Assembly: GCA_030156575.1 (NCBI GenBank)
Contig: JASGMG010000002.1
Coordinates: 1 to 48,065, forward strand
Source: Patescibacteria group bacterium
Lineage (GTDB): Bacteria > Patescibacteriota > Saccharimonadia > Saccharimonadales > Saccharimonadaceae
DNA: 48,065 bases
Reading direction: 5' to 3'
Shown here: positions 1 through 48,065 of the stretch, one piece after another
Layout: every line of letters starts with the position of its first letter
How positions within the stretch are numbered: position 1 is the first letter of the stretch
The notes under the pieces: generated by a model
What the model was told of the DNA's origin: nothing
Database searches by the model: none
What the model saw: the letters and a program-made list of their open reading frames with translations, nothing else
Made by a program: the position numbers and the translations under genes

Positions 1-197
1 CAAAAAGTTAAGACAGTGTGTTGATTATATTAGGAGCCTGACATAGCAAACTTGCTGTATATAGACAAAGCTTTTGACGAAGCTATGGCTAAGTGTGTTT
101 TTACGAATATGAATATTTGTAACATTCAAGGTAAATAAATATTTTCATTACTATTTGAATATATTATTGATATATACGCGATTTTTTCGATTATATA

Positions 198-226
198 TTG
201 ATTTATACATCAAAGTACGCTATAAT
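198..226 (+). promoter_or_regulatory. Promoter of the AbiL-like gene pair
   Basis: A TTGATT -35 box (198-203) lies 17 nt from a perfect TATAAT -10 box (221-226). The ATG of the next gene follows only 9 nt later and there is no Shine-Dalgarno sequence, so the transcript should start within a few bases of the start codon (leaderless or nearly so). The 1-197 stretch upstream shows no recognisable gene. A short open frame without a good start ends at 138 and could be the remnant of something upstream, but I cannot identify it. Confidence 0.7.
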
Positions 227-235
227 TAAGCTACT

Positions 236-1546
236 ATGATTATAGATTTCACAATTAAAAACTACAGGTCATTCAAAGAAGCATCAAGCCTTTCTCTCAT
301 AGCAGAGGCTCTTAAAGACGAGGGTGTAGCAATTTCTCAAACAGAGTTTGGTGATAATGTTCTGCCTGTCGTAGGTATTTTTGGTCAAAATGCTGGAGGT
401 AAATCAAATATCATCAAAGCGTTGGCATATATGCAAGGTTCGATGCTAAACTCAAACTACATCAATGCTCCTATCAATAAGCATCCCCTACTTCAACCTT
501 TCTTATTAAGCCAAGAGACTCAAAAAAAGCCTATACACTTTGAGATTTCAATGTGGGACGCAGAATTTCTTACTCAATACAATTATGGGTTTGAGGTAGG
601 TAAAGTCGGCGTAGTTTCTGAGTGGTTAGAATTAGTAGATAGGCCATTAAAAAATCGTCGCTCTCGACTTATCTTTGAACGAAAAGCAAACAAATTTGAA
701 TTCGACACAACAGTTAAAGGTGACCTCCAACCTCTGCAAAAAAGAGTATTAAATACAGCACTGGCTGTAAACGTATTCGCCAATTTAGCAGACCCTATCT
801 CCCATAGGTTTTTGGAACTAATAAGTGTACAGAATATTAAAGTTGTTGATGGTACTGATACTAACCAACTTATGGGCTACGCCCTAGATCGCTGCTACAA
901 TGATATTAAGCTGAAGGCTCAGGTAATTAACTTTATCAAAAACGCTGATATTGATATTAACGAAGTTGACGTAGACCGTTCGGCATTTAATGCCAGCGAT
1001 TTACCTGCTGGAATTCCAGACGAGCTTAAAGCTTTAATTACAAACTCAAGACAACCAAAATACAACTACAGAATTACCACAAAACACTCAATGTATGATG
1101 AAGCTGGCAATAAGCTAGATACTAATTACGATTTCAACTTCGGCGAGCAGGAGTCATTAGGTACTCAAAAAATTCTTGCCTTAGCTACTATATTAATAGA
1201 CGCTCTCAATAACGGTGAAGTTGTAGCATTTGATGAACTTGGTTCAAGCTTACACCCATTCTTAACAAAAAAGATTGTAGAGCTATTTCAAAATCCTAAA
1301 TCTAACAAGAAAGGTGCTCAGCTTATATTCACAAGCCACGAAACCTTCCTTCTGAATAAGAACTCTCTCAATAACAAATTTGACCTCAGGCGAGACCAGA
1401 TTTGGTTTGCAGATAAAGGCGCTAACGAAGCATCAACTCTGAGAAGTCTATCGGAATATAAAACAAAAAAAGAGTACGAACTATCAAAACGTTATCTTGA
1501 GGGTAGGTTTGGGGCTGTTCCAGTCTTGAAGTTTAACGAAGGTTGA
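236..1546 (+). CDS. AAA15-family ATPase, AbiLi/RloA-like defence protein
   Basis: This is an SMC/ABC-like ATPase of the AAA15 (AAA_21) type. The N-terminus MIIDFTIKNYRSF is the usual first strand of the OLD/RecF-like fold. The Walker A motif is GQNAGGKSN near residue 50, with Asn where many relatives have a different residue. A signature-like FGEQESLGTQ segment lies near residue 303 and the Walker B/D-loop VVAFDELGSSLHP near residue 330, followed by the switch-histidine segment LIFTSHE. The protein is 436 aa, normal for the family. A RloB/TOPRIM gene starts 6 nt downstream, the arrangement of AbiL (AbiLi-AbiLii) and, more distantly, PARIS (AriA-AriB). Known systems of this layout abort phage infection; that role here is inferred. 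Translation probably starts at this ATG because the -10 box lies 9 nt upstream. Confidence 0.85.
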   Translation: MIIDFTIKNYRSFKEASSLSLIAEALKDEGVAISQTEFGDNVLPVVGIFGQNAGGKSNIIKALAYMQGSMLNSNYINAPINKHPLLQPFLLSQETQKKPIHFEISMWDAEFLTQYNYGFEVGKVGVVSEWLELVDRPLKNRRSRLIFERKANKFEFDTTVKGDLQPLQKRVLNTALAVNVFANLADPISHRFLELISVQNIKVVDGTDTNQLMGYALDRCYNDIKLKAQVINFIKNADIDINEVDVDRSAFNASDLPAGIPDELKALITNSRQPKYNYRITTKHSMYDEAGNKLDTNYDFNFGEQESLGTQKILALATILIDALNNGEVVAFDELGSSLHPFLTKKIVELFQNPKSNKKGAQLIFTSHETFLLNKNSLNNKFDLRRDQIWFADKGANEASTLRSLSEYKTKKEYELSKRYLEGRFGAVPVLKFNEG

Positions 1547-1552
1547 TATTAT

Positions 1553-2197
1553 ATGGGGGGACATTACAAAAGAAAAAGTCAGTTCTCACTAAGCGGCAAA
1601 AGGCCAGCTGGTATATTAGACGAGCGTAAGTTCTTTCTTATTGTAACCGAAGGTAAAACCGAAGCTCAGTATTTCAACCATTTTCGTAGTACAACAGGCC
1701 CTAGGATTCTCTCTGTAGATAAAAGCGATTCAAAAATTCGTTTAGTCGAAAAAGCAATCGAATTACGCAATAAGCTTATTGCAGAAGGTAGTTACGACGA
1801 ACACAACGATGAGACTTGGGCAGTGTTTGATAGAGATGTAGACGCAAAGAAACCAAATGATAAATCCACATTCAACGAGTCTCTCGCTCTCGCAAAAAGA
1901 AATAATATAGAGGTTGCCTATTCAAACGACTCATTCGAACTATGGTTCTTGCTACACTTTCAAGTCGTGTCAACCACAATGCACCGAAAAAATATCAATT
2001 TGAAATTGAAAGAGCACTTAGGTAGATATAAACACGGTGATGACATATTTAGTCTAATCAACAAAAACTACTCAGAAGCTGTAAAAAGAGCAGTGCAAAT
2101 ACTAAAGTCAAATTGTAAAACTTCACCAGTTGACGCTAATCCATCAACGACAGTTCACTTGTTAACAGAACAATTACGCAAAAATATGGACTGTTAA
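1553..2197 (+). CDS. RloB/AbiLii-like TOPRIM nuclease partner
   Basis: The protein is 214 aa, in the RloB family size range. An early basic stretch is followed by FLIVTEGKTEAQYF near residue 30, which carries the glutamate of a TOPRIM-type motif. WAVFDRDVD near residue 80 matches the DxD-type metal site. SNDSFELWFLLHF near residue 125 is the RloB-typical hydrophobic signature. In AbiL and PARIS systems such a protein is the effector held by the AAA15 ATPase and released on phage sensing to cut RNA or DNA; here this is inference from the pairing. The start ATG overlaps a G-rich run (atggggggac), and the gene follows the ATPase stop by 6 nt, so the two are almost certainly co-transcribed and probably translationally coupled. 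No third gene (methylase or HsdS) is visible nearby. Confidence 0.8.
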   Translation: MGGHYKRKSQFSLSGKRPAGILDERKFFLIVTEGKTEAQYFNHFRSTTGPRILSVDKSDSKIRLVEKAIELRNKLIAEGSYDEHNDETWAVFDRDVDAKKPNDKSTFNESLALAKRNNIEVAYSNDSFELWFLLHFQVVSTTMHRKNINLKLKEHLGRYKHGDDIFSLINKNYSEAVKRAVQILKSNCKTSPVDANPSTTVHLLTEQLRKNMDC

Positions 2198-2574
2198 GTT
2201 AAAGTCAAAATCCCCTACCACCAGTAGATATTGGCATTTGATTTTTGCTTGCCCACAACAATTTAGGTAAGTAGTGCGTTTATAATCTTTTCTAGATAAC
2301 CACCTTATTGGTAAGGTGGGTTATGATTTCTCTAGCGACATCCTTATATACTTTTCACCGTTTGGAGTAGTGATCAGTAACAATATATATCGGAGGCTCG
2401 TTGAGTGGTACTTAAGCCGGCCAAAAATAAAATTTACCTTTAGAACATTCATTTCTGATCATTCCGTTTCCAAGAGTTGTGAACGGCTACGCCGTTCACT
2501 GCATATGAGTATTATTTGCTTACCAGATTATGAGGGATTTTAAGACTCAGACAGCATAAGTTATAATTTATTTA
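2198..2574. other. Intergenic region with two strong hairpins
   Basis: This stretch separates the plus-strand defence pair from the convergent ileS. It contains an 8-bp hairpin with a TTGG loop (CCACCTTA/TAAGGTGG, 2300-2319) and a 9-bp hairpin with a 3-nt loop (GTGAACGGC/GCCGTTCAC, 2479-2499). Neither has a T-run, so neither is a textbook terminator; they may be small palindromic repeats or RNA stabilisers. The 75-aa ORF in the track runs through the second hairpin, has no ribosome binding site and is probably not real. Confidence 0.5.
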
Positions 2575-5481
2575 TTACGACTTTTTAAGCGATACAATCA
2601 GTTCAGCACCATTAATATTTACATTGGACACAAAATCAAACGTTTCAACGTTAGACAAACTAACAGCTAGAGTTTCACTTTTTATAATCTTATTGTAATG
2701 TGAAATTGATTCCGTTAAGTCTTTGCCTTTCGCAATAAGCGTTAAATTAATACGATCATCAATATTAAGACCAGCCTGTTTACGCGCACTTTGGATATGG
2801 CGAATCACTTCCCTTGAAATACCTTCGCTCTTTAATTCTGGCGTAATAACAGTGTCTAATTTAAGCAAAATTGCATTTTTGTTGTCGACTGTCTCAAAAT
2901 ATCGCAACGATACTTCTTTAACATTTATTTCATCCTTAATAATGTCCATATATCCATCATTGAAATCTGCCGTATACCCATGCAATTCAATTTCTAATTT
3001 TGCTAGTGGCTGACGTATTTTCATGCCCTCTTTTGATCTTTTTGATAAACTTTCGTTTACAACCGTTCGCACAATCTCCATACGTTCTACTTCTAATTCG
3101 TTTACCCTGCCGGCAATCGGCCAATCCAATAAATGTACACTTTCACCCCCAGTTAGTTTTTGGTACAACTCATCAGCCAAAAAAGGAGTAAACGGTGCCA
3201 AGATTTGCGAAAGCTTAACTAGTACATAATGAAGTGTATGATATGCATTATTCTTATCAGCGTCATCTTCAGATTTCCAAAAACGACGACGACTACGACG
3301 AACATACCAATTGCTAGCATCTTCAACAAATGGCAAAATAGGCTTTACAGCATTTGGAATATCATAAACATCCATATTCTTTTCAACCTGACCTATTAAT
3401 TGATGTAACCGACTTATTATCCATTGATCTAGTGAATTATTTAACAAATCACTTGGGTCAGACAAATCACCATTAAATTCCCATTTATCAACTTCTGCGT
3501 ACATAGTGAAGAAATCGTACATATTCCAAATCATTGATAGCTTACGAGCAATATCACTTACCTCTTTGTCATGAAGTGTAAAATCTTCACCATTTAAAAG
3601 CGGGCTAGATAGTAACATAAACCGTAAACTATCGGCACTAAACTTATCCATTAGTTCATTAGGGTCAGTAAAATTACCCCGACTTTTACTCATCTTAAAG
3701 CCGTCGTTACCAGCAATATTACCAGTTACGATTACATTTTTAAAAGCATTATGGCCAAACAAACCAATATTTATAGCATGAACATAATAAAACCAAGCTC
3801 GAACTTGCCCAACATATTCAACAATAAAATCACCAGGGAAATTCTTTTCAAATTTCTCTACATTTTCAAATGGATAATGAAATTGTGCAAACGGCATACT
3901 GCCTGATTCAAACCAACAATCCAAGACCTTGTCAACTCGTTGATACTTAACACCATCAATTTCAAAGGTAATATCATCTACCCACGGACGATGATAATCT
4001 TCTAGTTCAACGCCACTTAATTTTTTAAGCTCCGCATAGCTCCCAACAACCTTGACAAGCTCATTACCATCCTCATCAGTTCCCTTCCAAACTGGCATAG
4101 CTGTTGCCCAGAAACGATCACGACTTAAGTTCCAATCAGGTGCTGTTTGGATTGTCTTTTCAAAACGTCCATGCTTAATATGCTCAGGGAACCAATTAAT
4201 ATTATTCGAATTTTTCTCAAGCATTTCGGTTCGTTGACTGTCGATATCCATAAACCAGCTTGGGTGTGCTCTATATATTAAACGATTACCGGTGCGTGGA
4301 TTATGTGGATACTCATGACGTATGTAATCAATCTTCCAAACAATACCACGTTCGTTTAATGTTTTAGCAATAGTTTTATTAACATCCCATATATTCTCAC
4401 CGATCCATTCAGTTTCAGTATATTTTCCATATTCATCCAATACATGGACAATCGGAATGTCATTCTCTTTAGCAAGTGTAAAATCTTCTTCACCATAGGC
4501 AGGTGCAATATGCACAATACCGGTACCAGATTCAGTCGTTACATAATCAGCTAACCAAATTTTATGCGCATTTTTGCCCCTATCATCAAATAAAGGTTCG
4601 TATGACTTATTGATCAAATCAGTTGCTTTAATATCTCGAACAATCTTATAGTCCAAAACGTTATGTTTAATATCTGTCAAAACCTTATCGAGATTATCTT
4701 TGGCCATAATCATATGCTCACCATCAATCTCGATTTCAACATATTTTATGTCTTTATTAATAGCTAGCGCAGTATTACCTGGCAATGTCCAGGGGGTCGT
4801 TGTCCAAGCTAGCAACGAGACATCTTCATCTTTTAATTTAAATTTCGTATAAACGCTAGGGTCGGTCACTATTTGATAAGCACCAGCGTCCATAGTAACC
4901 TCAGCCTTAGAAAGTGGAGTTGCCCAGACTGTGTCATACATCAAAACTCGCTCACCTTCGTAAATTTTGCCCTTTTCATACAATTCTTTAAAAGCCCACC
5001 AAACAGATTCCATAAAATCTTTATCCATAGTCTTATAGCCACCTTCAAACTCAACCCAACGTCCAATACGATCAATTGTAGTTTCCCAAGTGCTACTAGT
5101 CTGAACCATGCTTTCACGAGCCGTTACGATATAATCCTCTAAACTAATCTTTGTGCCAATATCATGCCTATCAGTAATGCCTAATTTTTTTTCAACAAAA
5201 TTCTCAGCAGGAAGGCCATGACAATCCCAGCCCCAAACTCGCTCTACTCGTTTACCTTTCATAGTTTGGTAACGTGGCACAGCGTCTTTTACAATACTAG
5301 GCAATAATGAACCATAATGAGGCGAACCTGTAATAAATGGAGGGCCATCATAGAATACATAGGCATTATCGGTTGAACGCATCTTAACAGATTTTTCGAA
5401 TGTCTTATTTTTTTTCCAATATTGTACTAGATCTTTTTCATATTCTAGCGCACGTCTCCGTGTGTTCGCCTTAAATCTCAT
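2575..5481 (-). CDS. ileS: Isoleucyl-tRNA synthetase
   Basis: This class I aminoacyl-tRNA synthetase charges tRNA-Ile. The 968-aa protein has YDGPPFITGSPHYGS at the HIGH position (near residue 50), the VWGWDCHGLPAEN segment, the editing-domain WTTTPWTLPGNTAL (near residue 227), and DGFKMSKSRGN (KMSKS, near residue 595), followed by the anticodon-binding region. The order and the HYG-type motif suggest the eukaryote-like type 2 IleRS, a group often tolerant of mupirocin. The usual fourth residue of HIGH is His; here it is Ser (HYGS), read directly from the DNA. The ATG overlaps the stop of the upstream CYTH gene by 4 nt, so the two are translationally coupled. The gene ends convergently towards the defence pair. 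Confidence 0.97.
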   Translation of the reverse strand: MRFKANTRRRALEYEKDLVQYWKKNKTFEKSVKMRSTDNAYVFYDGPPFITGSPHYGSLLPSIVKDAVPRYQTMKGKRVERVWGWDCHGLPAENFVEKKLGITDRHDIGTKISLEDYIVTARESMVQTSSTWETTIDRIGRWVEFEGGYKTMDKDFMESVWWAFKELYEKGKIYEGERVLMYDTVWATPLSKAEVTMDAGAYQIVTDPSVYTKFKLKDEDVSLLAWTTTPWTLPGNTALAINKDIKYVEIEIDGEHMIMAKDNLDKVLTDIKHNVLDYKIVRDIKATDLINKSYEPLFDDRGKNAHKIWLADYVTTESGTGIVHIAPAYGEEDFTLAKENDIPIVHVLDEYGKYTETEWIGENIWDVNKTIAKTLNERGIVWKIDYIRHEYPHNPRTGNRLIYRAHPSWFMDIDSQRTEMLEKNSNNINWFPEHIKHGRFEKTIQTAPDWNLSRDRFWATAMPVWKGTDEDGNELVKVVGSYAELKKLSGVELEDYHRPWVDDITFEIDGVKYQRVDKVLDCWFESGSMPFAQFHYPFENVEKFEKNFPGDFIVEYVGQVRAWFYYVHAINIGLFGHNAFKNVIVTGNIAGNDGFKMSKSRGNFTDPNELMDKFSADSLRFMLLSSPLLNGEDFTLHDKEVSDIARKLSMIWNMYDFFTMYAEVDKWEFNGDLSDPSDLLNNSLDQWIISRLHQLIGQVEKNMDVYDIPNAVKPILPFVEDASNWYVRRSRRRFWKSEDDADKNNAYHTLHYVLVKLSQILAPFTPFLADELYQKLTGGESVHLLDWPIAGRVNELEVERMEIVRTVVNESLSKRSKEGMKIRQPLAKLEIELHGYTADFNDGYMDIIKDEINVKEVSLRYFETVDNKNAILLKLDTVITPELKSEGISREVIRHIQSARKQAGLNIDDRINLTLIAKGKDLTESISHYNKIIKSETLAVSLSNVETFDFVSNVNINGAELIVSLKKS

Positions 5482-6011
5482 AAATTTATCTCCATCTTTT
5501 CATATCCATATTTAACTAATAATGGCATAATATCATCAATCGATTTTCCAGCCAAAAATCCACCAGCAATAGCTTCATCTTGGGTTACATCTGCTAACAC
5601 AAAATCTGGAGTAATAAAGGTATCTTTATCCGCTTCATTATTAAATTCAAAATCAATGACGACTAACCCTAGAAGCTTGTCTTGATACACGTCAATTTCA
5701 GCTGGGAACCCGTCTAGATCCATAAAATATCGTCTTTTTGTAAAATCTTTATTAGAACATTTTGCCAACGCCATAAATTCATCTTTTTCCAACTCGATAG
5801 TATACTCATATTGCTTTGAAGAGTCGTTGCCTACAACTGGATACTTTTTTGTGATTACATAAGAATCATCTTTTTGACGTAATCTGAGATGAGCATGCGC
5901 TACAGATTCAGGAATATATACATCATGAATCAAAACTGACCTTGCTTCTTTTATTCCAATTGGTAAGGATTTTGCAAGATAGGTTTTTTCTAATTCTATT
6001 TCTGTAGACAT
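5478..6011 (-). CDS. CYTH-domain protein (triphosphate tunnel metalloenzyme)
   Basis: The 177-aa protein shows the CYTH pattern: N-terminal EIELEKTYL (ExExK-like), LRLRQKDDSYVITKK with paired basic residues on tunnel strands, YEYTIELEKDEF, TKRRYFMDL, AEIDVYQDKL and LVVIDFEF. The family binds triphosphates within a beta-barrel and includes inorganic triphosphatases, thiamine triphosphatases and class IV adenylate cyclases. The substrate cannot be read from the sequence. The gene has its own promoter and overlaps the ileS start by 4 nt. A functional link with isoleucylation is not established. The ATG lies 11 nt after a TACAAT box, so the 5' UTR is about 5 nt and has no Shine-Dalgarno. Confidence 0.85.
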   Translation of the reverse strand: MSTEIELEKTYLAKSLPIGIKEARSVLIHDVYIPESVAHAHLRLRQKDDSYVITKKYPVVGNDSSKQYEYTIELEKDEFMALAKCSNKDFTKRRYFMDLDGFPAEIDVYQDKLLGLVVIDFEFNNEADKDTFITPDFVLADVTQDEAIAGGFLAGKSIDDIMPLLVKYGYEKMEINL

Positions 6012-6022
6012 AATATTGTACT

Positions 6023-6051
6023 ATTGTATCAGTTAAAGACGTTAGCGTAAA
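6023..6051 (-). promoter_or_regulatory. Promoter of the CYTH-ileS unit
   Basis: On the minus strand TTTACG (6051-6046) and TACAAT (6028-6023) are spaced by exactly 17 nt. The ATG of the CYTH gene follows 11 nt after the -10 box, implying a very short leader. A second TACAAT-like hexamer sits closer to the ATG but is too near to serve as the main -10. Confidence 0.6.
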
Positions 6052-6055
6052 TAAA

Positions 6056-6313
6056 TTATACGTAATAGCTTACTTCGCTAATTGTAGGCAATGGTAACCC
6101 ACGCCAAATATTTTGCATAACTCCACTATCGCTAATTGCAATAATAGTAGGATATTCAACAATCCCATACGTCTCACAAAAAGATACACCATCAGGAGCA
6201 TCAGGGTCTATGATTTCTAGAGTATGACCTGTTTGACGCTCAAAATCACGTAAAAAATCCGAAACAGATCTTGCATAATCAGTTTGGTCTTTATAAACAA
6301 CAATAATTCGCAT
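6056..6313 (-). CDS. Small thioredoxin-fold protein without CxxC
   Basis: This 85-aa protein looks like a single thioredoxin/glutaredoxin-type domain: RIIVVYKDQTDYARSVSDFL opens like strand 1 and helix 1, and VEYPTIIAISDSG carries the cis-proline (YPT) strand typical of the fold. The only cysteine is in DGVSFCETYGI; there is no CxxC, so a dithiol oxidoreductase activity is unlikely. It begins 3 nt after the stop of the nrdR-like gene and is the last member of the ftsZ-nrdR-trx run. Its role is unknown. Confidence 0.6.
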   Translation of the reverse strand: MRIIVVYKDQTDYARSVSDFLRDFERQTGHTLEIIDPDAPDGVSFCETYGIVEYPTIIAISDSGVMQNIWRGLPLPTISEVSYYV

Positions 6314-6316
6314 ATT

Positions 6317-6766
6317 CTAACCTTTTAATTCTTTTCTTTGCTCAAGAATTTTCACGAAATCATCAAGTGTCTTAAATTTATGATAAACACTAGCAAAACG
6401 AACATAAGCAACTTCATTACGCATAGCTAGCTCATCTAAAACCCTATCACCAATCTGTTTTGAAGTAATTTCGTTTTCACCGAAAGCATATAACGCATTT
6501 TCTATTTCGGAAATCATTTCTTCAACTTCAACTTCTGAAACAAAGAACTTTCCCACTGATCGTTTAATCGCAATAGCTAATTTATCACGATCAAACAACT
6601 CTCGAGCGCCACTCCTCTTTATAACAGCTAAATTCGGTCTTTCCACTCGTTCATACGTAGTAAACCTTTTACCATCAGGAGACTCACGACGACGACGAAT
6701 AGTAATACCGTCACTAACCTCCCTAGATTCAATAACTCGACTATCGCCAATGTTATATTTAGTCAC
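6317..6766 (-). CDS. nrdR: NrdR-like ATP-cone repressor lacking zinc-ribbon cysteines
   Basis: NrdR represses ribonucleotide reductase genes through an N-terminal zinc ribbon that binds DNA and an ATP-cone that senses nucleotides. Here the ATP-cone is intact (VIKRSGARELFDRDKLAIAI through YVRFASVYHKFKTLDDFVKIL, residues about 48-142). The N-terminus aligns well (DSRVIESRE, ITIRRRRESPDGKRFTTYE), but none of the four family cysteines remains: MTKYNIG replaces the usual MxCPxCG, and ESPDGKRF replaces ECPSCGKRF. The ORF cannot be extended upstream because ftsZ ends 9 nt away. At 149 aa it is of normal length. The gene follows ftsZ closely and is probably co-transcribed. DNA binding without zinc is an open question. 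Confidence 0.85.
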   Translation of the reverse strand: MTKYNIGDSRVIESREVSDGITIRRRRESPDGKRFTTYERVERPNLAVIKRSGARELFDRDKLAIAIKRSVGKFFVSEVEVEEMISEIENALYAFGENEITSKQIGDRVLDELAMRNEVAYVRFASVYHKFKTLDDFVKILEQRKELKG

Positions 6767-6775
6767 TATCGCCTA

Positions 6776-7978
6776 CTAATCTTTATTATCCGATTTTTTA
6801 TTTTTCTTACGACGACGCAAAAAAGCAGGCATATCGGACTCATCATCCTCTTTATTTGGTTGATCCCATATACTCTGAGTTGATTCTTCCTCAAATATAG
6901 CAGTAGCTTCATTATTATCAAGATTTAAATCAATATCTCCAACCGTATCTTCAGCTATTTTAGATATAGTTTGCTCATTCGAAGAGGCACTATTATCAGA
7001 TGAAGCTTGTTCATGAAAATATGCAGAGTCAAAACCCGTAGCAATAACGGTAATAATTAATTCATCTTCCAAATCAGCTTTTAGTGTTGCACCAAAAATT
7101 ATATTCGCGTCAGGTGAAACTGCGCTAGTAATGATTTCAGCAGCCTCTTGAATTTCGCTATTGCTCATATCATAACCACCAGTAACATTGAAAAGTACGC
7201 CTTTAGCCCCATCAATTGAAACTTCAATAAGAGGTGATTCAATAGCTTGTTGTGCAGCTTGTGCAGCACGATTATCACCACTTGCGCGACCAATACCCAT
7301 AAGCGCTGACCCAGCATTGCTCATAATAGCTCTCACATCCGCAAAATCAAGATTAATTAAACCGTGTTCGGTAATAAGCTCTGATATACCTTGAACACCC
7401 TGTCGAAGTACGTCGTCAGCAATCTTAAATGTTTCAAGAAGTGGAGTCCTACGATCAATTGTTTGGAGTAATCTATCATTTGGAATAGTTATAAGAGTAT
7501 CAACTTGACGACCAAGTTGAGCAATAGCCCACTCAGCATTCTTACGACGTTTTTCTCCCTCAAAGCTAAACGGTTTAGTTGCAACACCAACGACTAAGAT
7601 TCCTAACTCACGTGCGACTTCGGCAACAACATGGCCAGCACCACTACCAGTACCACCACCAGCGCCAATAGTTACGAAAACCATATCAGCGCCTACTAAA
7701 GCTTCACGGATTTCATCACGTGACTCATTAGCAGCTGCTTCCCCTACGGAAGGATCAGCGCCAGCCCCTAAACCACCAGTTGTTACACTACCAAGATGGA
7801 GCTTAATGTCAGCTTTACTATTGTGTAGAGCTTGAGCATCAGTATTCATAGCAATAAACTGTACGCCAGTCAATCCAGCATCTTTCATGCGATTAACTGC
7901 CGCATTACCGGCTCCACCAACTCCTACTACTTTTATACTAGCAAAAATTTGTATATCACTTGGTTTTACTTCAGGCAT
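6776..7978 (-). CDS. ftsZ: Cell division GTPase FtsZ
   Basis: FtsZ polymerises at mid-cell into the Z-ring. Visible motifs are KVVGVGGAGNAAVNRM (N-terminal nucleotide-binding loop), the tubulin signature GAGGGTGSGAG near residue 100, the synergy-loop region NLDFADVRAIM, and a C-terminal conserved peptide DMPAFLRRRKK that normally binds FtsA and other tethers. The ORF track starts at a TTG at 7996, but that codon lies inside a GGAGAG Shine-Dalgarno (7989-7994). The ATG at 7978, 10 nt downstream of it, is the better start and gives 400 aa. The gene follows ftsA after a 62-nt gap that contains its own extended -10 promoter. Confidence 0.97.
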   Translation of the reverse strand: MPEVKPSDIQIFASIKVVGVGGAGNAAVNRMKDAGLTGVQFIAMNTDAQALHNSKADIKLHLGSVTTGGLGAGADPSVGEAAANESRDEIREALVGADMVFVTIGAGGGTGSGAGHVVAEVARELGILVVGVATKPFSFEGEKRRKNAEWAIAQLGRQVDTLITIPNDRLLQTIDRRTPLLETFKIADDVLRQGVQGISELITEHGLINLDFADVRAIMSNAGSALMGIGRASGDNRAAQAAQQAIESPLIEVSIDGAKGVLFNVTGGYDMSNSEIQEAAEIITSAVSPDANIIFGATLKADLEDELIITVIATGFDSAYFHEQASSDNSASSNEQTISKIAEDTVGDIDLNLDNNEATAIFEEESTQSIWDQPNKEDDESDMPAFLRRRKKNKKSDNKD

Positions 7979-8010
7979 TATATCTGTTCTCTCCAATATT
8001 CATATTCTAT

Positions 8011-8024
8011 ATTATAGTATAACA
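8011..8024 (-). promoter_or_regulatory. Extended -10 promoter before ftsZ
   Basis: On the minus strand TGTTATACTATAAT gives an extended -10 (TGnTATACT) overlapping a second TATAAT hexamer. No good -35 is seen. It lies in the ftsA-ftsZ gap and would let ftsZ be transcribed at a higher level than ftsA, as is usual for FtsZ. Confidence 0.5.
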
Positions 8025-8040
8025 CTTGATCGCAAAAACA

Positions 8041-9276
8041 CTACGCTTTAAAACGACCCATAAATTTAGACAATAAACCTTTACCATTAGATAACATATT
8101 ATTACCTCTAGATAAACTATTATTCTTAGTTATACTGTCAGACTCAGCATCAATTAGCATTAGTCCTAAGACCGTAGCAAATTGTGGTTTTTCTATATCA
8201 TCTGCTACCCCGCCATAACCAGAGGCTGAACCAATACGTACAGCAAGCCCAAGAGCTTCCTTGGCGTAATCGATAATACCCTTCAATTGTGCTGTTCCCC
8301 CAGTTAATACAATACCGCTAGGCAACTTGCCAGCACGACCAGCACGCTTTAATTCTTTATTAATAGCCTCGAATATTTCATCCAGACGTGCTTCAACAAT
8401 CTCATCAATTTCATTCGTTTTAAAATTATATACACTACTATTATATTTTAAACTAATATCAGATGTGTCATTTCTTGATATAGCAGAGGCATGCTCTATT
8501 TTTAATTTTTCAGCTATTTCGGGATCTGTTTTTAAGCCAATAGCTATATCGTTAGTAATATTAATTCCACCGAGTGGAATAACTGCCGTAAACTGCAAAT
8601 CACCTTCTTCGTATATAGACACATTAGTAGTAGCACCACCTATATCAACCAAAGCTACACCGTTTTCAAGTTGTTGCTCAGTCAACACCGCCCTTGCAGC
8701 TGCAACTCCTGCAACTATTATCGAATGTGGCAAAACCTTTGCGGATTCAGCTGCTTTTTGTAAATTTGCAAGATGCGGAGCTAAAACGGAGACTACATGA
8801 GCATCAATTTCTAATCTAGTACCAGTCATACCTATTGGATTTTTAATATTATCCTGACCATCCAGTTTATAAGCATGAGGTACAACTTCTAACACTTCTC
8901 GATTAGCCGGTATCTTACCTAAAGTAGCAACTTCTTCGATACGAAGAACATCTTCTTTATTAATTTCATGATCGACATTACCAACCGCAATCATGCCATC
9001 AGTATGGGTACTTAAAATGTGCGCTCCATTAATACTAATCGTAGCGGCATCAACTTGATACCCACTCATTCTTTCAGCTTCACCAAGAGCATCGTCAATA
9101 GCTTGAGCTGGACCAGCCAAATTAACAACAGTGCCCTTACGCATTCCACTATTTTGAGCCTTACCTATACCTACAATTGTTGGCACACCAGTAGCTCCGT
9201 CAATATGACCAATTACACAACGAACTGTAGTTGTGCCAATATCGATTCCAACAGCATGTTTAGAGATTTCCTGCAT
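8041..9276 (-). CDS. ftsA: Cell division protein FtsA
   Basis: FtsA is an actin-fold ATPase that tethers FtsZ to the membrane. The 411-aa protein shows AVGIDIGTTTVRCVIG (phosphate 1), VALVDIGGATTNVSIYEEG (phosphate 2, near residue 210), PLGGINITNDIA, and SGIVLTGGTAQLKGI (adenosine motif, near residue 322). After a serine/asparagine-rich linker the C-terminus ends in GKGLLSKFMGRFKA, a typical amphipathic membrane-targeting helix. The ATG is 7 nt after a TATACT box with no Shine-Dalgarno, so the mRNA is probably leaderless. ftsZ follows downstream. Confidence 0.96.
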   Translation of the reverse strand: MQEISKHAVGIDIGTTTVRCVIGHIDGATGVPTIVGIGKAQNSGMRKGTVVNLAGPAQAIDDALGEAERMSGYQVDAATISINGAHILSTHTDGMIAVGNVDHEINKEDVLRIEEVATLGKIPANREVLEVVPHAYKLDGQDNIKNPIGMTGTRLEIDAHVVSVLAPHLANLQKAAESAKVLPHSIIVAGVAAARAVLTEQQLENGVALVDIGGATTNVSIYEEGDLQFTAVIPLGGINITNDIAIGLKTDPEIAEKLKIEHASAISRNDTSDISLKYNSSVYNFKTNEIDEIVEARLDEIFEAINKELKRAGRAGKLPSGIVLTGGTAQLKGIIDYAKEALGLAVRIGSASGYGGVADDIEKPQFATVLGLMLIDAESDSITKNNSLSRGNNMLSNGKGLLSKFMGRFKA

Positions 9277-9283
9277 ATAATAA

Positions 9284-9289
9284 AGTATA
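9284..9289 (-). promoter_or_regulatory. -10 box of ftsA
   Basis: TATACT on the minus strand ends exactly 7 nt before the ftsA ATG. The same spacing occurs at priA, def and the gene starting at 42858. No convincing -35 is seen. Confidence 0.5.
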
Positions 9290-9327
9290 TCGCTTATGTA
9301 GCCTTTTGCCTAGCTTTAAAGCTCAAA

Positions 9328-10083
9328 TTAAAGTTTTGTTAGAATTTCAACGCCTTCGTCAGTAATCAATACAGTATGTTCGAAATGTGCGGCTAAACTA
9401 CCATCACGAGTGCTTATAGTCCAACCATCATTTTCTGTCTTTATGGCTTCGCCTCCAAGAGTTGCCATCGGCTCAATTGCGATTGTGTCACCAGGTACCA
9501 ATAAAACACCTGTGCCCCTTTTACCATAATTTGGAACCTCCGGGGCCTGTTGCATTTCATGCCCGACACCATGACCAACTAATTCTCTAATAATGCCCAG
9601 CTTTCCGTCATTTAAGACCTTTTCAATAGCATAACCAATATCACCAGTACGAGCGGTTCCTTTAATTGCATCTATTCCAGCATAAAGGCTACGTTCTGTA
9701 TAGTTCAATAAATGTTTCTTTGCACCTTTTAATTCTTCACCCACTACCATAGAAAAAGCGCTATCTGTCTTCATATTCTTATAAGTTATAACTAAATCAA
9801 AACTAACAATATCGCCCTTTTCAAATTTATATGAAGTAGGGATACCATGAACAATCTCACTGTTAGTAGAAATACAAATAGCATTAGGAAAATTAACTTC
9901 AGGGGTTTTATATGTTACTGTCGCACCTAATGCTTTAATTTCATTCTCAACCCAAGCGTCAATTTCAATTTCACTCATTCCAACTTTAACCTGTTTTTTT
10001 ATGCCATCAAGAATAGTAGCTAGTATTTTGCCACCTTCCCTCATTGCATTAATTTCATCAACAGTCTTTACGCGAGCTTGCAT
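9328..10083 (-). CDS. map: Methionine aminopeptidase, type I
   Basis: This enzyme removes the N-terminal methionine of nascent proteins after deformylation. The 251-aa protein has the expected metal ligands: Asp in IVSFDLVI and in KTDSAFSMVVG, His in LVGHGVGHEM, Glu in AIEPMATL and in AHFEHTVLI. IVHGIP carries the substrate-side histidine. The conserved second histidine of the GHGIGxxxHExP motif is replaced: here the segment reads GHGVGHEMQQAP, so Gln occupies the site of E. coli His178. The first 16 nt overlap the end of adk, so the genes are translationally coupled. The adk-map pair matches the order seen in many bacterial ribosomal protein operons. The partners def and fmt lie about 6 kb away. 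Confidence 0.95.
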   Translation of the reverse strand: MQARVKTVDEINAMREGGKILATILDGIKKQVKVGMSEIEIDAWVENEIKALGATVTYKTPEVNFPNAICISTNSEIVHGIPTSYKFEKGDIVSFDLVITYKNMKTDSAFSMVVGEELKGAKKHLLNYTERSLYAGIDAIKGTARTGDIGYAIEKVLNDGKLGIIRELVGHGVGHEMQQAPEVPNYGKRGTGVLLVPGDTIAIEPMATLGGEAIKTENDGWTISTRDGSLAAHFEHTVLITDEGVEILTKL

Positions 10084-10613
10084 AATTCTACCTCTTTCAT
10101 AATCTGCACATGAACCTGTTCTGGCGTACCAGATCCGTCAATATACACGATTTTAATCCCCTCTTTTCTAAAATAATCCAAAACAGGATAAGTCTCTTCT
10201 TTATAAATATCTAGACGATTCCGTATAGCCTGTTCTGTGTCATCTTTACGCCCCCTAGAAGACAACCGTTCAATTATAGTTTTTTCATCAATCTCAATTA
10301 CAACAATTAGTTCGACTGCACGATTATATTTAATACCGTTTTCAATTAACCAACGAGATTGTCCAATATTACGGGCAAAGCCATCTATGACAACATGAGC
10401 TACATTGTTGCATTTACTCAAAGCATCACCTACTAATCCGCATATAGTCTCAAAAGGCACCAATTTACCACTATTAAGAATCGCATCTATACTAGGGTCA
10501 TCAGAATCACGCAACAGTTGACCCGCCGATATCCAACACCAATCTTTATTAGCTGCAAGTAGTTTTCCTTGCGTAGATTTACCTGACCCAGGTTGACCAA
10601 AGAATATGACCAT
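10068..10613 (-). CDS. adk: Adenylate kinase, short LID-less form
   Basis: The protein interconverts AMP, ADP and ATP. The P-loop GQPGSGKSTQGKLLA is at the N-terminus, VVIDGFARNIGQ corresponds to the DGFPRT motif (with Ala-Arg-Asn instead of Pro-Arg-Thr), and LSSRGRKDDTEQAIRNRLDIY corresponds to the region around the LID, which is reduced to a short loop without zinc cysteines. The track starts at TTG 10622, but AAGGAG directly abuts that codon. ATG 10613, 9 nt after AAGGAG, is preferred and gives 181 aa. The gene lies between yqeY (13 nt upstream) and map (16-nt overlap). A related nucleoside monophosphate kinase cannot be fully excluded. Confidence 0.9.
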   Translation of the reverse strand: MVIFFGQPGSGKSTQGKLLAANKDWCWISAGQLLRDSDDPSIDAILNSGKLVPFETICGLVGDALSKCNNVAHVVIDGFARNIGQSRWLIENGIKYNRAVELIVVIEIDEKTIIERLSSRGRKDDTEQAIRNRLDIYKEETYPVLDYFRKEGIKIVYIDGSGTPEQVHVQIMKEVELCKLA

Positions 10614-10626
10614 AATTGACAACTCC

Positions 10627-11079
10627 TTATTTTAACGCGTTTTTAACAAGTCTAGCAATTACTGCGCTATCGGCAGTATTCCCAACCTCTCCTTTAACAG
10701 CATTTATTACCTTTCCCATAGAGCTTACATCAGATGCTCCAAGCTTTTTAATAATTCTTAGAATAACAACAGTTATTTCATCTTCTGATAATTGTTCTGG
10801 AAGATACCTAATCAATATCGTAGCTTCGGATCTTTCTTTTTCAGATAATTCTTGTCGACCAGCACTATCGTAAATCTTAGCACTTTCATTGCGCTTTTTA
10901 ACTTCTCGTGCAATAAGCTGTTCGATAACAGAATCTTCAAGCCCAACCTCTCTTTTGCCTAAAGCCACTTCTTCGTTTAAAATTACTGACTTTAAACCAC
11001 GTAAAACTTCACAGACAAAACGATCGCCGCCTAGTAAGGCGGCTTTTAAATCGTTATTAATTTGCTCTTTCAAATCCAC
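10627..11079 (-). CDS. GatB/YqeY-domain protein
   Basis: The 150-aa protein is a YqeY-type protein: LKEQINNDLKAALLGGDRFVCEVLRGLKSVI at the N-terminus, REVKKRNESAKIYDSAGRQEL in the middle, and YLPEQLSEDEI followed by GKVINAVKGEVGNTADSAVIARLVKNAL, the tRNA-binding-like helical tail shared with GatB. It is often encoded next to rpsU, as here (2-nt gap). The cellular role in bacteria is poorly defined; a link with tRNA amidation or handling is suggested only by homology. Confidence 0.92.
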   Translation of the reverse strand: MDLKEQINNDLKAALLGGDRFVCEVLRGLKSVILNEEVALGKREVGLEDSVIEQLIAREVKKRNESAKIYDSAGRQELSEKERSEATILIRYLPEQLSEDEITVVILRIIKKLGASDVSSMGKVINAVKGEVGNTADSAVIARLVKNALK

Positions 11080-11081
11080 CT

Positions 11082-11297
11082 TTAGCGTAACCCTAATCGA
11101 GTTTTATCTAATTTATCAGCTTTGCGTTCTTTGCGAATAATCGCTTTCACACGACGCTCTGGTTTAGAAATTGGCTTAGCGAATCGCATTGAAGCCTTAG
11201 CCTCTGCAAGAACTCCACTTTGCAAAACCTTGCGATTAAAACGACGAATTAAATTCTCGTTTGCTTCTCGTTCATCTTTACGTATTACTTGTACCAT
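11082..11297 (-). CDS. rpsU: Small ribosomal subunit protein bS21
   Basis: The 71-aa basic protein matches bS21: VQVIRKDEREANENLIRRFNRKVLQSGVL at the N-terminus and a long basic helix rich in Arg and Lys (PERRVKAIIRKERKADK). bS21 sits near the 16S anti-Shine-Dalgarno on the 30S platform. The ATG lies 9 nt after a strong TACAAT box without a Shine-Dalgarno, so a protein that helps initiation is itself probably read from a near-leaderless mRNA. It is the first gene of the rpsU-yqeY-adk-map run. Confidence 0.95.
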   Translation of the reverse strand: MVQVIRKDEREANENLIRRFNRKVLQSGVLAEAKASMRFAKPISKPERRVKAIIRKERKADKLDKTRLGLR

Positions 11298-11306
11298 ATA
11301 AACCTA

Positions 11307-11335
11307 ATTGTAACAGAGAAATTAACAATTCGCAA
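11307..11335 (-). promoter_or_regulatory. Promoter of rpsU-yqeY-adk-map
   Basis: TTGCGA (11335-11330) and TACAAT (11312-11307) on the minus strand are 17 nt apart. The rpsU ATG follows 9 nt after the -10, predicting a 5' UTR of about 3 nt. Confidence 0.7.
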
Positions 11336-11355
11336 CATCGTAATTATCAATTTTA

Positions 11356-12984
11356 TTATTCTTTGATTTCTAAATGTAATAATCGACCTTCTACCGATTT
11401 CATTCCCTGCCATATATTCACATCCGGACAATACCAGACATCAATAATCGCACCTATCTCAACAAAAAAATAAGTAGGTGCATTAAATGCCAAGAAATTC
11501 ATCCTTACACCATTTTTATCCTGCAACTCTAATTTGATATGTTTATTGTCAACACCCATTTTCCGAATATTTACCACTATTAAATCATCACTTTTAATTA
11601 TCGGTTGCGGATTATCCTGTCCAAACGGCTCAAGCTGATTAATTAAAGTTATCGATTCTTCTGTTATTTCCAATAAAGTTGCTGAGACGTCAGCTTTGGG
11701 CAATAATAACGACTTCTGATTAATAAGACCTTGAGATCTATAGAATTCGTTAACCCTTACTCTAAAAGCATCTATATTCTCAGTAAGCAAAGTTATGCCA
11801 GCAGCAAATTTATGACCACCACCTTTTATAACTAGATCTTTACTAGCTTCGATTGCATCAGCGGCGCTAAAATCACCGTAGCTTCGGGCTGATCCTTTAG
11901 ACTTATCACCCATTTCCTGCAAGACAAAGGTTGGTTTTTTGTATTTTTCTAAAAGCTTCGAAGCCACGATACCAACAACCCCATGATTCCACGAAGCGTC
12001 ACTAACTACTAAAACTAGATCATCGTAACATTTCTCTGCTTGAACAATCGCTTGCTTAAATATTTTATCTTGCTCAACTCGTCTAGATACATTAAGAACA
12101 TCAAGATACTGAGCCGCCTCTAACGCCGAAACAGAGTTCTTTGAAATCAGCATATTCAAAGAATATTGGGCAGTTTCCAATCTTCCGGCAGCGTTCATCC
12201 TAGGACCCAGACTAAAACCCAACGAACGCGAGTTAATTTTCTGGGGATCGACCTTAGCAACAGACATAAGAGCCTTCAGTCCAGGTCTTCTAGTCTTAGA
12301 TAATACCTTAAGACCCCAATAGACGTTTGTCCGATTTTCATCAACAAGAGGCACAATATCACAAACCGTCCCTAATGCCACTAAATCTAATAGCCATTTT
12401 TCTTGACCATTGGGTAGGCCGTTTAAATACACCTGTAGAGCCTGTATTAATTTGAAAGCTACTCCAACACCAGCTAAATCAATAAAAGGATAACTATGAT
12501 CAGTTCGCTTAGGATTGATAACTGCCAATGCTGGTGGTTGAATATTAGCTACATTATGATGATCAGTTACAATCACGTCGACACCAAGCTCATTAGCTCT
12601 GATAATCTCTTTTTCACTCAAGCTACCGCAATCTACCGTTATTATTAATTTCGCTCCTTTGTCTGCAATTTTCTCGACCGCTTCAATAGTGAGTCCATAC
12701 CCTTCAACAAATCGATTAGGCATGTACGTATCAACCTTTTTAAAACCAAAACTATCAAAAGCATCCAATAATAACGCAGTAGCAGTTAATCCATCTATGT
12801 CATAATCGCCATAAATCGTTATATGTTCTTGTTGCTTATTTGCTAACACTAATCTTTCTACTGCTTTTTTCATATCTGGCAATAGAAAAGGATCGTAAGA
12901 ATTAGAATATTCTGGCGATAAAAACTCTTTTATTAATTCAGAAGAAATACATCTGGCTTTAAGAATTCTATCAAATAATGACAT
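11356..12984 (-). CDS. recJ: Single-stranded-DNA-specific exonuclease RecJ
   Basis: RecJ degrades single-stranded DNA 5' to 3' in recombination and repair. The 542-aa protein has the DHH-family motifs in order: TIYGDYDIDG (near residue 60), LIITVDCG, VIVTDHHNV (near residue 142), DLAGVGVAFKL, GPRMNAAGR (near residue 260), and the DHHA1-domain GGGHKFAAG (near residue 388). An OB-like C-terminal region follows. The ATG is 2 nt after the stop of the upstream winged-helix gene, so the two are co-transcribed. The length is slightly below that of typical E. coli-type RecJ. Confidence 0.96.
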   Translation of the reverse strand: MSLFDRILKARCISSELIKEFLSPEYSNSYDPFLLPDMKKAVERLVLANKQQEHITIYGDYDIDGLTATALLLDAFDSFGFKKVDTYMPNRFVEGYGLTIEAVEKIADKGAKLIITVDCGSLSEKEIIRANELGVDVIVTDHHNVANIQPPALAVINPKRTDHSYPFIDLAGVGVAFKLIQALQVYLNGLPNGQEKWLLDLVALGTVCDIVPLVDENRTNVYWGLKVLSKTRRPGLKALMSVAKVDPQKINSRSLGFSLGPRMNAAGRLETAQYSLNMLISKNSVSALEAAQYLDVLNVSRRVEQDKIFKQAIVQAEKCYDDLVLVVSDASWNHGVVGIVASKLLEKYKKPTFVLQEMGDKSKGSARSYGDFSAADAIEASKDLVIKGGGHKFAAGITLLTENIDAFRVRVNEFYRSQGLINQKSLLLPKADVSATLLEITEESITLINQLEPFGQDNPQPIIKSDDLIVVNIRKMGVDNKHIKLELQDKNGVRMNFLAFNAPTYFFVEIGAIIDVWYCPDVNIWQGMKSVEGRLLHLEIKE

Positions 12985-12986
12985 TG

Positions 12987-13286
12987 CTACAAGTCAGAAG
13001 GCGAACGTTTAGGGCGACTAGCTTGTTGTTGAGACTTAATGACAATACCCTGTAATTCTTTAAATATAGGAAACTGCTTATTCGTTGAATAAATCTTTGT
13101 ATTACCCTGCTTCTCGCTATTTAGAAAACCAACTTTTTCTAAACGCTTTAGTTCACGCTGGATATTACCAGGGTCTTCTTTTATTAATTTTGCAAGCCCA
13201 CGAACATGAGTACGAAAATCAGGATACTTAGCATATACCACTACAATTTTTCGTCGAACTCTAGATGTAATAAAAACGTCTAACAT
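12987..13286 (-). CDS. Winged-helix DNA-binding protein
   Basis: The 99-aa protein looks like an ArsR/MarR-type winged helix: a first helix VRRKIVVVYAKYPDF, a helix-turn-helix with LAKLIKEDPGNIQRELKRLEKVGFL, and a wing SEKQGNTKIYSTNKQFPIF. The C-terminal tail QQQASRPKRSPSDL is basic and probably disordered. Similar domains act as local regulators or sit next to nucleotidyltransferases. Here the neighbour is recJ, 2 nt downstream. A GGGAG Shine-Dalgarno lies a few bases before the ATG. The target is unknown. Confidence 0.75.
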   Translation of the reverse strand: MLDVFITSRVRRKIVVVYAKYPDFRTHVRGLAKLIKEDPGNIQRELKRLEKVGFLNSEKQGNTKIYSTNKQFPIFKELQGIVIKSQQQASRPKRSPSDL

Positions 13287-13360
13287 AATCTCCCTTAGTC
13301 TCTTACCTCGTCTACTAAACTCTATCCTAACACAATCTTACAACGATTAGCAACGATAAT

Positions 13361-14017
13361 TTAGCGCCAATTTAAAATAATTTGATTTATTTTAGCTATA
13401 GTATCCTCATGTGAAGGTATATCATTCTTGTCATAATAATGGTTAATTCCCATAAAATTATCTTTCACATCTAAAACATGTAATTCATCTGCTAAAATAT
13501 GTAGCTTATCAACGACTTGAACAGTAGATACAGGGGTTGCAACTACTAATCTTTTAATTCTAATAGGTTTTAAAAAATCAACAGCTACATCTAAAGAAGC
13601 ACCAGTATCTAAGCCATCAGCTACTAATATAACAACTCGATCGCGAAGCATATCGTTATTAATAAGGCCCCCATCACCCAATAGTTTATTAATCTTATTA
13701 AAAGCCTCCCGTTTTTGTTCATCCAAATATCCGTGATATTCGCTATTATAATATTCCATCTCTCCGGCTGAGAACATACCATTATAAGTAAACCCACCAT
13801 TTTGAGAAACACCACCAAAACTCACACCTTCCCCAGGAACTTCTATTTCTTCAATAAGTAACATCGTTAATAAACAATGTAGAGCTTTTGCAATTTGTTC
13901 ACCGACCATTACAGCACCATCACTTAGCGCCACTACTGCACAATTCTCATAACGATACTTCTCTAATAATTCATTAGCTAAGATCTGTCCTGCTTGTTCA
14001 CGACTCTCAAAATACAT
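13361..14017 (-). CDS. Type I phosphoribosyltransferase-family protein
   Basis: The 218-aa protein shows the phosphoribosyltransferase layout: YFESREQAGQILANEL and CAVVALSDGAVMVGEQIAKAL at the N-terminus, and the PRPP-loop VVILVADGLDTGASL near residue 127, followed by the RIKRLVVATPVS strand. The PRPP motif begins with Ala where two acidic residues are usual (VADG rather than DDG). An insert with tyrosine-rich sequence (residues about 75-105) resembles that of uncharacterised actinobacterial and TM7 members, so the base substrate cannot be named. It is divergent from priA and shares its promoter. Confidence 0.8.
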   Translation of the reverse strand: MYFESREQAGQILANELLEKYRYENCAVVALSDGAVMVGEQIAKALHCLLTMLLIEEIEVPGEGVSFGGVSQNGGFTYNGMFSAGEMEYYNSEYHGYLDEQKREAFNKINKLLGDGGLINNDMLRDRVVILVADGLDTGASLDVAVDFLKPIRIKRLVVATPVSTVQVVDKLHILADELHVLDVKDNFMGINHYYDKNDIPSHEDTIAKINQIILNWR

Positions 14018-14031
14018 ATATTCAGTTTAGC

Positions 14032-14039
14032 AGTATACT
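14032..14039. promoter_or_regulatory. Symmetrical -10 shared by divergent genes
   Basis: The palindrome AGTATACT contains a TATACT -10 hexamer on each strand. On the plus strand TATACT ends 7 nt before the priA ATG at 14047. On the minus strand it ends 14 nt before the phosphoribosyltransferase ATG at 14017. Such symmetrical elements are known to drive divergent transcription in bacteria. Confidence 0.55.
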
Positions 14040-14046
14040 AGTGAAT

Positions 14047-15987
14047 ATGCACTATTACGAAGTAGCTCCAAATAAAATCATACGTACAGACTCTGAGTCT
14101 TTTACTTATTCATCGGAATTACTATTATCAGTAGGAGAAATAGTGAAAATAGAAATCGGCAAAAGGCAACTGGTAGGCATCGTTATTAGCAAAACGACCA
14201 AACCCTCTTACCAAACAAAACCAATTATATCTACCATATTAAAAAAACCACTGCCCTATCAATTAATAAGTCTAGCTTTATGGATATCAGAATATTATAC
14301 AACTCCGTTAGCAATTGTATTGCAGACAATATTACCAAAAGGCATAGAGAAAAAACGCCGAACACAGTCCAATCAATTAGATATAGTTAAAAGAGATCGA
14401 ACAAATATTGTATTCAATAAACAACAGCTGCTCGTAATAAACAACATAAAAAACAGCATGCCCGGAACTTTTTTACTACAGGGAGTAACTGGGTCTGGCA
14501 AGACTCAAGTTTATATAGAGATAGCAAAACAATCCATTAAAGACAAAAAGTCCGTAATAGTGCTAGTCCCAGAGATTGCATTAACTTCGCAATTGGTTTC
14601 TGAGTTTTCACAGCATTTCACTAATCTGCTAGTTACTCATTCCAAAATGACAGAATCAGCAAGACATCTTGTCTGGAGTGAAGCAATTAATAGCTCAGAG
14701 CCATTAATTATTATTGGGCCAAGGTCAGCGTTGTTCACTCCTCTAAAAGATATTGGCGCTATAATCATAGATGAAGCTCATGAACCAAGCTTTAAACAAG
14801 ATCAATCGCCTAGATATTCCGCTTTGCGAGTAGCGACCATGCTAGGACGATCTCACAAAGCTAAAGTTATCTTTGGAAGTGCTACACCAAACATAACTGA
14901 TAGGTATTTGGCCGAACAATCTAATCGCCCTATATTAAAATTAGATAATATAGCCCGTAAAGATAGTATACCTCCCCTCATAGAACTAATAGATATGAGA
15001 AAACGTAATAATTTTAGCAAACATCGATTTTTATCGGATCAATTATTAAAACAAATAGAAGAAACGTTAATAGACAAAAAACAAATATTAATATTTCATA
15101 ATCGTCGCGGAAGCACATATAGCACTGTATGCAAAGAATGTGGCTGGACAGCTGAATGTCCAAGTTGCCATTTACCCATGTCTTTACACGCAGATAAACA
15201 TTCTCTACTTTGTCATATTTGTGGATACAGTACAGCCGTACCAACATATTGTCCAAAATGTAACAGCACAGATATTCTTCATAAAGGTATTGGGACAAAG
15301 CTGATTGAATCTGAACTAAATAAATTATTTCCTAACGCAAATATTGCAAGATTTGATGCAGATAATTCCGACAATATGTCAATAAACGCCCAATATAAGA
15401 ACTTATACGATGGTACTATCGATATAGCTATTGGAACACAAATAGTCGCAAAAGGATTAGACCTGCCTAATTTAAGAACCGTTGGAGTTATTCAAGCTGA
15501 CTCTGGTATATCACTACCAGACTTCAGTGCCAGTGAACGTGCATTTCAATTGTTAGCCCAAGTGGTAGGTAGAGTTGGTCGTAACCATCACAAAACCCAG
15601 GTTATAGTTCAATCTTATCAACCCGATCACACTAGTATTATTAATGGATTAAATCAAAATTATGAATCATTTTATAAACAAACTATAACTGAAAGAAAAT
15701 TCAATGTTTTTCCTCCCTTCACATATTTATTGAAATTAACATGCGTATACAAAACAGAGGTTGCAGCAATAAAAAACTCCAAAAAAGTAGCCAACGATCT
15801 AAGAAATAAAATAAATAAAAACGTAGTGTTATTAGGACCAACACCAGCTTTTTACGAAAGACAACATGACACTTTCCGTTGGCAATTAATTTTAAAAAGC
15901 CCTAAACGCGAATATTTAATTAATGCTATAAAACTAGTTCCAAAAAATCATTGGCAATCCGAGCTTGATCCGACTAGCTTGATATAG
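14047..15987 (+). CDS. priA: Primosomal replication helicase PriA
   Basis: PriA restarts stalled replication forks by loading the replicative helicase. Visible are the N-terminal DNA-binding region, Walker A LLQGVTGSGKTQVY (near residue 150), IIIDEAHEPSFKQ (DEAH box), GSATPN, and the zinc-binding insert with the CKECG, CPSCH, CHICG and CPKCN pairs (residues about 360-412). Helicase motifs follow: GTKLIESEL, DADNSDN, VAKGLDLPNL and VGRVGRN. The track begins at GTG 14041, but the -10 box ends 7 nt before ATG 14047 and no Shine-Dalgarno is present, so 14047 is preferred (646 aa). It is shorter than E. coli PriA (732 aa). Confidence 0.95.
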   Translation: MHYYEVAPNKIIRTDSESFTYSSELLLSVGEIVKIEIGKRQLVGIVISKTTKPSYQTKPIISTILKKPLPYQLISLALWISEYYTTPLAIVLQTILPKGIEKKRRTQSNQLDIVKRDRTNIVFNKQQLLVINNIKNSMPGTFLLQGVTGSGKTQVYIEIAKQSIKDKKSVIVLVPEIALTSQLVSEFSQHFTNLLVTHSKMTESARHLVWSEAINSSEPLIIIGPRSALFTPLKDIGAIIIDEAHEPSFKQDQSPRYSALRVATMLGRSHKAKVIFGSATPNITDRYLAEQSNRPILKLDNIARKDSIPPLIELIDMRKRNNFSKHRFLSDQLLKQIEETLIDKKQILIFHNRRGSTYSTVCKECGWTAECPSCHLPMSLHADKHSLLCHICGYSTAVPTYCPKCNSTDILHKGIGTKLIESELNKLFPNANIARFDADNSDNMSINAQYKNLYDGTIDIAIGTQIVAKGLDLPNLRTVGVIQADSGISLPDFSASERAFQLLAQVVGRVGRNHHKTQVIVQSYQPDHTSIINGLNQNYESFYKQTITERKFNVFPPFTYLLKLTCVYKTEVAAIKNSKKVANDLRNKINKNVVLLGPTPAFYERQHDTFRWQLILKSPKREYLINAIKLVPKNHWQSELDPTSLI

Positions 15988-15994
15988 CCACCAC

Positions 15995-16003
15995 TGGTAT
16001 AAT
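15995..16003 (+). promoter_or_regulatory. Extended -10 promoter of def-fmt
   Basis: TGGTATAAT is an extended -10 (TGn-TATAAT). It ends 7 nt before the def ATG, so the def mRNA should be leaderless. The same TGGTATAAT-7-ATG arrangement recurs at 42858. Confidence 0.6.
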
Positions 16004-16010
16004 AGATTTA

Positions 16011-16586
16011 ATGAAACATAGAAAAATAATTAGCTTACCTAACCCACTTCTTCGTCAAAAATCGGAAAAGGTACATGTTATAACACCAGAAATATTACAA
16101 ATTATTGATAACATGACAGTGGTTGCTTTAGAATGGGAGAACTCTCGACCACACGAAATCAGTGCAGCTATCGCAGCGCCTCAAATTGGCTACCTTAATA
16201 AAATTATTATGGTGCGAAGTGATCTTGAAGATAAAAATATTCAAGACTTCACAACATTAATAAATCCAGAAATAATAAAGTTGGAAGGAAAAGTAACAAA
16301 AGATTATGAAGGCTGCCTAAGTGTCCCTAATGTATATGGAAAAGTCCCAAGGCATGACAAAGCTCGAATCAAAGCCATGGACATAAATGGCAATGAAATC
16401 CGATTAAAAGCCGAAGGATTTCTAGCTAGAGTTCTTCAGCACGAAATTGATCATATTAATGGAATAGTTTTTATTGATCATATTCGCAACAAAGAAGATG
16501 CATTTTATGAATTAGATAAAGAGGGCGAGTTACAACCCCTAGACTACGAGAGATATGTCAAAAACAATAGTATTCTTTGGGACTGA
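16011..16586 (+). CDS. def: Peptide deformylase
   Basis: The enzyme removes the formyl group from N-terminal formyl-methionine. The three motifs are present in the 191-aa protein: SAAIAAPQIG (motif 1; an Ile-Ala pair takes the place of the usual Gly-Leu of GxGLAAPQ), EGCLSVPN (motif 2 with the metal-binding cysteine, near residue 103), and LQHEIDHINGIVF (HExxH, motif 3, near residue 144). The 3' end overlaps fmt by 32 nt. The -10 box sits 7 nt before the ATG and no Shine-Dalgarno is visible. Confidence 0.95.
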   Translation: MKHRKIISLPNPLLRQKSEKVHVITPEILQIIDNMTVVALEWENSRPHEISAAIAAPQIGYLNKIIMVRSDLEDKNIQDFTTLINPEIIKLEGKVTKDYEGCLSVPNVYGKVPRHDKARIKAMDINGNEIRLKAEGFLARVLQHEIDHINGIVFIDHIRNKEDAFYELDKEGELQPLDYERYVKNNSILWD

Positions 16587-17436
16587 TGAATTTAGTTTAG
16601 TCACACTTCAGAATCTAATTAACCATGGTTATAATATTTCCGCTGTCGTAACAAAACCAGATAATAAAAGTGGTCGTGGCCAAGTAACCAAGGCATCAAG
16701 CGTTAAAAAACTTGCTGTAGCGCATAATATTGCCGTCTGGCAACCACATGACATTAAAGAGATAGAAGTAAAAATAACAGATTTAGATAACCCAATTGGG
16801 ATACTTGTTAGTTTCGGTAAAATAATACCAAAATCAATTATTAAATTATTTAATCCAGGAATCATTAACATTCACCCATCGCTATTACCAAAATATAGGG
16901 GCCCAACTCCAATAGAATCCGTCATTGCCAACAATGACAAACAAACTGGCGTTTCTATAATGCAATTAACTCAAGATATGGATGCAGGACCAATATATAA
17001 ACAAATCAATTACAAACTATCAAAAGATGAAACTAGTTTAGAATTATATAATACACTTGCCCATATAGGTGCAAACAACCTAATTAATATATTGCCTGAC
17101 ATTATAAACGGTTCACTCAAGCCGATAAATCAAGATGAAGCAGAATCGACTTATTGTAAATTATTATATAAAAAAGATAGTTGGCTAAAACCAACTGATC
17201 TTACAGCGTCGGAAGCTGAATGTAAAATTCGCGCGCACTTAGTATTTCCAAAAACTAAATTTAATATACTAAAAAGAGACGTTATCATCACAAAAGCTCA
17301 TGTTACAAAATATCAACAATTACCTACAGATATCTTATGTAAAGACAATAAGTATTTATCTATAGATACATTAATTGCGCCCAGCGGGCGCAAAATGTCT
17401 ATCGATGATTTTTTAAATGGATATAAATTAGGCTGA
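16555..17436 (+). CDS. fmt: Methionyl-tRNA formyltransferase
   Basis: This enzyme formylates initiator Met-tRNA. The 293-aa protein has the N-terminal IVFFGTDEFSLVTLQNL, the catalytic INIHPSLLPKYRGPTPIES (near residue 105, the NxHxSLLPxxRG signature), and DMDAGPIYKQ. A shortened C-terminal tRNA-binding domain with IRAHLVFPKTKFNI follows. Its first 32 nt lie inside def, pointing to translational coupling. The last 9 nt overlap the convergent DUF5663-like gene. Confidence 0.95.
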   Translation: MSKTIVFFGTDEFSLVTLQNLINHGYNISAVVTKPDNKSGRGQVTKASSVKKLAVAHNIAVWQPHDIKEIEVKITDLDNPIGILVSFGKIIPKSIIKLFNPGIINIHPSLLPKYRGPTPIESVIANNDKQTGVSIMQLTQDMDAGPIYKQINYKLSKDETSLELYNTLAHIGANNLINILPDIINGSLKPINQDEAESTYCKLLYKKDSWLKPTDLTASEAECKIRAHLVFPKTKFNILKRDVIITKAHVTKYQQLPTDILCKDNKYLSIDTLIAPSGRKMSIDDFLNGYKLG

Positions 17437-17856
17437 TTCACTGCCTAATATAGCATCTCGATTTGCAACAATTTCTTTTTTCAATTCATCCATAACTTGC
17501 GCAACAACATTTCGATAATCAGGTCTATTGATCTCAAGCCATTTCGTTGCAGTATACTCTGCGCGTAATCCAGGATTATTAACATCGAGCCCTGTTGTTT
17601 TTTGGAGTTTAGCAAAAGCCTTATCATTATGATATTCTGGATCATTCTGCTGAAGCCAACTTAAAATAATGTCGTCCTTACGATCAATAATATCGCCAAA
17701 TTCTTCAAGCTGCTCATCACTCAAGCCGTCAGATAACTTCGTTCCTACCCTCAACTCCAATTCGCTATAAACATACTGAAGAAGAGATTTCTTTTGATCA
17801 TTAGGCAAACTACTAAGTCCAATATCATTTAAAAAATTATCATCCAATTGAAACAT
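17428..17856 (-). CDS. DUF5663-like conserved protein
   Basis: The 142-aa acidic protein begins MFQLDDNFLNDIGLSSLPNDQ, followed by KKSLLQYVYSELELRVGTKLSDGLSDEQLEEF. This two-helix pattern, with LP near residue 17 and ELExRVG, is what I associate with DUF5663, a domain seen in CPR bacteria. The rest is helical (WLQQNDPEYHNDKAF, KWLEINRPDYRNVVAQVMDELKKEI). No catalytic motif or membrane segment is visible. AAGGAGG lies 11 nt before the ATG. It is separated by 16 nt from the upstream membrane protein gene and is probably co-transcribed with it. The function is unknown. Confidence 0.65.
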   Translation of the reverse strand: MFQLDDNFLNDIGLSSLPNDQKKSLLQYVYSELELRVGTKLSDGLSDEQLEEFGDIIDRKDDIILSWLQQNDPEYHNDKAFAKLQKTTGLDVNNPGLRAEYTATKWLEINRPDYRNVVAQVMDELKKEIVANRDAILGSESA

Positions 17857-17872
17857 AATTTATGTATCCTCC

Positions 17873-19525
17873 TTATCGACTATTCTTCAATAAGTCTAAC
17901 ACATCTTTAGGCAATTGACCTGGATGACTAATACCCCATAAGCCATTCTCCATTGGATAAGCCCAACCTATTTTTTGTAATTGAGGACCTACTTTTTGTA
18001 ATAAATTAGCTTGCTCTGTTGAATTAGTAATTCCTATTTGGTTCATTGTATTATACCAACCTTCACCAGAGTCTACAGTATAGGCTTGGGGACTAAAAAC
18101 ATTCGCTGAATCTTCAACACCGCCACCATAGCTACCGATAAATGCACTAGCGCCTTTAGTATGAGACATGTCAGCATGAGAGCCTCCAATAATATCCCTA
18201 GCTATATAGACGGCTGTTATAGTAAGAACAGTTGCACCAACAATCTTAGCCATACCAATTCTCTTAACGCGTTTTTCAAAATCTACTAAGTTCTCACCAA
18301 TTTTTGGTTCAGGCTCTGGTAAGATATTTCCAGCACCATAAGCTACATTCCCAACGAACAATCCAACCTTATCATACAAGTTCTGAGTACGTTCCTTTAC
18401 CTTATCCCAAATTGACCGTTTTTCTAAACTTAATTTCGCACTAGAATCTAGCGCCTCAGATATAATTTTATTAAGAGCTTCTTGATAAACATCAGTTTCA
18501 TCATCACTCTCAAAATCAATTAATTCCTGGATCTCTTTTGCTTTTTTTGTGAAAAGCTTTTCATACTTCCTTCTATTGAAACCGCTATTAAATTTGGATA
18601 TGTCTTTAGCTATGTGCATCAATTCAATAAAATCTGGATTATTATTAATCAACTCTTCCACTTTTTCATCATGATCATTCAACACATCAGATCTATCATC
18701 AGCTTCAGTTTGTTCGCTAACGTCACTATCTTCCTTCTCATTTTCGCTAGATTTGAGTGCATCATCAGCCAACATCTCAGACTCGTCGTCATCTTTCGCT
18801 TGTTTAATGGCTTCACTATCATCTTCTATTCGGTCATCTTCAACTAATGTTTTATTATCATTATCTTCATCTTCCATAGAAACATCTGAGCTAGCCTCAT
18901 TTGTAGAATGTACCTTCACATCCTCTAGTTCGTCTTCTAACGAATAGCTTATCGGATAAGCTTCATCTAAGATATATTCAATTGCATCATCGATTAGACC
19001 TCTTTGATTAAGATAATCGAAGTTCTCTACAATATCTGCACGATCATCATCGTTGATATTTCTATTAAATACTAAATCAAAACCCTCAGTCTCATATCTA
19101 TCATATATCACTTGGAACCTGTCTTGGGCTTCTTTATATTTAGATTCTAACTCAGCCTTTTCAGATCCCGTAGCCTTAGATATAAGTTCGGGAAATTTAG
19201 CTATTTTTTTAGCTTCAGAGTCAAGAGAGCTAAGTCTTGGTATTGATTTTATAGCTTCACTAACTTCACCTTGCCTAAGTTCATCGATATAAGCAGGGTT
19301 GTCATAATAATCGTTTGTACGATTAGACATCTCTTCTAATCGCTTATAGTAAGCGGATCCTTCGTCGAAACGTTTCTTGTCCTGCCTTGTTTCACCTAAA
19401 ACCGAATCACCAAAAATCTCTTCAAGTTGGAGCTCTTCCATTTTCTCAGCACTTTTAGCTAATTTTTCCGACCTAAACTTATTTATCGAAATATCTGCCT
19501 GACTATCACTTGTTTTTTCTGACAT
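17873..19525 (-). CDS. Acidic coiled-coil protein with one membrane segment
   Basis: I do not recognise a named family. The 550-aa protein has a long acidic, mostly helical N-terminal part (residues about 1-400) with a stretch very rich in Asp, Glu and Ser (about 205-285). A single membrane segment AKIVGATVLTITAVYIARDI lies near residue 427. A C-terminal domain of about 75 residues (SGEGWYNTMNQIGI, GWAYPMENGLWGISHPGQLP) follows. If the N-terminus is cytoplasmic, the short C-terminal domain would face outside. The layout suggests a surface- or envelope-associated scaffold of this lineage. It lies directly upstream of the DUF5663-like gene. Confidence 0.7.
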   Translation of the reverse strand: MSEKTSDSQADISINKFRSEKLAKSAEKMEELQLEEIFGDSVLGETRQDKKRFDEGSAYYKRLEEMSNRTNDYYDNPAYIDELRQGEVSEAIKSIPRLSSLDSEAKKIAKFPELISKATGSEKAELESKYKEAQDRFQVIYDRYETEGFDLVFNRNINDDDRADIVENFDYLNQRGLIDDAIEYILDEAYPISYSLEDELEDVKVHSTNEASSDVSMEDEDNDNKTLVEDDRIEDDSEAIKQAKDDDESEMLADDALKSSENEKEDSDVSEQTEADDRSDVLNDHDEKVEELINNNPDFIELMHIAKDISKFNSGFNRRKYEKLFTKKAKEIQELIDFESDDETDVYQEALNKIISEALDSSAKLSLEKRSIWDKVKERTQNLYDKVGLFVGNVAYGAGNILPEPEPKIGENLVDFEKRVKRIGMAKIVGATVLTITAVYIARDIIGGSHADMSHTKGASAFIGSYGGGVEDSANVFSPQAYTVDSGEGWYNTMNQIGITNSTEQANLLQKVGPQLQKIGWAYPMENGLWGISHPGQLPKDVLDLLKNSR

Positions 19526-19827
19526 AATAATTCTGCTTTCTAAATAATGAATTTATTATTACTAATACACTAACATAAATACAATAAAAAAGCAAGTGCA
19601 CCGTAACAACTCACAACATAGGAACAAGCTTCGTAAATTCGTTCGAGTACAAAAAAGTTTTAGACTTGTCATACCAGTTCACAATCTAGTAAGAACCAAG
19701 AGAAGAACAACTCTATTAGTTTTAAAAAACAAACTTAACAATTATTGGTTGAGAAGACTAAATACATTATTGGACCGAGGGATAAAATAAAACGCGACAC
19801 TAAAATAATTTGTCATTATAAATTCTG
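19526..19827. other. Intergenic region with a possible small basic ORF
   Basis: The stretch lies between infB and the acidic membrane protein. The only candidate is a plus-strand GTG ORF (19596-19790, 64 aa) that is very rich in Arg, Lys and His (for example LVRTKRRTTLLVLKNKLNN). A TACAAT hexamer lies 10 nt before its GTG and there is no Shine-Dalgarno. I recognise no family and cannot tell a real small protein from a chance ORF. No clear terminator for infB is seen. Confidence 0.3.
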
Positions 19828-21600
19828 TTATTTAAGAGTTCGTTTAACTATTTCACGGGTGAATAACTCTATCTTATCGCCTTCTTCAATCAAAAGTTTT
19901 TTAGATGTTTTTAAACTCAATCCACACATTTCACCTTCAAACACCTCTTTAGCTTCTTGTTGCTGGCGTTGAACGTTTATAACCTCTACTTCTGCTATTT
20001 GTAGCTTACCTCGCTTAACTCTTGCTAGCAAACCAGAAGACACCTTACCACTAGTTACTTCACCCCCAGCAATAACAACTTCTTTCATAGTTCTAAATAT
20101 ACCTTTTATAGTTAAAGTACCAACTTCTGTTTCGACAATCTCAGGAGCCAACATTGATTCTATCGACTCCCTCGTGTCATCAAGTAACTTATAGATAACA
20201 TCAAACATTCTAACTTGAACTTTGTCACGAGAAGCTAATTGTTTTACTGCGCTTGACATACCAACATTAAAACCGTATATTATAGTTTTTCTATCAGTGG
20301 CTAGACGAATATCATTTTCAGAAATGTTTCCAACACCACTACCAATGATGTTTAACTTAATTTCACCTTGCGTATCAATTACACGCAAACTATCAATAAC
20401 AGAAGTCAAAGAACCTTGCACATCAGCTTTTACAATAACGTTCAAGTCTTGTGATTCATATTTTTGATTCATCATCTTCAATAAATCAGCCCCGGTGATA
20501 TTTGTGCTAGCTGCATTCTTCTCTTGTTCAATCCGAACAATAGAAACTTGATGACGTGCTTCTTTTTCATTCTTTACTATAGAAAAGTTATCTCCAAATT
20601 GTGGTAGTTCTTTAAAACCAGTAACTATCACCGGAGTGGATGGACCAGCTTCTTTAAGTGGTTTATTAGTAAAATCAAGTAATGTCCTAACCTTACCATA
20701 AGTAACACCGGCAACTAAAAAATTACCAGTTCTTAAAACACCTTGTTCAACCAACAAGCTAACAACTGGCCCTCGACCAATTTCCATATGAGATTCTATC
20801 ACCAAACCTTCAGCTGGAATGTTAACATCTGCTCTTAAATTCTCCAGGTCTGCAACTAATAAAACCATATCAAGTAATTTATCTACATTTTGTCCGGTTT
20901 TAGCACTAACCTCAATCATTACAGTGTCGCCACCCCACTCTTCGGGATTTAAGCCATGTTCACTAGCAAGCTGTGCCTTGACACGCGCAGGATCGGCAGA
21001 TTCCTTATCAATTTTATTAATGGCTACAACTATTTTGGCGTTAGCTAATTTTGCAAATTTTATTGCTTCAATAGTTTGAGGTTTGACTCCATCGTCAGCC
21101 GCTACTACTATAATAACGACGTCAGTTAGCTCTGCTCCATGTTGCCGTAAAGCCGCAAAAGCCTCATGACCAGGTGTGTCTAGAAGAGTAATAGACCTAT
21201 TATTATGGGTAGTCTGGTACGCACTAATATACTGGGTAATACCTCCAGCTTCGCCCTCGGCTACTTTAGTTTTAAGAATTGCATCAAGCAAAGTCGTCTT
21301 ACCATGGTCTACATGGCCCATGACCGCTACTATAGGAGGTCTAACAACGGCAGAATCAGACAACTTATGTACCTTACGTACGCTGAGCGTTGCGGTATCC
21401 TTCTTTTTAAGTTCAACATCAAGCATTCCCAATTCTTCAATGATAATAGTTGCCGTTTCAAAATCAATTCTTTGATTAATAGTAGACACAATACCATTCT
21501 TGAACAATTCGCCGATTAAGCTAGTTACGGGTAGATTAAGTTTTTCGGCAAGTTCGCCTACGGTAATTGAGTCAGCGATAATAATGACTTTTTCTGCCAT
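19828..21600 (-). CDS. infB: Translation initiation factor IF-2
   Basis: IF-2 is the GTPase that places initiator fMet-tRNA on the 30S subunit. The 590-aa protein has a minimal N-terminal IF2_N domain ([21 protein letters not shown]). The G-domain motifs are GHVDHGKTT (G1, near residue 95), DTPGHEAF (G3), NKID (G4) and VSAKTG (G5), followed by the domain II-IV region ([14 protein letters not shown]-type segment, [27 protein letters not shown]). The long variable N-terminal extension of enterobacterial IF-2 is absent, as is usual for small genomes. A GAAAGGAG Shine-Dalgarno precedes the ATG. The gene follows rpsA by 14 nt. Confidence 0.97.
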
Positions 21601-21614
21601 ATCAAAACTCCTTT

Positions 21615-22715
21615 CTACCCCTTCAGGGAATTATACTGTCTTTTTTTCTTATTCTTATCAGTCAAGCTAAGTGAAATCTTTCGATTTTCTTTCTCGATTT
21701 CCAAAACTATAAATTCTTTTCGTTCATTTAGTGTAAATAGTTTTTCTGGATCAGCTTCGTCACTACCACCTAACTCACTAACATGAACTAAAGCCTCTAC
21801 AGCTGGACTAATTTGTACAAAAGCACCAAACGGAGTAATACGAGTGACAGTTCCCTCTACTTTATCTCCAGGTTTAAATTGATCAACCTCAGTCATCCAT
21901 GGGTCTTCGCTGAGTTGCTTAATACTTAGACTCAAACGATCTTTATCGATTGCAATGATTTTTGCATCAATAGTTTCACCAACCTTTACGTAATCACCTG
22001 GATTGTTAACACGCTCCCAGCTAATCTCACTAATATGCACTAGTCCTTCTATTCCATCTACATTAACGAAAACGCCAAAGTCTACAACCCCAGTTACAAC
22101 ACCTTTTACGCTATCTCCCAATACTAACTTTTCAAACCGTGCAGCTAATCCATCTTTTATAGCTTCTTTTTCACTAAAAATTAGTTTATTTGCTCGACGA
22201 TCACAATCTAAAATGCGTACTGTTAATTGTTTGCCAATTAAAACGTTTAAACGAGAAAGAATCTCATCTTTATCACTTCCCCCCACGCGTGGATAATGTT
22301 CTGCCGATAATTGTGATACAGGTAAGAAACCACGAACGCCATCATATTCAACCAATAAACCACCACGATTGGCATCATATGGGGAGACTTCTATAATATC
22401 CCCTGATTCCATCTTTGTTACAACTTCATCCCAACCACGATCTTTTGCGGCTTTACGAAGAGAAAGCAACGAATACCCATTATCTAGCTCTGTATCTACA
22501 ATACTAGCCGCTACTTCGTCACCAATATTAAGTGTTTTATAAAATCCAACTTCACGTCGTGGAACTAGGCCGATGCCCTGTGCCCCAAGATCAACAAGAA
22601 CTTCATGTTTACGAATTAATAAAATTGTTCCAGTGATTGCTTCACCTTGAGCTAACTGCTTTACACTGTCACCTTCGGCAGCGAGCAATTCATCCATTGT
22701 TGTGGCTTTTGCCAT
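21615..22715 (-). CDS. rpsA: S1-domain protein, ribosomal protein bS1-like
   Basis: The 366-aa protein contains four S1 RNA-binding repeats: GTILLIRKHEVLVDLGAQGIGLVP (from residue 28), DIIEVSPYDANRGGLLVEYDGVRGFLP, KGVVTGVVDFGVFVNVDGIEGLVH, and GTVTRITPFGAFVQISPAVEALVH. It is shorter than the six-repeat E. coli bS1 and matches the four-repeat form of Gram-positive and CPR bacteria. It recruits mRNA to the 30S subunit or acts as a general RNA-binding protein. AAGGAG is present but about 13 nt from the ATG. It heads an rpsA-infB unit, which may be of interest given the many leaderless mRNAs predicted here. Confidence 0.93.
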   Translation of the reverse strand: MAKATTMDELLAAEGDSVKQLAQGEAITGTILLIRKHEVLVDLGAQGIGLVPRREVGFYKTLNIGDEVAASIVDTELDNGYSLLSLRKAAKDRGWDEVVTKMESGDIIEVSPYDANRGGLLVEYDGVRGFLPVSQLSAEHYPRVGGSDKDEILSRLNVLIGKQLTVRILDCDRRANKLIFSEKEAIKDGLAARFEKLVLGDSVKGVVTGVVDFGVFVNVDGIEGLVHISEISWERVNNPGDYVKVGETIDAKIIAIDKDRLSLSIKQLSEDPWMTEVDQFKPGDKVEGTVTRITPFGAFVQISPAVEALVHVSELGGSDEADPEKLFTLNERKEFIVLEIEKENRKISLSLTDKNKKKRQYNSLKG

Positions 22716-22816
22716 AAGTCTAATTAGACTCCTTATTTAAAATTAATATTTCCGAGACACACGCAAATAAGCGAAGTCTAGATTATCTATTATTGTACCC
22801 CAGATAAGACGACAAG

Positions 22817-23203
22817 TCAAAGATCGTTCATTAGACGTCTTCGTGATAATACATAACCCACCAATGCCGACGAGAGCAACCCTATGCTAATCATTTTAAT
22901 AAACATTGATTCTGGACCAGTATTTGGAATACTGACTGAAGATTTCGTTGAGACATACGAATCGCCCGAAGTAGCATTCGAATCTGAGTTATTAATATTA
23001 GACTCACCAGCAGATCCTATTACAGTAACACCTGCATTAATATCTTGCTGTTCAGAGGTAGTAATAGCCTGTTTTATACGAACTCTATCACCGTACTGTG
23101 TAATCGTATAAATTAATATAAAAAAACTAGCAACTAAAACAACACTAATAAGCATAAACTTAATAGTATGGTTTTCCATTCTTGATGGTCCTACGACTTT
23201 CAT
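22817..23203 (-). CDS. Small surface protein with sortase-like IPNTG signal
   Basis: The 128-aa protein has an N-terminal membrane segment (IKFMLISVVLVASFFILIYTI, residues about 14-35), then a Ser/Asn/Gly-rich extracellular stretch. It ends with SIPNTG (near residue 93), a hydrophobic helix (MFIKMISIGLLSSALVGYVL) and the basic tail SRRRLMNDL. That is the layout of a cell-wall sorting signal, with Ile for Leu in the LPxTG motif. The second such protein in the window (37689-39092) carries LPKTG. No sortase gene is present here. A strong GGAGGTGAG Shine-Dalgarno precedes the ATG. Confidence 0.7.
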   Translation of the reverse strand: MKVVGPSRMENHTIKFMLISVVLVASFFILIYTITQYGDRVRIKQAITTSEQQDINAGVTVIGSAGESNINNSDSNATSGDSYVSTKSSVSIPNTGPESMFIKMISIGLLSSALVGYVLSRRRLMNDL

Positions 23204-23286
23204 ATCTCACCTCCAATTAAATTATTAATCTATTCTATATAAAAAGCAACAACAGTGCACAACAGCTAATATGATAAACTAAAAGT

Positions 23287-24114
23287 ATGTTAGTAACAAT
23301 TGATACAGGCGGAACAAAAACACTAATTGCCAGTTTTGATAAAAATGGCGTACTAGGCGAACAAATAAAATTTGCGACCCCTAAAGACCCTAAGGAATAT
23401 ATAAAAACATTACGAAATATAATAACAGAAAGTTATAGCAAACAAACAATCGAAGCTATAGTTGTGGCAGTTCCTGGAATTGTAAAGAATGGCGTAGCTA
23501 TATGGTGTAATAATCTAGGCTGGAAAAATTTTGATGTTGCCTCAGCATTAAAAGGAGTTCTGGGAAAGACTCCAATATTAATCGAGAATGATGCAAATTT
23601 AGCAGGTTTATCCGAAACAAGATTTCTTAAAAGGACGCCAGCGCAATCATTATATGTAACTGTCAGTACAGGCATAGGCACTGGTATTATTACAGAAGGT
23701 CACATTAACCTAGCACTACGTAATAGCGAAGGCGGACACGCCCTAGTTGAATTTGATGGAGTTGTGCGTGAATGGGAAAGCTTTGCATCAGGTCAAGCCA
23801 TTTATAAAACATACGGCAAATATGCACGAGAGATAAAGAACAAGAGGATTTGGAATCAAATCGCAGATCGAATTAGTCGAGGGTTCTTAGCTGTAATTCC
23901 AATACTGCAACCCGACGTTGTTATTATAGGCGGAAGTATTGGAACTTATTTTAAAGAATACGGAGAACAATTACAAAATATATTAAAAGAAAAATTACCG
24001 CCACACATACCATGTCCTACTTTCGTACAGGCAAAATATCCAGAATTAGCTGTTATATATGGGTGCTATTATTATGCTCTCGACAACCTCGATGCTACTA
24101 CGACTAAAAAATAG
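23287..24114 (+). CDS. ROK-family sugar kinase-like protein
   Basis: The 275-aa protein has the actin-fold ROK pattern: VTIDTGGTKTLIASFD (phosphate 1), AIVVAVPGIVKNG, PILIENDANLAGLSE with the catalytic aspartate (near residue 103), VTVSTGIGTGIITEG (phosphate 2, near residue 128), and PDVVIIGGSIG (adenosine motif). The ROK zinc site (a His followed by CxCGxxGCxE) is missing: the region reads GGHALVEFDGVVREWESFASG, so only the His and the following acidic-serine segment survive. Many ROK proteins phosphorylate glucose or N-acetyl sugars; the substrate cannot be assigned. The 3' end overlaps the next gene. Confidence 0.85.
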   Translation: MLVTIDTGGTKTLIASFDKNGVLGEQIKFATPKDPKEYIKTLRNIITESYSKQTIEAIVVAVPGIVKNGVAIWCNNLGWKNFDVASALKGVLGKTPILIENDANLAGLSETRFLKRTPAQSLYVTVSTGIGTGIITEGHINLALRNSEGGHALVEFDGVVREWESFASGQAIYKTYGKYAREIKNKRIWNQIADRISRGFLAVIPILQPDVVIIGGSIGTYFKEYGEQLQNILKEKLPPHIPCPTFVQAKYPELAVIYGCYYYALDNLDATTTKK

Positions 24115-24538
24115 CTACCCGCAATTTCTATTTAAAGAAGATACCGATTTTTTCTGGTCATCATCAGATAATACAATTTTTTATGATGCATCATCAAAGG
24201 ATCTACCAGTACTAATACTCCATGAGCTTTCGCATGCACTATTAGGGCACAATAAGTATGATAGTGATATACAATTAATATCAATGGAAAGACAAGCCTG
24301 GGAATATACAATAAAATTAGCTTATTCTTTTAATATAAAAATACCAGATGAAATTATTCAATCAAACCTAGACAGCTACCGAAGCTGGCTATATTGTCGT
24401 AGTACATGTCCCAAATGCCAATCAATAGGATTACAAGTTAAAGCAAAGACATATCATTGTCTAGCCTGTAACCATAGCTGGCAAGTTAATGAAGCTCGTA
24501 AATGTAATTTACGTCGCTACAACCAAAAAAATAATTAA
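24092..24538 (+). CDS. HExxH metalloprotease-like protein with zinc ribbon
   Basis: The protein carries LILHELSHALLGH, an HExxH-type zincin motif with a further His, as in ImmA/IrrE-like and SprT-like peptidases. A four-cysteine C-terminal zinc ribbon CPKCQ...CLACNHSW follows. The start is uncertain: the track uses ATG 24059; ATG 24074 and ATG 24092 are also in frame. The last gives MLLRLKNSYPQF as a natural N-terminus (148 aa) and the shortest overlap with the ROK gene (23 nt). No Shine-Dalgarno is evident for any of them. A role as a regulator-cleaving peptidase is possible but not shown. Confidence 0.7.
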   Translation: MLLRLKNSYPQFLFKEDTDFFWSSSDNTIFYDASSKDLPVLILHELSHALLGHNKYDSDIQLISMERQAWEYTIKLAYSFNIKIPDEIIQSNLDSYRSWLYCRSTCPKCQSIGLQVKAKTYHCLACNHSWQVNEARKCNLRRYNQKNN

Positions 24539-24539
24539 T

Positions 24540-24572
24540 AAAAAACGCACAAATAAAGTGCGTTTTTTATTT
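24540..24572. terminator. Bidirectional intrinsic terminator
   Basis: The stem ACGCAC/GTGCGT is extended by A/T pairs, with a 7-nt loop, and has an A-run before and a T-run after. It can serve both the plus-strand ROK-metalloprotease unit and the convergent GG-repeat gene. Confidence 0.85.
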
Positions 24573-24584
24573 AAGCTAAATAAG

Positions 24585-24791
24585 TTAAGCTTCGATTTTT
24601 GGAGTAATTTTTCGACGACGGCTTTTAGCCCCGCCTATAGCTCCAGCTTTACGTGCCAACTCTGGATTAGCTGCAAAACCACCAGTATGACCACGTTCTC
24701 CGCCCACCTTACCAATCTTTGAATAGAATAAAGGATCACGCGCTAAATTTTTAGCAGCGGCCTTACGTCCACCAGTTTTTGTTCCTGCCAT
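24585..24791 (-). CDS. Small GG-repeat (KGG-like) stress-type protein
   Basis: The 68-aa basic protein contains repeated Gly-Gly units: TKTGGRKAAAKN, KIGKVGGERGHTGGFAANPELARKAG and IGGAKSRRRKI. This resembles the KGG motif of GsiB-like general stress proteins, and similar small proteins are common in TM7-type genomes. It may bind nucleic acid or act as a hydrophilic protectant; neither is shown. The ATG is preceded by GAGGAG about 9 nt upstream. A strong consensus promoter with a palindrome at the predicted start of transcription lies upstream. Confidence 0.75.
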   Translation of the reverse strand: MAGTKTGGRKAAAKNLARDPLFYSKIGKVGGERGHTGGFAANPELARKAGAIGGAKSRRRKITPKIEA

Positions 24792-24863
24792 AATTTTATT
24801 TCTCCTCTAAAATTATTTAGATATCCACATCAATTTCAATGTTAATATCAACTATTATATCTC

Positions 24864-24916
24864 ACACATGATATGTGTATGCATACTATATTAACATAGC
24901 TTATGCTTTTTGTCAA
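24864..24916 (-). promoter_or_regulatory. Strong promoter with operator-like palindrome
   Basis: On the minus strand a perfect TTGACA (24916-24911) is 17 nt from TAATAT (24893-24888). Immediately downstream, over the predicted start of transcription, is the palindrome ACACATGATATGTGT (24864-24878), which could be an operator or an mRNA 5' hairpin. It drives the GG-repeat gene. Confidence 0.65.
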
Positions 24917-25019
24917 CACATACATAATTGTAGATTTATTGTATTAATACCGTTGCGTTTAAATTAATAAAAGTGTATTATTATATACGCACCAGTTTGA
25001 TTTTAAATTCAAACAAATC

Positions 25020-25058
25020 ATAAAAAACGACCACATCTGCGAGATTGGTCGTTTTTTA
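25020..25058 (-). terminator. Intrinsic terminator of the HTH-Nudix gene
   Basis: The hairpin AAAAAACGACC/GGTCGTTTTTT, with a 14-nt loop, lies directly after the stop codon of the HTH-Nudix gene on the minus strand. It is symmetrical and could also work on the plus strand. Confidence 0.85.
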
Positions 25059-25769
25059 TTAAAATGAATCTTTTGCATATTCAACAGAAGTTTCAATAAA
25101 TGAGACATCAGAATAGACAAAATTAATCTTTAAATCTAAATTCTTAAATATTTTAGATTTTGTCATTACATTATCTAATCTCATCCAGCTATTATGACCG
25201 CCCTCAAATCTATCAATTAACTCCCCCGTTGGCTCAGTACAATGCACTATAAAAAATATCTTATCCTCAAGTTGCTCGTCTGTGCCGCATTGATAAGCTA
25301 TCTCATGATAAACTCCAGCTACTCTACAAACAGCAGTTAAACCAGTCTCCTCCATGAGCTCTCGCTTTGCAGTTTCTATGATAGTCTCACCCCAACGCAC
25401 CTTTCCACTAACTAATCCTAGAAAGCCAAAATATGGCTGTTTTAATCGTTCCTGAAATATATAATATTTTACGTTATCAATTTGTTTTTCAACTACTAAA
25501 ATTACAGATATTTTTGGTTGTCTTTCAAGGATATAGTTATCAGTATCTAATTTGTTAGCATATTCTTTCCCTTTTATAGTTAATGAATATGTACCACGAG
25601 ATACTTTTTTAATTAATCTTAGCTCAATTAACTTTTGTAAATGAAAGTTAAAATGGTCACTGCTCATATTAGTATTCCTTTGTAATTTAGTAAAACTAAC
25701 ATCAGTGTGAAACAATAATTCTCTCAATATAGTTATTTGCGTGTTATGTAGATTAAATTCTAAACTCAT
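25059..25769 (-). CDS. Winged-helix/Nudix fusion protein
   Basis: The first 75 or so residues form an ArsR/MarR-type winged helix (QITILRELLFHTDVSFTKLQ, HFNFHLQKLIELRLIKKVSRGTYSLT). From about residue 85 a Nudix hydrolase domain follows, with an intact Nudix box GKVRWGETIIETAKRELMEETG (residues about 121-142, shown here in full register GX5EX7REUXEEXG). The order is opposite to NrtR, where Nudix precedes the helix-turn-helix. Such fusions usually act as metabolite-sensing regulators or NTP/NDP-sugar hydrolases. An AGGAG Shine-Dalgarno precedes the ATG. It stands alone with its own terminator. Confidence 0.85.
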   Translation of the reverse strand: MSLEFNLHNTQITILRELLFHTDVSFTKLQRNTNMSSDHFNFHLQKLIELRLIKKVSRGTYSLTIKGKEYANKLDTDNYILERQPKISVILVVEKQIDNVKYYIFQERLKQPYFGFLGLVSGKVRWGETIIETAKRELMEETGLTAVCRVAGVYHEIAYQCGTDEQLEDKIFFIVHCTEPTGELIDRFEGGHNSWMRLDNVMTKSKIFKNLDLKINFVYSDVSFIETSVEYAKDSF

Positions 25770-25869
25770 GTTTTCTCCTACCTTTAAATTAAGACCCGTA
25801 GAAATACAGTATATTAAATATTATAATTATAAAAGTAAAGTGTACTTTAGTATTTTTTGTCACGACAAG

Positions 25870-25900
25870 AAAAAGACCACCCTATTCGGATGGTCTTTTT
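25870..25900 (-). terminator. Terminator of the 23S-5S unit
   Basis: AAAAAGACCA and TGGTCTTTTT form a 10-bp stem with an 11-nt loop and a T-run on the minus strand, a few bases beyond the 5S 3' end. Confidence 0.85.
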
Positions 25901-25905
25901 ATAAT

Positions 25906-26012
25906 TCGGCACCGTGCTAGTTTCCCGCTTGTGGCAGTATAATCGCCGCTGCTGGGCTTGACTTCTGTGTTCGGAATGAGAACAGGTATTTCCCCAGCGC
26001 CATGGGCACCGA
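25906..26012 (-). rRNA. rrf: 5S ribosomal RNA
   Basis: Read on the minus strand, the sequence has complementary ends (CGGTGCCCATGG / GCACGGTGCCG) and the conserved ATTCCGAACACAGAAGTCAAGC internal region of bacterial 5S rRNA. The length is about 107 nt, slightly shorter than usual. Ends are approximate. It follows 23S after a spacer of roughly 150 nt. Confidence 0.9.
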
Positions 26013-26149
26013 AGTAAGGCTTAAGGAGCTTTCACTGATACATATAGTCATCGTGGGTGGTCCTTTAAACCTTGCTTCGACATCCAAAATAGACGAGCAC
26101 GATTTTGTAAAATATAAAATAATAAAATTGACACTAATTGGTGATTTTC

Positions 26150-26164
26150 ACCAATTACTAGTTA

Positions 26165-26168
<4 letters not shown>
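26150..26168 (-). repeat. 23S processing stem, 3' arm
   Basis: ACCAATTACTAGTTAAGTC is the exact reverse complement of 29420-29438 on the other side of 23S. The two arms can pair in the precursor to form the long stem normally cut by RNase III. A second local hairpin (AATTGGTGA/TCACCAATT) overlaps this arm and could compete with it. Confidence 0.85.
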
Positions 26169-29419
<3,251 letters not shown>

Positions 29420-29425
<6 letters not shown>

Positions 29426-29438
29426 ACTAGTAATTGGT
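29420..29438 (-). repeat. 23S processing stem, 5' arm
   Basis: GACTTAACTAGTAATTGGT pairs perfectly with 26150-26168. It includes the GTTAAG segment at the 5' end of the mature 23S. Confidence 0.85.
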
Positions 29439-29713
29439 AATAACCATTTATTACAATTACTTGCCGTCAATATTAAAATCTTTTTTTACATACAAATTGT
29501 TAAAATTCTTGTGTCTCACACCTTGAGGTCACATTCACACACACCTATAGTGTACATTGTCTAAACTCAAGTCTTTTAATGGTACCACTTAGCCTCACAT
29601 GCTGTAAAGTAATAATCGTTGTTGTTTTTGCAATAAATAGAACCTCTCACGATCCACTTTTTTATTGCGTATCGCCAGAGGTTCATATAAAGAACATTCG
29701 CTAACTTCTAATT

Positions 29714-29742
29714 ATTGTACTCTTTAACATTGACTTATGCAA
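29714..29742 (-). promoter_or_regulatory. Promoter for the 23S-5S unit
   Basis: TTGCAT (29742-29737) and TACAAT (29719-29714) are 17 nt apart on the minus strand, about 290 nt before the 23S 5' end and just downstream of the HAD gene. The leader contains a GAACCTCT/AGAGGTTC inverted repeat (about 29640-29684) that could be a leader hairpin. This supports transcription of 23S-5S apart from 16S. Confidence 0.6.
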
Positions 29743-29777
29743 GTAGATTATTTTGTTTTTATAGCTTACTAATTTAT

Positions 29778-30362
29778 TCACAATAATGAACGAAGTATCT
29801 CAACTGAATCTTCACTAAATACATACGAATCAATGCCAATTGAAATAGCTAAATCAATATTTTTCTCTGAATCATCAAAATATAAACAATCTTCAGGCTT
29901 TAATCCGTTATTTTTAAAAATAAGTTCAAATGCATGAACATCCGGTTTAATGAAACCAGTTTCCCAAGAATAATAAATACTTTCAAATAAAGTCGTCAGA
30001 AAATGAAGATTTTCAGAATAATATTTAGCTCGTTCGCTAAAATTGTTAGACATTATTATTAATTTATAACCTTTTCTTTTGAGCTCTTTCGCTAAATTAA
30101 CAAGTTCTATGTTTTCTCTCTCAGCATTAAACCAGTAATCTAAAAATTCCATTTCAGAAAAGTTTATTTTCCATTTACTAAGATGTGGTTTCCATAAGTC
30201 ATAAACACTAGCTGAGTTTGGGCGTCTAACCCTACTCATGATATTGTTTAATACTGGCATAAAATCATCAGGCTTAACACCAAAATCTTTGTTAAATCGA
30301 TCACTTAAAAGAGGACTTATAATAAATACACCATTAAGATCAAAGATTATAGTTTTCTTCAT
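29778..30362 (-). CDS. HAD-superfamily hydrolase inside the rRNA locus
   Basis: The protein shows HAD motifs: TIIFDLNGVF (motif I; the second Asp of DxD is Asn, as in some HAD-IA members), LIIMSNN (motif II), TGFIKPDVHAFELIF (motif III Lys) and CLYFDDSEKNIDLA (motif IV). This suggests a small-molecule phosphatase of unknown substrate. The track starts at 30440 inside the tRNA-Ile gene, which is artefactual. ATG 30362 gives 194 aa with the normal HAD N-terminus. A TATAAT box ends 6 nt before this ATG. The gene lies between tRNA-Ile and 23S in the same orientation, an unusual position. Confidence 0.88.
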   Translation of the reverse strand: MKKTIIFDLNGVFIISPLLSDRFNKDFGVKPDDFMPVLNNIMSRVRRPNSASVYDLWKPHLSKWKINFSEMEFLDYWFNAERENIELVNLAKELKRKGYKLIIMSNNFSERAKYYSENLHFLTTLFESIYYSWETGFIKPDVHAFELIFKNNGLKPEDCLYFDDSEKNIDLAISIGIDSYVFSEDSVEILRSLL

Positions 30363-30368
30363 ATGATG

Positions 30369-30374
30369 ATTATA
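30369..30374 (-). promoter_or_regulatory. -10 box of the HAD gene
   Basis: TATAAT on the minus strand ends 6 nt before the HAD ATG. No good -35 is visible and there is no Shine-Dalgarno, so the gene probably starts as a leaderless mRNA from within the rRNA spacer. Confidence 0.45.
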
Positions 30375-30401
30375 ACTGAAAAATAAAAAATACTTCACAA
30401 T

Positions 30402-30478
30402 TGGTGGGCGATGAGGGACTTGAACCTCCGACCTCGTCATTATCAGTGACGCGCTCTAACCAGCTGAGCTAATCGCCC
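30402..30478 (-). tRNA. tRNA-Ile (GAT)
   Basis: On the minus strand GGGCGAT pairs with ATCGCCC, followed by A and an encoded CCA. The D arm (TAGCTCAGCTGGTTAGAGC), an anticodon loop CTGATAA and the T loop GTTCAAG are all present. The anticodon is GAT. Confidence 0.97.
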
Positions 30479-30519
30479 ACATTTGTCAAATATTTTATAT
30501 AATATAAAAAAACAGCTTT

Positions 30520-30555
30520 TGGTGGAGTAGTACAGGCTTTAACCTGTGCTACCCC
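30520..30555 (-). other. 36-nt tRNA-Ala-like minihelix between the two tRNAs
   Basis: On the minus strand GGGGTAG pairs with CTACTCC and is followed by ACCA. Inside are one C-A mismatch, a 5-bp stem (ACAGG/CCTGT) and a 6-nt loop (TTAAAG). This equals an acceptor stem of 7 bp stacked on a T-arm-like stem, with G3:U70, A73 and CCA, the identity set of alanyl-tRNA synthetase. The first four pairs equal those of the adjacent tRNA-Ala, while positions 5-7 differ but still pair. It may be a shrunken tRNA-Ala copy, a processing element or a functional small RNA. Confidence 0.55.
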
Positions 30556-30558
30556 ATA

Positions 30559-30635
30559 TGGTGGAGCGTCGGGGACTCGAACCCCGGACCCCCTGCTTGC
30601 AAAGCAGGTGCTCTAGCCAACTGAGCTAACGCCCC
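30559..30635 (-). tRNA. tRNA-Ala (TGC)
   Basis: On the minus strand GGGGCGT pairs with ACGCTCC (including the G3:U70 identity pair), followed by ACCA. D arm TAGCTCAGTTGG, anticodon loop TTTGCAA and T loop GTTCGAG are present. The anticodon is TGC. Confidence 0.97.
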
Positions 30636-30655
30636 ATATGCACATGGACTAATTT

Positions 30656-30684
30656 AGTTTATATCAAAATACATCCTACTGCAA
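30656..30684 (-). promoter_or_regulatory. Possible promoter of tRNA-Ala/tRNA-Ile
   Basis: TTGCAG and TAAACT are 17 nt apart on the minus strand, 20 nt before tRNA-Ala and just after the terminator that follows 16S. The -10 is imperfect. Confidence 0.4.
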
Positions 30685-30711
30685 GAGGTAAATACGAATA
30701 GTATCATATAC

Positions 30712-30745
30712 GAAATAAAAAATACCCCTAGCTTTCGCTAGGGGC
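30712..30745 (-). terminator. Terminator-like hairpin between 16S and tRNA-Ala
   Basis: On the minus strand GCCCCTAGC GAAA GCTAGGGG is followed by TATTTTTTATTT: a perfect 8-bp GC-rich stem with a GNRA loop and a T-rich tail. It lies downstream of the 16S processing stem and upstream of tRNA-Ala, so it may end or attenuate 16S transcription. Confidence 0.7.
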
Positions 30746-30756
30746 ATTTTATTTTA

Positions 30757-30776
30757 ACAATTTAGTTGTGCAATCA
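30757..30776 (-). repeat. 16S processing stem, 3' arm
   Basis: ACAATTTAGTTGTGCAATCA is the exact 20-nt reverse complement of 32454-32473 on the other side of 16S. The pair forms the precursor stem expected for RNase III processing. Confidence 0.9.
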
Positions 30777-30923
30777 TATCATCAAATTTATATTAAGATT
30801 TTTTCGAACTTAGTCTTGTCCTTGATAAATCAAGAACTGCATTATTATGTAAGCTCAACACAATAACAAGACCGACCTAGCTTCAGCAATAGATTACTCA
30901 TATTGCTGGCATAACTCTCCCTA

Positions 30924-32399
<1,476 letters not shown>

Positions 32400-32453
32400 A
32401 AAAAACTATAGCTAATAAATTAACTTAGTTTATAACTCATATAAACTGACGAT

Positions 32454-32473
32454 TGATTGCACAACTAAATTGT
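32454..32473 (-). repeat. 16S processing stem, 5' arm
   Basis: TGATTGCACAACTAAATTGT pairs perfectly with 30757-30776 and lies about 55 nt upstream of the 16S 5' end. Confidence 0.9.
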
Positions 32474-32542
32474 CAAAGTTCTTCTTCATCTGTTGCAACT
32501 CCACGTTGTTTCGCATAAAACCTTGCGACCAGATTGTTATCA

Positions 32543-32572
32543 ATCATACCTTATAACTTACCAAGTAGTCAA
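32543..32572 (-). promoter_or_regulatory. Promoter of the 16S rRNA unit
   Basis: TTGACT (32572-32567) and TATGAT (32548-32543) are 18 nt apart on the minus strand, about 145 nt before the 16S 5' end and upstream of the processing arm. Confidence 0.65.
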
Positions 32573-32585
32573 TAGTAATTTCAAT

Positions 32586-33023
32586 TTAAATAGCTGACAA
32601 AAAGACAACATATCCAATAGTAATCCCTAAAAGCGCTCCAATAGCCACTTCTAACGGAGTGTGTCCGTTAGAAACTCTAGGATTTTTTACATTACTCCGT
32701 TGTTCTTTTATTAGTTCTTTTATAGCAGCCCCTTGTTCACCTGAAGATCTCCTAACTTTCATAGCATCGTACATAACAATCAAAGCAACTAGCATGGATA
32801 ATCCAAACAAGCCCGATCCAAACCCATTACAAAAACCAATAACAGTAGTTAAAGCCATTACGGTTGCAGTATGTGAGCTAGGCATTCCACCAGACATGAA
32901 TAAATATGAACTAAATTTATAAGTATTATTTTTTGTTAGTCCAATAATATACTTAATAGCATGAGCTCCAATCCAAGCGATAATAATTGCGACCAGATAC
33001 GGAGACACCACGTTATAAATCAT
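32586..33023 (-). CDS. DUF212 / divergent PAP2 family membrane protein
   Basis: The 145-aa integral membrane protein carries the family signature: MPSSHTATVMALT, LIVMYDAMKVRRSSGEQ and SNGHTPLEVAIGALLG. It has about four hydrophobic segments. The family is related to acid phosphatase/vanadium haloperoxidase-type PAP2 enzymes and is presumed to act on lipid phosphates, though this is unproven. It starts 3 nt after the gyrA stop and is probably the last gene of a gyrB-gyrA-DUF212 unit. Confidence 0.9.
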   Translation of the reverse strand: MIYNVVSPYLVAIIIAWIGAHAIKYIIGLTKNNTYKFSSYLFMSGGMPSSHTATVMALTTVIGFCNGFGSGLFGLSMLVALIVMYDAMKVRRSSGEQGAAIKELIKEQRSNVKNPRVSNGHTPLEVAIGALLGITIGYVVFLSAI

Positions 33024-33026
33024 AAG

Positions 33027-35546
33027 TTATGACTCTTCATTCTCATTCGATTTATCCTGTTCTGGCATCAAACCAAGCGAGGCAACTTTATCACCTTCAT
33101 GCATACGCATAATCCTAACTCCTTGAGTAGTCCTACCAAGAGTTGGAATATCTTTTAGTCCAACTCGAATCGCTTGACCTCCATTAGATATAAGCAATAC
33201 TTCACTTGCATCAGGTTCAAGAGTATGAACTGCAATAATAGGACCAGTCTTAGCGGTGACAACAGCTGCTTTAATACCAACTCCGCCACGTTTATGCGAA
33301 GGGAAATTAGCAACTTTAGTTTCCTTACCATAACCATTCTCACTAATAACCAATAGTTTTCGACTATCATCATTTACTATATCCATACCAACTACTTGAT
33401 CATTCGGGCGTAAACGAACTCCTCTTACTCCTCTAGCTGAACGACCCATTGGGCGCGCATCTTTCTCATTAAACCTAATAGCTTGTCCAGCTGACGTTGA
33501 TATAATAACATCATTGTCACCAGTAGTTTTTTGAATCCAACGTAACTCATCACCTTCATCAAGTTTAATGGCAATAAGCCCATTAGTACGTATATTCGCA
33601 TAATCTTTTAATGGCGTTTTCTTTATAGTACCTTTTGTAGTCGCCATAAATAAATATCCATCATCACTCGCATCTTTTTCATGGCGAATGATTGAAGTAA
33701 TTTTTTCTTCTGGTTGAAGCTGTAGAAGATTAACAGCAGCAACGCCTTTTGTCGCTAAGTTAGCGGCTGGCACTTCATAAGCCTTAAGGCGAAAAATTCT
33801 TCCTTTATTAGTGAAGAATAATAAATAATCATGCGTGCTCGCAGGAACTAACTGATCAATAACGTCTTCAGCCTTAATTATCATTCCTCTTTTGCCTTTT
33901 CCGCCTCTATGTTGACGGTGGTACTCGCTAACTAAAGTTCTTTTAATATAATTTTCTACAGTTAATAATATGATACTTTCTTCTTCTGGGATTAGTTCTT
34001 CATCACTAAATTTACCCAATTCATGATTTATCATTTGACTACGTCTATCGTCACCATATTTATTTTTCATATCAATAAGTTCTTCTTTGATAATTCTAAG
34101 AATCTCTAACTCATTTGATAGTATTAATTCAAGTTTAGCTATCAGTTCAAATAGTTCCCTAAGTTCATTTTCTATAGTTTCTCGCTCAAGACCCGTTAAC
34201 CTTCGAAGTTGCATGGCGAGAATTGCCTTAGCTTGAATAACGGATAAACTAAATTTTTCAATTAAAGCTTTTTCTGCATCTTCACTAGTTCTACTGGCAC
34301 GAATAGTTTTAATAACTTCGTCTATATGGTCTAATGCTATTTTGTAGCCTTCCAATATATGAGCTCTTTCTTTAGCCTTCTTAAGCTCAAACTCTGTTCG
34401 ACGACGAATAACTATTTGACGATGTTTTATAAACTCACTTAAAATTTCATGGATACCGAGAATTCGTGGTTGAATACCATCAATAAGTGCCAACATATTA
34501 AAATGAAAGCTAGTTTGCAATGATGTCAATTTATATAGTTGGTTTAAAACCTTCTTAGGATAAGCATCTTTTTTAAGTTCAATTACAACCCTTACAGAAC
34601 CTCTAGCGCTTTCATCCCTAAGATCACTAATCGAAGTAATTTTCTTACTTTTCACAAGTTCAGCGATTTTCTCAATAAGTGTTGATTTATTAACAGCAAA
34701 AGGAATCTCAGTCACAACAATTTGACTACGGCCTTTCTTTGTCTCTTCTATCGAAGCAACTGCACGAATAACGACACTACCGCGTCCATTACGATAAGCC
34801 TGTTTCATCGGAGCTCCACCGTAAACTATGGCACCCGTAGGAAAGTCAGGTCCTTTTACATACTTTAATAATTCATCAAGAGTCGCATCAGGGTTATCTA
34901 TCAAATGAATAGTTGCGTCGACAAGTTCACCTAAATTATGTGGCGGAATACTTGTTGCCATTCCTACAGCAATACCAATTTGACCGTTTAACAATAGGTT
35001 TGGAAGCTTTGCAGGTAATACAACAGGCTCTCTTTCTGCACCATCATAATTATCACGAAAATCAACGGTATCTTTTTCAAGATCTGTTAACATTTCAAAG
35101 CCATGTTTATCGAGTCTAGCCTCTGTATAACGAGAAGCGGCAGCAGGGTCTCCATCCATGGAACCAAAGTTACCTTGTCCGTTTACTAAAGTATATCTCA
35201 TTGTCCAATTCTGAGCTAAACGAACCATTGAGTCATAGATAGCGCTATCACCATGAGGGTGATATTTACCCATGACATCACCCACGATACGAGCTGACTT
35301 CGTAAACTTACCACCAGGCTTTAACCCTTGTTCACCCATCGAATACAAAATACGACGATGAACAGGCTTTAAACCATCCCTAACATCAGGTAACGCGCGG
35401 TCAATAATAACACTCATAGAATAACGCAAAAAGCTATCTTCCATAACATCTTCGACCGTCCTGTCCTCGACAATCCTAGAATGCACATTAGCTGTTGTAT
35501 TTGCTACAATCTCACCTTCAATTGATGTATCTTTTTCATCATTCAT
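33027..35546 (-). CDS. gyrA: DNA gyrase subunit A
   Basis: GyrA forms the DNA-cleaving part of gyrase. The 839-aa protein has the quinolone-determining region [20 protein letters not shown] with Ser and Asp at the usual resistance positions (wild-type like), and the catalytic tyrosine in [11 protein letters not shown] beta-pinwheel C-terminal domain follows, with a GyrA-box-like QHRGGKG near residue 547 (His where Arg or Lys is usual). The C-terminus ends in an acidic tail. It follows gyrB by 2 nt, and a GAGGAG sequence inside the end of gyrB can serve as Shine-Dalgarno. Confidence 0.97.
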
Positions 35547-35548
35547 AA

Positions 35549-37546
<1,998 letters not shown>

Positions 37547-37582
37547 TTATTTCAGACTGCTTTAGCTATTTACAATATTACC

Positions 37583-37611
37583 ATTATAACGAATAATTTG
37601 TGTTCACTCAA
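37583..37611 (-). promoter_or_regulatory. Promoter of gyrB-gyrA
   Basis: TTGAGT (37611-37606) and TATAAT (37588-37583) are 17 nt apart on the minus strand. The predicted 5' UTR is about 46 nt and contains a Shine-Dalgarno, unlike many other genes here. Confidence 0.7.
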
Positions 37612-37658
37612 GCTATTGCACTGAACATATTTCTTATGCTAAAGTATAACACAAGAGG

Positions 37659-37664
37659 TATAAT
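37659..37664 (+). promoter_or_regulatory. -10 box of the surface protein gene
   Basis: TATAAT lies 24 nt before the ATG. The A-rich leader contains no Shine-Dalgarno. No strong -35 is visible. Confidence 0.4.
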
Positions 37665-37688
37665 AAAAATAAATAAAATAAAACCAAT

Positions 37689-39092
37689 ATGTTTAAGAAA
37701 ATAATATCAAACCTACCGTTCAGCCCAGCCCTAATAGGACAACTTAGTTTCTATGCAAAAAGACTAAAAAAAGAAGAGATAACCAGAAAACTAACCGTTT
37801 TCTTTGTTATTCTAGCACTTGTTGTCCAGTCGCTCGCAGTATTTCAACCTCCTGAATCAGCAAATGCCTCTAGTTCGAACGATCTTGTGCCAGGCGGTCT
37901 TGGACTGGGAGAAAATAGGTCTCTAAGTAATTTTCTAGCCCCATATGATGCAAATACAAATAAATTAAGAGATGTAATGAACTATGCTGGCATAACTAGA
38001 GATGAGATATTATCAACCCAATTTACTTCATTTAAAGTCGGAGACAAATTATCATGGGGATACTCTCCAACATTTAGCTATGAACAAGGCGAACGTCAAC
38101 ATGATGTATACAGTACAGAAGGACAACAAGTTACAACAGTTTATTCAAGGCCCTTAAACCTAAGAAATAATAGAAATGATGATATCTGGGGATGGATTGG
38201 CCACTCTGAAAAAATGGGGTGGTTCGGAATCATGCAAGCTTGTGGCAATTTAGTAACAGATACTGTACCTATAATAGTACCAAAATGTGATATCAACCCA
38301 TCTTTAGCTGCAAACGACCCAAACTGTATAGCATGTCCAAGTGATACAAAGCTATGGATTAATGATCCAGCCTGCACTAAAGTTACACCACCAACACCGC
38401 CGACACCAACACCGGCAACGCCAAAATGCGACTTAAATCCATCTTTAGACGCAGACGATCCAAATTGTATATCATGTCCAGGTAATCCAAAATTATGGAT
38501 AGATGACCCAACTTGCGTCCCTAACATAATTAAATCAAAAAAAGCTACAAATATTACACAAGGATCTATTAATGCAACAACAAGCAAAGCAAATGCAAAT
38601 GATAAAATTAGTTATACTATAACCACTGAGAATAAAGGACTTAATTCGATTAACACTGAATTAAAAGAAAATCTTATGGATATATTAGAATATTCAACTA
38701 TTGTAGATAACGGAGGTGGAACTTTAGATAATAAAACAAATGTTTTGTCATGGCCAAATGTAACAATATATCCAGGTACTAAACAAACTAGAACTTTCGT
38801 AATTAAGGTGCTAGACCCAATCCCAGCTACCGCTCAAGGTTCTAGTAATAGAACATCTTATGATTGTATAATGACTAACACCTTTGGAAACGCTGTCGAA
38901 ATAGAAGTTAAATGCCCCACAGTAAAAGTAGTAGAAAAGACCACCTCAGAGCTACCGAAAACTGGAGCAACCGAGAATATGTTATTTATAGGTATAATAT
39001 TAGCGATTACAACATACTTCTACACAAGGACCCGTGAAATTAATAAAGAGATTCGTTTAGTTAGAAAAAATATAAATGCAGGCTCAATTTAA
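37689..39092 (+). CDS. LPKTG-anchored surface protein
   Basis: The 467-aa protein has an N-terminal export signal (a basic start, then FFVILALVVQSLAVFQ near residue 40 and a SANASS cleavage-like site). An N-terminal globular domain follows, then two copies of a Cys-rich repeat (CDINPSLAANDPNC...LWINDPAC near residue 200; CDLNPSLDADDPNC...LWIDDPTC near residue 246) joined by a Pro/Thr linker. A DUF11-like adhesin domain (about 285-395) precedes LPKTG near residue 421, a hydrophobic helix and a basic tail. It is probably exported and anchored by a sortase; an adhesion role with a host bacterium is inference. Confidence 0.8.
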   Translation: MFKKIISNLPFSPALIGQLSFYAKRLKKEEITRKLTVFFVILALVVQSLAVFQPPESANASSSNDLVPGGLGLGENRSLSNFLAPYDANTNKLRDVMNYAGITRDEILSTQFTSFKVGDKLSWGYSPTFSYEQGERQHDVYSTEGQQVTTVYSRPLNLRNNRNDDIWGWIGHSEKMGWFGIMQACGNLVTDTVPIIVPKCDINPSLAANDPNCIACPSDTKLWINDPACTKVTPPTPPTPTPATPKCDLNPSLDADDPNCISCPGNPKLWIDDPTCVPNIIKSKKATNITQGSINATTSKANANDKISYTITTENKGLNSINTELKENLMDILEYSTIVDNGGGTLDNKTNVLSWPNVTIYPGTKQTRTFVIKVLDPIPATAQGSSNRTSYDCIMTNTFGNAVEIEVKCPTVKVVEKTTSELPKTGATENMLFIGIILAITTYFYTRTREINKEIRLVRKNINAGSI

Positions 39093-39112
39093 TATTAGAA
39101 AGTAAAGCAAAA

Positions 39113-39691
39113 ATGAGTAACAATCCAGAACAATCAAATCATAATCAAGAGAATAATATTGAGGTTCAGAAATCGGCTGCAAATCAACTCGAAAAGATAC
39201 AAAACAAATCAGAAACTTCTATTGAATTATCACCACGAGATAAAGAAACACAATCAGAAAGAGCTCGCAAAGAGGCCTTAGAATCTGCAGTTAGTGTAGA
39301 AGCTGGCGGTAGCGAGATAAAAAAAGCTAAAAAACACTCAATATCTATTAAGCGTGGACAAATTAGCAAAAAAGCACGAGAAGAAAGCTATTCCCGTACA
39401 ATGAAACAAGTTCAAAGCGAACTACCACCAATAAACCGAGCCTTTAGTAAGTTCATTCACAATAAAGTAATAGAAAAAACTACTGATGTTATTGGGGGAA
39501 CTATTGCTAGACCAAATGCCATGTTTTGTGGCGCATTCTTCGCCTTTTTATTAACTTTAATGGTCTACGTTATTGCAAAGAAAATAGGTTACCTATTATC
39601 AGGCTTTGAAACAATATTAGCATTCATAGTCGGCTGGGCACTCGGTATTATCTATGATTACTTTCATATTCTATTTACTGGCAAAAAATAA
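39113..39691 (+). CDS. Membrane protein with long charged N-terminus
   Basis: I recognise no family. Residues 1-125 or so are charged and Gln/Glu/Lys-rich, probably cytoplasmic and partly disordered. Two membrane helices follow (FCGAFFAFLLTLMVYVIAKKIGYLL and TILAFIVGWALGIIYDYFHIL). The gene starts 20 nt after the LPKTG protein with a weak AGAAAG sequence upstream and may be co-transcribed with it. It ends convergently against the T4SS-like ATPase gene. Confidence 0.65.
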   Translation: MSNNPEQSNHNQENNIEVQKSAANQLEKIQNKSETSIELSPRDKETQSERARKEALESAVSVEAGGSEIKKAKKHSISIKRGQISKKAREESYSRTMKQVQSELPPINRAFSKFIHNKVIEKTTDVIGGTIARPNAMFCGAFFAFLLTLMVYVIAKKIGYLLSGFETILAFIVGWALGIIYDYFHILFTGKK

Positions 39692-39705
39692 TTTAGCTCA
39701 AACCA

Positions 39706-42417
39706 TTAACGCAACTTAATTAAAACTTCATCATCTGGTTTATTATCAACAACACTTAATTCTTTGTTCTCAATTGAGTTACTAGGTGACCTTAAATTAG
39801 ATTGATTATTAACGTTTTTTGTATTAGAAATAATCTGTTGACGTTTGGTCAACCAATCATCTAAAAAGGAAACATTATTTTTTGAACCTATAGCAGACTT
39901 AATTGAAGGTCTATTAGTTTCCATTCGTTCACGCTGAATCTTCTTTATTGCTTCGTTTTTTATTCTTTTTGCCTCATCACCAGCGCCAAGACGAGCGAAT
40001 ATTTCTTTTTCAACTTGAGCCCTAGGACGGCCATATTTAGTAGCTGACAGCTTCTTTAAAGCATCACGCAACTTAGGGTTAGAACTACCCATAGGAGGTA
40101 CTAACGACATACTAAACGCAGATGAAGGTACTCCGTTTATCATAACTGAGGTTATAGTTTGATAATTAGGTAATTTAGTTAAATCCTCAGCATCAAACGT
40201 TGGCATGTATTTCTTATACAATATCTCGGCGTCCGTAATACCAATACGACCACTAATGACGGTTCCGATATTACCAATAATAGCCTCCCGTATATTATCA
40301 GTTAATTGAGTCATAAATTGATTAGCTAATACAAGGTTAAGTCGATACTTTCTCGCTTCAGAAAGTATCGTAGCAAATGAGTCTGTCGCAAAATTTTGAA
40401 ACTCATCAACATAAAGAGCAAAATCTTCACGTTCATCTTCCAACATATTGGCCCGTCCCATAGCAGCGGCCTGAAATTTCATAATAAATATTATGCCCAA
40501 CAACTGTGAATTAAGTTCACCTGTCCGACCTTTTGACAAGTTCACTAATAAAATCTTTTTATTATCCATAATGTCACGCATATTAAAGCCACTTTCAGTT
40601 TGTCCGATAATGTTTCGCATCATTTCATTGGACAAGAAAGCACCAAATTTACTAACAAACCAACCCAGGACTTCAGACTTATTTGCATCACTTGTCTGAG
40701 CCATCTCTTTGTTCCAAAAATCTAACACTGTACGGTCCGTAACGTATTTCATTTTTTCATTAGTAAATGCTTGATCATTAAAAACCTGAGGGACATCTAT
40801 AAAAGTTGAACCATTAGGGTCGCTCATTATAGTAAGGGCTGCATTGCGAAACCAATGTTCGTAACGGGGACCTATGATTCCAGTGTGACCGGGATCATAT
40901 AGACGATAAAGCATAGCAATTGATTCCTGGATTAAAAAGTCACGCTGATCCTGGGTCTCAAATTCAAATAAGTTTAAGCCTATAGGATTATCCATATCAC
41001 CCGGACTAAAATAGATTACGTCTTCGACTCGTTCCTTAGGTACCATACCAAGTAATTTCTCAGCCGAGTCTCCATGCGGATCAATAAATGCAAAGCCACG
41101 ACCATCCATCATATCCTGAAAAGCTAGGTTCTCGAGCAAATTTGATTTACCTGTCCCCGTTTGACCTATCATATAAGTATGTCTACGTCTATCATTAGTA
41201 CTAAGTCTAATTTCTTTTTTCACTCCACGAAATTCGTTGTATCCAAGCAAAAAGCCTTCATCCATAATTTGAGTAGGCCCGTCAACTTGTTTTGCCATTT
41301 GTCTTTGCACCTGAGATGTAGGTATATTATTCTGATCAGGAAGATGAAATATAGTTGCAAGTTCTACACTATTTAATATATTCTGCGTTACCGTTTGAGG
41401 AAAGAATCGGAATATATAAGCAGTAACCAATTCTTCTATATCACTCGATACATTAAACTTAAAACCATTATTAGTCGATGAGTCAAATAACGAAAAAGCA
41501 GTTATTATATTCTTCAATAAAATCTGTGATCTAGCTGCTGTGTTAGATGAAACAACGACACGTATAAGTGCCTCGTATCCAGGATGACGAGTTTTTTCCT
41601 CTATAGCTTCGACCAAACCTTGCTCTAATGATGATAATTGTTTATCTTCTGATTTAGTCTCTCCCACCTCTGGAGGCTTCCATAAAGCTTCCATTAAACT
41701 TTTAGGCTTAAATAAACTAGTTAAGTTACCACCCTTAGATCCCTTGTCTTTCTTAATCTTGTTTGCAGCAAATATCGAATTCTTAACCCAACCTTCGGTA
41801 GCTGGCCTGATCATCAATTGTATAGCGACACCATCATCGCGAGTCACTGTAGATAAAGCATTTAACAAAGAACGAGCTGCATCACGTTTCGATTCTTGAT
41901 ATGTTGCTATAGGATAAACATAATTCTTTTTGAGAGTAAACTCTCCGCCTATAGTTCCGCTCATCTTTCCAGCTTGATTAAATATATTACGCTCTTCTAC
42001 CTCTTCTAATCTAGCTGAGGGATAAGCAGCTACAACAGCTTGTTTGACTATATCAGTTAATACAGTTGGCACAACAGCATAATAATGAATTAGCCCCTCA
42101 TGAGCTACCATTTCAAACGAAACATGTCTTTGTCCGTATATTCTACTTTTAAAGCCCTTTACTGCGGTACTAGATATAATATTATACATAACTTGAGCTT
42201 GCGAAAGTATCTCTTCAGTGAGATCACGCTCATCACGATTATTAGCCTCTATATCGTCACTTGATGGAGGTATATGTATATACATTGGTACCATCTTTAA
42301 ACCACGTTCATAATTCTTAGCTTCACGTAACGTATTTCTATATTGATAGAAAACAAATAAGGATATTAATATGCTAATAATTAAAATTGTCAATGCGGTC
42401 AAAACAAAATTTATCAT
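39706..42417 (-). CDS. T4SS-like coupling ATPase (VirD4/TraD-type)
   Basis: The 903-aa protein has an N-terminal membrane helix (FVLTALTILIISILISLFVFYQY) and a long N-terminal domain. An AAA/FtsK-HerA-type motor follows, with Walker A YMIGQTGTGKSNLLENLAF (near residue 417), FAFIDPHGDSAEKL, and Walker B FALYVDEFQNFATDSF (near residue 670), then VLANQFMTQL (sensor-like). Its C-terminal tail is basic and then disordered. Relatives act as coupling proteins or motors of type IV secretion and conjugation. No relaxase, VirB4 or pilin is in the window, so the substrate is unknown. It follows the 42445-42858 gene by 27 nt. Confidence 0.85.
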   Translation of the reverse strand: MINFVLTALTILIISILISLFVFYQYRNTLREAKNYERGLKMVPMYIHIPPSSDDIEANNRDERDLTEEILSQAQVMYNIISSTAVKGFKSRIYGQRHVSFEMVAHEGLIHYYAVVPTVLTDIVKQAVVAAYPSARLEEVEERNIFNQAGKMSGTIGGEFTLKKNYVYPIATYQESKRDAARSLLNALSTVTRDDGVAIQLMIRPATEGWVKNSIFAANKIKKDKGSKGGNLTSLFKPKSLMEALWKPPEVGETKSEDKQLSSLEQGLVEAIEEKTRHPGYEALIRVVVSSNTAARSQILLKNIITAFSLFDSSTNNGFKFNVSSDIEELVTAYIFRFFPQTVTQNILNSVELATIFHLPDQNNIPTSQVQRQMAKQVDGPTQIMDEGFLLGYNEFRGVKKEIRLSTNDRRRHTYMIGQTGTGKSNLLENLAFQDMMDGRGFAFIDPHGDSAEKLLGMVPKERVEDVIYFSPGDMDNPIGLNLFEFETQDQRDFLIQESIAMLYRLYDPGHTGIIGPRYEHWFRNAALTIMSDPNGSTFIDVPQVFNDQAFTNEKMKYVTDRTVLDFWNKEMAQTSDANKSEVLGWFVSKFGAFLSNEMMRNIIGQTESGFNMRDIMDNKKILLVNLSKGRTGELNSQLLGIIFIMKFQAAAMGRANMLEDEREDFALYVDEFQNFATDSFATILSEARKYRLNLVLANQFMTQLTDNIREAIIGNIGTVISGRIGITDAEILYKKYMPTFDAEDLTKLPNYQTITSVMINGVPSSAFSMSLVPPMGSSNPKLRDALKKLSATKYGRPRAQVEKEIFARLGAGDEAKRIKNEAIKKIQRERMETNRPSIKSAIGSKNNVSFLDDWLTKRQQIISNTKNVNNQSNLRSPSNSIENKELSVVDNKPDDEVLIKLR

Positions 42418-42444
42418 ATTATAGGCCTTATTACATAGGAATGC

Positions 42445-42858
42445 TTATTCAGCAACGCCCAAATCCCTTCCATACCTTTTTTTTATGTAATCAATTTGAA
42501 GCTTACTAATGTTCTCTTCACGTCTATATGGATCGTTTTTTGTTTCAGTTACAATTTTTTTTGCTCTTTCGACCCACTCTTTTTCAATAAGATCATCGTC
42601 ATTAGCTATTAACGGGTTATTGACCAATGATGTATCATCTACTACAACTGACTGACTATTGACTGGTGTTGGAAGCGATGTAGTGAATGTCACATCATTA
42701 GGCAGATTACTTATTTCAGAAGCCCTACTCAAGTGTTCAGCTCCTATAGCAGGGCTAGATTCTAAGCTATGATTAATACGTTCCGTAGTAGGATTAACTT
42801 CAAGTCGAACATCTCTTTGTTCTGGGCTTGGTTGAGGTAATGAAATTTCTGGCTTCAT
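42445..42858 (-). CDS. Conserved protein upstream of the T4SS-like ATPase
   Basis: The protein has a Pro/Ser/Thr-rich, probably disordered N-terminal half and a conserved C-terminal module: DLIEKEWVERAKKIV, TKNDPYRREENIS and KLQIDYIKKRYGRDLG. I associate this module with TM7-type type IV secretion gene clusters, by memory only. The track begins at TTG 42879, but that codon lies upstream of the -10 box. ATG 42858 is preferred (137 aa) because TGGTATAAT ends 7 nt before it. It may be an accessory factor of the downstream ATPase. Confidence 0.7.
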   Translation of the reverse strand: MKPEISLPQPSPEQRDVRLEVNPTTERINHSLESSPAIGAEHLSRASEISNLPNDVTFTTSLPTPVNSQSVVVDDTSLVNNPLIANDDDLIEKEWVERAKKIVTETKNDPYRREENISKLQIDYIKKRYGRDLGVAE

Positions 42859-42865
42859 ATCTGTA

Positions 42866-42874
42866 ATTATACCA
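42866..42874 (-). promoter_or_regulatory. Extended -10 promoter of the T4SS-like unit
   Basis: TGGTATAAT on the minus strand ends 7 nt before ATG 42858, the same arrangement as at def. A TTGACG hexamer lies 20 nt upstream of the -10, too far for a normal -35. Confidence 0.55.
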
Positions 42875-42902
42875 CGCAAATAACACGGTTACGTCAATAA
42901 TA

Positions 42903-43289
42903 TTAACGAATTCTTTTTGATATATATAAACATCCCACAAAAATAAATATCAGCACTAAAAAACCACCGTACACACCAAAGGCCCCTACTGACTGTAAGC
43001 CCACTAACATAACCGGTGCAACGGCAATTATAGTTGAGTAATAATAAGATTGTTTAAAAGATAGCCTCTCAATAGGCTTTTTTGCTATAAACAAAATAGA
43101 CATACTATGAACCAAACGACCAATTTCATATAAGAAGAAAGTAATTAGTCCAAGAGACAATAAGTAAAAACAAACTAGGACGGCTAGAATGCCAAAAGGA
43201 CCAACCGAAGCTGGTGCCGTAACGTTTAATAAAATAATAAGCAAACAAAGACTTATAGTTGTGATTATCGAAATAATAATTTTTAGCAT
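42903..43289 (-). CDS. Small integral membrane protein
   Basis: The 128-aa protein has four hydrophobic segments (residues about 2-24, 29-55, 83-104 and 107-123), with a polar cytoplasmic-type loop KKPIERLSFKQSYYYS. I recognise no family. The gene has a TGCTATAGT extended -10 ending 11 nt before the ATG and no Shine-Dalgarno. It lies 44 nt upstream of the T4SS-like unit on the same strand, so it may be a membrane partner of that apparatus, but this is guesswork. Confidence 0.65.
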   Translation of the reverse strand: MLKIIISIITTISLCLLIILLNVTAPASVGPFGILAVLVCFYLLSLGLITFFLYEIGRLVHSMSILFIAKKPIERLSFKQSYYYSTIIAVAPVMLVGLQSVGAFGVYGGFLVLIFIFVGCLYISKRIR

Positions 43290-44590
43290 AATTTAATATA
43301 ACTATAGCATCTAAATTCAAGAATTTAAAAAATAAGCCTGAGTGATAAATCTTAACGCCCAAGTTACAGCAAACGCTCTACAAAAAAATATTAAGCGTGT
43401 GAACTATGAGCAACCAACCTACCACTGCAGGCTATACTGACCGCTCCGAATAATCGGAGCATATCATAACGGCTCTATAACAATTATCGTCTTATCAAAT
43501 TTATAAAAGATAAAAGTCTAACTAGGTGCACCCAAAAGCTCTACGCCATTTGGCGGAACATCGATAACGCCACATTCTTAATAAAAGTGCTTGTCTCAAC
43601 ATATTGAAACATAATAAAATATTGCGTGTCGTTACCGAATATCCGTCAAAGTACGGTCAGTTGTTTATTCTATTTGTTAAGGTTTTTAAAATTATTTTTT
43701 TGTTTTTATTTATTGTAAAAACTTGTTTAGATATTAGCATAATAAATATAATTAGTCAATATAATTTAGCATAAAATATAATGTAATGCTTACATCATAG
43801 ATAATAAATTATCATAATATAAAGAGTTATATTATATAGATACATTTATATACAACATTGTACATAACACAATATACCGCCTTATGGCTTGTCTACATAT
43901 TAGAACATCATGTAAAATACTTTGACTTTAAATAGTATATTGTCGCCAAGATTAAAATTTTTATTACATACAAGCTTCATTATATAAACCCGAGCTAATA
44001 ACGGAAATACTATACATATAACATCAAGAAACTCTCATATGCTTATGATTAAAAGTCTCCACCAGCACAACCCCCCCTGCCTCACCAATTTGGCATTTAG
44101 TACATAGACAGATCTACTATGACAGAATAATAAAACAACCTCATTTCACAACAAGTCACATTCTATATTTCTTCGTGGCTTGGAACATTTATGATATTTG
44201 ACCAAATACTAACTTTACTTATATAGACAAGTGGCATTGATTAATTAGCTATAAGAAAATACATCGAAAATTAAAACCAAATTAATATTAGACAAATTAA
44301 CTTATAGTCTATTTTAAACAACTAGTGTCCCAAGCATAAAACTACAAAAACTTATTTTATTCTATCAATTATATATACGAAAATCTAAGATAATACTTAA
44401 CACATATTAATGCGTCGTATAATACTCAGTATTATTCAAATCTAACGTTTTCTATACGTAGTATTTTTTACTAGACTATTTTTGATAATTATCATTGACA
44501 TAAGCAGTGTATCGACTTATTATATGAGTAGCTTTTGAATAAAAAACTTATACAGAAGCCTAAAACAAACAGATATTAAACAAATCCCAT
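43290..44590. other. Long AT-rich region without recognisable genes
   Basis: No ORF of useful length or quality is seen on either strand. Local structure includes a 7-bp hairpin GCTCCGA-ATAA-TCGGAGC (43444-43461) and a TGGCG/CGCCA inverted repeat near 43552-43573. The first 400 nt are less AT-rich than the rest, which could mean a structured RNA or a decayed gene, but I match no known RNA family. Such a long non-coding stretch is unusual for a reduced genome. Confidence 0.5.
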
Positions 44591-44626
44591 AAAAACAACC
44601 GTTCCTCGCAGGCGGTTGTTTTTTTA
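44591..44626. terminator. Strong hairpin terminator, bidirectional
   Basis: AAAAACAACCG and CGGTTGTTTTT form an 11-bp stem with an 11-nt loop, and a T-run follows on the plus strand. On the minus strand it would back up the ssrA terminator. On the plus strand it would end any transcript from the 43.3-44.6 kb region. Confidence 0.8.
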
Positions 44627-44630
44627 TTAA

Positions 44631-44657
44631 CAAAAAACATCCACTTTCCAGAGGATG
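44631..44657 (-). terminator. Terminator of ssrA
   Basis: On the minus strand CATCC, a 10-nt loop and GGATG are followed by TTTTTT, 16 nt after the tmRNA CCA end. Confidence 0.7.
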
Positions 44658-44672
44658 CTAATACAATCAATT

Positions 44673-45091
44673 TGGTGGAGCTGCGGGGAATCGCACCCCG
44701 GTCCGAAAAGTAACCAATTATTTATCTACAAGTTTAGTTTATCTTATTGATTAACGACTTTTAATATTCAAAGTAAACAGAAATTTATATTAATTGTCGC
44801 GCAATATGTTTTCCCTCAGTAACGTTGCTGCCCGCTAAATTGGTAAGCGACATAGTTCTATAACACCACACCACTCAATATGTCGCCTAAGTAGTGTAAT
44901 GGCAAGGATTAAATCCGAGCTGTTGCAAGAACTGGAGCATTAAAGGCACTAGCTAAGCTAGATGCTGTTTCTGCTACAAAGTTTCCTACTTTTTTTGCAA
45001 ATGTTGCAATTAAAATAATATACGTAACGAGTATCTTCGACTTGCAAAATAATCTGTTAAATTCCCTTCGTCGAAAGCTAAAATCAGCCCC
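44673..45091 (-). ncRNA. ssrA: Transfer-messenger RNA
   Basis: tmRNA rescues stalled ribosomes and tags the nascent chain. The 5' GGGGCTGATTTTAGC and the 3' GATTCCCCGCAGCTCCACCA pair as a tRNA-Ala-like acceptor (GGGGCTG/CAGCTCC with G3:U70, A73 and CCA). The tag frame is open from about nt 85 or 94 and reads AKKVGNFVAETASSLA followed by SAFNAPVLATARI and a TAA. The tag is thus about 29-32 residues and lacks the usual ALAA end. The length is 419 nt. Confidence 0.93.
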
Positions 45092-45105
45092 AATGTAACA
45101 CTTTA

Positions 45106-45114
45106 ATTATAGCA
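45106..45114 (-). promoter_or_regulatory. Extended -10 promoter of ssrA
   Basis: TGCTATAAT on the minus strand lies 14 nt before the tmRNA 5' end, which is normally produced by RNase P. Confidence 0.55.
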
Positions 45115-46299
45115 TAATTTATAAACGATAGATAGACATTATATCTATAATAAACCAAACAGGTACAATTACCTTTATTGGGTTCAGCTAGTTTAATATT
45201 AAAATCTAAAACAATTTTACTAAAATACCATTCTCTCTATAATTATTAAATTAAACATAAATAATATAAAAATAACGCAATATACACACTACAGTCTTAG
45301 AATACTCAACTATCCTTCGCACGATTAAAGAATATAAAAAATAGTTCAATAGGTCAATATTTACAAAAAATTTGGCGTCCAACGAATATCTAAATTAATA
45401 TAACTCAAATAACTTGATATTTTCCCATAACGCCCACTCTAGACGTCATATAAGACCAAGAACGAGTCCAAACGAACTCTGAGTAATACATGCCAACTAA
45501 AATACCTGTAGTGAAAAATGATACTAACAAAAAACAATCAAAAGCTTTATTTAACTTATTACTAGATTAGATTTATTATCATTAATACAACCTAGCCAAC
45601 AAGATCATTAACTTTACACATCGTAAGGTTACTGCATTATATATACATAATTGACTTTAGCAATTTGATTAAAAGCCTAAATAAACAAGAACTAACTCAC
45701 AGCTAAGCATCCTATTTAAACTAGTTTCTAAAATATTATAAAACCACGCTAAAAATATTAAGACAATTATGAATATTAATCATACAAATACTCATATATC
45801 TCAACTTATTAACTTTATATCGACTGTGACAATTAATCTGTAATCATGTAGCTATTTCAGCAACAGTAGAAAATGATATTGATACACCATAACAACAATT
45901 AAATGATTATATACTAAAAATATCTAACCAATTAATAGAGGTCAAATTAAATGATAAGCATTTCAAAAATCTTGACTAACGCTTAGTCAACACAGAAACG
46001 TTGATAAATGATCAACAGAAGTTAATCAAACTTGATGTCAGAGAAATCATTACTATTCAAGATAAAATGTATGGCAGTGGCATTAGATACAACACTTCAA
46101 TAATCAACATACAAAAACATACTTCACTATAATATAAAGCAATATAATCACTACCAACTATGTTAAGTAAGATATTATCTAGCACCCATGTTAATAACAA
46201 AATTAACAAAGAATACCGCAGACCTTGTTCATAAAGATAATATATTAAAAATATATTAGCGAAGCTCTGCAAATAGTATAAAGAATAGCAATACAGCTC
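45115..46299. other. AT-rich region between ssrA and infC
   Basis: About 1.2 kb without a convincing gene. The right part (45848-46132) keeps a decayed reading frame, listed separately. The 71-aa minus ORF at 46057-46272 is hydrophobic, begins at TTG, lacks a ribosome binding site and overlaps that decayed frame, so I do not call it. The rest shows no structure I can interpret. Confidence 0.5.
45848..46132 (+). pseudogene. Possible decayed gene with two in-frame stops
   Basis: One plus-strand frame stays coding-like for 94 codons and is broken only by TAA at 45890 and 45977. It reads as a hydrophilic helical protein (for example QQLNDYILKISNQLIEVKL and NDQQKLIKLDVREIITIQDK). Random sequence at this AT content should contain several more stops. 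The family is not recognised and chance cannot be excluded. Confidence 0.3.
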
Positions 46300-46328
46300 T
46301 TGAACTACTAGTGTATATCTGGTAAAAT
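46300..46328 (+). promoter_or_regulatory. Promoter of infC-rpmI-rplT
   Basis: TTGAAC (46300-46305) and TAAAAT (46323-46328) are 17 nt apart, and TGG precedes the -10 as an extended element. The predicted leader is about 48 nt and contains AAGGAG. Confidence 0.7.
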
Positions 46329-46382
46329 AGCTATCGAGTAAACACTCAACCGTTTTAAGTGATTCAATTAAGGAGACTCAAG

Positions 46383-46889
46383 ATCAGTAAATCAATTCGC
46401 ATCAATCAAGAAATTAAAGCTGATAAATTGCGCATCATAGGTCCAAGTGGCGAACAACTAGGCATTATGAGTCTGTCAGAAGCACTCAAAATAGCCGAAG
46501 AAGCAGGAGTTGATCTTATTGAGATATCACCAAATGCCAATCCGCCAGTTGCAAAAATTGTCGACTGGGGTAAGTATCAATATCAAAAGACTAAAGAGCA
46601 ACAAAAAAATCGCAAAAATGCCAAAACAGTTGAGTTAAAACAAATGCGTATGGGTCTAAAAATCGGAGCAAACGATCTCGAGATTAAACTCCGTAAAATA
46701 CGTGAATTTTTGCAAATTGGGCATAAAGTAAAAATTCTAATCTTTTTTCGAGGAAGAGAGATGGCTCATCAAGAACTTGGATATGAAATGATAGAAAAAA
46801 TCACATCTAAGTTGGAGGAAGAAGCGATAATAGAACAAAAACCTCAAATGGCTGGACGTAATTTGAGTATAGTAGTAAGGAGTAAATAA
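46383..46889 (+). CDS. infC: Translation initiation factor IF-3
   Basis: IF-3 keeps the ribosomal subunits apart and checks the start codon. The protein has the N-domain (IRINQEIKADKLRIIGPSGE, NPPVAKIVDWGKYQYQ), the linker (KTKEQQKNRKNAKTVELKQ) and the C-domain (KVKILIFFRGREMAHQELG). The track extends to GTG 46359, but AAGGAG (46370-46375) lies 7 nt before ATC 46383 in the same frame. This codon gives the usual (M)SKSIRIN start and 168 aa. A rare AUU/AUC start is the known basis of IF-3 autoregulation. It overlaps the rpmI ATG by one base. Confidence 0.93.
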   Translation: MSKSIRINQEIKADKLRIIGPSGEQLGIMSLSEALKIAEEAGVDLIEISPNANPPVAKIVDWGKYQYQKTKEQQKNRKNAKTVELKQMRMGLKIGANDLEIKLRKIREFLQIGHKVKILIFFRGREMAHQELGYEMIEKITSKLEEEAIIEQKPQMAGRNLSIVVRSK

Positions 46890-47083
46890 TGCCAAAAATG
46901 AAAACCCACAAAGGAACTGCCAAACGTATTAAAATTACTAGTACTGGCAAATTAACACGTCGTCGAGCATCAGGTGTCCATATGCTTGCAAAAAAAAGCA
47001 AAAGTCGAAAACGTGCTATAAAAACAACCGCTGTAGTTAATGGAACAATGGCTAAAAATATCAAACGAGCGTTAGGCGCTTAA
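46889..47083 (+). CDS. rpmI: Large ribosomal subunit protein bL35
   Basis: The 64-aa basic protein matches bL35: [21 protein letters not shown] at the N-terminus, then [22 protein letters not shown]. The ATG shares its A with the infC stop (TAATG), so translation is coupled; AAGGAG lies upstream within infC. The infC-rpmI-rplT order is the classical arrangement. Confidence 0.97.
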
Positions 47084-47096
47084 GAAGGAGAAGAAT

Positions 47097-47444
47097 ATGC
47101 GAGTAAAAAGAGGTGTAACTGCAAACGCAAAGCATAAAAAGATAATAAAATTAGCCAAAGGCATGCAACACAATCGGACAAGATCATATCGACTTGCAAA
47201 ACAAGCCGTCATAAGAGCACTTCAATATTCTTATCGCGATCGTCGTAATAAAAAACGCGATCTTCGTGGTCTATGGATCACCCGTATCAACGCAGCCGCT
47301 CGCGAGCTTGGCACGACTTACGGTAAACTAATTGCTGGATTGAAAACAGCAGATATACAACTTGACCGAAAGATTCTTTCTGAAATCGCCGTCAAAGAAC
47401 CTAAGGCATTTGTTGCTATTGTCGCAGAAACCAAATTAATTTAA
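47097..47444 (+). CDS. rplT: Large ribosomal subunit protein bL20
   Basis: The 115-aa protein matches bL20: [52 protein letters not shown] and [24 protein letters not shown]. It binds 23S rRNA early in 50S assembly, and in other bacteria it represses its own operon. AAGGAG lies 6 nt before the ATG. A terminator follows. Confidence 0.97.
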
Positions 47445-47455
47445 TAATTTAAACC

Positions 47456-47498
47456 AAATAAAATAACTATATCGTTTTACGATATAGTTATTTTATTT
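47456..47498. terminator. Bidirectional terminator between rplT and rnpB
   Basis: AAATAAAATAACTATATCG and CGATATAGTTATTTTATTT form a perfect 19-bp stem with a 5-nt loop. It can end both the rplT transcript and the convergent RNase P RNA. Confidence 0.85.
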
Positions 47499-47838
47499 GA
47501 CAGTTCATCGATAAGCCGGGTTCTGTCGTGAGTAATCATCTATCTAGTTCGTCAGTTGCCTGCCGAATCAAGCGGATATCGGTTTGCGGACGAGAAGCCC
47601 TTTATGCAAGCCTCCTTGCAGCTAACAGGGTTTACCTCCAAACTATGTCACCACAGTCTGCTGTAAGCTCTTACCTTACTCGTTTCATCTTTTCCTATAT
47701 AAAAATAGGTAGTTTAGTTTCTGTGGCACTTTCCCTAGGGTTACCCCCGGTCGCCGTTAGCGACTGTTAAACTCTATGCTGCCCGGACTTTCCTCTCTAT
47801 GTACTAAACACATAGGGCGATTACTTAATGAACTGCCT
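47499..47838 (-). ncRNA. rnpB: RNase P RNA
   Basis: The minus strand has the conserved CR-I block GAGGAAAGTCCGGGC, a GGGTAACCCTAGGGAAAGTGCCACAGAAA segment (shown in shortened form in the family as GUGCCACAGAAA), and the 3' block AACCCGGCTTATCGATGAACT. The ends pair as stem P1 (GGCAGTTCAT / GATGAACTGTC). The length is about 340 nt. RNase P matures tRNA and tmRNA 5' ends. The 84-aa ORF in the track over this region is a shadow. Confidence 0.95.
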
Positions 47839-47845
47839 AATAATA

Positions 47846-47851
47846 AGTATA
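47846..47851 (-). promoter_or_regulatory. -10 box of rnpB
   Basis: TATACT on the minus strand ends 7 nt before the predicted 5' end of RNase P RNA, the spacing expected for a direct transcription start. Confidence 0.55.
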
Positions 47852-47887
47852 ACAACATAGCAATAAACAATAAACCCCAAGTGTAGA

Positions 47888-47913
47888 TGGACAATGAAAA
47901 TGTCCCCCAAAAA
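47888..47913 (-). mobile_element. Probable insertion-sequence end
   Basis: Between the partial transposase-like stop and the rnpB promoter lies GGGGGACATTTTCATTGTCC, which contains the inverted repeat GGACA/TGTCC. Its position directly after a transposase tail fits an IS terminal inverted repeat. The other end lies outside the window, so this is unconfirmed. Confidence 0.4.
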
Positions 47914-48065
47914 TCATTCCTTCCATTTCTTCCAAGGATGCGTACTTGGTGGCGTATGTGCCGTAAATTTGCCATTGATGAATAGCTTTGTCTTGTAATC
48001 TTTACCATCAAATACTATGAGCAGTCTATTATCTAATGTCTGTACAACTAGAATCTTAGTATCTA
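47914..48065 (-). CDS. Partial C-terminus of a transposase-like protein
   Basis: An open minus-strand frame enters from beyond the window edge and ends at TGA (47914-47916). The visible 49 residues read as VQTLDNRLLIVFDGKDYKTK and end in THPWKKWKE. An SH3-like beta segment followed by a HPW[RK] tail is typical of the C-terminus of rve-type transposases of the ISNCY/IS1202 kind. The track missed it because its start is outside. The family is a best guess. Confidence 0.5.
   Translation of the reverse strand, partial: DTKILVVQTLDNRLLIVFDGKDYKTKLFINGKFTAHTPPSTHPWKKWKE

What the first reader, a model, noticed from the sequence alone, without database searches (positions are those of the whole stretch)
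30520..30555. Natural 36-nt alanine-type tRNA minihelix between tRNA-Ala and tRNA-Ile
The minus strand encodes a hairpin with a 7-bp acceptor (GGGGTAG/CTACTCC), G3:U70, A73 and a full CCA, stacked on a 5-bp T-arm-like stem with a 6-nt loop. Synthetic minihelices with exactly these features are known AlaRS substrates. Pairs 1-4 equal those of the neighbouring tRNA-Ala, while 5-7 differ yet still pair, and both elements are preceded by CATATG. It may be a tRNA copy that lost its D and anticodon arms but kept selection on the acceptor end, or a new small RNA that can carry alanine without decoding.
Basis: partly seen in the sequence, partly recalled or inferred. Interest (0 to 1): 0.7.

Follow-up and report, generated by a model that had tools for sequence, protein, structure and literature searches.

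The report
Natural alanine-type tRNA minihelix gene
A group of tiny host-dependent bacteria (Saccharibacteria) carries a conserved gene for a 36-nucleotide RNA that is essentially only the amino-acid-carrying end of an alanine tRNA with no part for reading codons, so these cells may load alanine onto an RNA for something other than ordinary protein synthesis.

Summary
On the minus strand, 30555-30520, a 36-nt hairpin has G1-C72, G2-C71, G3:U70, A73 and an encoded CCA. It is not a decaying tRNA copy. The genome is a Saccharibacterium, and the hairpin occurs once per genome in about 60 of 199 sampled genomes of its family. It also occurs in at least four other families of the class, and in none of the sampled genomes outside the class. 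Across 64 distinct sequences the inner stem varies freely with compensatory changes, while G3:U70 is invariant (64/64; one further, degenerate copy has lost it). Length (30-34 nt plus ACCA) and a capping loop are also kept. It usually follows tRNA-Ala. In one genus and in a distant family it is a free-standing gene with a -10 box exactly 11 nt upstream (13/13), usually followed by a terminator. Only the acceptor end is exposed and constrained. Best reading: a dedicated, AlaRS-charged, non-decoding minihelix gene. Its use is inferred: alanine donor to a transferase such as the abundant FemABX proteins, or an AlaRS decoy. Charging and expression are untested. Rfam and ARAGORN do not know it, and no paper found describes a natural minihelix gene.

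The parts
30520..30555 (-). 36-nt minihelix RNA: 32-nt hairpin plus ACCA
   Evidence: Sequence and fold; conserved in about 60 of 199 family genomes; covariation
30549..30555 (-). 5' acceptor strand GGGGTAG (positions 1-7; G3 at 30553)
   Evidence: Pairs 1-3 invariant in 52/52 aligned relatives, pairs 5-7 covary
30524..30530 (-). 3' acceptor strand CTACTCC (66-72; U70 at 30526)
   Evidence: G3:U70 in 64/64 distinct sequences
30520..30523 (-). Discriminator A73 and encoded CCA
   Evidence: Sequence; ACCA follows every family member (the scan required it)
30532..30547 (-). Distal stem ACAGG/CCTGT with capping loop TTAAAG
   Evidence: Fold; compensatory changes in this stem; loops mostly UUCG or GAAA in relatives
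30559..30635 (-). tRNA-Ala (TGC), 3 nt upstream of the minihelix
   Evidence: ARAGORN, Rfam RF00005
30402..30478 (-). tRNA-Ile (GAT), downstream of the minihelix
   Evidence: ARAGORN, Rfam RF00005
30719..30750 (-). Intrinsic-terminator-like hairpin between 16S rRNA and tRNA-Ala, suggesting that the tRNA-Ala/minihelix/tRNA-Ile unit is transcribed separately from 16S
   Evidence: Terminator scan
30658..30684 (-). Weak promoter-like stretch TTGCAG...TATAAA upstream of tRNA-Ala; related stretches (CTTGCGA..TAGAAT) precede tRNA-Ala in relatives. Not called by the promoter scan
   Evidence: By eye; not reported
44673..45091 (-). tmRNA, the other alanine-accepting RNA of the window; its ends GGGGCUG/CAGCUCC-ACCA share pairs 1-4 with tRNA-Ala and the minihelix
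   Evidence: Rfam RF00023, sequence

Best explanation
The locus encodes a dedicated, non-decoding alanine-acceptor RNA of 36 nt, a natural tRNA-Ala minihelix that forms a conserved RNA gene family of the Saccharibacteria. Shown by sequence: a conserved hairpin with compensatory changes, invariant G1-C72, G2-C71, G3:U70 and ACCA, a near-constant length of 13-14 stacked layers with a mid-stem irregularity, and stand-alone genes with a precisely placed -10 box. Inferred: the transcript is trimmed at the 5' end (U at -1 in 69 of 76, fitting RNase P) and charged with alanine by the clade's shortened AlaRS. The Ala-minihelix is then kept out of decoding because it has no anticodon, and perhaps binds EF-Tu weakly because the irregularity lies near the T-stem contacts. 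Most likely it donates alanine to a tRNA-dependent transferase, the best candidate being the FemABX-type proteins that are multiplied in these small genomes. About 0.85 that it is an AlaRS substrate; about 0.35 that FemABX is the main consumer. The confidence below refers to the core claim (a dedicated AlaRS-charged, non-decoding minihelix gene).
For: Covariation: 52 distinct rows, 96.9% of cells paired, 7 pairs with two-sided changes, 88 such cells, and 0/500 shuffles reach the covariation score. G3:U70 in 64/64, although a G-U pair in the distal stem drifts to G-C (41:10). In the tRNA-homology sample, where the hairpin was not used for fetching, 12 of 13 keep G3:U70. Stand-alone genes have a TATAAT-like hexamer exactly 11 nt before G1 in 13/13, mean match 5.46/6 against at most 3.3 at other spacings, and mostly a terminator-like hairpin just downstream. 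tRNA-Ala and tmRNA of the genome share the same pairs 1-4 and A73. The AlaRS is 628-640 aa; in the two scanned, Pfam finds catalytic and tRNA_SAD domains only and no C-Ala domain. It keeps the peptide (YDTYG, YDTFG or QDTYG) that reads G3:U70 according to PMC6451123. Another AlaRS without C-Ala charges an acceptor-stem microhelix robustly (PMC10036535). FemX needs G2-C71 (PMC4052509), which is invariant here; FemABX homologues are in 131/139 good family genomes.
Against: There is no expression or charging data. One genome (G007, L015) keeps a hairpin with U1.C72 and A3:U70, so the identity can decay. Many near-complete genomes lack a detectable element (e.g. G010, G014, G078), so it is dispensable. 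G099 has an intact minihelix but no detectable FemABX, and FemABX is equally common in genomes without the minihelix, so the consumer is not established. The covariance models contain G3:U70, which biases collection somewhat towards it. In genus g36 the G3:U70-reading peptide starts with Gln instead of Tyr.
Confidence: 0.75

Rival explanations
1. AlaRS decoy or sensor: the minihelix is bound (and perhaps charged) by AlaRS but has no downstream acceptor; it buffers free AlaRS or alanine, tuning Ala-tRNA supply.
For: AlaRS identity elements are the only invariant part; it is usually found just after tRNA-Ala (50 of 76 contexts); it persists in G099, which has no detectable FemABX.
Against: CCA and A73 are kept, more than binding alone requires; it also exists unlinked from tRNA-Ala in several genera.
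Confidence: 0.3
2. Processing element of the tRNA/rRNA precursor: an RNase P or exonuclease signal that helps mature tRNA-Ala or tRNA-Ile, not an independent RNA.
For: It mostly sits a few nt after tRNA-Ala; U at -1 in 69 of 76.
Against: It is a free-standing unit with its own -10 box and usually a terminator-like hairpin in one genus and in a distant family; G3:U70 has no known role in RNase P processing (general knowledge); relatives do without it between the same tRNAs.
Confidence: 0.06
3. Decaying tandem duplicate of tRNA-Ala that lost its D, anticodon and T arms.
For: Same pairs 1-4, same CATATG before G1, adjacent position.
Against: Conserved across many genera and several families with compensatory changes; pairs 5-7 do not track the neighbouring tRNA-Ala; G3:U70 and ACCA do not decay except in G007.
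Confidence: 0.02
4. Intrinsic terminator or attenuator hairpin.
For: Stable GC-rich hairpin; in L100 and L176 a T-run follows ACCA directly with no other hairpin seen close by.
Against: In the window and most relatives no T-run follows directly and tRNA-Ile or tRNA-Val lies downstream; separate terminator-like hairpins follow most stand-alone copies; termination does not require an invariant G:U or ACCA.
Confidence: 0.03
5. Ribosome-side use: the Ala-minihelix acts as a codon-independent peptidyl acceptor on stalled ribosomes or free 50S subunits, adding C-terminal alanine.
For: The acceptor end is all that the peptidyl-transferase centre needs, and alanine is the residue used in tmRNA rescue and bacterial RQC (general knowledge); no tool result supports it directly.
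Against: tmRNA is present; no NFACT/RqcH match above the Pfam cut-off in 29 genomes; no direct evidence.
Confidence: 0.1

Closest known systems
Synthetic tRNA-Ala minihelix (Francklyn and Schimmel 1989, cited in PMC9976931)
   Same: Acceptor helix plus a second short stem, G3:U70, A73, CCA, one hairpin of about 35 nt
   Different: Laboratory construct cut from tRNA-Ala with a T-loop; here a genomic gene with a tetraloop, a mid-stem irregularity and its own sequence in pairs 5-7
tRNA-Ala (RF00005)
   Same: Pairs 1-4, A73, CCA, likely the same synthetase
   Different: No D, anticodon or T arm, no codon reading; 36 instead of 77 nt
tmRNA (RF00023)
   Same: An alanine-accepting non-standard RNA with the same acceptor end in this genome
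   Different: No tag reading frame, no pseudoknots, more than ten times shorter
Non-proteinogenic tRNA-Gly of Staphylococcus aureus used by FemXAB (PMC4052509)
   Same: Proposed role: an aminoacyl RNA reserved for a Fem-type transferase, with altered EF-Tu contact region
   Different: A full cloverleaf tRNA carrying glycine; the role here is inferred only
Viral tRNA-like structures and armless nematode mitochondrial tRNAs (PMC9976931, PMC7609411)
   Same: Reduced or mimicked tRNAs with a chargeable end
   Different: The viral structures are parts of larger RNAs, and the mitochondrial tRNAs keep an anticodon arm and decode

Membership tests
tRNA (Rfam RF00005) | Cloverleaf with D, anticodon and T arms | tested here: not met
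   Single hairpin; ARAGORN and Rfam do not call it
tRNA (Rfam RF00005) | 3' CCA end | tested here: met
   Encoded CCA at 30522-30520 and in the family members
Alanine-accepting minihelix | G3:U70 in the acceptor stem | tested here: met
   64/64 distinct sequences; exception G007
Alanine-accepting minihelix | A73 discriminator followed by CCA | tested here: met
   ACCA at 30523-30520 and after the family members; those two scans required ACCA, but the alignment of loci fetched by tRNA homology shows it too
Alanine-accepting minihelix | Acceptor stem stacked on a second stem, about 12 pairs in all | tested here: met
   12 pairs plus a small internal loop, 13-14 layers; covariation supports both stems
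Alanine-accepting minihelix | T-loop | tested here: not met
   Loops UUCG, GAAA, UUAC and others
Alanine-accepting minihelix | Alanylation by AlaRS | not testable with these tools
   Needs biochemistry; AlaRS with G3:U70-reading peptide is present
tmRNA | Tag reading frame and mRNA-like domain | tested here: not met
   36 nt only; the real tmRNA lies at 44673-45091
Donor RNA for FemX-type transferases | G2-C71 in the acceptor stem | tested here: met
   52/52; requirement from PMC4052509
Donor RNA for FemX-type transferases | Co-occurrence with FemABX proteins | tested here: inconclusive
   22 of 23 minihelix genomes have FemABX-type matches but so do 22 of 24 without the minihelix; G099 has none
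Intrinsic terminator | T-run directly after the stem | tested here: not met
   Not called at this hairpin; ACCA and a downstream tRNA follow

The most novel reading that the evidence does not exclude
A natural class of minimal, anticodon-less aminoacyl-acceptor RNAs exists as single-copy genes in Saccharibacteria, charged with alanine through the operational code (G3:U70) alone and used outside codon-directed translation, for instance as the alanine donor for cell-wall or other transferases.
Probability: 0.65. Interest if true: 0.95.

Novelty: categorically new. Interest (0 to 1): 0.87.

Why it matters
Minihelices have been a laboratory model for the 'operational RNA code' and for tRNA origins since 1989. 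Natural, free-standing minihelix genes, conserved by selection on G3:U70, would show that acceptor-only aminoacylation is used in living cells. They would also point to an unknown alanine-consuming or alanine-sensing pathway in a large group of host-dependent bacteria and give a directly testable system, since carriers include strain TM7i with a complete genome.

Tried and rejected
Decayed tRNA-Ala copy: rejected by class-wide conservation and independence of pairs 5-7. Pre-tRNA/rRNA processing stem: rejected as the main role because of stand-alone genes. Terminator: rejected. Known RNA family: no credible Rfam match even at E <= 5. MprF-type lipid aminoacylation as consumer: no PF09924 match above the Pfam cut-off in 23 minihelix genomes. 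RqcH-type alanine tailing: no PF05833 match above the cut-off in 29 genomes. FemABX co-occurrence: uninformative because nearly universal. Conserved neighbours of stand-alone copies (ROK kinase, phosphoglucomutase-like protein, KGG-type small protein; named by eye) look like local synteny and gave no functional clue. The 80-81-nt hits of the covariance models are tRNA-Ala genes where inspected and were not counted. Literature searches for natural minihelices or Saccharibacteria minihelices found nothing, but only open-access papers are held.

Full report
WHAT IS THERE. The minus strand at 30555-30520 encodes GGGGUAG-C-ACAGG-UUAAAG-CCUGU-A-CUACUCC-A-CCA. It folds into a 7-bp stem, a C.A mismatch and a 5-6-bp stem closed by a small loop, at -19.8 kcal/mol, z -5.3. 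It lies 3 nt after tRNA-Ala and 41 nt before tRNA-Ile. A terminator-like hairpin separates this group from the 16S gene. The genome is a 0.68-Mb draft, and named relatives carrying the hairpin are nearly all Candidatus Saccharibacteria. Neither ARAGORN nor Rfam recognises the element.

CONSERVATION. Loci of relatives fetched by homology to the tRNA region show the same hairpin between tRNA-Ala and tRNA-Ile with different stem sequences. In that sample, scored without regard to position 3:70, 13 of 26 tRNA-Ala loci have it: 12 with G3:U70 and one degenerate copy, G007. The query included the window's own hairpin among 261 bases, so the sample is driven mainly, not wholly, by the tRNAs. With covariance models (R1, R2, R3) I count about 60 of 199 genomes in the family and 49 of 245 in the class (only 38-42-nt matches counted, the 80-81-nt matches being tRNA-Ala genes where inspected). 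Of 333 genomes sampled across the phylum, none outside the class has it at E <= 0.001. Members outside the main family: f9 (L201), f22 (L020), f31 (L193, L194), f40 (L196) and perhaps f2 (L202).

SELECTION. On 52 distinct aligned sequences 96.9% of cells are paired. Seven of 12 pairs show two-sided changes, and 88 cells are compensatory against 24.7 in shuffles; slid controls collapse. The first alignment of 12 gave the same picture. In the 52, pairs 1-3 never vary and pair 4 varies once. Among 64 distinct sequences G3:U70 is 64/64, while pairs 5 and 6 show several pair types. A G-U pair in the distal stem is G-C in 10 of 51, so an invariant G-U at 3:70 is not what neutral drift would be expected to give. 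Model bias towards G3:U70 is limited: the model still found G007, which has lost pairs 1 and 3. Length is 30-34 nt plus ACCA. Most loops are UUCG (23), GAAA (19) or UUAC (7). The only exposed, constrained single strand is therefore ACCA, leaving no obvious seed for an antisense RNA.

INDEPENDENT GENE. In 76 distinct contexts, 50 follow tRNA-Ala, 12 follow tRNA-Ile, and the others have no tRNA found upstream within 250 nt. In genus g36 and in the distant family f9 the hairpin is a stand-alone unit: 13 of 13 have a TATAAT-like hexamer exactly 11 nt before G1 (mean match 5.46 of 6, other spacings at most 3.3), and most are followed by a terminator-like hairpin. The base at -1 is U in 69 of 76, which fits RNase P trimming; this is inference. 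Comparison with the tRNA-Ala of the same locus shows identical pairs 1-4 but at most one identical pair among 5-7 in 50 comparisons (one of the 50 tRNA calls is itself aberrant). The element is therefore not a recent copy of its neighbour.

HOW IT MOST LIKELY WORKS. G3:U70 is the main AlaRS determinant, and replacing it abolishes charging (PMC6451123). tRNA-Ala, tmRNA and the minihelix of this genome share exactly G1-C72, G2-C71, G3:U70, G4-C69 and A73. The AlaRS here is 628 aa and ends after the tRNA_SAD editing domain; it has no C-Ala domain, the module that grips the tRNA elbow (PMC10036535). It keeps YDTYG, the G3:U70-reading peptide (PMC6451123). A viral AlaRS without C-Ala charges an acceptor-stem microhelix robustly (PMC10036535). 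Charging of the minihelix is thus likely but not shown. The mid-stem irregularity lies near the layers that correspond to the EF-Tu contact pairs 49-65 and 51-63 of the T stem (PMC4052509), so escape from EF-Tu is plausible; this is inference.

USE OF THE CHARGED RNA. FemABX transferases take alanine from Ala-tRNA, with G2-C71 an essential element (PMC4052509), and G2-C71 is invariant in the minihelix. FemABX matches occur in 131 of 139 good family genomes, often several per genome. But genomes without the minihelix have them as often, and G099 has the minihelix without them. MprF and RqcH are not supported. The consumer is therefore open; FemABX is the leading candidate at about 0.35 and an AlaRS decoy or sensor is next.

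KNOWN OR NEW. Minihelices are known as synthetic substrates; reviews of tRNA identity and of unusual natural tRNAs (PMC9976931, PMC7609411) show no natural minihelix gene in the passages searched, and full-text searches found none. Subscription papers were not searchable. I rate the RNA family as categorically new, with charging and function unproven.

Noticed in passing
L021, L057, L062, L063, L065, L070, L073, L082, L089, L092 (3' of tRNA-Ala): In many relatives the CCACCA end of tRNA-Ala is followed by inverted copies of itself (e.g. ACCAGAGT..ACTCTGGT..ACCAGAGT in L063), a trailer hairpin that would hide the CCA end, sometimes within an insert of up to ~200 nt before the minihelix.
   Followed up: partly
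L016, L021, L022, L066 around tRNA-Ile: Partial tRNA-Ile 5' halves and structured inserts lie next to the intact tRNA-Ile, intron-like in look, but Rfam reports no group I intron.
   Followed up: partly
L181-L190: AlaRS of this clade is about 630 aa in nine of ten genomes looked at; the two scanned lack the C-Ala domain and keep only catalytic and tRNA_SAD domains. Genomes with and without the minihelix are alike in length.
   Followed up: partly
family-wide: FemABX-type proteins (PF02388) are strikingly numerous for 0.7-1.1-Mb genomes, up to 13 matched stretches per genome.
   Followed up: partly
L015 1587-1626: G007 carries a degenerate minihelix (U1.C72, A3:U70) after tRNA-Ala, the only copy found without G3:U70.
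   Followed up: yes
L143, L146: Records labelled Chloroflexi bacterium and Tidjanibacter sp. carry a Saccharibacteria-type minihelix, probably mis-binned contigs.
   Followed up: no
window 29778-32401: 16S and 23S genes are split by a terminator-like hairpin, the tRNA/minihelix unit and a HAD-like hydrolase reading frame (29778-30440, minus; its true start is probably inside).
   Followed up: no
L135-L176, downstream of stand-alone minihelices: A short protein (MDKDKIIAAIKEKVDLP.. type) and a KGG-repeat small protein recur downstream of stand-alone copies in genus g36, probably local synteny.
   Followed up: partly
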